A DNA stretch of 33,135 bases from a virus. The position numbers and the translations under genes are program-made. The notes below the pieces were generated by a model, which saw only the letters and a program-made list of their open reading frames with translations, was not told the DNA's origin and made no database searches. Location: the IMG/VR virus record IMGVR_UViG_3300045997_000244, positions 1-33,135 of that record, one strand, 5' to 3'. Within the stretch, counting starts at the first letter, position 1, and each line of letters begins with the position of its first letter. This document shows, piece by piece, positions 1 to 33,135 of this stretch.

Positions 1-825
1 AGTATTAAAGATAAATTAGAAGCAATGTTTGCTTTCGTTCATTTCTGTTTACCTGAAAATTCACGTGAAAAACGTGCGGAACATGCAATCAGAAGCAAAA
101 AATATGGGACAGAAAAAAAGGAACAGAACAATATTGGCCGATGGAGCAATAAACTGGATGCTTACAATATTAATACGGATAAAATTGAAAAGCTTTCACA
201 GGCCCAATTAATAGCTGATGATAAACATTCTATTGCATCACATAACCACGCACCTCACAGTAAAATTAAGGGCAAAACTCGTTGGCAGGTTCTCATGGAA
301 AATCAAAACCCTGATTATCCCAAACCACAGAAACGCATTTTATATAAATATATTGGAATTCCCACAATAACGAGTATTCGCAATAACGATTATGTTCGTG
401 TACAATACGCTGATTACGCTATCGAAACCACAAATATTTTAGCGAGACTCAAACCAAATAATAAGGATGTAACTGCATTTTGGATGCCAACTGAAAACGG
501 CGATATCCCTGAGGTCTATTTATACCAGGATGACAAATTCCTTTGCCGTGCAACAAAATACGATAATTATAACGAGGCACTTGCCGAACGTACCGAACGC
601 GATGAAGAAATTAGGATAGAACAGGCCAAACGTCAGGCACACCACCGCAAAGAAGTTAAAGAAGGTATTCAGGCCAAAGTGGCTAAGGTTGTGATTATCG
701 AAAACAACATGGATTACAAGAAAATTGAGCCAGTACTGGTAACCGCCCCGCTTGAAATTACCGAAAACAAAAGCGATTGGGAATTCGATGACGATGACTA
801 TGTAAACAAAGCATTAGATTTTTAA
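1..825 (+). CDS. Mu-type DDE transposase (MuA-like), C-terminal part
   Basis: The frame is open from the first base, so the gene is cut by the window edge and the apparent ATG at 25 is internal. About 274 residues are visible. They correspond to the end of the catalytic core and the C-terminal beta-barrel and tail of Mu/Rve-type transposases. Typical features are the segment around FWMPTENGDIPEVYLY, the following DKFLCRA strand, and a charged helical stretch (EALAERTERDEEIR) ending in an acidic tail. The DDE residues are not in view. In Mu this protein cuts and joins phage ends during integration and replicative transposition, and its C-terminal tail contacts MuB. The MuB-like gene follows 27 bases downstream, which supports the call. 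Confidence 0.85.
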   Translation, partial: SIKDKLEAMFAFVHFCLPENSREKRAEHAIRSKKYGTEKKEQNNIGRWSNKLDAYNINTDKIEKLSQAQLIADDKHSIASHNHAPHSKIKGKTRWQVLMENQNPDYPKPQKRILYKYIGIPTITSIRNNDYVRVQYADYAIETTNILARLKPNNKDVTAFWMPTENGDIPEVYLYQDDKFLCRATKYDNYNEALAERTERDEEIRIEQAKRQAHHRKEVKEGIQAKVAKVVIIENNMDYKKIEPVLVTAPLEITENKSDWEFDDDDYVNKALDF

Positions 826-852
826 ATATATCATTCACTAAACTACAACATT

Positions 853-1725
853 ATGATTACACTTGAATTTAAACGCAGAATTTTGGACGCTATTAAACAG
901 CGCAAAGTTAATTACACCAGCGACGCCAAATTTTCGATTGTACTTGGTATCAATAATGCTCAGTTATCCCGCATCCAAAAAGGTGACATTGAAAACGTGC
1001 TATCCGATAGTAAATGGATAAGCCTTGCACGTAGGTTAGATGTACAGTTCGGTAACAATAATGCACTGGTTGCCGCCAAAACTCCGGTATACGAATTTAT
1101 TACCACACAATTAACGCAATGTCAAGACAAATCAATGAGTTTTATACTTTGCGATTTGGCCGGAATTGGTAAAACATTCGCCGCCCGAGCGTACGTACGT
1201 GAGCATAGCAATGCAGTTTATATTGATTGTAGCCAGGTTAAGAGCAAACAAAAACTTATCCGCGCTATTGCAAAGGAGTTTGGTATCACTTATACCGGAC
1301 GCTACCACGAAGTTTATGACGATCTTGTTTATTATATCCGTTCAATACCAGGTGCGCTGGTTATAGTTGATGAGGCTGGTGATTTGGATTACGCTGCTTT
1401 TTTGGAACTGAAAGCGCTTTGGAATGCTACCGAGTTTTGCTGTGCCTGGTACATGATGGGCGCCGATGGACTTAAAGCAAAAATTGAAAGCAACCTTGGA
1501 CGTAAAAAAGTAGGATATGCAGAATTGTTTCGCCGCTATGGAGAGCGCTTCCAGAAAGTGACGCCTGATGGAAAAGCAGACATGGACAAATTTGCCCGCA
1601 AGCAGATTGCACTCGTAGCAAAAGCCAACGGTTTTGATAATGTTCAGGAACTGTATGCCAAAACCGGAGGTTCACTCTCCCGTCTTTATATTGAAATACA
1701 AAAACTTAAAAACGCCGCAGCATGA
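853..1725 (+). CDS. MuB-like AAA+ ATPase, transposition target selector
   Basis: This 290-aa protein matches MuB in size and gene order (Mu MuB is about 312 aa). Residues 1-70 form a helical, HTH-like DNA-binding region (NNAQLSRIQKG). A P-loop lies at about 101-108 (DLAGIGKT), with Asp in place of the usual first Gly, and Walker B at 168-174 (ALVIVDE). In Mu, MuB polymerises on target DNA with ATP, activates MuA and gives target immunity. The start at 853 follows an A/T-rich leader with no clear Shine-Dalgarno, as is usual in Bacteroidota. Its TGA overlaps the next ATG (ATGA), so the downstream gene is probably translationally coupled. Confidence 0.9.
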   Translation: MITLEFKRRILDAIKQRKVNYTSDAKFSIVLGINNAQLSRIQKGDIENVLSDSKWISLARRLDVQFGNNNALVAAKTPVYEFITTQLTQCQDKSMSFILCDLAGIGKTFAARAYVREHSNAVYIDCSQVKSKQKLIRAIAKEFGITYTGRYHEVYDDLVYYIRSIPGALVIVDEAGDLDYAAFLELKALWNATEFCCAWYMMGADGLKAKIESNLGRKKVGYAELFRRYGERFQKVTPDGKADMDKFARKQIALVAKANGFDNVQELYAKTGGSLSRLYIEIQKLKNAAA

Positions 1726-1883
1726 TTGAGATTGAAAAAAGAAACGGAAAATGGGAAGCAAGTTTTGCATGTGGTTTAATAGACTATGCTGACACTCTCC
1801 AAGATTTATTTGGAACGCTCAATGCAAGAGGTAAGGAAATAGAAGAGGAAGTCGAAGATTTCATAAAAGACAACGAATCATGA
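1722..1883 (+). CDS. Small acidic protein between the two ATPases
   Basis: This 53-aa reading frame begins at the ATGA that ends the MuB-like gene and ends at the ATGA that begins the next ATPase gene, so it is stop/start coupled on both sides. That arrangement, rather than homology, is the reason to believe it is real. The N-terminus is mixed charge (MIEIEKRNGKWEA) and the C-terminal half is an acidic helix rich in Glu and Asp. There are no cysteines in a metal-binding pattern and no membrane segment. I do not recognise the family. It may be a partner or adaptor for one of the flanking ATPases, but this is inference from position only. Confidence 0.65.
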   Translation: MIEIEKRNGKWEASFACGLIDYADTLQDLFGTLNARGKEIEEEVEDFIKDNES

Positions 1884-2509
1884 GACAAAAACGCTCACTT
1901 TCCGCACAGGAGTTACTTAACATGCGGTTTAAAGTAATGGATTTCGATGGCGAATTTCTTAAACTTTTTGGCAAGCCTGAAATGAGTGGTTGCTGGATTA
2001 TATGGGGTGAGAGTGTAAACGGTAAAACCTCTCTTATGCTGCAATTGTGCAAGTATTTAACAAGGTTTGGCCGCGTGGTAGTAGATTCGATAGAGGAAGG
2101 TTACAGCCAAAGTTTAAAGATTGCCTGTATTGACCATGGCATGACAGAATGTGGCAGCCGGTTTCAGGTACTACACAAGGAAAGTTTGGAAGACCTTGAA
2201 ATTAGACTTGGAAAAAGGAAAGGCCCCGATATCATAATAATAGACTCCATCCAATATACCGATTTAACTAAGAAAACAGCAAAAGAGTTTATTGACCGGT
2301 GGCCTAAAAAGCTTTTCATTTTCGTAAGCCACGCTAAGGGCAAATTGCCCGAGGGCCATACTGCTAATAAGGTACGTTACCACTCGAATGTTAAAATAAG
2401 GGTAGAAGGTTACCGCGCTAAAATAGAATCCCGCTACGGGGGCGATAAGTCACTTTATTATACAATTTGGTACGAAGGTGCTAAGGAATATTGGGGGGAT
2501 ATATTATGA
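1880..2509 (+). CDS. RecA/KaiC-like P-loop ATPase
   Basis: The protein is 209 aa. A classic Walker A is at residues 43-50 (GESVNGKT) and a Walker B at about 117-122 (DIIIIDS), followed by a predicted sensor-like strand IFVSHAKG. The layout of short N-terminal helix, P-loop and later basic C-terminus (KVRYHSNVKIRVEGYRAKIESRYGG) resembles single-domain RecA/RadA/DnaB-core ATPases of phages. The likely role is an ATP-driven DNA-binding step in phage replication or recombination. The gene is coupled by ATGA overlaps to the 53-aa gene upstream and to the radical SAM gene downstream. The exact subfamily cannot be fixed by eye. Confidence 0.75.
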   Translation: MRQKRSLSAQELLNMRFKVMDFDGEFLKLFGKPEMSGCWIIWGESVNGKTSLMLQLCKYLTRFGRVVVDSIEEGYSQSLKIACIDHGMTECGSRFQVLHKESLEDLEIRLGKRKGPDIIIIDSIQYTDLTKKTAKEFIDRWPKKLFIFVSHAKGKLPEGHTANKVRYHSNVKIRVEGYRAKIESRYGGDKSLYYTIWYEGAKEYWGDIL

Positions 2510-3303
2510 GTAAAATATTTCATGGTAAGGCCATTTATAATCCATCCGGCAAGGCTGGCGAATATAGTTACTGGGCTGCAAATTTCTACAATGGATGTAG
2601 TGCAAAATGTGATTATTGCTATAACAGGCATGGGAGAAGTGCAAAGGTTGTGGGGCGTGATGTCTCAACATTAAAAAAATCGTTAATCGATGAAGATAAT
2701 GCATTACATATCTTTAAAAAAGAAGCAATGCAAAATAGAGATGAACTACAAAAACATGGATTATTTTTCAATTTTGTAAGTGATCCGTGCTTACATCAAA
2801 CTATCGATTTGAATTATAGGGCTATTCTACATTGTGAAACTCATAATATTCCAGTTAAAATACTAACAAAACAAACATGGTGGTTATCAGAAATTAAAGA
2901 TATTGGATTTTTGCCTAATAATGTAGCTTATGGCTTCACCCTCACAGGTCATGACGAACTTGAACCAGGGGCCGCAACTAACGCAGAACGTATTGAAGCA
3001 ATGAAAAAACTACATGACGCAGGGTTTAAAACGTGGGCAAGCATTGAGCCTATTATTGATTTGGATTCGAGTTATGATATGATTATTAAAACTATTGAAT
3101 TCTGTGATTTTTATAAAATTGGCCTGCAAAGTGGGAAAAAATATTCCTTTAATAAGCTGCATACTTTTACATCAAACTGTCTAAGAATGTTGTGTTATGC
3201 TTATGAAAAAAAGGTGTATTTCAAAGATTCTTTGCTCAAGAAACTAGATATAAATAGAGATACTTTACCCTCAAATTGTGTAACGCGAGATTTTAACCTA
3301 TAA
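2506..3303 (+). CDS. Radical SAM protein, SplB/DUF5131-like
   Basis: The start at 2506 is preferred over an in-frame ATG at 2491 because it forms an ATGA overlap with the previous stop, giving 265 aa. The radical SAM iron-sulfur motif CxxxCxxC is at Cys31, Cys35 and Cys38 (NGCSAKCDYCYN). Downstream blocks are typical of the spore-photoproduct-lyase-like/DUF5131 group: VSDPC near 91-95, ILTKQ at 119-123, GFTLTGHDELEPGAA at 143-157, ERIEAMKKLHDAGF at 161-174 and an IEPII strand at 180-184. Enzymes of this superfamily cleave S-adenosylmethionine to start radical chemistry. The substrate here is unknown. Repair or modification of DNA or nucleotides is a guess based on SplB similarity and on the replication-gene neighbourhood. 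Confidence 0.85.
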   Translation: MSKIFHGKAIYNPSGKAGEYSYWAANFYNGCSAKCDYCYNRHGRSAKVVGRDVSTLKKSLIDEDNALHIFKKEAMQNRDELQKHGLFFNFVSDPCLHQTIDLNYRAILHCETHNIPVKILTKQTWWLSEIKDIGFLPNNVAYGFTLTGHDELEPGAATNAERIEAMKKLHDAGFKTWASIEPIIDLDSSYDMIIKTIEFCDFYKIGLQSGKKYSFNKLHTFTSNCLRMLCYAYEKKVYFKDSLLKKLDINRDTLPSNCVTRDFNL

Positions 3304-3308
3304 CAGAT

Positions 3309-3728
3309 ATGAAAACCACAGACAAACAATCGCTCCTACTCAAGAAATTCCACACCATATGCTCTATTGCGGGCATTAAAAAAGAGGCTAAAGACCTAAT
3401 GGTTGCATCCTTTGGCGTGGAAAGCTCCCGCGATTTAAACGAAAAACAACTTAGCGAACTTATTGACGCTATAAACCGCGAACCTGAACAATGGCGTAAG
3501 CGTGTAATGGCTTCCATAGGTGCATGGCTAAGAGCTATTAATAAGACGGATAGTGCCGATGTAATTAAAGGTATTGCCTGTCGGGCTGCTCAACTGGAAA
3601 AATTTAACAGTATTCCGGTATCGCGCTTGCGTGATATTTACTACGAATTCAGCAAAAAAGCTAAGACTGTACAAACTACACAGATGGTTAAAGCTGACGA
3701 AATCAATTATTTATCATCTCAAAACTAA
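3309..3728 (+). CDS. GemA/Mu gp16-like regulatory protein (DUF1018-like)
   Basis: The 139-aa protein opens with a helical segment (LLLKKFHTICSIAGIKKEAKDLMVAS) and then FGVESSRDLNEKQLSELI at about 36-52. This pattern resembles Mu gp16/GemA proteins, which carry an N-terminal 'kllH..a...gl..e.y...l...g..S...lt..e...li' block. GemA in Mu influences host supercoiling and gene expression. The position between the MuB/P-loop genes and gam agrees with the Mu early order. The C-terminal half is helical and basic and does not match anything I can name. Residue-level similarity was judged by eye, so the family call is moderate. Confidence 0.55.
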   Translation: MKTTDKQSLLLKKFHTICSIAGIKKEAKDLMVASFGVESSRDLNEKQLSELIDAINREPEQWRKRVMASIGAWLRAINKTDSADVIKGIACRAAQLEKFNSIPVSRLRDIYYEFSKKAKTVQTTQMVKADEINYLSSQN

Positions 3729-3734
3729 ACTATT

Positions 3735-3914
3735 ATGAGCGAACCTGTAATTACTAAGCCCTACAAAACCACGCAAACAGTAATATGCGGTACCTGCCGG
3801 GGCAAAAAACTGATTCTTAATAAACCCTGCGAACGCTGCAAAGGCGAAGGTATGTTATTGCGCGTAAATGAGGGAGTACTGAAACTTTATACCGTTGAGC
3901 ATGATACTGTTTAA
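3735..3914 (+). CDS. Small DnaJ-type zinc-ribbon protein
   Basis: This 59-aa frame has two Cys pairs of the DnaJ cysteine-rich type: C18-G-T-C21-R-G-K and C32-E-R-C35-K-G-E-G. They would bind one zinc ion. In DnaJ-like proteins such repeats support protein-protein contacts, and many phages carry free-standing versions of unknown role. The gene starts seven bases after the previous stop, and its last 14 bases overlap the next gene, so it sits tightly in the early operon. Confidence 0.75.
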   Translation: MSEPVITKPYKTTQTVICGTCRGKKLILNKPCERCKGEGMLLRVNEGVLKLYTVEHDTV

Positions 3915-4113
3915 CTGGATTCGGAAGAAAGCCGCAAAGGATATCAGGATCATGATCCTTTCTGAAATGGCAATGCTTAAGTTTAAACAACAAAGGTATT
4001 GCAAACCCAGAAAAGACAGGGGTGATATTGAAATGTTCTTTCACTACCAGGATAAAATTAAAACACTATCCGACCTGAAGGAAACCATAGAAGAGAGATT
4101 TAGCCTTAAATAG
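3901..4113 (+). CDS. Small basic early protein, unknown
   Basis: The ATG at 3901 gives 70 aa. A TTG six bases upstream is also in frame, but ATG is preferred. The first 14 bases overlap the zinc-ribbon gene. The protein is rich in Lys and Arg (IRKKAAKDIRIM, KFKQQRYCKPRKDRGD) and ends in an amphipathic helix. There is no membrane segment or recognisable motif. Nucleic-acid binding would fit the charge but is not demonstrated. Confidence 0.6.
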   Translation: MILFNWIRKKAAKDIRIMILSEMAMLKFKQQRYCKPRKDRGDIEMFFHYQDKIKTLSDLKETIEERFSLK

Positions 4114-4137
4114 TTTAACCATTTAAAAAGTAATAAA

Positions 4138-4641
4138 ATGTTCACAACAAGAGAAAAGAAAAAAGTTGAAGAGAAAGTTACCTTAAAAGATTCTCAAAAA
4201 ATTATGACTGATTATTCAACTGCCAACACTCAGTTGATAAAGCTTAATGCTGAGATGGAAGAGGAGGTTGCCAAGGTTCGTAAAAAATATGAAACTAAAT
4301 TATTGGTCATTGAATCTCAGAAGAAACTTGCATTTCAAAAACTGGAAATGTTCGCAAAGGATAAGAAAAGCGAGCTATTTGCAAAAAAGAAAACCTTTAA
4401 CATGGCTTCCGGTGCAATAGGGTTCAGAAAAGGTACTCCAAAACTGGAATATGTTGAGGGTTTTACAATTGAAATGATTACCAAAAACCTCAAAAAGTAC
4501 TTACCCAATTATGTGCGCATAGTTGAAGAGCCCGCAAAGGATAAGCTTATAGCTGACAGGGATAACAAAACTATAAATAAGTATTTCGCAAAAGTTGGTA
4601 TCGAAGTTAAACAGGAAGAAACCTTCTTTGTAAAAGCATAA
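4138..4641 (+). CDS. gam: Gam-like DNA-end-binding protein (host-nuclease inhibitor)
   Basis: The 167-aa length is close to Mu Gam (about 174 aa). The first 85 residues form a long charged helix, as in the Gam/Ku-like dimer arm. The family signature ASGAIGFRKGTPKLE lies at about 90-104 and is followed by a helical C-terminal part. Mu Gam is a bacterial Ku homologue that coats double-strand DNA ends and blocks RecBCD-type nucleases. It is therefore expected to protect incoming or transposing phage DNA. The gene is the last before a strong intrinsic terminator, so it probably closes the first early transcription unit. Confidence 0.9.
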   Translation: MFTTREKKKVEEKVTLKDSQKIMTDYSTANTQLIKLNAEMEEEVAKVRKKYETKLLVIESQKKLAFQKLEMFAKDKKSELFAKKKTFNMASGAIGFRKGTPKLEYVEGFTIEMITKNLKKYLPNYVRIVEEPAKDKLIADRDNKTINKYFAKVGIEVKQEETFFVKA

Positions 4642-4664
4642 ATATGTTTGGATCAACGCTACTC

Positions 4665-4697
4665 ACCGGGTTTGCAGGGATGCCCGCCCGGTTTTTT
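4665..4697 (+). terminator. Intrinsic terminator after gam
   Basis: ACCGGG at 4665-4670 pairs with CCCGGT at 4687-4692. An inner GGG/CCC stem-loop (4677-4679 with 4683-4685) stacks inside it. The stem runs directly into six T (4692-4697). It lies 24 bases after the gam stop and fits Rho-independent termination on the plus strand. Genes from 4767 onward would need read-through or their own promoter. Confidence 0.8.
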
Positions 4698-4699
4698 CC

Positions 4700-4740
4700 A
4701 CCTGATCGGAAAACACACAGGTTCGAGTCCTGAGCAGGAA
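4700..4740 (+). other. tRNA T-arm-like hairpin with competing CCTG/CAGG stems
   Basis: CAGG-TTCGAGT-CCTG (4718-4732) has the stem, the 7-base loop and the exact loop sequence of a tRNA T-arm. A matching 5' acceptor strand and D-arm were searched for upstream and not found, so this is not a complete tRNA gene. The same CAGGT can pair instead with ACCTG at 4700-4704, and CCTG at 4729-4732 can pair with CAGG at 4735-4738. The site therefore has at least three mutually exclusive small stems. It could be a decayed tRNA remnant, a tRNA mimic in the RNA, or chance. Confidence 0.4.
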
Positions 4741-4766
4741 CAATTAATTCACTTAAACTTCAGCTT

Positions 4767-5009
4767 ATGAAAATAATAATTGTAATTCATCCGCCACTTG
4801 GTGAAAAATACCTTAAACATTTAGAGGTAGGTACTATACATGAGGTAATTGAGCGCCCTAAAAATAACCCAGCACCCGAAAGGGGCATATGGATAATGGG
4901 CATTGATGAGCCAGTAAAGTTACTTTTCCACGAATTTGAATGGGTTAAAGAAATGACCCCCATGGAAAAAGATGTTAGTGATTGGCTTCAAACACTTGGT
5001 AAACATTAA
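4767..5009 (+). CDS. Small hypothetical protein
   Basis: This 80-aa protein begins with a beta strand (MKIIIVIHPP) and contains a GTIHEVIERP segment followed by a WIMGIDEPVKLLFHEFEWV block. That block looks like a small beta-barrel or SH3-like fold. The C-terminus is a short acidic helix. No motif identifies a function. It is the first gene after the gam terminator and leads a run of small genes spaced by about ten bases. Confidence 0.65.
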   Translation: MKIIIVIHPPLGEKYLKHLEVGTIHEVIERPKNNPAPERGIWIMGIDEPVKLLFHEFEWVKEMTPMEKDVSDWLQTLGKH

Positions 5010-5020
5010 AAACTATAACT

Positions 5021-5263
5021 ATGTCAATCTATTCAGAATTATCATTAAAAGTTGGATGGGACTGGCTCAAAACTGAAAATTTGCCAGCTCCTGAAATCGC
5101 AGAATCTCTCCTTATACTTGTTCGCGATAAACACGATGTTAACTCTTTTGAACAGGTATTTAAACTCTACCGCTTTGCAAAAAGCCCTTGCAACGCCAAT
5201 GAAGCTAAAAGCAATGCCCTTATTTGTGAGGCTTTCTCTGCCGGACGTCAAATATTTTCATAA
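5021..5263 (+). CDS. Small hypothetical protein
   Basis: This 80-aa protein is probably all-helical (DWLKTENLPAPEIAESLLILVRD, FEQVFKLYRFAKS), with two cysteines that are not in a metal-binding pattern. It is not recognised. It lies 11 bases after the previous gene and 11 bases before the DUF4406-DnaA fusion, consistent with co-transcription. Confidence 0.6.
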   Translation: MSIYSELSLKVGWDWLKTENLPAPEIAESLLILVRDKHDVNSFEQVFKLYRFAKSPCNANEAKSNALICEAFSAGRQIFS

Positions 5264-5274
5264 AAATTATCTAT

Positions 5275-5874
5275 ATGGTTGTATATATATCAGGAAAAAT
5301 GACAGGTTTAGAACCTGAAATTGATAAAAAAAACTTTCAAAAGGCTAAAGAGTTTTTGCAAAATGCAGGATATGATTGTGTGAATCCGATAGACTTGAAT
5401 AATTCAGGTGTAGCATGGATTGATGCAATGAAGGTTGATATCACGGAACTTATGCAATGTAATGCTATTGCAATGTTACCCAATTGGAAGGAATCAAAAG
5501 AGGCTACTATTGAACATTATATTGCATTTAATTTAGGTTTAAAAGTGTTCTATTTAATCGAAATAAGTGGAAACTTAATTCTCTCTCTCACCCAGGACGA
5601 TGCTTTGTTAATATATATCGAAAAAGCCATCGGAATCACATCAGAAATGATAAGGCAGGATACCAAAAATAGAAACATTGCTGATGCTCGCAAAATTTAT
5701 TCAAAGATTGCCCGTGAAATCTATAATAAACAATGGGAAGAAATTGCAACAACGATCAATAGAGATCATTCAACCGCTCAGGCTGCAAGAAATAAAGCCA
5801 ATATACTCCTGCAAAGCGATAAGGCTTTTTATATCAAATACGACAAAGTTTTTTCTTTAATTAAATCTGCTTAA
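5275..5874 (+). CDS. DUF4406 fused to a DnaA domain IV-like DNA-binding domain
   Basis: In this 199-aa protein, residues 1-95 match DUF4406, a nucleoside-2-deoxyribosyltransferase-like fold: YISGKMTG at 4-11, a DITELMQCNAIAMLPNW block and the Glu-containing helix EATIEHYIAFNLGLK. Residues 107-199 resemble the C-terminal domain IV of DnaA, including an ARKIYSKIAREIYNKQWEEIA helix pair and RDHSTAQAARNKA at 163-175, which parallels the DnaA-box recognition signature GRDHSTV. The frame is continuous, so the fusion is real in this sequence. It probably binds DnaA-box-like sites, and any nucleotide chemistry of the first half is untested. Neighbouring genes point to replication. Confidence 0.75.
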   Translation: MVVYISGKMTGLEPEIDKKNFQKAKEFLQNAGYDCVNPIDLNNSGVAWIDAMKVDITELMQCNAIAMLPNWKESKEATIEHYIAFNLGLKVFYLIEISGNLILSLTQDDALLIYIEKAIGITSEMIRQDTKNRNIADARKIYSKIAREIYNKQWEEIATTINRDHSTAQAARNKANILLQSDKAFYIKYDKVFSLIKSA

Positions 5875-5875
5875 C

Positions 5876-6292
5876 ATGAGAGACTACATTTTTACACACA
5901 AAAACATGTCCGGTTCCATTCGGTTAGGGTTCGACGAATCAGGGCGTTTAATGAAGTTTGAGAATAATGCGAACCTTACACAAATTCAGATTGAAACACT
6001 GTACTACCCTGGCAACTTCCCTCTGCACATTGACAAAATGCCCAATTTGCTGGGCAATAACCTTGGCAAACTTGAAGAGGTTACCGAAATAACCTTCGAT
6101 CGGTTTTGGGAAGAGTACGGCTATAAAAAGGGCAAAGTAAGAGCTCAGGCAGAATGGAATAAACTACCATTTGACGAACATGTTATGGCCATTGCTAAAA
6201 TTAAGCCTTACAAGTTCGCATGCCAGACGCATAACCACGAAATGATATACCCTGAACGATACCTTAAACATAAAAGATATACAGATGAATAG
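5876..6292 (+). CDS. Replisome-organiser-like phage protein
   Basis: In this 138-aa protein, the C-terminal half (FDRFWEEYGYKKGKVRAQAEWNKL at 74-97, then ending PERYLKHKRYTDE) resembles the helicase-loader-contacting tail of phage replication proteins and DnaT-like proteins. Those have a typical F..FW..Y..K.GK..A...W..L pattern and a closing 'P..YL..RRW'. The N-terminal 70 residues are unknown. The start is one base after the previous stop. A role in loading host helicase is inferred from this similarity and from the DnaA-like gene next to it. Confidence 0.5.
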   Translation: MRDYIFTHKNMSGSIRLGFDESGRLMKFENNANLTQIQIETLYYPGNFPLHIDKMPNLLGNNLGKLEEVTEITFDRFWEEYGYKKGKVRAQAEWNKLPFDEHVMAIAKIKPYKFACQTHNHEMIYPERYLKHKRYTDE

Positions 6293-6533
6293 AAAAGCTT
6301 TATGCCAGGCATGCCATAACGAAAAATTTGGCATAAAAACAAGGATGAGTGTACCCCATACCTGTGGAAGAGAATTAAACATGAAGTTGTGTTCAAACTT
6401 TGAATGTTCTATGAATTACTTGTGTTTTCGATACAACAAAGAAGCCGAACATAAATTCACACCAGGTAAATTTCCCGATGAGGCACCCGAATTTGGCGCC
6501 GATTTCTGCAACATGTTCTATAAATTCGATTAA
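6285..6533 (+). CDS. Small cysteine-rich protein
   Basis: This 82-aa protein has seven Cys (7, 10, 27, 36, 41, 47, 75). The first pair is CQAC, and a middle run is CSNFECSMNYLCFRY. The spacing suggests metal binding, probably zinc, although no named finger fits. The start overlaps the previous gene by eight bases. It is one of several Cys-rich small proteins in this early region. Function is unknown. Confidence 0.65.
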   Translation: MNRKALCQACHNEKFGIKTRMSVPHTCGRELNMKLCSNFECSMNYLCFRYNKEAEHKFTPGKFPDEAPEFGADFCNMFYKFD

Positions 6534-6537
6534 CCCC

Positions 6538-6678
6538 ATGACAGACCTCATCATTATTTCACTTGTGTCCATTACCCTTGGTATTATCGGGTACATAGTT
6601 GGTTATTCCGAAGGTAAAATTAAGGGCACCGTGCAGACACTCAAACTTTTTAAAGACAAATTATGTTTAAAAAACTGA
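6538..6678 (+). CDS. Small single-pass membrane protein
   Basis: The ATG at 6538, four bases after the previous stop, gives 46 aa. Residues 4-22 form one transmembrane helix (LIIISLVSITLGIIGYIVG), and a short Lys-rich tail follows (GKIKGTVQTLKLFKDK). The next gene starts inside its last 16 bases. It may act with the large membrane protein that follows. Size alone would allow a small holin or antiholin, but the place in the early operon argues against this. Confidence 0.55.
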   Translation: MTDLIIISLVSITLGIIGYIVGYSEGKIKGTVQTLKLFKDKLCLKN

Positions 6679-7427
6679 TAGAAAAAATAAGTAAACTCAA
6701 TACTGAGAACTTCGTGGTAATGGTTATTGTGCTGGTTATGCTGAATAATGTAGAACATTTGGCTTTTGTTCACCATTCCATGTCGCGGCTTTTGTTTCCA
6801 ACCTACGAAATGAACTGGTGGCATAGCATTCTGGTGGTATTGATAATTGAAGTATCCATAATTGTACTGGTTAATAAGGGACAGCAGACCTTTGCACTGG
6901 TTTACGCCATGTGCATTTTTGTATTATCCCTTATTTACTACCCACTGGATGTATACTGGAAAAATGGTCAATACGGGCTATTTGCGGCGGCTATTATCTA
7001 CTCATTTATGTTTACCATATCCATTTACTATTTTGCCTGTATGCGGGCAGAAAAGAGCTGGGAAAACAGCCAACTAAGGGAAAGGAATAAACGCCTGGAC
7101 ACCCTTGCAGTAGAAATGCAACAACTAACAAAAAGGTTGCTGCAATCTGATGCAAGTTTGAAGCAAAAGGAAAATGAACTGATGCAAATTACTGCAACCT
7201 TACAGCAGAACGAAGCAAATTTGCAGCAATCGAATGTAAGATTAAACGCTATTGCATCAGAATTGGAGCGAAAGGATAATGAATTGCAGCAACTAAGAAA
7301 GTACAGGCAGCAAATTGAAGCAGCATGTGTTTGCGAAAGTTGTGGCGAAGCATTCAAAAGTGAAGCAAGCAAACGCAGCCATGCCGGAAAATGTAAAGGT
7401 AAGTCTAACTTAGAAAAAGCAGCATAA
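6663..7427 (+). CDS. Four-helix membrane protein with coiled coil and C-terminal zinc finger
   Basis: This is a 254-aa protein. Hydrophobic segments lie at about 16-36, 53-70, 75-92 and 104-125, giving four predicted transmembrane helices. Residues 130-215 form a strong heptad coiled coil rich in Gln and Leu (NELMQITATLQQNEANLQQ). It ends with a C2HC finger: Cys224, Cys227, His240, Cys244. With four helices, both ends face the same side, probably the cytoplasm. It is not a known Mu early protein. The layout suggests a membrane anchor that holds a DNA- or protein-binding finger on a stalk. Function is unknown. Confidence 0.75.
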   Translation: MFKKLIEKISKLNTENFVVMVIVLVMLNNVEHLAFVHHSMSRLLFPTYEMNWWHSILVVLIIEVSIIVLVNKGQQTFALVYAMCIFVLSLIYYPLDVYWKNGQYGLFAAAIIYSFMFTISIYYFACMRAEKSWENSQLRERNKRLDTLAVEMQQLTKRLLQSDASLKQKENELMQITATLQQNEANLQQSNVRLNAIASELERKDNELQQLRKYRQQIEAACVCESCGEAFKSEASKRSHAGKCKGKSNLEKAA

Positions 7428-7573
7428 TGGAAACTTATAAAATATATATCTACCTGGCATCAAATAGTGAAGGTGAAAGGTTCAGGGCGTTCGATGATAG
7501 AGACCTTTGCATAGCATACTGTAAGGATCATAATTGGGGCTGGATTGAAATTTTAATGATTAAAAAAGTATAA
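7427..7573 (+). CDS. Very small hypothetical protein
   Basis: This 48-aa frame starts at a TAATG overlap with the membrane-protein gene and ends two bases before the next ATG. The sequence (METYKIYIYLASNSEGERF ... CIAYCKDHNWGWIEI) reads like a small mixed alpha/beta domain. I see no motif to name it. Tight coupling on both sides is the main support. Confidence 0.55.
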   Translation: METYKIYIYLASNSEGERFRAFDDRDLCIAYCKDHNWGWIEILMIKKV

Positions 7574-7575
7574 CC

Positions 7576-7863
7576 ATGAAAGTACAATTTTTATTTAAGT
7601 GGTATGACCTATGGATAGGCATATTCTACGACAAAAAGAAAAACTGGATTTATTTCCTTCCCTTTCCAACAATCGGAATTATCTTAAAAATGCCTGAAAA
7701 TTGGCGTTTATCATATCTTATAAGATTAATAAAACTACCTAATTACGGTACTTGTCAAAGATGTAAACATAAAAGAGCAATGCATAACTACAATGGACAT
7801 TATTATGTATGTGATCATTGCTATGAGATGTTAAATGATGAATTTGATGACGAATATCGCTAA
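7576..7863 (+). CDS. Zinc-ribbon protein with hydrophobic N-terminal part
   Basis: This is a 95-aa protein. Residues 1-50 are aromatic and hydrophobic (QFLFKWYDLWIGIFYD, WIYFLPFPTIGIIL) and may fold as beta hairpins or touch the membrane. Residues 60-82 form a zinc ribbon with two CxxC knuckles (C60-QR-C63 and C79-DH-C82). The C-terminus is acidic. Function is unknown. Phages of this group often carry such ribbons as single small genes. Confidence 0.65.
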   Translation: MKVQFLFKWYDLWIGIFYDKKKNWIYFLPFPTIGIILKMPENWRLSYLIRLIKLPNYGTCQRCKHKRAMHNYNGHYYVCDHCYEMLNDEFDDEYR

Positions 7864-7873
7864 AAATAAAACT

Positions 7874-8062
7874 ATGAAACAACCACGAAAGGCCACAGAA
7901 GCCCAGATAAAGAAAATAAAAGAATACGCAACCAATATGGGCCGCATAGTTGAAGATATTGTTTGCATTGCAAGTAAATACCGTACAACTTCGGTTAACA
8001 ACCTATACAGTTACGAAGCCGCGGCAGTTATTAAGGATTTTAACCAGGAGAAAGTAAAATAA
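7874..8062 (+). CDS. Small basic helical protein
   Basis: The ATG at 7874 gives 62 aa. An in-frame ATG at 7835 would overlap the zinc-ribbon gene by 29 bases and is less likely. The N-terminal half is Lys-rich and helical (PRKATEAQIKKIKEYATNMG). No family is recognised. Its TAA overlaps the next ATG (TAATG). Confidence 0.55.
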   Translation: MKQPRKATEAQIKKIKEYATNMGRIVEDIVCIASKYRTTSVNNLYSYEAAAVIKDFNQEKVK

Positions 8063-8475
8063 TGGAACAAGGGCAATGTGTTTCTGACGTTGTACACTAC
8101 TATATCATTAAAGTGTTTACAAAGCATGGTAATGGTGAACTCGTTGAACTTATTGAGTGGCGTGAGTTACGTTGGGAATTACGTTTAAAATATGACTGGT
8201 ATTTTAAATACAGAGCTGCACTTGCTCAAGTTAAATACCCAAAATATTATATAGATACCATTTGGGGGCATGAAAATGCCAAAGGAATTCAGTTAGAGCA
8301 AATAATAGAAAATAAAAAAAGAGCAAAAAAGGCAAAACTAACATCATTGAAAAATAAATTGAGAATTGCCAAAGAAGAATGGAATAGCTTATTTCCAATT
8401 GAGGAGGATCAATTATATAAACTGGCAGTGGATAAAATTTCAAGAATGGAAAATGAATTTTTAAATTTTAATTAA
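8062..8475 (+). CDS. Hypothetical charged helical protein
   Basis: This is a 137-aa protein. Its N-terminal 75 residues contain many Trp and Tyr (LIEWRELRWELRLKYDWYFKYRAA). The C-terminal half is a Lys/Glu-rich probable coiled coil (QIIENKKRAKKAKLTSLKNKL). There is no catalytic motif and it is not recognised. The gene is contiguous with its neighbours, with a one-base overlap before and none after. Confidence 0.6.
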   Translation: MEQGQCVSDVVHYYIIKVFTKHGNGELVELIEWRELRWELRLKYDWYFKYRAALAQVKYPKYYIDTIWGHENAKGIQLEQIIENKKRAKKAKLTSLKNKLRIAKEEWNSLFPIEEDQLYKLAVDKISRMENEFLNFN

Positions 8476-8697
8476 ATGGCAAATAAAAACCTTTTAAATG
8501 ATTTAAAAAATATCCGTAAAAAGTTTAATTTTACGCGGTTGGATATTATTATCAATGAACTGGCACGCGAAATTATACAGGATGAGTGCCCACACCTGCA
8601 AACCGAAACTAAAAAAGGAAGCTGCTACCATGGAGAGTTCGAAACAATCAAATGCAAAACATGCGGTAAAACACTGAGTATTACTAAGGATAAATAA
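8476..8697 (+). CDS. Small zinc-ribbon-like protein
   Basis: This 73-aa protein has a helical N-terminus followed by C38-P-H40 and C60-K-T-C63-G-K, giving a CxH...CxxC arrangement that could hold one zinc. It starts immediately after the previous stop codon. Function is unknown. It is the last gene before a structured 76-base gap. Confidence 0.6.
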   Translation: MANKNLLNDLKNIRKKFNFTRLDIIINELAREIIQDECPHLQTETKKGSCYHGEFETIKCKTCGKTLSITKDK

Positions 8698-8709
8698 AAA
8701 AGGCTCCAA

Positions 8710-8771
8710 GCAAACGCCTAGAACCCTTTACCACTTCGCACTGGTAAAAGTATAAAAAAAAAAACGTTTGC
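8710..8771 (+). promoter_or_regulatory. Nested inverted repeats before the last early genes
   Basis: GCAAACG at 8710-8716 is mirrored by CGTTTGC at 8765-8771. Between them TTTACCA (8727-8733) pairs with TGGTAAA (8742-8748) around an 8-base loop. An A-run follows (8753-8764). No T-run follows either stem on the plus strand, so it is not an ordinary terminator. The right repeat ends two bases before the next ATG. It may control translation or transcription of the 8774 gene, which is unproven. Confidence 0.35.
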
Positions 8772-8773
8772 CG

Positions 8774-8995
8774 ATGGCCTACAACAACAAAAATAAATTA
8801 ACACTCATGATTGACATCCAGGATTTAACCCTGGAGCACACCAACAAGGGAGTAACTCAGGAATGGCTCTTTAAAAACGTAATAAACCCAACATACAGGA
8901 TTAGTAGGGGCACTTATTACAATTATCTTGCAAGAAATGCAAAAAAGGAACTCCGTCAGAAATGCATGGAACCTACACAAATGAAACTTTTTTAA
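8774..8995 (+). CDS. Small HTH-like protein
   Basis: The ATG at 8774 gives 73 aa. An in-frame TTG lies six bases earlier. The middle (GVTQEWLFKNVINPTYRISRGTYYNYLARNAKKELR) has the helix-turn-helix rhythm of small DNA-binding proteins, with a 'sRgTYYnYL' candidate recognition helix. A transcriptional activator of the late operons is one possible role because of its position at the end of the early region. Direct proof is lacking. Confidence 0.5.
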   Translation: MAYNNKNKLTLMIDIQDLTLEHTNKGVTQEWLFKNVINPTYRISRGTYYNYLARNAKKELRQKCMEPTQMKLF

Positions 8996-8996
8996 T

Positions 8997-9269
8997 ATGG
9001 AATCAAACAGAATAATAACGCCTGAAGAGATTGAAAAGCTTCAAATTCAATTTTTGAATGACCCAATAATTAAGCATTTTGAAATTGGAATGTCTAAACT
9101 GATTGAAAATTCAGTATATACAATTGTTCAAAAAAATACTGGTGAAATATATCACAAATTTCCTGATGAAATTGAAAAAATTTTTAATGAACTAAATAAA
9201 ATGAAGTTTGCTTATATAACTAGTCATTATCCTGTAAAGGAATTAGGTATTGATGAGTTATTCACATAA
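8997..9269 (+). CDS. Small hypothetical protein, last gene of the early block
   Basis: This 90-aa protein is acidic and helical (ITPEEIEKLQIQFLNDP, DEIEKIFNELNKM) with a short beta hairpin (YTIVQKNTGEIYHKF) in the middle. FlaG-like 'i.r.iD..TgE.i...P' patterns have this look, but the match is loose and I do not assign it. It starts one base after the HTH-like gene and converges on the minus-strand packaging block. Confidence 0.55.
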   Translation: MESNRIITPEEIEKLQIQFLNDPIIKHFEIGMSKLIENSVYTIVQKNTGEIYHKFPDEIEKIFNELNKMKFAYITSHYPVKELGIDELFT

Positions 9270-9366
9270 AACTAATTCTTAATACTATTAACTTCCCGGG
9301 AGAAATAACTTTCACCAACGCTTTTTGTATTGCTGGTACCCAGAAAAATTGAAAGTAAAAATAGCT
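9270..9366. other. Structured convergent gap between early and packaging blocks
   Basis: The gap holds no gene. ACTTTCA at 9308-9314 pairs with TGAAAGT at 9350-9356. Inside, TTTTT (9322-9326) can pair with AAAAA (9344-9348), and CTGG (9333-9336) with CCAG (9340-9343). Two transcripts meet head-on here, so a two-way terminator is expected, but no stem with a proper T-run is visible for either strand. Confidence 0.35.
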
Positions 9367-9924
9367 TTATCCTTTAAAAATATCAATATCCGGAGCGCTT
9401 ACCACCTCCGGTTTTTTTTGTTGTAACAATCCCGGATCAATTTTAATTTTCTCCAAGGTGCCGGTACCCATAACTGGCCGGTGAATGCTATCCTTGTACT
9501 GATCGATGTTGCAACTATAACTTATTACATGATATTTGAAAAAAGGAGTTACCCTTGGGCGCTCGCCAGCGTATACAAACGGGGTTGTTTCGTCAGTTTT
9601 AAGTTTATTAATTAGGTATTTAGCAGCATTCAGCAACCGCATATATTCAAGGCCATTATCCAGGGTTGGCGTAAAGTTATCGGTTGGTGTGCCTGGCTCC
9701 TGAATGATATGGAGTTCAATTATGAGTTTATCGGGTTCGCTATTGGCGCCCGGGTTAATCTGCCAGTCGATAAACATGGCAGGGCAAAACACCTCAAAGT
9801 TTTCGGGGTCATCCGGCTGGCCTAAGTAAATATCAATTTGCCTCATTACAGGTAATTTCCTGTCGGTAAATACCTCCGGGTGATCGTTAAACGTGTCAAC
9901 TATTTTTTTGTAAACGGCTTCCAT
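9367..9924 (-). CDS. Possible tail-terminator/neck protein
   Basis: The start at 9924 is chosen because it lies one base after the upstream stop. A start at 9948 would overlap that gene by 23 bases. This gives 185 aa. The sequence reads as a compact alpha/beta protein (MEAVYKKIVDTFNDHPEV, VFCPAMFIDWQ, LIIELHIIQEP, MRLLNAAKYLINKLK), similar in pattern to tail terminators and Mu gp37-like proteins that cap the tube at the head-proximal end. Position after the gpG-like gene fits. The family call is by pattern only. Confidence 0.45.
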   Translation of the reverse strand: MEAVYKKIVDTFNDHPEVFTDRKLPVMRQIDIYLGQPDDPENFEVFCPAMFIDWQINPGANSEPDKLIIELHIIQEPGTPTDNFTPTLDNGLEYMRLLNAAKYLINKLKTDETTPFVYAGERPRVTPFFKYHVISYSCNIDQYKDSIHRPVMGTGTLEKIKIDPGLLQQKKPEVVSAPDIDIFKG

Positions 9925-9925
9925 G

Positions 9926-10147
9926 CTAGTTTGTTTTATAAATGGCAAGGTCTTGAAGCTTCAGCCAATTGAGGCTTTTAGCCAACATTCTTTTTTTCCT
10001 CATATCACGAATGTTTTTTGAACTTACCACCTTCAGTTTTCCTTCCCATTTAATTACATATTGAGGCCGTTTGGTCAGGGATTTAGATATATCTGCTTTT
10101 CTCTTTAGCCAGTATAGGTGAATACTTGCAATAATAAATTTAATCAT
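9926..10147 (-). CDS. Small basic protein between two neck/tail genes
   Basis: This 73-aa protein is very basic (WLKRKADISKSLTKRPQYVIKW, IRDMRKKRMLAKSLNWLKL) with a hydrophobic N-terminus (MIKFIIASIHLYW). It is not recognised. It is transcribed leftward within the packaging block and separated from the gpG-like gene by 15 bases. It could be a structural or assembly factor, but nothing in the sequence decides this. Confidence 0.5.
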   Translation of the reverse strand: MIKFIIASIHLYWLKRKADISKSLTKRPQYVIKWEGKLKVVSSKNIRDMRKKRMLAKSLNWLKLQDLAIYKTN

Positions 10148-10162
10148 GTTTATCGTTTTTAG

Positions 10163-10645
10163 TTATTTAAAAGACTTTGTTATTTCGGCAGTCATCATGC
10201 CGGTTATTTCCGTATCTAGTACCGCCGATTCACCAATAAACTGGCGCGCCGGTATGTTTTGATTTAGGGTTCTACCATACGCTTTTACCGTTGCTTTGCC
10301 GTTGCGGGTTCTGCGTTCGTGCATGCGAACCTTTTGTTTTACCATACCTTTGAACCCGTTGTTTTGCGTATGGGCATACGGAAGGTCAGTAAAGATCATT
10401 TCCTTGTTGTTTGTTACCCTCGCCTTTCGGATGTTCCGCTTTAACTTGCCTGTACTCTTACGGGGTTTTTTATTCCATCCTGGTTTATTTTTTGGCCATA
10501 GTGTTATGCCCGTACCTACCCAGTTTTTTTCGCGAAACCTCGACTTACTGAAATTAACAGCCAAAGTTGCGGCCTTATCAGGTAAGCGCCGTGTGGCCTT
10601 TTCAACCCTGTCGAGCAATTGGATAAATTCAATTGTTTCTTTCAT
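10163..10645 (-). CDS. Mu gpG-like virion morphogenesis/tail completion protein
   Basis: The 160-aa length is close to Mu gpG (about 156 aa). The N-terminus is helical (EFIQLLDRVEKATRRLPDKAA). The middle carries many Lys/Arg with TGKLKRNIRK and a YAHTQNNG segment. The C-terminus has the family hallmark IPARQFIGES followed by a helix. Proteins of this family (PF05069, P2 gpS-like) finish the tail or join head and tail. The ATG overlaps the tape-measure stop by one base, so the two are coupled. Confidence 0.75.
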   Translation of the reverse strand: MKETIEFIQLLDRVEKATRRLPDKAATLAVNFSKSRFREKNWVGTGITLWPKNKPGWNKKPRKSTGKLKRNIRKARVTNNKEMIFTDLPYAHTQNNGFKGMVKQKVRMHERRTRNGKATVKAYGRTLNQNIPARQFIGESAVLDTEITGMMTAEITKSFK

Positions 10646-12447
10646 TAGTAGGATAATTCGAGGTTACGGATTACACGTAAAAACATATCGGTAAAATAGG
10701 CCTCCATTTGCTTTTCGTCCATGCTCTCGGTATTTTGGTTCGAAATACTCATGCCCTTTACAAATGAATCAATGGAAACTGTAATGTTTCGTACCTGTTT
10801 GGCGGCTCCGGTAATACCATCGATGCTGGCATCCCCAACCGGTTTTGCAGCGGGGCCATTATCGACAGCTGCTTTTTTTGTGGTATCAGCAGCAAAAGGG
10901 TCTTCCTCCGGTTTTTTGTTTAATTCAAATTCATCGGCTTGTCTTTTTCTGATTTCGGCAAGATCGGGCATTTTGAATTGCTTAATACCCTGCCATGCAC
11001 CCTTGAAATCCATGGTTACAAATTTAAAAAGGATGCTGGTTACCTGCCCTATAATCTCCATAAGCCACGTGAATATTGATTTAACATTCCGGTACAGATT
11101 CTCAATACCTTTTCCCATGTCACCGCTTTTAAACAGATTCATCGCGGCACTTATGGCATTATAAAGCGCCACAAACGGTTTAATTAAAACAGTACTCACA
11201 ATCCATCCAATTCCGCTTAAAATGTCCCTGAAAAGCATTGAATTATTATATAAATCCTTAAAGGCGGCTATGGTGTTAAGCACCCATTGACCAACCTTTG
11301 CAAAAACCCCTAACAAAGCATCACCAACAGGTTTTACAACGTTGCCTTTGAACTCATTCATTACAATTTTCCAGCTATCCATGCCGGTTAATGAATTCTT
11401 GTAAGCTTCGTTGAGCTGGCCCTGGCTGTTGTTTGTAAAATCAGTAATTTCTTTGAGTTTACCCATGTCCTGAATCATGGACATGATTGCGCCTTTTGAC
11501 TCCATATCAATAATGTGGGCTTTATCAAGCTTAACCATTTTTTGCTGATCAGTAAGGCCATTCATTGACTTTTTTATCTGGCCAATGGTATCAATCATCG
11601 GCCTCATTTTGCCTTTATCATCAAATACATTTACGCCAATGCTTTTTAAGCCTTTAACAGTTTTAATGTCCGATAATGCTTTAACCAGGTTCATTACTCC
11701 GGTTGTTGCCTGTTCCGCACTTTGGCCCTGTGCGGTCAGATATGCCCATGCACCGGCAGTTTCACCAAGAGCAAAACCGGCACCCCTGGCAAGTGGTATA
11801 ATTTTTGGCAGGTATTGTGCAACGTCTTTAAATTCGGCGTTTCCCTTATTTAAGGTTGCAAAAAGCACATCGTAAACTTTGTTAATATCTTCACCACTCG
11901 AAGCCATTACACCTACACCGGCAGCGGCTACGGTTTCAATATCTGTAAAACCTGCTTTTGCAGCCCTCAGGGTTGGTTCCAATACTTTAAGAGATGTATT
12001 AACATCCAACCCCGCCGAAATAATACGGTTAAACGCCTGTGGAACTTCCTCCAGGGGTGCAACATTGCGGGTACCAATTTCGACTAACTTTTCTGAAAGT
12101 TTGTTTAATTTTGCCGGGGCTAATTGGGCAGTAACGTTAACTTTAGCCATATTAGACTCCCATTCTTCGCTCCATTTTGCAGCCTTGAAGCCCGCCACAC
12201 CCAACGCAATTACACCCGCAGTAACCATTGCATACGGATTTGCAATTAAACCAACTGCCCTGCCAAATCCCGGAAGTTCATCCTTCATGCCTTTAAAGGC
12301 TTCTACATGTGTATTTTTTAGTGATGAAAGTTTCCTTTTGATATCACTAACATTTGAATTTACGGTCTCCTTAGCTTTCTGGAATGAGGTTTTAAACCGT
12401 TCCTTCAGTTCCAAAATCAGGTTAACTTTTGCTTGTCCCTCAGTCAT
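10645..12447 (-). CDS. Tail tape measure protein
   Basis: This is a 600-aa protein. A charged coiled-coil start (KERFKTSFQKAKETVNSNVSDIKRKL) is followed by a hydrophobic Gly/Ala segment (LIANPYAMVTAGVIALGVAGFKAAKW). It then has the TP901-type core with repeated Ala/Gly helices (VAAAGVGVMASSGEDI, GETAGAWAYLTAQGQSAEQATTGVMNLVKALSD), and a second hydrophobic region near the middle (DILSGIGWIVSTVLIKPFVALYNAISAAM). Tape measures set tail length and pass into the host envelope. By the usual 1.5 angstrom per residue rule the tail would be near 90 nm. It lies on the opposite strand from sheath, tube and chaperone, which is unusual. Confidence 0.9.
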   Translation of the reverse strand: MTEGQAKVNLILELKERFKTSFQKAKETVNSNVSDIKRKLSSLKNTHVEAFKGMKDELPGFGRAVGLIANPYAMVTAGVIALGVAGFKAAKWSEEWESNMAKVNVTAQLAPAKLNKLSEKLVEIGTRNVAPLEEVPQAFNRIISAGLDVNTSLKVLEPTLRAAKAGFTDIETVAAAGVGVMASSGEDINKVYDVLFATLNKGNAEFKDVAQYLPKIIPLARGAGFALGETAGAWAYLTAQGQSAEQATTGVMNLVKALSDIKTVKGLKSIGVNVFDDKGKMRPMIDTIGQIKKSMNGLTDQQKMVKLDKAHIIDMESKGAIMSMIQDMGKLKEITDFTNNSQGQLNEAYKNSLTGMDSWKIVMNEFKGNVVKPVGDALLGVFAKVGQWVLNTIAAFKDLYNNSMLFRDILSGIGWIVSTVLIKPFVALYNAISAAMNLFKSGDMGKGIENLYRNVKSIFTWLMEIIGQVTSILFKFVTMDFKGAWQGIKQFKMPDLAEIRKRQADEFELNKKPEEDPFAADTTKKAAVDNGPAAKPVGDASIDGITGAAKQVRNITVSIDSFVKGMSISNQNTESMDEKQMEAYFTDMFLRVIRNLELSY

Positions 12448-12459
12448 GGTTTTGTTGTT

Positions 12460-13686
12460 TTAATTAGTTGGTGTGCCAACAACCGATTTTGTTTTCTTCC
12501 CGGTTATCTTCATGTTAAACCGCTCACCTACCCAGTTCTCATCGATCTCATAAAAATCGCTTGCCTCATATACAATTTTCCAATGGTCAGCGAGACTCAT
12601 TTCCTCTGTTCTATCGAAAGCAAATGTCTCATTGTCACCGAACGCAAAGCCCCAGTTTTTGAGTAGAGGAATAAGCTTTCCATTCACAAAAAATTCTATC
12701 ATTCGGCGGTCGCTTTCCGCTATTTTACCATCCAGTGTTCGCTCATGCACTTCGCTTTGGCTTCGGCTGCTACCATCGTCAAGAATCATGGTACCACCAA
12801 GTATACGTTTACTTATTTCGTAATTGGCCCGCTTTATTTGTTCGTCGAATATTTTATGCGGGTCACCTTTGGTACTACTATCATGAATTACAATTTTTGT
12901 GCCCTCCGGTAATACTGCCTGAGCTGCCTGGCCTAATTTCTTAAGCATTGCTTCAATACGATCGAGTTCCTTTCTGTCTCTTGTGGTTGTTTCGGCAGTA
13001 ACCAGGGGTATCCCAAACCGTTCGGCAAAATCCGCCCAGGCTTGCTGTGCGTTGCGTTTCCATATTAGTTGCGGAATAATATCGTTAAGGATGCCAAACA
13101 TCCGGTTATGCTTAATTTCGAGTACATTTTTGGCGAATACAGGATCGCTGTAATTTATTCCTTTCTCGCCGTTTGCTTCAAATAACAGTGTAGTTTTTTG
13201 CGGTACAATATTGCGTCTTGGCCACAATACCCAATTGTAAAAAACCGGATCGGCCAGCTCAATAACACTATAATACCTGAAAACGGCATCCAGTGCATTA
13301 TCCATTATATTATAGAACCATTCTGTTTTTAACCAGTCCGTTTTTTCGGGAACTTCTTTACCTGTGGTTTTATCCTTAATCAAAAAACGGGATGATAAAG
13401 TAGCGGCTTTCCTTAAGTCAATGGCTGCCATCAGGTGGCCGTCATTCATAAGGTTTTCCAATAAATCCTGATACAATGCCCAGTTAGGAGTTTCCGGATT
13501 TTCGGCAGCCGATATTGACTGGCGCCATTTTTGAATATCGGCCCGGCTCCTGTCTGTAAACTCCTTAGCCAGTTGGCTTATAATAACGCTGTCCTTTTTT
13601 TGGCCCGTGGGTGTTTTGGTTTCTGCTTTAAAGGCGCCAAAAAAGAAACTTTTTGTGGTGGTTATATAATCTTTTATAGGTTGCAT
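12460..13686 (-). CDS. Portal protein, Mu gp29-like (DUF935)
   Basis: This 408-aa protein has typical DUF935 portal blocks: LMNDGHLMAAIDLRKAATL, DPVFYNWVLWPRRNIVP, a FAERFGIPLVTAETTT segment, LGQAAQAVLPEGTKIVIHDSS and YEISKRILGGTMILDDGSSRSQSEVHERT. The portal dodecamer forms the head vertex through which TerL pumps DNA. It is somewhat shorter than Mu gp29 (about 512 aa). It lies between the gp36-like gene and the tape measure in a leftward operon. Confidence 0.9.
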   Translation of the reverse strand: MQPIKDYITTTKSFFFGAFKAETKTPTGQKKDSVIISQLAKEFTDRSRADIQKWRQSISAAENPETPNWALYQDLLENLMNDGHLMAAIDLRKAATLSSRFLIKDKTTGKEVPEKTDWLKTEWFYNIMDNALDAVFRYYSVIELADPVFYNWVLWPRRNIVPQKTTLLFEANGEKGINYSDPVFAKNVLEIKHNRMFGILNDIIPQLIWKRNAQQAWADFAERFGIPLVTAETTTRDRKELDRIEAMLKKLGQAAQAVLPEGTKIVIHDSSTKGDPHKIFDEQIKRANYEISKRILGGTMILDDGSSRSQSEVHERTLDGKIAESDRRMIEFFVNGKLIPLLKNWGFAFGDNETFAFDRTEEMSLADHWKIVYEASDFYEIDENWVGERFNMKITGKKTKSVVGTPTN

Positions 13687-13696
13687 GGTCTAAAAT

Positions 13697-14125
13697 TTAG
13701 AATCTATTATCTTCGGGTTCGTTTTTGCTCCATATTCGGACGGTTCCAACCTCCTCACCAGCATCGGTTAATTCGGGTAAATCGGCTGCTTTGCCATCCT
13801 GAACAGATTTTAACCATTCCAGTGCATCATTGTAGCGTAATTCCCTGTGTTTTGGAATATTATTCGGCGCTTCTTTGCTCCATAAGTGATATAAGGCAAT
13901 ATCAATTACCAGCATCACTATATATTGATCCCTGGTATCAGTACCCGATATCGGGGTGAATATTTTATCACAATCGTACCTGCCGGAAAGGTGGTTCCTG
14001 ATTTGTGCAATAGCCATGTTTTCGGCCTTTAAAAACTTGGGTGTGTTTGATGCCGAATCAATAATCTTGGCGATTTCTGTACGAATCTGAACATCGTAGT
14101 CGCTGTCTGTTAAAAATCTTGCCAT
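13697..14125 (-). CDS. Mu gp36-like head-tail connector (DUF1320)
   Basis: This 142-aa protein begins MARFLTDSDYDVQIRTEIAKII, continues with an AIAQIRNHLSGRYDCDKIF helix and has a central IVMLVIDIALYHLWSK helix. These are the hallmarks of DUF1320/Mu gp36 connector proteins, which are expected to sit below the portal. The C-terminus has an RELRYNDALEWLKSVQDGKADL-like helix typical of the family. The ATG shares one base with the TerL stop. Confidence 0.8.
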   Translation of the reverse strand: MARFLTDSDYDVQIRTEIAKIIDSASNTPKFLKAENMAIAQIRNHLSGRYDCDKIFTPISGTDTRDQYIVMLVIDIALYHLWSKEAPNNIPKHRELRYNDALEWLKSVQDGKAADLPELTDAGEEVGTVRIWSKNEPEDNRF

Positions 14126-15705
14126 TAGAATCTGTTTTTAGATTTATTGGTAATATCCTGGAAGGTGGTAACTCGGGGAGTGAATTTCTCCGCGTTTGTG
14201 GTTCGGTTGCATTCGGCCATGGCACCTTCCAAAGCGTCGGGGCCATCCTTGGCAACTTCGGAACCTTTTTCAAAGGCTAAAAGCTGATCCTTAAGCTCAA
14301 TTTGATCGTAGTTATTGCGTTCCTCCTCGTTAAAGAACATATTACGCCTTTCAAAATATGCCGCTAAAGCTTCAATACGGTCATCTTTATCGGCTTTTGG
14401 TCTCTTGTCCGCAACAACAGGAATGTAATAGCCGCGGAAGTCTCCTTCCTCATCAAAGTCGTTTACAAAATCGTCCATCGCAAAAAGGCCCTCAATCCTG
14501 TATTTTATACTGTACCGATCTAACTTTTTATCCTCGTACAAATCATATAGCCATTTTGCCACCTGCGGGCGTGATGATTGTCGTAAAAATCCATGAATGA
14601 TATCATAAGTTCTTCCAATTTTACCCAGGAGCCAAAGCCCTTTAAAACATGCGTTTGTTTTATAACTTAAGTCACCATAAAAAACCAGACAATCATAATC
14701 ACTCAGTCTTCTAATTGGCCGCCATTGTAAATATTCATATTTAAACACCTTTCCCTCATCCACGTGTACGTGCATGAACTCACGCATGAAACTGCGGTAA
14801 GGCATATCACGAAACTTTTTGCGCCAGTATTCGGCAGAGGCTTTTTCAGGCCATTCCGGTTCAAATGTGTTTAAATCCTTAACAGCACAAACAGTAATGA
14901 CCTTAAAAATTGAGGTGTCATTTTCTTCTTTAGCCTTGGTTATTGAGGATTTAAAATATATTTTAAGGCGGTTTGTAATGCTTTTTTTATGGGTGTTGTT
15001 GTTTGCGAAAATGAACCGTTCCACACCACCTTCCATGTTGTCAAAGCATCCCCATACATCCTCGGTAATGTAGTCGACGGATTCGGTCATTAACCTGTCA
15101 TTTTTAAAATGGCGCCTGTTGTCAACATCGTCAACCACTATATAGTCCGGGCGGTCTGACTCTTCCCGGGCGCCTCTTGGATTTTGGCCAAAACCAAGGG
15201 CCATAAACCGAACCCCGCTTTTTGTTACAAAGTCACCAGATGACCAATCACCGTAATTCCAAGTTTCACCGTAATCGTTGAGAATTCGTTTATTATATTG
15301 TAGTTGTGTTTGAATACCTGATAACAGTTTTTTTGCTTTATCCTCCGTTTCGCCAATTAATAACATAAACCGTAAATCCTTCATCACAAACATGAGAAAT
15401 AAAGGTATTCCCATATCGATGTGAACGGATTTACCACCACCACGGAAGATTTCAGCTAATAGCCGGATGATCCTGTTTTTAATTATAGCATTTGCCAGCT
15501 TTTTGTGAAACTTAGCGGACTTAACCTTTGCATAATTCGGGAAATAATACTCAAACCATATTATATAATCAGCTTCGAGCGCTGACATACGGTCATGCTT
15601 CTGTTTATCAGTTTCGCCAAGTTTGACCTCAGTTGCCTTTGAAACTGCCAGGCAATGTTTGTCAAAATCATTAATAAGTTTCTGGTATCTATCGTTCGAA
15701 GCCAT
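14125..15705 (-). CDS. Terminase large subunit (Mu gp28-like)
   Basis: This 526-aa protein has a Walker A at about 86-93 (IFRGGGKS), a motif LLIGETEDKAKKLL that is usual in Mu-type TerL, and Walker B at about 188-195 (YIVVDDVD) followed by an ASNN-like coupling motif (FIFANNNTHKK). The C-terminal half has the RNase H-like nuclease, beginning at YDCLVFYGDLSYK with an Asp on the first strand. The enzyme powers DNA packaging and cuts the DNA. In Mu-like phages packaging starts at the left end and is headful. It is coupled by one-base overlaps to both neighbours. Confidence 0.92.
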   Translation of the reverse strand: MASNDRYQKLINDFDKHCLAVSKATEVKLGETDKQKHDRMSALEADYIIWFEYYFPNYAKVKSAKFHKKLANAIIKNRIIRLLAEIFRGGGKSVHIDMGIPLFLMFVMKDLRFMLLIGETEDKAKKLLSGIQTQLQYNKRILNDYGETWNYGDWSSGDFVTKSGVRFMALGFGQNPRGAREESDRPDYIVVDDVDNRRHFKNDRLMTESVDYITEDVWGCFDNMEGGVERFIFANNNTHKKSITNRLKIYFKSSITKAKEENDTSIFKVITVCAVKDLNTFEPEWPEKASAEYWRKKFRDMPYRSFMREFMHVHVDEGKVFKYEYLQWRPIRRLSDYDCLVFYGDLSYKTNACFKGLWLLGKIGRTYDIIHGFLRQSSRPQVAKWLYDLYEDKKLDRYSIKYRIEGLFAMDDFVNDFDEEGDFRGYYIPVVADKRPKADKDDRIEALAAYFERRNMFFNEEERNNYDQIELKDQLLAFEKGSEVAKDGPDALEGAMAECNRTTNAEKFTPRVTTFQDITNKSKNRF

Positions 15706-16175
15706 TACTGATAGTTACTTATTGAGTGTTGTAAAAACATGCGTTGAAATTTGGTGAACTCATTGGCCATAACCGGGTCGATATCCACAAACCAGTTATT
15801 GAATGAGATAAAAACAGAAGCAATAACGCGGGGGTTAACAGTACTATCCAGTTTGTCAATTGCAGACATTACTTTAGAAAGTGCATCGGCCTTTAAAGCG
15901 GGTTCGTTTCCCTGGGCAATTTTAAGGGCCTCCTCTAAAAGCACTTCCCTTAATTTAACGGGCGTGAGTTCATTAAACACCTTTCGTTCGTCCCAGGACT
16001 TTTCACCCGTGCGTCCCTTTTTCCATTTAACAAGGGTTTGTGCAGACACGTCCCATTCGGCCACTATTTTTTCCGTTGAAAATCCCCTGTTAATATAAAG
16101 GTCTTCAATAAGCATTCTTATCCGCTCTAATTCAGCCCTAGACCATGTTTTTTTACCCTCTGCTTTTTTGGCCAT
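15705..16175 (-). CDS. Small terminase-like DNA-binding protein (DUF1804-like, Mu gp27 type)
   Basis: This 156-aa protein has an N-terminal HTH around SRAELERIRMLIEDLYINRGFSTEKIVAEWDVSAQTLVKWKKGR, followed by long helices (LREVLLEEALKIA, LKADALSKVMSAIDKL). That layout fits the small terminase/DUF1804 family next to TerL in Mu-like phages, which recognises phage DNA and stimulates TerL. It is the first gene of the leftward operon and starts at the edge of the divergent control region. Confidence 0.8.
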   Translation of the reverse strand: MAKKAEGKKTWSRAELERIRMLIEDLYINRGFSTEKIVAEWDVSAQTLVKWKKGRTGEKSWDERKVFNELTPVKLREVLLEEALKIAQGNEPALKADALSKVMSAIDKLDSTVNPRVIASVFISFNNWFVDIDPVMANEFTKFQRMFLQHSISNYQ

Positions 16176-16231
16176 ACCTCTTTATTATTTCCTGCAAACT
16201 TGCAAAAGAGATGACCCAAAAACGAAAAACA

Positions 16232-16267
16232 GTAAAACAGTTATACTAATCAGTAAAAGCCTTTTAC
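16232..16267. promoter_or_regulatory. Candidate operator: dyad plus direct half-site
   Basis: GTAAAAG-C-CTTTTAC (16253-16267) is a perfect inverted repeat with 7-base arms. An extra GTAAAA half-site at 16232-16237 lies exactly 21 bases upstream, about two helical turns. The spacing suggests cooperative protein binding on one face of the DNA. Confidence 0.5.
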
Positions 16268-16299
16268 AACTATTTTTTTGCCTGAAAAACAACACGAAT

Positions 16300-16316
16300 A
16301 TTTGTGCCTGACAAAT
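16300..16316. promoter_or_regulatory. Candidate operator dyad overlapping a TTTG element
   Basis: ATTTGT-GCCTG-ACAAAT is a perfect inverted repeat with 6-base arms. Its left arm contains the TTTG that could be the -7 core of the rightward promoter. A protein bound here could block or position RNA polymerase. GCCTGA also occurs at 16280-16285 and 16306-16311. Confidence 0.4.
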
Positions 16317-16325
16317 GCAAAAAAT

Positions 16326-16353
16326 ATCATGTTCCTGGATGCAGGAAAATGAT
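16326..16353. promoter_or_regulatory. Long hairpin or operator in the leader of the capsid operon
   Basis: ATCATGTTCCTG (16326-16337) and CAGGAAAATGAT (16342-16353) are inverted repeats of 12 bases with a single G/A mismatch and a 4-base GATG loop. It lies 32 bases before the protease start. There is no T-run, so it is not a terminator. It could be a protein-binding dyad or an RNA hairpin in the leader that affects mRNA stability or translation. Confidence 0.5.
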
Positions 16354-16385
16354 GCAAAACGAAAACAGATTTAATATGAAACGGA

Positions 16386-17504
16386 ATGTTTAAACTCGAA
16401 AAACTCACTGATAAGGCAGTGTTAACCATTTACGGCTACGTTGGCGGCATGTTTTTAGATTTTCGTGCCGTCAATGCCGCTCTGGAAGACATATCAAAAT
16501 CAGGGTATTCAAAACTTGATTTTCACATTCATACTTATGGCGGTGATGTTTTTAACGGTAATCTTATTTGCAATTTTCTTGACGCATTTAAAGGTGATAT
16601 TGACATGTTTGTTGATGGTGTTGCCGCTTCAATGGGTTCCATAATTGTCCGTTCAGCCACTCGAATACATATGGCCAAAAACGGGTTTCAGATGATACAT
16701 GCACCACAGGGAGGTGCAAACGGAACCGCCAAGCAAATGGAACAAACAGCCCATTTGCTTACCCTTATGGAAGTAAACTTTAAGGATAAGCTAATGGAAA
16801 CGGGAATGACCGAAGATAAGGTAAACGAGTTAATGGATGGTACCGATTATTGGTTTGGTGCCGAAGAGTGTGTAAAGTTAGGTTTAGCAACCGATGTATT
16901 TGACCCTAAAGTAAAAACAACCACCCTGGATAAGAGTGAAGCAATGCAAATCGGTGCGGAAGCAACTTTTCACCGGTTTGCTGCTTTGCTCGTTGATCCG
17001 GAAACAAATAATAACAAAAATAAAACTGAAATGAACAAAGAAGACCTGATTAAACGGTATGGGCTTACCATTGTAACCGCCCAAAGTACCGACGAAGAAG
17101 TGCTCGCCGCTGTGGATGCAAAGGTTAACGCCGGAACTACCGCTTTACAGGCAGCCGAAAATGAACGTAAAGCTACACATAAAAAGGCTGTAGCAACGGC
17201 AGTTGATGCTAAAATAGAGGCAAAAGTTTTAACCAAAGAACTACGTGAAAAATACCTAGTCATTGGCGAAAAACTGAGCATTGATGAATTTAACGCAATG
17301 CTTAACGATTTAAAACCTTATGAACCGATTGCAACCCACATTACTGGCAAAAAAGATAGTGCCACTACCGAAGATCGCAAAGGTTGGACGTGGGATGACT
17401 ACCAAACCAAAGCAAAAGCCGAATTGGAAGCAATGCCAAAAGTCGATTCCGAAACTTTCAAAGCTCTTTACAAGGCTAAGTACGGAAGCGAACCTGAACT
17501 GTAA
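16386..17504 (+). CDS. Head maturation protease (ClpP-like) fused to a scaffold-type C-terminus
   Basis: In this 372-aa protein, residues 1-175 form a ClpP/S49-type fold: HIHTYGGDVFNG at 48-58, the nucleophile Ser82 in DGVAASMGS, His105 in MIHAPQGG, and the closing WFGAEECVKLGLATDVF. Residues 210-372 are charged and helical (MNKEDLIKRYGLTIV, then many Lys/Glu/Ala), as in scaffolding proteins, and end in a DSETFKALYKAKYG tail. In Mu the protease and scaffold (gpI/gpZ) share a gene region in a similar way. The protein should template the procapsid and trim it. It opens the rightward operon. Confidence 0.85.
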   Translation: MFKLEKLTDKAVLTIYGYVGGMFLDFRAVNAALEDISKSGYSKLDFHIHTYGGDVFNGNLICNFLDAFKGDIDMFVDGVAASMGSIIVRSATRIHMAKNGFQMIHAPQGGANGTAKQMEQTAHLLTLMEVNFKDKLMETGMTEDKVNELMDGTDYWFGAEECVKLGLATDVFDPKVKTTTLDKSEAMQIGAEATFHRFAALLVDPETNNNKNKTEMNKEDLIKRYGLTIVTAQSTDEEVLAAVDAKVNAGTTALQAAENERKATHKKAVATAVDAKIEAKVLTKELREKYLVIGEKLSIDEFNAMLNDLKPYEPIATHITGKKDSATTEDRKGWTWDDYQTKAKAELEAMPKVDSETFKALYKAKYGSEPEL

Positions 17505-17528
17505 TTATAAACCTTTTATAACAACCAA

Positions 17529-18590
17529 ATGAAGACAAATATTTTGCGCATTTTCTACTCAATTTTATTGAGCATTGTTGCCGGAGTTGGCATTGCATCC
17601 GCTACCGGCCTTAACCCTTTACCCGTCGCAGGTGCATTATTCACTATTTCAATTATACCAAAACCTAGTATGTCGGGTATATGTTCTGCAACCGTTTACA
17701 AAGAAGTATGGACGGGCCGCGTTGTAGAGCAATTATCAACGGAAGAAAAGGGAACATTCCTTGACGGAATTGAAGACTTTTCCAATTATGTAAGTAATGC
17801 AGGTGACGAAATGCAGGTAATTCACTTAGTTTATATGGGTGTTGAACCGGCTGTATTGATTAACAATACCACCTATCCTATACCTATTACCGCATTGGAT
17901 CAGGAAGATATTCCCATTAGCCTGGACAAATATCAGACCGAAGTTACGCCAATCACCGACGATGAAATTTACGCACTGAGTTATGATAAAATTCAGGTTG
18001 TGAAAAACAAGCACACCAAGGCAATTTCGAAAAACAAGATTAAAAAATCTATCCACGCACTTGCTCCCGGGAGTGAAACCGCAACTATGCCTATTTTATT
18101 GACAACCGGCGCGGACGATGGAACCGGACGCAAACGCCTTGTACCCGCAGATTTGATAAGACTTAAAAAGGAATGTGACGATTTACAGATGGACGATATT
18201 GGACGCAGGTTAGTGCTTTGCAATGACCATGTTAATGATATCCTGCTTTGGGACAAAAAGTATGAGGTTCAATTTTACAATGATTCAACTGGTAAGACCA
18301 ATAACTATAATTATGGTTTTGAGTTTCACCAGTATGTAGCAAACCCATATTTCAGTCAGGCAAAGGTAAAACGTGCATTCGGTGCCGTTCCGGTTGCAGG
18401 TGACCGCAGAGCCTCTGTTTTGTTTTCAATGTCACGCGCTGCTAAGGCACAAGGATGGACTAAAATGTACTATAGCCTTGCAAGTACTGATCCTCAGAAT
18501 CAGCGCAACCTCGTTAACTTCCGTCACAACTTTATAGTATTGCCAACACGTGAGGAAGGCAGAGCCGCTATTATATCCGCAAATGTTTAA
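17529..18590 (+). CDS. Major capsid protein
   Basis: The 353-aa protein lies directly after the protease-scaffold gene, the usual place for the shell protein. The body (VYKEVWTGRVVEQL, GTFLDGIEDFSNYV, NNTTYPIPITALDQEDIPISLDK, ITDDEIYALSYDK, RRLVLCNDHVNDILL, the final NFRHNFIVLP) is of the type found in Bacteroidota Mu-like prophages and annotated there as capsid. Residues 5-43 are strongly hydrophobic, which is odd for a cytoplasmic shell protein. A later ATG at 17670 would remove this segment but leave a 165-base gap, so 17529 is kept. It forms the icosahedral head. Confidence 0.75.
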   Translation: MKTNILRIFYSILLSIVAGVGIASATGLNPLPVAGALFTISIIPKPSMSGICSATVYKEVWTGRVVEQLSTEEKGTFLDGIEDFSNYVSNAGDEMQVIHLVYMGVEPAVLINNTTYPIPITALDQEDIPISLDKYQTEVTPITDDEIYALSYDKIQVVKNKHTKAISKNKIKKSIHALAPGSETATMPILLTTGADDGTGRKRLVPADLIRLKKECDDLQMDDIGRRLVLCNDHVNDILLWDKKYEVQFYNDSTGKTNNYNYGFEFHQYVANPYFSQAKVKRAFGAVPVAGDRRASVLFSMSRAAKAQGWTKMYYSLASTDPQNQRNLVNFRHNFIVLPTREEGRAAIISANV

Positions 18591-18609
18591 CCGATAATAA
18601 AAAAGGAAA

Positions 18610-19059
18610 ATGAAGAAATTTATCTTATTGCTGGGGATATCATTATCCCTGGCAATTGGGTTACAAGCCCAGAGTTACAATGTCAAGTTTGACGCCACAG
18701 AAACTTTCAGAAGTTTCACCGGTATAGTTGCTAGTGATACCATAAAAGGCACTGCCGAAATTGGTAAGACTTTCTTAGTTGCAAAAGATTACAAGTATGG
18801 TTATCAGTCGCAAATTAAGGTTTTAAGGACTGCGGCAGATTCAACCGTTAAAGTAAACCTTTATGGTAGCCTGGATGGTTCCAAATTCTATACCATTTCA
18901 ACCGTAGTATGGAAAATGACAACCGCAGACACAACCATATTATTCACCGATGTTACTGGTGTGGGGTGGCGTTATCTGCGAAATTCGATTAAAGGCAATA
19001 AAGCAAACGTACGTGCAAAGCTTGGTGAGTTATATTTAGGTGTGTTTAAAATAAATTAG
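18610..19059 (+). CDS. Signal-peptide-bearing beta-rich protein next to the capsid gene
   Basis: This 149-aa protein begins MKKFILLLGISLSLAIGLQAQ, a textbook Sec signal with an AQA-like cleavage site near residue 20. The rest is beta-rich with many Thr, Gly and Ser (TFRSFTGIVASDTIKGTAEIG, VKVNLYGSLDGSKFYTIS) and ends in YLGVFKIN. The position suggests a capsid decoration or head accessory protein. The signal peptide would instead send it to the periplasm. I do not recognise the family. Confidence 0.65.
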   Translation: MKKFILLLGISLSLAIGLQAQSYNVKFDATETFRSFTGIVASDTIKGTAEIGKTFLVAKDYKYGYQSQIKVLRTAADSTVKVNLYGSLDGSKFYTISTVVWKMTTADTTILFTDVTGVGWRYLRNSIKGNKANVRAKLGELYLGVFKIN

Positions 19060-19068
19060 AAAATTGTT

Positions 19069-19581
19069 ATGGCAAAAATTAAGACTTTAGCCAACAGCGT
19101 TATTAAAAATGGAAAACTCCTTCCCACAAAAGCGAATTTTTTGATTATCGGGAAAGTGGTTTTTTACACTTGCTTTTTTGCCTTCACAATTAACTCTGTT
19201 GGACTATTCAAGGAGTTGAAAAACGTTATTCAAAAACACGATGAAAAACTGGCCGAAAAAATTATTTCTTCTATTAATAGCAATATCAATCATAATAATA
19301 TGGTGCTTATGCACTGTATTGATTCTGCTCGTTATCAAGATAATCAGTCTATTTTGGTTAAAATAGACAAGATTCGTTCGGCCTTAAGAATGCACGTTTT
19401 TGCAAGCGAAAAAGACTCCAAACACCTGCGGGAATTCCTTGAAGTAATTTATGCGGATTACAATTTACAAAATGTTCATTATCGCCGCGATTTAACAAGC
19501 GATTCGAATGTTCGAAAATTGCCCGCTTTCAAAATTGTTGGTACCAAGGTTGAACCTGCGGAACCAATTTCAAATCAATAG
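19069..19581 (+). CDS. Single-pass membrane protein in the virion operon
   Basis: In this 170-aa protein, a basic N-terminus (MAKIKTLANSVIKNGKLLP) precedes one hydrophobic helix at about 24-44 (FLIIGKVVFYTCFFAFTINSV). A helical ectodomain or stalk with coiled-coil character follows (LKNVIQKHDEKLAEKIISSI) and ends in a Pro/Glu tail. There is no known motif. It might be a membrane factor for assembly or superinfection exclusion. Position alone does not decide. Confidence 0.6.
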   Translation: MAKIKTLANSVIKNGKLLPTKANFLIIGKVVFYTCFFAFTINSVGLFKELKNVIQKHDEKLAEKIISSINSNINHNNMVLMHCIDSARYQDNQSILVKIDKIRSALRMHVFASEKDSKHLREFLEVIYADYNLQNVHYRRDLTSDSNVRKLPAFKIVGTKVEPAEPISNQ

Positions 19582-19608
19582 TATTAACCTGATTAAAACT
19601 TAAATAAA

Positions 19609-19926
19609 ATGGCTAAAAAAGTCGAAAAAAAAGTCGAAAAAGTCGAAAAAGTCAAAAAAATTGATGTCAACGAGGTTGAGTTAATGAAACAACTCAAAGT
19701 CAATAAACTGTATAAAAACAGTAATGGCGATTATTTCACAAGTGAAAATCTCGCTATCCTGAGCGAATCAGGTAACAGAAAAAAAATTGAAACGATCGTG
19801 GCTCCGGAAGTTGTTGCCTCTGGTGATGAAAATAAAGAAAAAGATTCTGAGGTTAAAGAAACCGCTGATAAAGATTCTGAGGTTAAAGAAACCGCTGATA
19901 ATAAAGCAACCGAAACTAACGAATAA
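19609..19926 (+). CDS. Low-complexity Lys/Glu protein with internal repeats
   Basis: This 105-aa protein has KVEKKVEKVEKVKKI repeats at its start, an ordered middle (MKQLKVNKLYKNSNGDYFTSENLAIL) and an acidic tail with two exact copies of KDSEVKETAD. The tail corresponds to the 30-base DNA tandem repeat. The ordered part resembles short head or tail adaptor domains with a 'g.yf..e..A' pattern. Its place just before the sheath suggests a head-tail joining or assembly role, but I do not know the family. Confidence 0.6.
   Translation: MAKKVEKKVEKVEKVKKIDVNEVELMKQLKVNKLYKNSNGDYFTSENLAILSESGNRKKIETIVAPEVVASGDENKEKDSEVKETADKDSEVKETADNKATETNE
19840..19899 (+). repeat. Two exact 30-base tandem repeats
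   Basis: The units at 19840-19869 and 19870-19899 are identical and keep the reading frame, each encoding ten residues of the acidic tail of the 19609 gene. A shorter imperfect series with unit GTCGAAAAA lies at about 19621-19650 in the same gene. Both look like slippage-prone length variation. Confidence 0.9.
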
Positions 19927-19929
19927 ACC

Positions 19930-21201
19930 ATGACCATACGTGGATTTTCAATAGAAAAAGGAACGGTAGGAGCCAGTACAAGCAACGCAGAGGATAATGT
20001 TTGCGGTTTGCTTGCCAATGGCGTTGCTGTTATCGCTGCCGGTTCAGTAACCGGTGTAGTTCTCAACACCGCTTATCTTATTACAAAGGTTAAGGATGCT
20101 GAGACAATGGGTATTAATGCCGCTTATGATACTACAAATCATACGCTTATTTATCGGCATATTACCGAATTCTACCGCATGGCTGGCGAGGGCACAAAAC
20201 TGTGGATTATGATTTGTGCAGCCGCAAAAACCATGAAGGAAATGATTGAAGAGAGCGGGAAATTATTAATTGTTGCCTCTTCAGGTTCTATTTATTACCT
20301 GACTGTTGGGTTTAATCCTCCCAATGCTTATGCACCTGTATTAGTTGATGGTCTCGAAACCATTGTACGCGAAGCCATTGCACCCGCGCAAGATTTGCAC
20401 GACTGGAGCTGGGACACTGACCGCCCGGTTAATATTATTCTAGAAGGTCGCGGTATTAACGGCACTGTAGTCAGTACATTGGATTTACGGAATATCCCTG
20501 TAGGGGCTGCCGTTTTAAAGGCTACTCATGTAACGCTTTGCGTCGGTCAGGATTGGGACTTTGCCGAAACCCTTGCAGGTGTTTATCAGAAATATGCTGA
20601 TATAGGTACCTTACTTGGAACCAAGGCTTCAATTTCTGTTAACCGTTCAGTTGCGGAAGTTGAAACACTGGATATTTCAAGCGCTACGAAAGCAAAGTGG
20701 TTAACCGCCGGTTTATCCAATCACAGTAAAATATCCGCTCTTGATGCCGATTTAGCCGATTACGATGACAAAGGCTACGTGTTTGGTATGAGTTATACTG
20801 GCATTTCCGGCTATCGATGGAATAACGACCATGTTTGTTCACCCGAAGAGGTAGACGATGACGGTTTTATGGCAATTTCAACTATTGGCCACGGTGCAAC
20901 TATTAACAAGGCAGCCCGCATGCTTCGTAAAAAACTTTTGCCGAAAGTTAAAAGTACGGTTCCCGTGGATGCTACTACCGGATTACTGCCAACGGGTGTT
21001 ATTAAATACTTCGAAGGTCTGGGCGATGTGGCTTTTAAAAACATGTCCCGCGATGGCGAAATATCCGATGGTAAAACAACGGTCGACCCTGCCTCTAACT
21101 TACTTTCAGGTGATAAACAACTGAATGTTTCTTTTGTAGTTGTGCCAACCGCAACAATAGGTAAAATTAAGGGTGTTATTAACCTCAAAACAACTTTATA
21201 A
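19930..21201 (+). CDS. Tail sheath protein (DUF2586-like)
   Basis: This is a 423-aa protein. The order and look fit the contractile sheath family DUF2586, seen in Mu-like phages of Bacteroidota. It has a Gly-rich start (GTVGASTSNAEDNVCGLLANGVAVIAAGSVTG), a KVKDAETMGINAAYD block, FYRMAGEGTKLWIMIC, and a C-terminal domain with TTVDPASNLLSGDKQLNVSFVVVPTATIGKIKGVINLKTTL, which is the inter-subunit strand-swapping region. It makes this a myovirus-type tail. The tube gene follows with a one-base overlap. Confidence 0.85.
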   Translation: MTIRGFSIEKGTVGASTSNAEDNVCGLLANGVAVIAAGSVTGVVLNTAYLITKVKDAETMGINAAYDTTNHTLIYRHITEFYRMAGEGTKLWIMICAAAKTMKEMIEESGKLLIVASSGSIYYLTVGFNPPNAYAPVLVDGLETIVREAIAPAQDLHDWSWDTDRPVNIILEGRGINGTVVSTLDLRNIPVGAAVLKATHVTLCVGQDWDFAETLAGVYQKYADIGTLLGTKASISVNRSVAEVETLDISSATKAKWLTAGLSNHSKISALDADLADYDDKGYVFGMSYTGISGYRWNNDHVCSPEEVDDDGFMAISTIGHGATINKAARMLRKKLLPKVKSTVPVDATTGLLPTGVIKYFEGLGDVAFKNMSRDGEISDGKTTVDPASNLLSGDKQLNVSFVVVPTATIGKIKGVINLKTTL

Positions 21202-21614
21202 TGATTTATAGAAACGGTAAGGCATACGACAGTGGTGATGTTGTCATCACTATGTTCGGCGGTATCGATTACGAAGTAACCGAAATTACCTACGGAACAG
21301 AACAGGAGCATCAGGCTAATCACAGTCTTGGTTCAAACAAGCAATCTTCTTTCAGCATGGGTAAGATTACCCAGACCGGTAGCATTACGATCAGGCTGGC
21401 ATCTGCCGGAGCAATCGAAAAAGCTGTTGGTGGTAATCTTCTTAATGTAAAACCTTTCGATATCAATGTTACCTTTTTGAATGAGGACAATGATATCATT
21501 AACGACACCATTACGGCTAAGTTTCAAAACCAAGGGCGTGAGGTTGGTGGCGATATGGACTTGAAAAAGCAATACACGCTTTTTGTTCTTGACATACAAT
21601 ATAATAACGCTTAA
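21201..21614 (+). CDS. Tail tube protein
   Basis: This 137-aa beta-rich protein (ITMFGGIDYEVTEITYGTEQEHQ, FSMGKITQTGSITIRLASAGAIEKAVGG, FDINVTFLNED, ITAKFQNQGREVGG) has the size and beta-sandwich pattern of inner tube proteins such as Mu gpM (about 118 aa). It lies between the sheath and the tail chaperone, the canonical position. Tube hexamers stack along the tape measure. Confidence 0.8.
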   Translation: MIYRNGKAYDSGDVVITMFGGIDYEVTEITYGTEQEHQANHSLGSNKQSSFSMGKITQTGSITIRLASAGAIEKAVGGNLLNVKPFDINVTFLNEDNDIINDTITAKFQNQGREVGGDMDLKKQYTLFVLDIQYNNA

Positions 21615-21620
21615 TCAATT

Positions 21621-21974
21621 ATGAAAAATACTAAAGAAAGTGAAGTTCAATTGCCCGATGGAGTGACGCCCGAAATGATCAAAGCATGGAAGGAACGTTA
21701 TGGAGAGCAAAAGGTAAAACTCGCGCTTTTACCAAAGGACGATGCAGCTGATGAGTTTCTACAGGTAATTGTAAGGGTACCCGACCGGAAAGCACAGGCA
21801 GAGTTTGAAAAATGGATAGACAAAAGCCCTGATAAGGCTAAAGATATCCTTATCAATGCTTGTTTGCTTACCAACAAGGATGTGGTAAAAGCTGACGATG
21901 ACCTTTACTTAGGTGCATTCGATGCAATTGCCAAGCTGTTACCTATAAGGACGGCAATCATAAAAAACTTATAG
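21621..21974 (+). CDS. Tail assembly chaperone, short (zero-frame) product
   Basis: This 117-aa helical acidic protein (LPDGVTPEMIKAWKERYGEQKVKLALLPKD, then VIVRVPDRKAQAEFEKWIDKSPDKAKDILINACL) matches Bacteroidota tail chaperones placed after the tube gene. In lambda (gpG/gpGT) and Mu (gp41 region) such proteins coat the tape measure. The zero frame stops at 21972-21974, five codons after the start of a canonical -1 slippery site. The short product should be the major form. Confidence 0.75.
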   Translation: MKNTKESEVQLPDGVTPEMIKAWKERYGEQKVKLALLPKDDAADEFLQVIVRVPDRKAQAEFEKWIDKSPDKAKDILINACLLTNKDVVKADDDLYLGAFDAIAKLLPIRTAIIKNL

Positions 21975-22180
21975 ACGGCTACCCGGGCATTGACCTGGTT
22001 AATGACTCGGATAGCCGTCAAAGAGAAACATCCAACTTTATCCGGCGGGCAGATGCACTCATAAGTTTCTTTTTGCACATACCCTTCCCGGAGGAGTTGG
22101 ATGACGAAAAATGGATGGAAAAATACAGGCAGGTCGAATGGCTTGCCGATAAAGGTTTACTAGGGGTGAAAATAAAATGA
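21621..22180 (+). CDS. Tail assembly chaperone, -1 frameshift extended product
   Basis: A -1 shift on AAAAAAC at 21962-21968 continues with codon CTT at 21968 and stays open to TGA at 22178-22180. This adds 70 residues (start LIDGYPGIDLVNDS, end LADKGLLGVKIK) to 116 upstream residues, giving 186 aa. The extension ends in an ATGA overlap with the next gene, which shows this frame is genuine coding sequence. It lacks its own good start. In lambda the T extension binds the tube protein while the common part binds the tape measure. Confidence 0.85.
21962..22019 (+). promoter_or_regulatory. -1 programmed ribosomal frameshift signal
   Basis: Slippery heptamer A AAA AAC at 21962-21968 is in the correct zero-frame phase (ATA AAA AAC). 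A 5-base spacer TTATA follows. Then GACGGCTA (21974-21981) pairs with TAGCCGTC (22012-22019), 8 bp perfect. After one C/A mismatch, CCGGG (21983-21987) pairs with CTCGG (22006-22010) with one G-U. The loop is about 18 bases. Confidence 0.88.
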
Positions 22181-22770
22181 GTAGAATTACAATAAACCAA
22201 ATAATAGCACGATATGCAGCCGGTTTCGGTTACGTTGCCGCCAATGCAGTTGTGATGGGTTTCAAACCCTGGGAAAATGTAAACATACCCATCTACAAAT
22301 CCGACGATTCCAACTTTGCCAATGTTACCTTCAAAAACCAAAAGAGCGGGAATACCTACTCTTTTGGTTTACCATTTGGCTATAGTAGTGAATATATGGC
22401 GCCTCCCATAATGGTAACTTTCAGCCGGGAAAAAAATGTTGTACGCACTCCAATTGATCGCAGCGAGGTAGAAGTAATAGAATACTTCGGTCTAAAGCCT
22501 TATGATATAAAAATACAGGGTATTGTAATTGATAACGAGGAGCATCTTTACCCGCAGACTTTAAGCCGGAAAATAAGTGAAATGTTTGCCGAATCTGGAA
22601 CCTTCCAGGTGTCGGGTGACTTATTCGCCGATGAGGGGATCACCGAAATTTTCTTTGTTGGTGGTTTTGAAAAAAGCTTTGTGGAAGGTTATGCCGATAC
22701 CATTAAGTTTTCAATTAGCGCCATAAGCACCATGCCGGTTGAAGTACGTGTAACTAACAACAAAAGTTAA
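22177..22770 (+). CDS. Phage tail/baseplate protein (DUF6046-like)
   Basis: This 197-aa protein has a beta-rich middle (SGNTYSFGLPFGYSSEYMAPPIMVTFSREKNVV) and a typical VIEYFGLKPYDIKIQGIVID segment, then KISEMFAESGTFQVSGDLFADEGITEIFFV. This resembles the DUF6046 proteins of Bacteroides phages, found between the tail chaperone and hub. The start is coupled by ATGA to the frameshifted chaperone. In other phages this slot follows the tape measure and holds a LysM-like or initiator protein that joins tube and hub. Confidence 0.65.
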   Translation: MSRITINQIIARYAAGFGYVAANAVVMGFKPWENVNIPIYKSDDSNFANVTFKNQKSGNTYSFGLPFGYSSEYMAPPIMVTFSREKNVVRTPIDRSEVEVIEYFGLKPYDIKIQGIVIDNEEHLYPQTLSRKISEMFAESGTFQVSGDLFADEGITEIFFVGGFEKSFVEGYADTIKFSISAISTMPVEVRVTNNKS

Positions 22771-22774
22771 GGCT

Positions 22775-23749
22775 ATGTACTACGAACCCTGTGCCCGTGT
22801 AACAATAAGTACTGCCAATGGCTCACTTATATTCGATTCTGTTAATAAAATTGAGATCGATGAGAGTGTTAAAGAACTTGGCAATAAGGCTACAGTAACT
22901 GTTCCCCGCAATTATAAAGAAATAAACGGGGTTAGCATATTGAGCCTTTTAAAATCGGGCGCCACCGTGGACATTGAACTTGGTAACGATGGTCAGTATT
23001 TTCCTGAATTCAGCGGTTACCTGGACGAAATTGAAAGCGATGCACCACTAGTTCTGCACATCGATGATAAGTTTTACCCATGGAAGCGCAACAACCTTAG
23101 GAAAACGCTAACAAATGCTACCCTTAAGGATATTTTACATTTTGCATTTCCTACTCTTACAATTGATTGCCCGGCTGTAAAGGTTGGTACGTTTCCGATC
23201 GGAAACGTAAGCAGTTACCAGGTACTTTTAAAACTTAACGAAGAGCTGGGATTTTACAGCCGTTTACATGATAAAACGCTATCATGTCTGTGGCCTTTCA
23301 AAATCAGTACCGGTATGTCGGGCATCATGCACACCTACGAATTTTACACGCCAACGATTAAAAAGAACAGTCTTAAATACCACCGGCGGGAAGATGTTAA
23401 AGTACGTGTACGCATTACCAGTACAGACAGGGCAGGTAAAAAGATAAAATATGAAGTTGGCGCCAAAGAAGGGGAAGGCAGTTTATATACAATGAACCTT
23501 CCGAATGGTTTAAGCATGGCCCAACTTAAAGAATACGGTGATAGTTGGTACAATAAACTTTCATTCAACGGTTATTCCGGTAATATCACCGGTTTTGGAA
23601 CTCCACGCACGCATGCGGGTGATACTCTCAAAATTGTAGACTCTCAGGAACCGGACAGGGAAGGCAATTTCCTGATTGATTCTGTAAAAATTATATACGA
23701 CCTAACGCAAGGTTTTGAGCGTGAAAATAATTTAAGTTTTAAAGTATGA
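22775..23749 (+). CDS. Baseplate hub protein (Mu gp44/P2 gpD-like)
   Basis: This 324-aa protein has beta-rich N-terminal domains (ARVTISTANGSLIFDSVNKIEIDESVKELGNKATVTVPRNY, SGATVDIELGNDGQY) of the hub type. A central domain (TNATLKDILHFAFP, SSYQVLLKLNEELGFYSRLHDKTLSCLW) and the closing strand AGDTLKIVDSQEPDREGNFLIDSVKI are also visible. It is close in size to Mu gp44 (379 aa). It should form the trimeric hub that carries the spike encoded next, with which it overlaps by four bases (ATGA). Confidence 0.8.
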   Translation: MYYEPCARVTISTANGSLIFDSVNKIEIDESVKELGNKATVTVPRNYKEINGVSILSLLKSGATVDIELGNDGQYFPEFSGYLDEIESDAPLVLHIDDKFYPWKRNNLRKTLTNATLKDILHFAFPTLTIDCPAVKVGTFPIGNVSSYQVLLKLNEELGFYSRLHDKTLSCLWPFKISTGMSGIMHTYEFYTPTIKKNSLKYHRREDVKVRVRITSTDRAGKKIKYEVGAKEGEGSLYTMNLPNGLSMAQLKEYGDSWYNKLSFNGYSGNITGFGTPRTHAGDTLKIVDSQEPDREGNFLIDSVKIIYDLTQGFERENNLSFKV

Positions 23750-24315
23750 GTCTCGAAAACGAAATGGCAAAGGCTATAAGGTTTGCAATACGCAAGGGAA
23801 TACCTGTTATTGTTACTGAAGGCAATGTAACCGCAGTGGATAAGGATAAACATACATGTGATGTGGATCGACCCGATTTACCCGATTTGCCCGCTGTTCG
23901 GTTAAATGCAACGCTCGACCCCGGGAATGACATTATTACTGTATTTCCAAAAGTTGGAAGCAAGGTTCTTTGCATACTGGTAGAAAATCAACCGGCAGAT
24001 GCTTTTATGCTCACTGCAACTGACATTGAGGAAATATCTGTAAAAATTGGAGATATGACAATACTTGTAAACAAAGATAATATCCAGTTCAATGATGGCC
24101 AGCTTGGCGGAATGGTAAAGGCCAAAGAGCTTAAAACGCAGATTGATAAAAATACTGAAGTACTTAAAGCATTACTCCAGATTTTAACCGGGACTACAAT
24201 TAACGAACCTGGTAATGGCGCTCCTTCAGCATTACAATTAGCATTATCGGCAGTATTGGCAGGAAAGCAAACAGCAGACCTGAGTAGTATTGAAAACTCT
24301 AAAATAAAACACTGA
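23746..24315 (+). CDS. Baseplate spike protein (Mu gp45/gpV-like)
   Basis: This 189-aa protein starts with a short helix, then an OB-fold domain (VIVTEGNVTAVDKDKHTCDVDRPDLPDLPAVRLNA, ITVFPKVGSKVLCILVENQPADAFML). A repetitive beta stem follows (EEISVKIGDMTILVNKDNIQFNDGQLGGMV), which is the spike shaft, and then a helical C-terminus. gp45/gpV trimers pierce the outer membrane. The length agrees with Mu gp45 (about 198 aa). The C-terminal helix after the spike is not part of the minimal family and may serve another contact. Confidence 0.8.
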   Translation: MSLENEMAKAIRFAIRKGIPVIVTEGNVTAVDKDKHTCDVDRPDLPDLPAVRLNATLDPGNDIITVFPKVGSKVLCILVENQPADAFMLTATDIEEISVKIGDMTILVNKDNIQFNDGQLGGMVKAKELKTQIDKNTEVLKALLQILTGTTINEPGNGAPSALQLALSAVLAGKQTADLSSIENSKIKH

Positions 24316-24635
24316 TGGCAAAGTCAACACGCACCGATTTTTTAAATGACGATGATGGCGATATGCTAATAAACGATGGTGATTTTGTATCAGGGTTAAG
24401 TGACGATAAGCATGTTAGTGATATACTGTCAGCAAACAAGGGCTTTTATCGTCAATATCCAACTTTGGGCGCCGGAATTTTGCGGTTCCTGAAAAAACAG
24501 GATAACAACCTGGCAGAAATGAAAAGAGAGATTCAGGTGAACTTACAAAGCGATGGTTACAAAATAAACGATTTAACCATCACCAAAGAGGGGATCATGA
24601 ACCTTGACTATGAACCAAATTACAATAACGTTTAA
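24315..24635 (+). CDS. Baseplate wedge protein (Mu gp46/gp25-like)
   Basis: In this 106-aa protein, the sequence TDFLNDDDGDMLINDGDFVSGLSDDKHVSDILSANKGFYRQYPTLGAGI has the 'd.l...GDl.l..GDl......d..v..iL....Ge......G..l' rhythm of the Mu gp46 family. The end (IQVNLQSDGYKINDLTITKEGIMNLDY) is the usual second half. gp46/gpW proteins join baseplate wedges to the sheath initiator. The gene overlaps the spike stop by one base and is followed by the lysozyme gene. Confidence 0.75.
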   Translation: MAKSTRTDFLNDDDGDMLINDGDFVSGLSDDKHVSDILSANKGFYRQYPTLGAGILRFLKKQDNNLAEMKREIQVNLQSDGYKINDLTITKEGIMNLDYEPNYNNV

Positions 24636-24646
24636 ACCTTATTTAA

Positions 24647-25192
24647 ATGGAAGTTTTTCAGCATAATAATTTATTCGATAAACTGGTAAACATCGTTCTG
24701 GCTAATGAGGGTTGGGATCAGTTTACCAACCGGATTAACGATAAGGGAGGCGCCACAAAATACGGCATTTCCGACCGTAGAGACGGTGTTAAGGATGGAA
24801 TGGCCGATTTAAACCACGATGGTAAAGGCGACGTCAAAATACAGGACTTAACTATTAATCAGGCAAAGCAGATATACAAAGCAGATTATTACAATCCTCT
24901 TTGTCCGCAATATTTAAAATCCGATGAACTTATTTTAAACCTATTCGACTTTGGTGTAACATCCGGCCCTGGCACAGCAATAAAATTACTTCAGGAATTA
25001 TTGGGGGTTGAAAATGATGGTGCATTGGGGCCTGTTACAGCTGATAAGGTTAATAAATATCCTGGTAATTTGATTGGAGTTTACAAAGAGGCTCGCCGTA
25101 ATTTCTACCGGAATATTGTAAAAAACGATGCTACACAGGCCGAAAACCTGACCGGATGGATTAATAGAGTTAATCATTTAAAATTAAAATAG
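24647..25192 (+). CDS. GH108 lysozyme-type endolysin
   Basis: In this 181-aa protein the catalytic-site block is FDKLVNIVLANEGWDQF, with Glu21 as the expected catalytic acid in place of the usual EGG context. DKGGATKYGIS follows at 32-42, the hallmark of glycosyl hydrolase family 108. An insert DLNHDGKGDVKIQDL at 54-68 looks like a calcium-binding EF-hand loop. The C-terminal PG_binding_3-like part contains LILNLFDFGVTSGPGTAIKLLQELLGVENDGALGPVT. It cleaves peptidoglycan for lysis. No signal peptide is present, so it needs the holin encoded downstream. A baseplate-borne lysozyme role is less likely. Confidence 0.88.
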   Translation: MEVFQHNNLFDKLVNIVLANEGWDQFTNRINDKGGATKYGISDRRDGVKDGMADLNHDGKGDVKIQDLTINQAKQIYKADYYNPLCPQYLKSDELILNLFDFGVTSGPGTAIKLLQELLGVENDGALGPVTADKVNKYPGNLIGVYKEARRNFYRNIVKNDATQAENLTGWINRVNHLKLK

Positions 25193-25196
25193 GAGG
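25191..25196 (+). promoter_or_regulatory. Full Shine-Dalgarno before the holin gene
   Basis: AGGAGG sits seven bases before the ATG at 25204 and overlaps the endolysin stop codon. Consensus sites like this are not seen before most other genes here, as is usual in Bacteroidota. It supports ATG 25204 over the in-frame TTG at 25198. Confidence 0.75.
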
Positions 25197-25203
25197 ATTG
25201 AAA

Positions 25204-25461
25204 ATGAAAGATTTAACTAAAATCAATAAGATTGCGATGTTCATTCTCGCAGGTATAATTGTTGTCGGTTTTTTTGTACTGATGTACATACTTTTGTATC
25301 AGCATATACCACAGGAAAATATTAACACCGCTAATCTGGCAGTGGGAGCTTTAATAGGTTCATTCACAACCATAGTCGGTTATTTTTTTGGCTCTTCTAC
25401 CGGAAGCGCTGAAAAAACTCAGTTGCTTGGCAAATCAACCCCTGAAACCCCTGCACAATGA
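25204..25461 (+). CDS. Holin-like protein with two membrane helices
   Basis: This 85-aa protein, counted from ATG 25204, has hydrophobic helices at 11-32 (AMFILAGIIVVGFFVLMYILLY) and 44-63 (NLAVGALIGSFTTIVGYFFG). A short basic N-terminus precedes them and a hydrophilic tail (SAEKTQLLGKSTPETPAQ) follows. Size, topology and position immediately after the endolysin indicate a class II holin that opens the inner membrane for the endolysin. Its last four bases overlap the spanin-like gene (ATGA). Confidence 0.75.
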   Translation: MKDLTKINKIAMFILAGIIVVGFFVLMYILLYQHIPQENINTANLAVGALIGSFTTIVGYFFGSSTGSAEKTQLLGKSTPETPAQ

Positions 25462-26045
25462 AAATCTGGATTATTGCAATAGTTACACTTACTATAATGG
25501 CAATAGCCGGATTTGCCGGGTATACGATAGCCAATAAAAAATATTCTGCCAGGTTGGATAGGGCACAAACTAATTTTAACTCAATGGTTTTGGGTATTCG
25601 TTATTCATTGGACTCGATGCGAACCGACACAAGAGCCATGAAAATGACTCAGTACGAATTAAAACAAAGTTTCCCGGGATTCAAGGAGGAACTTAAACAG
25701 GAATTTGGAATTGAACTCAGGCGCGCCAAATTCCTGATGAACACACAAACGGAATATAACAAGGAATTTAAGGTGTTTGTAAGAGATTCATTTCAAAGCA
25801 AAGAAGCTGAATACGCTATCTACCAAGATAAATGGAATTCTTTTAAATGGTTAAAACCAATTGGCGCCGATACAGCAACCGTAAACATTCATATTAAAGA
25901 TAGTGCGTTTGCAGTACTTCACAGGGTGCCGCGCTCATTTTCGGAGTGGTGGCACGGTCAACCTAAGAAATATGATTTAACGATTAAGAACTATAACCCG
26001 AATTCAATAATCAGTTACCAGAGACTTATTCAATTAACGCGTTAA
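25458..26045 (+). CDS. Spanin-like inner-membrane protein (DUF6549-like)
   Basis: This 195-aa protein has an N-terminal membrane anchor at 3-24 (IWIIAIVTLTIMAIAGFAGYTI), then a charged periplasmic part (DRAQTNFNSM, LKQEFGIELRRAKFLMNTQ) and a beta-type C-terminus (DTATVNIHIKDSAFAVLH, WWHGQPKKYDLTIKNYNPN). Proteins of this look follow holins in Bacteroidota phages (DUF6549). An i-spanin role in outer-membrane disruption fits the lysis cassette but is inferred from position. No separate outer-membrane partner or nested lipoprotein frame was found. Confidence 0.6.
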   Translation: MKIWIIAIVTLTIMAIAGFAGYTIANKKYSARLDRAQTNFNSMVLGIRYSLDSMRTDTRAMKMTQYELKQSFPGFKEELKQEFGIELRRAKFLMNTQTEYNKEFKVFVRDSFQSKEAEYAIYQDKWNSFKWLKPIGADTATVNIHIKDSAFAVLHRVPRSFSEWWHGQPKKYDLTIKNYNPNSIISYQRLIQLTR

Positions 26046-26593
26046 TGAGTGAATTAATATCATACGAAGTAATAGTACAACGAGATCAAAGCTTGTGGGA
26101 CATAGCCATAGTGGAATATGGTTCCATTGAAGGGCTTTTTTCGTTAATTACTTTGAATGGGTTTGACTCATTGGATCAAGTTCCTGATCCCGGGGAAAAG
26201 ATCATTATTGATTCATCGCTGGTTTTTAAAAATAAGTTCGAAGACAGGAAAGTAACTGAGCAAAAGGTTACGAACTATGATGCTATTGTGCAACATGACC
26301 AAAGTATTTGGGACTTGGCAATACAGGAATATGGCTCTATTGAACAAATGTTTATCATGGTAAGCGATAATAAACTATTAAGCAGCCTGGATGTAATTCC
26401 AACACCTGGTGATAAGCTTTCAATACGCACTGATTTTGACGGTGATTACGCACTGATGAATTATTTTAGAAATAAACGCCAGGTGGCAACCAATGCCATT
26501 ATTGTTGATTTAAATGGTGTTGTAGTTACCGGAGTTTGGAGGGATGACGCATTGTGGGGAGACAATGCACCCTGGAGAGATAATCCAATTTAA
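26045..26593 (+). CDS. Tail protein with two LysM-like repeats and a Trp/Asp C-terminal tag
   Basis: In this 182-aa protein, residues 7-55 and 78-128 are tandem copies of a LysM-like module (IVQRDQSLWDIAIVEYGSIEG and IVQHDQSIWDLAIQEYGSIEQ, both ending in a P.PG.K.II strand). Similar modules (P2 gpX-like) join hub and tube. Residues 130-160 link to a C-terminal tag, VWRDDALWGDNAPWRDNPI, which is nearly repeated at the end of the next protein. The start overlaps the spanin-like stop by one base. It returns the operon from lysis to tail assembly. Confidence 0.7.
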   Translation: MSELISYEVIVQRDQSLWDIAIVEYGSIEGLFSLITLNGFDSLDQVPDPGEKIIIDSSLVFKNKFEDRKVTEQKVTNYDAIVQHDQSIWDLAIQEYGSIEQMFIMVSDNKLLSSLDVIPTPGDKLSIRTDFDGDYALMNYFRNKRQVATNAIIVDLNGVVVTGVWRDDALWGDNAPWRDNPI

Positions 26594-26603
26594 TTTAACT
26601 GAA

Positions 26604-27320
26604 ATGAGAAGTAATTATACAAAAAATAACAGCATTTATTTGCTAAACGGCATCGATCTGGCCACTTTAGGTATAACAGTTGAAGAGGCTGGAACCGGAT
26701 TTCTTACACTACCACCTCGCAATCCGGGTACACAAAATAATTTGCCCGGAATCGGCTTTCTACCAAGGAAACCACAGATTACTTTTAAAGTAAGCGGTGA
26801 CAATTATTTTGATTTACAGATTAAGATTAACATGCTGTACAATCAATTGAGTAAACCCGGTTTGCTTTATTTAAAAATAGCCGGTATACCTAAATTGTAC
26901 CTGGTATATGTAAATGATGAAGTAATTCCGGAACATTATTCTATTGATTCTGTGGGGTGTTCGGTTCATATTACTGTCAATTTTATAGAGCCATATCCAT
27001 TCACACGCCAGTTTTATACACAATTAGACGAAACCTTACAAGTTGAGTTTCAATTTAATTCAACAAAACCCGTAATAATTGACTGGGGTGATGGCACGTC
27101 CAGTATTGCGCCAATCGGTGAATCAATAGGTCACGAATACGATGAGAATGGTACCTATGCAATAGTTGTATATGGCGATATTGATGGCGTTAACTCAATT
27201 AGCCCCACAGGTGCAATTGATATCAATAGTTTATATTTTCCCGGTTCCGTAGGTATGGGTGTATGGAACGACGGGGCCTTGTGGGACGATGGCGCACCCT
27301 GGAGAGATTATCCAATTTAA
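26604..27320 (+). CDS. Dit-like tail protein with PKD domain and Trp/Asp C-terminal tag
   Basis: The ATG at 26604 is used because an upstream in-frame ATG at 26544 lies inside the previous gene. This gives 238 aa. Residues 10-140 (LNGIDLATLGITVEEAG, PPRNPGTQNN, FLPRKPQITFKVSGDN, VNFIEPYPFTRQF) resemble distal-tail/Dit-like beta proteins. Residues 155-200 form a PKD-like domain (VIIDWGDGTSS, GHEYDENGTYAIVVYG), and the last 19 residues repeat the tag of the preceding protein. It is probably a baseplate periphery or adhesion-support protein that holds fibres. The exact role is inferred. Confidence 0.6.
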   Translation: MRSNYTKNNSIYLLNGIDLATLGITVEEAGTGFLTLPPRNPGTQNNLPGIGFLPRKPQITFKVSGDNYFDLQIKINMLYNQLSKPGLLYLKIAGIPKLYLVYVNDEVIPEHYSIDSVGCSVHITVNFIEPYPFTRQFYTQLDETLQVEFQFNSTKPVIIDWGDGTSSIAPIGESIGHEYDENGTYAIVVYGDIDGVNSISPTGAIDINSLYFPGSVGMGVWNDGALWDDGAPWRDYPI

Positions 27321-27342
27321 TTCACTTAAAAATTAACATAAC

Positions 27343-29400
27343 ATGAAAAAACTTTTCTTTTTAGCAGCAATGCTGCTCACATTATCGGTATCAGGACAGC
27401 AACTTATTCAAAATGGTGAAACGGGTTTAGTTACCCGCAATAAGATAAATGGGAACTTTACCTATATCTATGGCCGTGCCCATACAATAACTGATTCCAT
27501 TATTGACCTTTATTCAATTTTTAATTCACATATTTTAAATTACAACCACGCTGATATTGCCTTAAACACAGCAGCAAGGCACAGTGCCGTAACTGTAGGA
27601 ACAGCAAATGGTTTAAGTTTAACCGGTCAACAATTAAATATGGGAACTGCATCCGGTTCCACAACCGGTTCATTAACCTCAACCGATTGGTCAAATTTTG
27701 ATAATAAAATTAGTTTCCCAGGCTTTGGAATCTCTCACAGTTTGGCTGCGTATGGGGATCATAATCACAGTGATACTTATGAGCCGCTTTTGGGTAATCC
27801 GGCGGCTGATGGATATATATTTAGTTCTAGTGTATCAGGTGGCAGATCATGGATACCTAATTTAGCAGATACAACAGCAGAGTGGGTATCACGGACTATT
27901 TATGTTTCTAAGCCAACAGACCCCCAAACGCCGGGCTCAGATGTAACTGGAACTGGAGGCAGTTTGGCCCCATTTGCTACTATTTTGAAGGCGTTGAAAA
28001 CTGTTAAGAGAACCATAATGTCACCAGCAGTAATCACATTGCAATTAGATTCTGGATCATTTGATTATGGTAATGCTGAAGCAAATGTCATTAATTCTAT
28101 TAACAATTTAAGTGGAGATAACTCACTTATCATAACAGGTCAAATAGCAAGAGTATCCACATATCCCGTATTAACATTGGTTCAAGACGGTTCTGATAAA
28201 ACTAAATTTACATGTTCAAATTATACATTCACAACTAATGAATTACAAGGTTTATGTTTATCAAATAGTGCAAATAGTCTTGTAGCTGGTATTGAATCGA
28301 ATACATCTACAGTAATTTATTCAATTGCGTATAATAATACCGCAAATTATATTGTTAGATTAAACTCTACTTTAAATAGTACTGGGGTAGGAGGTTTTCA
28401 ATTGAAACAAAATGCAGCGTCGGGTATTAGTACAGGATTTTGGAATGTAAAAATAAATTTAGATCCCATACCCGGTCTTTATTATATGTCAGGATTGCAA
28501 GTTAGAGGTTCTATTATTAATGCTTTAACTACATCATCATTAAATATTCAAACACAAAGTAATAGATATGTAAATTGGATGTATGTTATTTATAATAGAA
28601 ATATATCCGCAGATAATAAAATATGTATATCATCACTAGGAGAATTTTACATGTATAATGTTTTAATTAAAAATTCAAATGCTGCAAGGTATGGTGTTGG
28701 TGCAATAAAAGCATCTTATTTAATAGGATCGGAATTATGGGTTAGTGGATTTAAAACAGCATTTTCAAATTATTCTGAAGATACTTATTCACAAAATTTA
28801 GATTATTTAAAAGTAAGTAATTGCACTGAATTATATGAACAAACTACGTATGGGTTAAGAAATTCAAATATATATGCTTCAATTTTGTATTTAGATAATG
28901 TTGATTATTTAATTCTTACCCGTTATGCAAATTTACCTCTGAAAATGTCATTTCCTACAGTTTATAATTCACCAAATTTAGGAATATTTCATTCCAGTTC
29001 AGTATGTAAAGATATAGTTAATCCAACTAAAGGCACTCAGATTTATTTTCCTGTATCCTATCCAGAAAATGAACAAGCAGTATCTATATCTCTTGCAAAT
29101 AATGCTACAGATTCTATTTTTATTGGTAATAAATCTTATAACCGCACAATTGAACTAAAGGCAAATATAACACGAGGCACAAACTACCAATACAAGCGCA
29201 TTACTATTTTAAACTCAGGTACAACTTTGACCATGATTCAACAACCTGATTCAATTCAAACCGCTGATTTAGGGGTTAGAATAGATGGAGTATACTACTC
29301 AGGCACAGCAACTACCGCTGTAATTAAACTGAAATGGCATACTACCAATACAGGTACGGCAGCCACTTTCAAATACGATGCAATAAGACAAAACTATTAA
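27343..29400 (+). CDS. Large tail-fibre/receptor-binding protein with signal-like N-terminus
   Basis: In this 685-aa protein, residues 1-19 (MKKLFFLAAMLLTLSVSGQ) look like a Sec signal, which is unusual for a virion fibre. Residues 85-120 contain GLSLTGQQLNMGTASGSTTGSLTSTDWSNF-type phage fibre spacers. A region from about 185 to 590 looks like a long beta-helix (GTGGSLAPFATILKALKTV, many Asn/Ser/Thr strands). Its DNA, from about 28050 to 29150, is visibly richer in A/T and in TTA, ATA and AGA codons than its flanks. That points to an exchanged host-range domain. The last 90 residues return to normal composition. Confidence 0.7.
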   Translation: MKKLFFLAAMLLTLSVSGQQLIQNGETGLVTRNKINGNFTYIYGRAHTITDSIIDLYSIFNSHILNYNHADIALNTAARHSAVTVGTANGLSLTGQQLNMGTASGSTTGSLTSTDWSNFDNKISFPGFGISHSLAAYGDHNHSDTYEPLLGNPAADGYIFSSSVSGGRSWIPNLADTTAEWVSRTIYVSKPTDPQTPGSDVTGTGGSLAPFATILKALKTVKRTIMSPAVITLQLDSGSFDYGNAEANVINSINNLSGDNSLIITGQIARVSTYPVLTLVQDGSDKTKFTCSNYTFTTNELQGLCLSNSANSLVAGIESNTSTVIYSIAYNNTANYIVRLNSTLNSTGVGGFQLKQNAASGISTGFWNVKINLDPIPGLYYMSGLQVRGSIINALTTSSLNIQTQSNRYVNWMYVIYNRNISADNKICISSLGEFYMYNVLIKNSNAARYGVGAIKASYLIGSELWVSGFKTAFSNYSEDTYSQNLDYLKVSNCTELYEQTTYGLRNSNIYASILYLDNVDYLILTRYANLPLKMSFPTVYNSPNLGIFHSSSVCKDIVNPTKGTQIYFPVSYPENEQAVSISLANNATDSIFIGNKSYNRTIELKANITRGTNYQYKRITILNSGTTLTMIQQPDSIQTADLGVRIDGVYYSGTATTAVIKLKWHTTNTGTAATFKYDAIRQNY

Positions 29401-29403
29401 AAC

Positions 29404-30321
29404 ATGGCACGAACCATAGCTGTAATATTCGATGCAATAGTTGCAGAAAAACAAACACTTGCAACTTTAAGCACTCTCCTGGAGGATTCATCCAGTACCG
29501 CAACCTCACCTTACACAAGGTTTTTAGCGGATATTAATAATTCATCAAGTAAAACAGCAGCTTGGCGCCTGTATTGTTTTATTGTTGCAGTTACCATATG
29601 GGTACATGAAAATTTGTGGGATGCTTTCAGAACGGAAATAAATACATTGGCCGATCAGGCAATATCAGGGAATATTCCCTGGTATATACGCCAGATTTAT
29701 GCATTCCAGTTTGGATATGATTTGGTGTGGCTTAATAATAAGTTTCAGTATGAGATCACCGATGAGGAGGCTTTGATTATCAAACGCGCTGCCATAGTGG
29801 AAGCCGCCGGAGAATTACGCATTAAAGTAGCAAAACTGGATGGTTCCGATTTACCAACACCACTGGATAACGATGAGAAAAACGCATTTACAGGGTACAT
29901 AGGTAAGGTAAAGTTTGCAGGTACCAAAATTTCAATTATTAGCGATGTAGCCGATGATTTACGGTACGATATTTCTGTTTATTATAACCCGCTCATCGGT
30001 ATAGATGCGGTAATTGTTAACACTGAGGCCGCAATTGAATCTTACCTGGGTAATCTCGAATTTAATGGCGCCATAAATATTACAAAATTGGTTGATTCAC
30101 TTCAGGAAGCTTCCGGGATAAACGATGTAATTATAAATAGCATCCAAGCCCGGTATGGTGTACTGGATTTTGCAAATATAGTACGGCAGTACGTGCCAAA
30201 TGCCGGGTATTTAAAAGTTATTGGAGGTACCCACCTTGGAACTATCACCACTAATGTGGATGGCTCAACTACCACCACCAATAACCAAAATGTAACTATA
30301 ACTTACATACCCAATGTTTAA
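29404..30321 (+). CDS. Baseplate J/Mu gp47-like wedge protein
   Basis: This 305-aa protein has the order typical of Bacteroidota gp47-like proteins: a helical N-terminus (TIAVIFDAIVAEKQTLATL), RLYCFIVAVTIWVHENLWD, the QISGNIPWYIRQIYAFQFG block, and a middle beta domain (GYIGKVKFAGTKISIISDVADDLRYDISVYYNPLI). It ends GAINITKLVDSLQEASGINDVIINSIQARYG. Mu gp47 is about 360 aa. Wedge proteins of this family connect hub to fibres. The start is three bases after the fibre stop, and the end overlaps the next gene by eight bases. Confidence 0.75.
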   Translation: MARTIAVIFDAIVAEKQTLATLSTLLEDSSSTATSPYTRFLADINNSSSKTAAWRLYCFIVAVTIWVHENLWDAFRTEINTLADQAISGNIPWYIRQIYAFQFGYDLVWLNNKFQYEITDEEALIIKRAAIVEAAGELRIKVAKLDGSDLPTPLDNDEKNAFTGYIGKVKFAGTKISIISDVADDLRYDISVYYNPLIGIDAVIVNTEAAIESYLGNLEFNGAINITKLVDSLQEASGINDVIINSIQARYGVLDFANIVRQYVPNAGYLKVIGGTHLGTITTNVDGSTTTTNNQNVTITYIPNV

Positions 30322-30796
30322 TTTCAGCCTCGATTTTCGTAAACTGGTTTCTGACCTCCTGCCACCGGACTTAAGGAAGGCTAAACGAATTGATTGGTTG
30401 CTGGTATTGGTTTCACAAATAAAATCAATTCACACGCAATTCGTTGCTTTAGCAACTCAAAAGAGGTTTGACTTGCAATTTACCAGCCAGGTAATCTACC
30501 TGGAATACCTTCTTAATTATCGATTTAATGGCGGTTTAAATACCATTTATATTGCCGATGCACAAAATCCGGATTATGTTTATCTGTGGCAAAGGGCTGA
30601 AAATGTTAAGTTATACATATACAACAGGGTAGAAAATGAAAGTAAAACATTTGTGTACAACAGGGCTGAATTCAACCATTATGCCGATTTTGTTGTAATG
30701 GTACCGGCCCTTTTGGTATTTAACAGAAGCGAAATGGTAGCGCTTATAAACAGGTATAAGATAGCAGGTAAAATTTTCACAATAAAAACTTATTAA
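30314..30796 (+). CDS. Mu gp48/gpI-like baseplate protein
   Basis: This 160-aa protein starts FSLDFRKLVSDLLPPDLRKAKRIDWLLVLVSQIKSIHTQF, the helical head typical of small baseplate proteins that follow gp47 in Bacteroidota Mu-like phages. The C-terminal half is beta (VKLYIYNRVENESKTFVYNRAE, DFVVMVPALLVFNR). Mu gp48 is about 190 aa. It is thought to attach fibres to the wedge. The assignment depends on gene order as much as sequence. Confidence 0.65.
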   Translation: MFNFSLDFRKLVSDLLPPDLRKAKRIDWLLVLVSQIKSIHTQFVALATQKRFDLQFTSQVIYLEYLLNYRFNGGLNTIYIADAQNPDYVYLWQRAENVKLYIYNRVENESKTFVYNRAEFNHYADFVVMVPALLVFNRSEMVALINRYKIAGKIFTIKTY

Positions 30797-30797
30797 A

Positions 30798-31763
30798 ATG
30801 AACAAATTAGATACAACCAAACTGGGCGGTTACGATTTCGCAATGGATGACTTAAGATTCAATGATGATTCCTACCGCGATGCCTTAAACAATATATTAC
30901 GCGGTTTCGGTGATAATTTCATCGTCTCAGGCTGTACGGTTAATGTAAATGACATTTCCGCAGGTTACATAATGCTGGATGGAGAATTACTCAAAGTTGA
31001 TGCCCACGTTAGAACCGGCAATTATTACGCAAAAACCTCAACATTCGACCCCTCAGGACACGTAACAATGAAAAGCGGCGTTGAAGTGGATATTTATGTA
31101 AAGTATAGGGGTGTTTGTTCGGGTGGGGCGGGAAATTTGGCGTATAATGGCACACGTATTAGTTTGCCATATTCAAAAGCCGAAGTTGATCAGAAAATAG
31201 CTGATTTAATCGATGTAGCCCCCGCCGCTTTAAATACCCTGAATGAATTAGCTGCCGCCTTGGGGGATGATTCTAATTTTGCGGGTTCGATTACGTACGC
31301 GTTGACATATAAGGCGAATACGGCGGATTTAGGAAATTCGGCAAATAAAAATGTAGGTACAACTACAGGGACAGTTGCGGCGGGTGATGATAGTAGATTT
31401 ATCGATTCGAGAGAAATTAAAGATGTTGATGGAAATACAATTCATACTAAAATTATAAATATTGGTAGTTGGAATATGCAAACCACCGCTAGTATCCAAG
31501 TAACAATACCCTCTACAATAGACATAACCAAAATAATTGGTATTGACGTCATGATTGTAAGTGATTCTGGAAACTTATCTCCTTTGAGTGCATTGCAAGG
31601 TGTCAGTGGAATGGCAGGAGGTATTGTTACTAACTCTATCGGGTACTATGGAGCTCATATAATTCAATTATCAAGAGGAAGCGTTGATGGTAGTGCATAT
31701 GATGGGACATCTTATGTTGGTTCTGATAATAGAGGTAGAATGTGTATCAGGTACACTGATTAA
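30798..31763 (+). CDS. Second tail-fibre protein
   Basis: In this 321-aa protein the N-terminus (MNKLDTTKLGGYDFAMDDLRFNDDSYRDALNNILRGF) is of the kind that docks Bacteroidota phage fibres to the baseplate. The middle has the fibre signature IDVAPAALNTLNELAAALGDD at about 138-158 and NVGTTTGTVAAGDDSRF. The C-terminal 110 residues are a beta-rich Ser/Gly/Ile tip (ITNSIGYYGAHIIQLSRGS), likely the receptor-contact end. A strong terminator follows eleven codons later. It is the last virion gene of the rightward operon. Confidence 0.75.
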   Translation: MNKLDTTKLGGYDFAMDDLRFNDDSYRDALNNILRGFGDNFIVSGCTVNVNDISAGYIMLDGELLKVDAHVRTGNYYAKTSTFDPSGHVTMKSGVEVDIYVKYRGVCSGGAGNLAYNGTRISLPYSKAEVDQKIADLIDVAPAALNTLNELAAALGDDSNFAGSITYALTYKANTADLGNSANKNVGTTTGTVAAGDDSRFIDSREIKDVDGNTIHTKIINIGSWNMQTTASIQVTIPSTIDITKIIGIDVMIVSDSGNLSPLSALQGVSGMAGGIVTNSIGYYGAHIIQLSRGSVDGSAYDGTSYVGSDNRGRMCIRYTD

Positions 31764-31768
31764 TAAAT

Positions 31769-31800
31769 AAAAAGGCGATCTTTCGAGATCGCCTTTTTCG
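31769..31800. terminator. Strong bidirectional intrinsic terminator
   Basis: AAAAAGGCGATCT (31769-31781) and AGATCGCCTTTTT (31786-31798) form a perfect 13-bp stem with a TTCG loop. A-runs before and T-runs after make it work in both directions. It ends the rightward virion operon and, on the minus strand, the lipoprotein transcript coming from the right. Confidence 0.92.
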
Positions 31801-31825
31801 TTTTTAAGACATGTCTTAAACTTTG

Positions 31826-32215
31826 TCATTTTATTATATATCTTGAATATACAAAAGATTGAATGATAGGATTATCCTCAATTCCAGTTACATAATCTAT
31901 ATTATCTATTGAATCTTTCGCCACAAGCACATTATCATAAAAAATTTTAGTAATTTTTTTTGAAGAGGAACCAATATTCATACTAATTGAAACACTCAAA
32001 GTATCTGTTTTATAATTTATGAATGTAGTATCCCAATGATTTAAGGTAATTTGTCTCGAAATTCCTTTTTTATTACCATCAACATAATGTAATAAAAATC
32101 CATCAGTGGAACAATCAACTGAATATTTTACAGGTAATCCAAACATCCGGATATCAGTTTCCTTCTTACAGCTTGCTAAAATAATGATCATTAAAAGTAA
32201 AATTAGTGTTTTCAT
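31826..32215 (-). CDS. Small lipoprotein, probable phage cargo
   Basis: This 129-aa protein begins MKTLILLLMIIILASCKKETD. Its lipobox is LASC at 13-16, so Cys16 should be lipidated. The KKET after it loosely resembles the Bacteroidota surface-export signal. The rest is a small beta-rich domain (SVDCSTDGFLLHYVDG, SISMNIGSSSKKITKIFYDNVLV). It lies outside the virion operon, on the other strand, behind a terminator, which is the usual layout of a moron or lysogenic-conversion gene. Receptor masking or superinfection exclusion is possible. The family is not recognised. Confidence 0.65.
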   Translation of the reverse strand: MKTLILLLMIIILASCKKETDIRMFGLPVKYSVDCSTDGFLLHYVDGNKKGISRQITLNHWDTTFINYKTDTLSVSISMNIGSSSKKITKIFYDNVLVAKDSIDNIDYVTGIEDNPIIQSFVYSRYIIK

Positions 32216-32297
32216 AATTGCAGTATTTTGTTAAATTTTACCCGAAACCGGTCGAGTACCGTAGTTACATAATTATATGCCAAAGTTAAAAAACAGT

Positions 32298-32762
32298 TTA
32301 TTGCTTCTTTTCTAAATACTTAAATAAGTAGTAAAACATGGCCTTTGAACTTTTGGTCATTCCATCACTGGAAAGGGTTCGGCTCAATGTACCTTTATCT
32401 ATATTCAAAAGTTTAACCAGGTCTCTGGCTTTTAAACTATGGTTTTCCAATTGGTTATTAACCCATTCAGCATTTATAGATTCTAACGAATCTTCTTTAA
32501 ATGGTATCGGCCTGAAATGAATTTTAATGCCAGCAGGAGCAATACCAGTAAAAACTTCCTTACCTCTCTCAATCAGTTCCTTTGTGGTAAGGTATTTTTC
32601 TGCATTATTTTCCGTTTGCCATATCTTCACAACTATCTCACTGTTATTATAACTGACGATAGTTATATGAATCCTGGCAAAACGCAAATAATTTTGTGCT
32701 GATAATTTCAGCGTTTCAACTTGTTCTTTCGTTAAGAAAGTCAAAAATTCAATGTTTTTCAT
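32298..32762 (-). CDS. HTH protein, possible lysogeny or cargo regulator
   Basis: In this 154-aa protein, residues 1-90 are a mixed alpha/beta domain (IHITIVSYNNSEIVVKIWQ, LTTKELIERGKEVFTG). Residues 105-135 look like an HTH (HSLKARDLVKLLNIDKGTLSRTL), with TLSRTL as a candidate recognition helix. A basic aromatic C-terminal helix follows. It is probably a DNA-binding regulator of the minus-strand unit. It is not a CI-like repressor by size or domain order. No close family is recognised. Confidence 0.55.
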   Translation of the reverse strand: MKNIEFLTFLTKEQVETLKLSAQNYLRFARIHITIVSYNNSEIVVKIWQTENNAEKYLTTKELIERGKEVFTGIAPAGIKIHFRPIPFKEDSLESINAEWVNNQLENHSLKARDLVKLLNIDKGTLSRTLSSDGMTKSSKAMFYYLFKYLEKKQ

Positions 32763-32782
32763 ATCTTTTTTATTATGTTGTT

Positions 32783-32810
32783 AAAAGGTGGGGCTTTCGC
32801 CCCTCCCTTT
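32783..32810. terminator. Hairpin terminator between two minus-strand genes
   Basis: GGGGC at 32790-32794 pairs with GCCCC at 32799-32803 around a TTTC loop (GAAA on the minus strand). The stem extends imperfectly through AAAAGG and CCCTTT. On the minus strand the stem is followed by TTTTAACAAC, so it should end the 33135-32809 transcript. It overlaps that gene's stop codon by about two bases. Confidence 0.65.
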
Positions 32811-33135
32811 ATAGCCTGATCTCTCTGAGGTTATCTAGGTCAAATATTGCTCTTTGACCGTTTAACCTTCCGAATTCGATTGCCTCATCTAAGTTTTTGA
32901 AGACTTTACAGGAATCGAAGTAAAACTTCTGGTTTTCTGAGTCGAACCAACCTCCGATTACTTTTTCATTGTAAAGAGAGTGATTGACAACCTTTTTAAG
33001 ACCTTCGAATCCAAATGAGTTCTGAGTTTCTTCGTAAGCTACCACTATTCCAGACGTGATGAAGGTTAAATACTCTAACTCAATCGTGAAGCCTTCCATG
33101 TTAGCTTCGGCAATCTTTAAAATTTCAGTAAGCAT
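32809..33135 (-). CDS. Hypothetical protein at the window edge, start uncertain
   Basis: The frame has an ATG exactly at the last bases of the window, so the true start may lie further out. As seen it is 108 aa with a pattern met in Bacteroidota mobile elements: FEGLKKVVNHSLYNEKVIGGW, DSENQKFYFDSCKVFKNLDEAIEFGR, and an ending NGQRAIFDLDNLREIRL. No function is known to me. Its own terminator separates it from the HTH gene, so the two are probably not one operon. Confidence 0.55.
   Translation of the reverse strand: MLTEILKIAEANMEGFTIELEYLTFITSGIVVAYEETQNSFGFEGLKKVVNHSLYNEKVIGGWFDSENQKFYFDSCKVFKNLDEAIEFGRLNGQRAIFDLDNLREIRL

Follow-up and report, generated by a model that had tools for sequence, protein, structure and literature searches.

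Do genes that are joined stop to start also work together? The question is raised by a 33,135-base virus record (hereafter the window), in which ATGA overlaps link a gene for a MuB homologue to three successors, encoding a 53-aa protein, a RecA-fold ATPase and a radical SAM protein (rSAM). A sequence-only reading had described the three overlaps, which we found exactly at 1722, 1880 and 2506, and had proposed that the four coupled genes act together. The comparisons presented here point to a different arrangement, to which we assign a probability of about 0.65: a conserved MuA/MuB/ATPase core would have received two inserted accessory genes, the 53-aa open reading frame (ORF) and rSAM, with rSAM acting independently of transposition.

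Layout of the early operon

Every gene from MuA through Gam (1–4641) lies on the plus strand. The first, already open at the window start, encodes the C-terminal part of a MuA-like transposase (1–825; phrog_310 transposase, 3e-12), and the second a MuB-like AAA+ target-capture ATPase (853–1725) with matches to phrog_296 'DNA transposition protein' (4.4e-39), Pfam AAA_22 (2.8e-12) and PADLOC TnsC (5.4e-8). The 53-aa orphan ORF (1722–1883), with an ATGA overlap at either end, separates MuB from the RadA/RecA-fold ATPase (1880–2509; phrog_6891 'ATPase', 4e-71), which is followed by the gene for rSAM, a protein with a predicted spore photoproduct lyase (SPL)-like fold (2506–3303; Radical_SAM, 1.2e-7). 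Further downstream are a GemA-like gene (3309–3728; phrog_286, 3.1e-6; Pfam GemA, 0.022) and a gene for a Mu Gam-like end-protection protein (4138–4641; Pfam Phage_Mu_Gam, 9.6e-25). Together these genes probably form the early operon of a Mu-like Bacteroidota phage.

Two further plus-strand genes of this region were observed. The gene at 3735–3914 encodes 59 residues with a DnaJ-like zinc motif. Bacteroides phage p00 has what is annotated as a DnaJ chaperone gene immediately downstream of this ATPase, and small zinc proteins may therefore recur in the MuB/ATPase operon. At 5275–5874, a single protein combines a DUF4406 domain (4.5e-24) with a C-terminal helix-turn-helix of the DnaA type (5.9e-10); this fusion is unexpected in a Mu-like early region.

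We then considered how much weight the ATGA junctions can bear. Among 42 same-strand junctions checked in the window, 10 have a 4-base or 1-base overlap, the 4-base form accounting for 5 of these. In 42 such junctions, a run of three tight (4- or 1-base) overlaps is expected by chance about 0.5 times and a run of three 4-base overlaps about 0.07 times, and the succession seen here is only mildly unusual. Since overlaps are frequent in the window, tight overlap alone is weak evidence of shared function.

A RadA-like ATPase beside MuB

Comparison with related phages separated the coupled genes into two classes. This RadA-like ATPase was found downstream of MuB in 82 of 83 Bacteroidota Mu-like loci, from a MuB survey covering the best 80 of 238 matches, and in the sole exception the contig breaks off shortly after MuB. 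Genes on these relatives were called by a simple longest-ORF rule, and most of the surveyed records are metagenomic and of unestablished completeness. The distance between MuB and the ATPase was −35 to +12 bases in 49 of the 82 loci and exceeded 150 bases in 12.

The same association was evident in cellular genomes. Eight strong stand-alone ATPase matches (E < 1e-45) were recovered from 395 Bacteroidota genomes, all of them in Mu-like prophage regions containing MuB; MuB lay within 1.5 kb in five cases and, when a wider context was read, within about 1.9–3.5 kb on the same strand in the remaining three. Most ATPase-profile matches at E 1e-20 to 1e-28 in these genomes fall in longer frames (mostly 420–590 aa) and were left out of the family counts. 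Frames of that length with a RadA-like ATPase core also make up most of a set of Bacteroidota genome loci (L272–L292) that had no MuB in the short flanks read. Among named phages, Elizabethkingia phage TCUEAP3, Winogradskyella phage Peternella_1 and Porphyromonas phage 013a carry annotations for the MuA–MuB–ATPase trio, as does Bacteroides phage p00 (hankyphage), in which one further gene intervenes. The phrog_6891 'ATPase' of p00 and others belongs to the same family and occupies the same operon place behind MuB; beyond this annotation, our literature search found no study of its function.

The RecA/KaiC-like character ascribed to the ATPase from its sequence was borne out by an AlphaFold model (pLDDT 95.3), in which a RecA-type core matches RadA best (Z 18.4, rmsd 3.0 over 194 residues), followed by KaiC (Z 16–17). 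Walker A (2006–2029) and Walker B (2231–2254) motifs are present on the plus strand, and 53 of 53 aligned sequences retain the Walker A GK, the catalytic E72, D122 and Q125. The phage protein thus shares the RecA-type core, both Walker motifs and the catalytic Glu with the RadA/Sms branch-migration ATPase (PDB 8rxc, 5lkm). Unlike RadA/Sms, it has only 209 residues and lacks the C-terminal Lon-like domain, the structural match stopping at RadA residues 278–280, and it was tied to Bacteroidota Mu-like phages in every case checked.

Judged from these sequence comparisons, the ATPase is a conserved partner of the transposition proteins in Bacteroidota Mu-like phages, and the part of the coupling proposal that concerns MuB and the ATPase is supported. 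To our knowledge, such an ATPase is no part of textbook Mu, yet in Bacteroidota Mu-like phages it seems to be a regular third component of the transposition operon. As the comparison shows, the operon's conserved core consists of MuA, MuB and this small RadA-like ATPase, which is a candidate for a third factor in transposition or replication. Its fold and linkage suggest that it most likely assists MuA and MuB in replicative transposition, for example by acting on target DNA or on the strand-transfer product ahead of replication.

Distribution and placement of the rSAM gene

The rSAM gene showed a different pattern. Scans of IMG/VR and GTDB contigs yielded 127 lineages at 85% identity, the window counted; the others comprise 90 Bacteroidota-type and 36 more distant lineages. 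The three cysteines, whose absence from relatives the sequence-only reading had named as refuting it, are retained, with CX3CX2C kept in 124 of the 126. In whole-record searches in which the positive control worked, the rSAM gene was found in 0 of 46 Mu-like records identified via MuB or the ATPase, and only 4 of 50 rSAM-bearing virus records contained the ATPase with a convincing score.

Five phages, including the window, are Mu-like carriers of rSAM. In all of them it lies downstream of the ATPase on the same strand, so that some benefit of the gene inside a Mu-like operon is possible. Its exact place varies: directly after the ATPase in the window, after a 356-base gap in L010, after GemA and an ASCH-domain gene in L102, and 3–4.5 kb downstream in L148 and L167. 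On the rSAM tree, the Mu label requires five changes for five rows, and the starred branches force at least three, which argues against a single origin of the gene within Mu-like phages. The window rSAM groups with those of L105, a 49.6-kb record without the ATPase, and L098, a 4.4-kb fragment that gives no information on the ATPase.

These data bear on the proposal that rSAM genuinely cooperates with MuB and the ATPase, repairing or modifying DNA at transposition sites. The three successive ATGA overlaps and the position downstream of the ATPase in five Mu-like carriers speak for it. We nevertheless consider it very improbable, given that the gene is missing from every Mu-like record reached via MuB or the ATPase, that most carriers are not Mu-like, that the tree shows no single Mu-like origin, that the place of the gene differs among carriers and that overlaps are common in the window genome. 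The survey of Mu-like phages therefore contradicted a conserved MuB/ATPase/rSAM adjacency and returned a sporadic presence at varying places, the outcome named beforehand as speaking against it. This corrects the notion of a transposition system made up of four genes; from its distribution, rSAM is better described as a roving phage accessory gene whose family occurs mostly in non-Mu phages.

Related operons indicate how the arrangement in the window may have arisen. In three relatives (L020, L021 and L029), MuB, the ATPase and GemA are themselves joined by ATGA, with neither a 53-aa ORF nor rSAM between them, and the GemA-like protein of the window is 44% identical to that of L020. Both genes therefore look inserted. 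The 53-aa ORF matched only itself among the 97 loci compared, family searches for it gave no match, and it is possibly an inserted gene. For rSAM, the distribution, variable place, tree, relatives lacking the gene and low GC3 (0.26, compared with 0.42 for the ATPase and 0.37 for MuB) together indicate an inserted accessory gene that may have arrived by one of several recombination routes. Recombination at stop/start junctions would have added the 53-aa ORF at the MuB–ATPase junction and rSAM at the ATPase–GemA junction, with the ATGA overlaps kept.

Fold, active site and possible substrates of rSAM

The rSAM protein exceeds the curated cut-off of the Radical_SAM superfamily PF04055 (32.5 versus 29.5 bits) and carries the CX3CX2C cluster motif with CxYCY tyrosines at residues 31–38 (2596–2619, plus strand; C31, C35, Y37 and C38, followed by Y39). 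In its AlphaFold model (pLDDT 95.0), the best structural match is SPL (Z 16.4, rmsd 3.3 over 221 residues), and the top six VIA-align rows are all SPL (Z 16.2–16.4); RiPP maturases (SuiB, SkfB), lipoyl synthase and viperin are further neighbours at Z 14–15. Foldseek ranked SuiB chains above SPL by E-value, with a higher TM-score for SPL. A phmmer search of the PDB with the single rSAM sequence gave no match; SPL was found only by a profile of 80 relatives, which aligns with PDB 4fhc (E 0.001).

This alignment places the catalytic Cys140 of 4fhc at F90 of rSAM (codon 2773–2775, plus strand), and the residue is Phe in 80 of 80 aligned members. The column is confirmed by another SPL sequence in the output of that profile search, which shows Ala there, and by 4fhe, described as the C140A mutant. 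In the SPL family, Cys140/141 is the established hydrogen-atom donor. C31, C35, Y37 and C38 are invariant in the 80 members, and Y39 is conserved in 75 and replaced by Phe in 5. SplB and rSAM thus have in common CX3CX2C, the barrel fold and the cluster-adjacent tyrosines, whereas rSAM lacks the hydrogen-donor Cys, is smaller (265 aa), falls under the curated family cut-offs and belongs to a family found mostly in phages and prophages. Its Pfam SPL score was 18 bits, under the cut-off of 27, and its DUF5131 (PF07505) score 25 bits, slightly under 28.9; DUF5131 matched at E 0.001 in 17 of 83 relatives. Over the rSAM barrel, weak profile matches were obtained to the PA0069 family (1.7e-9; 37 of the 360 bits set as cut-off), the Rv2578c family (3.7e-7; 29.5 of 430 bits) and DUF5131 (1.6e-5).

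The description of rSAM as SplB-like therefore holds for the fold and the cluster motif and fails at the catalytic Cys. Because Phe occupies that position throughout, the protein is probably no SPL, and it is unlikely that the family works by the known SPL mechanism. That it might be a photoproduct lyase, or cleave some other DNA lesion as SplB does, would fit its nearest solved fold, the conserved CxYCY tyrosines and the occurrence of SplB-like rSAM proteins in some SOS operons (PMC3765255), but the Phe at the essential position and the low Pfam SPL score make this a decidedly doubtful assignment.

One isolated carrier is Parabacteroides phage PDS1, a lytic non-Mu phage whose gp_34 is a full-length homologue of the window rSAM (43% identical) and is flanked by a single-strand-binding protein gene upstream and an ASCH gene downstream; its function was only guessed in PMC10773633. 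The window rSAM also matches phrog_13321 (4.5e-12). Our literature search on DUF5131, phage rSAM proteins with SPL and Bacteroidetes transposable phages found no functional study.

We examined gene neighbourhoods across the family for hints of function. ASCH-domain genes are present in 30 of the 90 Bacteroidota-type loci, and in 17 of these 30 they lie within two genes of rSAM. Random centres drawn within the same loci gave a mean of 5.9, with none of 5,000 draws as high, although this null slightly favours the observed value because the loci were built with rSAM close to their centre. A phrog_8581 gene was likewise enriched near rSAM (7/9, P 0.001), as, weakly, was a Holliday-junction-resolvase-like gene (6/12, P 0.03). 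PAPS-reductase, VRR-NUC, ParB and YopX-like neighbours showed no significant enrichment, and rSAM itself matched nothing in PADLOC, which was searched for a possible role in defence. In the distant Clostridia-type loci (L208–L256), we observed a tight cassette of a ParB/DUF4417 gene, a gene for a Rossmann-like protein and rSAM, the middle gene immediately preceding rSAM in all 10 cases; the reading of its product from sequence as a methyltransferase found no backing among Pfam or PHROGs families.

Binding of modified bases has been suggested for ASCH domains (PMC7641849), and the enrichment of their genes beside rSAM favours a role in nucleic-acid repair or modification. This link has no direct bearing on the window, as no ASCH gene was found in it, nor in three of the four further Mu-like carriers. 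It would also suit an enzyme that modifies phage DNA against host restriction, comparable in purpose to Mom, as would the phage-wide distribution of rSAM in early regions and the C5-methyltransferase-like genes in 18 of 90 loci. These genes are, however, not significantly closer to rSAM than chance (P 0.08), and the early ORFs of the window that were searched included no recognizable genes for hydroxymethyl bases or other hypermodification, so that we regard an anti-restriction role as unlikely. A nucleic-acid-directed role for rSAM is plausible, but we found no link between such a role and either transposition sites or a Mom-like function, both of which had been suggested.

The substrate might instead be a free nucleotide, a tRNA or a peptide rather than DNA, as the resemblance to lipoyl synthase, viperin, SuiB and SkfB would allow. 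We consider this possible but tentative: SPL ranks first among the structural neighbours, and no precursor peptide or tRNA-modification partner was recognized among the most frequent rSAM neighbours. With modest confidence, we judge a nucleic-acid or nucleotide substrate likelier than a peptide. Within our preferred reading of a conserved core with inserted genes, rSAM would direct a 5'-deoxyadenosyl radical at a putative nucleic-acid base or nucleotide early in infection, for repair or modification, independently of transposition and, in other phages, possibly alongside ASCH-domain proteins. A more specific proposal, which we advance as a long shot, is that the family catalyses an undescribed radical reaction on nucleic acid, with Phe replacing the hydrogen-donor Cys of SPL, as a repair or modification gene spread between Bacteroidota phages and often located beside ASCH genes.

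The rSAM protein belongs to a widespread, uncharacterized radical SAM family of phages that combines an SPL-like fold with an altered active site. Isolated carriers make both proteins testable: PDS1 for rSAM and TCUEAP3 for the ATPase. Elsewhere in the window, two consecutive plus-strand genes (26045–26593 and 26544–27320), which overlap by 50 bases as listed, encode proteins ending in a near-identical motif, GVWRDDALWGDNAPWRDNPI and GVWNDGALWDDGAPWRDYPI.

Follow-up and report, generated by a model that had tools for sequence, protein, structure and literature searches.

A Probable Programmed −1 Frameshift in the Tail Assembly Chaperone of Bacteroidota Viruses With a Remote Tape Measure Gene

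The chaperone locus and its neighborhood

The stretch of DNA analyzed here in full (hereafter the window; 33,135 nucleotides, IMG/VR record IMGVR_UViG_3300045997_000244) comes from a virus of Bacteroidota bacteria. It has protein similarity to, and a gene order in common with, Flavobacterium phage fF4, which is classed as Winoviridae. On the plus strand, an open reading frame at 21621–21974 encodes a 117-aa product that, from the frame and its predicted fold, we describe as the short, G-like form of a putative tail assembly chaperone. It closes at a TAG stop (21972–21974, plus strand), reached through the zero-frame codons AAA AAC TTA TAG, and the slippery heptamer A_AAA_AAC (21962–21968, plus strand) lies in phase with it, ending three nucleotides before the stop. 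The heptamer is followed by the 5-nt spacer TTATA (21969–21973, plus strand), delimited by the sequence and the fold. The −1 frame continues by translation from 21968 to 22180 (plus strand) as a T-like extension of 70 codons plus TGA, giving a frameshift fusion of 186 aa, and its TGA (22178–22180) overlaps the ATG of the next gene at 22177 as ATGA (22177–22180). The original prediction had described the in-phase heptamer, the five-base spacer and the 70-codon open frame running into the ATGA overlap, and all three were confirmed.

Directly behind the spacer, a hairpin is predicted whose outer stem pairs 21974–21981 with 22012–22019 (8 bp, plus strand; fold and covariation) and whose inner helix occupies 21983–22010 (plus strand; fold). 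The perfect 8-bp stem had been anticipated and stands; the inner stem is likewise present, but it comprises 12 bp (5+7 around a one-base bulge, with a 3-nt loop at 21995–21997) rather than the 5 bp first proposed. The 62-nt hairpin stretch folds with a minimum free energy of −29.5 kcal/mol (z −5.78), a stability equaled by 0 of 200 shuffles, and none of 1230 coding 60-nt segments of the window folds as well as −29.5. Rfam returned no match at the hairpin and a single chance match elsewhere (E 0.91).

Chance expectation was assessed by scanning window ORFs of at least 60 aa for in-phase XXXYYYZ heptamers with Y = A or T. This gave 122 heptamers, eight of them with a −1 extension of at least 40 codons past the stop; only the chaperone site (1/122) combined a long −1 extension with a fold of −20 or lower. 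Codon use in the window includes 352 AAA among 501 lysine codons and 168 AAC among 428 asparagine codons. In-phase AAAAAAC and TTTAAAA heptamers also occur at 6669 and 25177 (plus strand), each with a stop close behind and a long −1 extension; both are without a stem, and start codons of the next ORF are nearby.

Upstream of the chaperone lies a DUF2586 sheath gene and then, immediately before the chaperone, a tail tube gene (21201–21614, plus strand), so assigned from its position after the sheath and a match to a tail protein family (phrog_4579, E 1.2e-7), although its better match is to phrog_9206, labeled major head protein. The order of tube then chaperone holds for the window and for every mapped relative where both were found. 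The tape measure's place after the chaperone is taken by a DUF6046 gene (22177–22770, plus strand; PF19512, E 2e-29), which is the same chaperone neighbor in relatives, and a baseplate hub gene also lies downstream. The 600-aa tape measure protein (TMP) is encoded at 10645–12447 on the minus strand, as identified by PF10145 (E 2.7e-32), 19 PHROGs tape measure families and synteny. It adjoins a Mu-type portal gene (12460–13686, minus strand; PF06074, E 1.3e-65) and a gpG-like virion morphogenesis or neck gene (10163–10645, minus strand; phrog_26, tail completion or Neck1, E 5.8e-11). A distance of 9,515 nt separates the TMP start from the heptamer, in agreement with the original placement some 9.5 kb away on the other strand. 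The usual recognition mark of such chaperones, a TMP directly or one gene after them, is not present in the window; we regard this mark as customary and not as part of the definition. Elsewhere in the window, a 182-aa protein (26045–26593) looks, on visual inspection of its translation, like a doubled LysM-type domain: its halves resemble each other, and each begins with a QxDQSxWD-like sequence.

AlphaFold2 models of both parts were built on 22 alignment rows, giving a pLDDT of 90 for the N part and a two-helix fold with a pLDDT of 82 for the C part. Against the PDB, the N model was closest to 3fgx (Z 8.9), HK97 gp13 (2ob9, Z 6.2) and YqbN (3klu, Z 5.7), with the next row at Z 2.6. The best Foldseek E-value was only 2.3e-3, so we regard the fold match as one of moderate strength. 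The N-part sequence profile also matches 3fgx (E 3e-4), and the zero-frame product matches phrog_19076 (E 6e-8), a family labeled as of unknown function. The HK97 gp13 entry itself carries the name tail assembly chaperone, and 3fgx and YqbN are presumably tail chaperones too. The models thus suggest, with moderate confidence, that the zero-frame product has a tail-chaperone fold. At an E-value of 0.01, none of the 22 N parts matched a Pfam tail assembly chaperone family, the sole stray Pfam match among them being that of one member to PF22055. The C part had no match in PHROGs, and neither Pfam nor PHROGs gave a chaperone name to either part.

Frame, heptamer and hairpin among relatives

A tblastn search of phage records for relatives yielded Flavobacterium phage fF4 together with two contigs of faecal phages; 17 further matches, to Prochlorococcus phages, were weak (E 0.07–0.09) and were left unused. 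More loci came from scans of viral contigs, from one scan of genome contigs, and from profile searching within a single class (395 genomes, 15 with a match). After removal of 12 duplicates of other loci or of the window (L002, L031–L039, L042, L043), the final set comprised 47 distinct loci, the window included. One of these (L055) had no C-part match by profile and was excluded, leaving 46. Near-identical rows (L013–L015, L019/L020, L027–L029, L011/L012, L003/L022) are counted singly within the 46, so that independent events are fewer than this number.

Profiles of the N and C parts place the latter in frame −1 relative to the former, and never in frame 0 or +1, at all 46 of these loci; alignment of the relatives indicates that the C part is conserved as a protein. 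A canonical heptamer lies in phase inside the frame overlap at 35 of the 46 loci, as A6C (16, window included), A6G (10), GGGAAAG (4), A7 (3) or A6T (2). It is absent in the remaining 11 (L005, L019, L020, L026, L027–L029, L044, L047, L054, L057). Loss of the heptamer or stem in close homologues had been named at the outset as evidence against frameshifting; within the window's own 21-row clade, the heptamer is kept except in L019 and L020, two contigs identical there, which have neither heptamer nor stem (L019, z +0.65; L020 was not folded). The frame overlap in these two is only 7 nt (L019 10291–10300; L020 2401–2410), and the candidate readings are a contig error and slippage at T_TTG ahead of the stop. 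A common GGAAAAG, read as GAA AAG in the zero frame and near the stop, is found in five of the loci without a canonical heptamer (L005, L027–L029, L047), where single-tRNA slippage on A_AAG may perhaps occur.

Thirteen A6C sequences were aligned. Covariation was assessed on the eight without gaps, and the gapped ones (L006, L013, L015, L017, L018) were folded singly. RNAalifold recovered the same helix from the eight; in 8 of its 11 pairs, both partners differ in at least one sequence. Across a 13-pair helix in the same eight sequences, 9 of 13 pairs were changed on both sides, 78.8% of cells were paired and the covariation score was 0.385; none of 500 shuffles reached any of five measures, and sliding the helix by one to three columns reduced paired cells to 26–50%. 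The covarying stem changes that the original prediction proposed to look for are therefore found. The five relatives with indels carry a stem at nearly the same place in different letters (z −4.68 in L006, −1.74 in L013, −2.74 in L015, −5.53 in L017 and −2.75 in L018).

Single-sequence folding covered 34 of the 46 loci (L003, L012, L014, L020, L028, L029, L044, L050, L052, L054, L056 and L057 were not folded). A z below −2.5 was obtained for 11 of 13 folded A6C sequences, the weak folds being L010 (z −1.05) and L013, as compared to 4 of 21 other folded sequences, an association of hairpin with heptamer class (Fisher p 3e-4) that ignores kinship. A6C is a weaker slip site than A6G in Escherichia coli. 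A greater need for the hairpin at A6C sites would fit this pattern, again with kinship ignored.

Frameshifting and alternative readings

Given these results, a programmed −1 frameshift in a lambda-like tail assembly chaperone that would serve its tape measure in trans is very probably the best explanation of the locus. This reading is supported by the conserved frame, the covarying stem, the lack of separate starts and the predicted chaperone fold. We infer slippage in the cell, its rate and the protein contacts along the following lines. Most ribosomes would stop at TAG 21972 and release the 117-aa chaperone, while a minority, paused by the hairpin (21974–22019) when AAA AAC occupies the P and A sites, would slip back one base and produce the 186-aa fusion. 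By analogy with gpG and gpGT of lambda, many short and few fused copies would coat the tape measure, and the extension would recruit tube subunits. Because the tape measure is encoded in a separate operon that runs divergently, the chaperones would have to find it in trans.

The second part could instead be a separate gene, translated from a start of its own or by re-initiation behind the zero-frame stop, with a hairpin that is incidental or a regulator. The depositors of fF4 and of the Pippivirus isolates annotated it in this way, as a separate hypothetical CDS, and in 5 of the 46 loci a GTG or TTG stands near the beginning of the second frame. Against this, 41 of 46 loci have no ATG, GTG or TTG ahead of the conserved C part, and none of the 46 has an ATG there; the separate start in all relatives that the original prediction had named as counterevidence is thus not found. 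In the window, the first candidate starts (TTG 22073, TTG 22097 and ATG 22115) lie inside the conserved C part and would truncate it. A separate gene would also leave unexplained the in-phase heptamer in 35 of 46 loci and the stem just behind it. We consider this reading improbable and, with no starts in 41 of 46 loci, rejected it.

Slippage might alternatively be transcriptional, with RNA polymerase rather than the ribosome slipping on the A run, and many relatives do carry runs of A6 or A7 at the site. Yet four relatives carry GGGAAAG at the same place, which makes polymerase slippage unlikely, and the hairpin covaries at ribosomal spacing; a run of six A is, moreover, short for polymerase slippage. 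We hold this reading to be even less probable than a separate gene. An assembly error or pseudogene, in which a one-base indel splits a single gene, merits the least credence of all: many relatives are metagenomic contigs, but all 46 loci, including the isolate fF4, are split in the same direction, as are two Pippivirus isolates. We rejected it on the strength of this 46/46 conservation.

Tape measure placement and known systems

More unusual than the frameshift is the position of the tape measure. The loci fall into two layouts. Remote layout is defined by a DUF6046-sized gene directly after the fusion (23 loci), adjacent layout by a longer ORF or gap between the fusion and that gene (22 loci). 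Two loci (L026, L046) are outside both, and the contig of L046 ends at the chaperone. In the remote group, the L011 contig ends inside the DUF6046-sized gene, and L056 is placed by DUF6046 adjacency only; a TMP was looked for in the L056 genome and none was found. The TMP is on the opposite strand at all 13 remote-layout loci with a PF10145 match (window, L001, L003, L006, L008, L011, L014, L017, L019, L021–L023, L044; that of L019 falls below the family cut-off). At all 10 adjacent-layout loci with a match (L004, L025, L027–L029, L047, L048, L053, L055, L058), it immediately follows the chaperone and shares its strand. By phmmer gene order, each of the 10 mapped remote-layout records that had a TMP match carries the TMP between portal and gpG, and an eleventh mapped record, L060, had no TMP match. 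A portal was located in 18 of 22 records; in 17 of them (all but L026), it is opposite in strand to the chaperone; thus, the head-block inversion is common to both layouts and the place of the TMP alone differs. The remote tape measure is real and common to a whole clade. As originally proposed, the frameshift is kept despite it: the −1 relation is present in both layouts and so does not depend on an adjacent tape measure. One Marinifilaceae MAG (G002) contains both a remote-layout copy (L006/L074) and an adjacent-layout copy (L058/L073).

The chaperone tree, which is unrooted, unites 21 remote-layout rows in a single group (100/99) that excludes L044 and L056; the layouts require three changes on this tree, and L056 is a long branch. 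Polarity consequently rests on the colinear relatives and on the lambda and Mu order, from which we infer that the colinear order came first and that the TMP moved once or a few times while the frameshift stayed. TMPs at the portal–TMP–gpG site (window 10645–12447, L059–L074) form two lineages, a grouping at odds with the chaperone tree; the alignment spans the first 450 aa only and includes distant rows. For instance, the L023 chaperone groups with fF4 and its TMP with L001/L017/L006. It is as if tape measures had been exchanged between lineages.

We tentatively raise the possibility that the TMP left the tail operon for the divergent head operon, that chaperone and TMP became separately exchangeable, and that strong selection retained the frameshift, with a strengthened hairpin, because assembly in trans depends on the G:GT ratio independently of cis proximity or co-translation with the TMP. 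If so, swapping of the TMP, and with it of tail length, against one chaperone would be a normal evolutionary mode here. The persistence of the frameshift after the TMP moved operon and strand suggests that its value lies in the ratio of the chaperone forms and not in adjacency. The two layouts amount to a natural experiment on the frameshift with and without an adjacent tape measure, and the site is a covariation-supported case of hairpin-aided A_AAA_AAC slippage in Bacteroidota phages.

A search just upstream of the tape measure, the usual way to find chaperone frameshifts, misses the whole clade described here. According to earlier reports, frameshifting sits between the major tail and tape measure genes (PMC2628397), such chaperone genes are recognized by their place ahead of the tape measure, at times with one gene in between (PMC2147016), Hardycor1 keeps the usual gene order (PMC7911831), and the authors of the Mu-like phage KS10 found no frameshift site (PMC2628397). 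Subscription literature aside, we found no published case, for these phages, of a chaperone frameshift whose tape measure is remote, including in papers on Winoviridae and their kin (PMC10367356, PMC8776804).

Among isolates, phage fF4 (MN850656.1, Winoviridae) has the same layout as the window, with protease to hub on one strand and terminase–portal–TMP–gpG on the other. Its second part is likewise in the −1 frame, with about 49% identity over 74% of the fusion, although its heptamer is GGGAAAG without a stable stem (L022, identical downstream sequence, z +1.95); its record (L003 23388–23923) annotates the chaperone halves as two hypothetical proteins. The Winoviridae isolates Pippivirus pippi8-1 and lotta8-1, outside the set of 46, read by eye ATA AAA AAG ATA TAA with a −1 second part. 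They share with the window a chaperone with an in-phase heptamer, here A_AAA_AAG, followed by an approximately 200-aa structural protein and the hub gene in the same order. They differ in that the head block is colinear and a 542-aa-class ORF, gp40, directly follows the chaperone; by place and length, gp40 is probably the tape measure. The records of both isolates annotate the second part as a protein of its own, and that of pippi8-1 (L075 14596–15320) lists the chaperone halves as separate hypothetical proteins.

The frameshift mechanism is of a known kind, and the unlinked tape measure is the variant part. HK97 gp13 (2OB9), YqbN (3KLU) and RBSTP2171 (3FGX) resemble the predicted fold of the zero-frame product at 9–15% identity. 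The genome shares with Mu (gp41 region) a Mu-type portal, the order of sheath, tube and chaperone, and kinship with transposable phages. In Mu, the sheath, tube and chaperone genes are followed by the tape measure directly after the chaperone pair, unlike in the window. The original prediction had invoked both lambda and Mu as precedents; the former shifts by −1, but PMC5009743 describes −2 frameshifting in Mu, which leaves lambda as the closer precedent. According to the same source, lambda gpG and gpGT (through its G portion) attach to the tape measure, T attaches to the tube protein, and the gpG:gpGT molar ratio is about 30:1 (PMC5009743). As in gpG/gpGT, short and fused products would arise from a −1 shift close to the end of a small gene that lies after the major tail gene. 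The lambda heptamer, G_GGA_AAG, is the same as the GGGAAAG of fF4 and three relatives. The window differs from lambda in its A_AAA_AAC with a strong covarying hairpin, and in a tape measure that lies about 9.5 kb away on the opposite strand instead of downstream.
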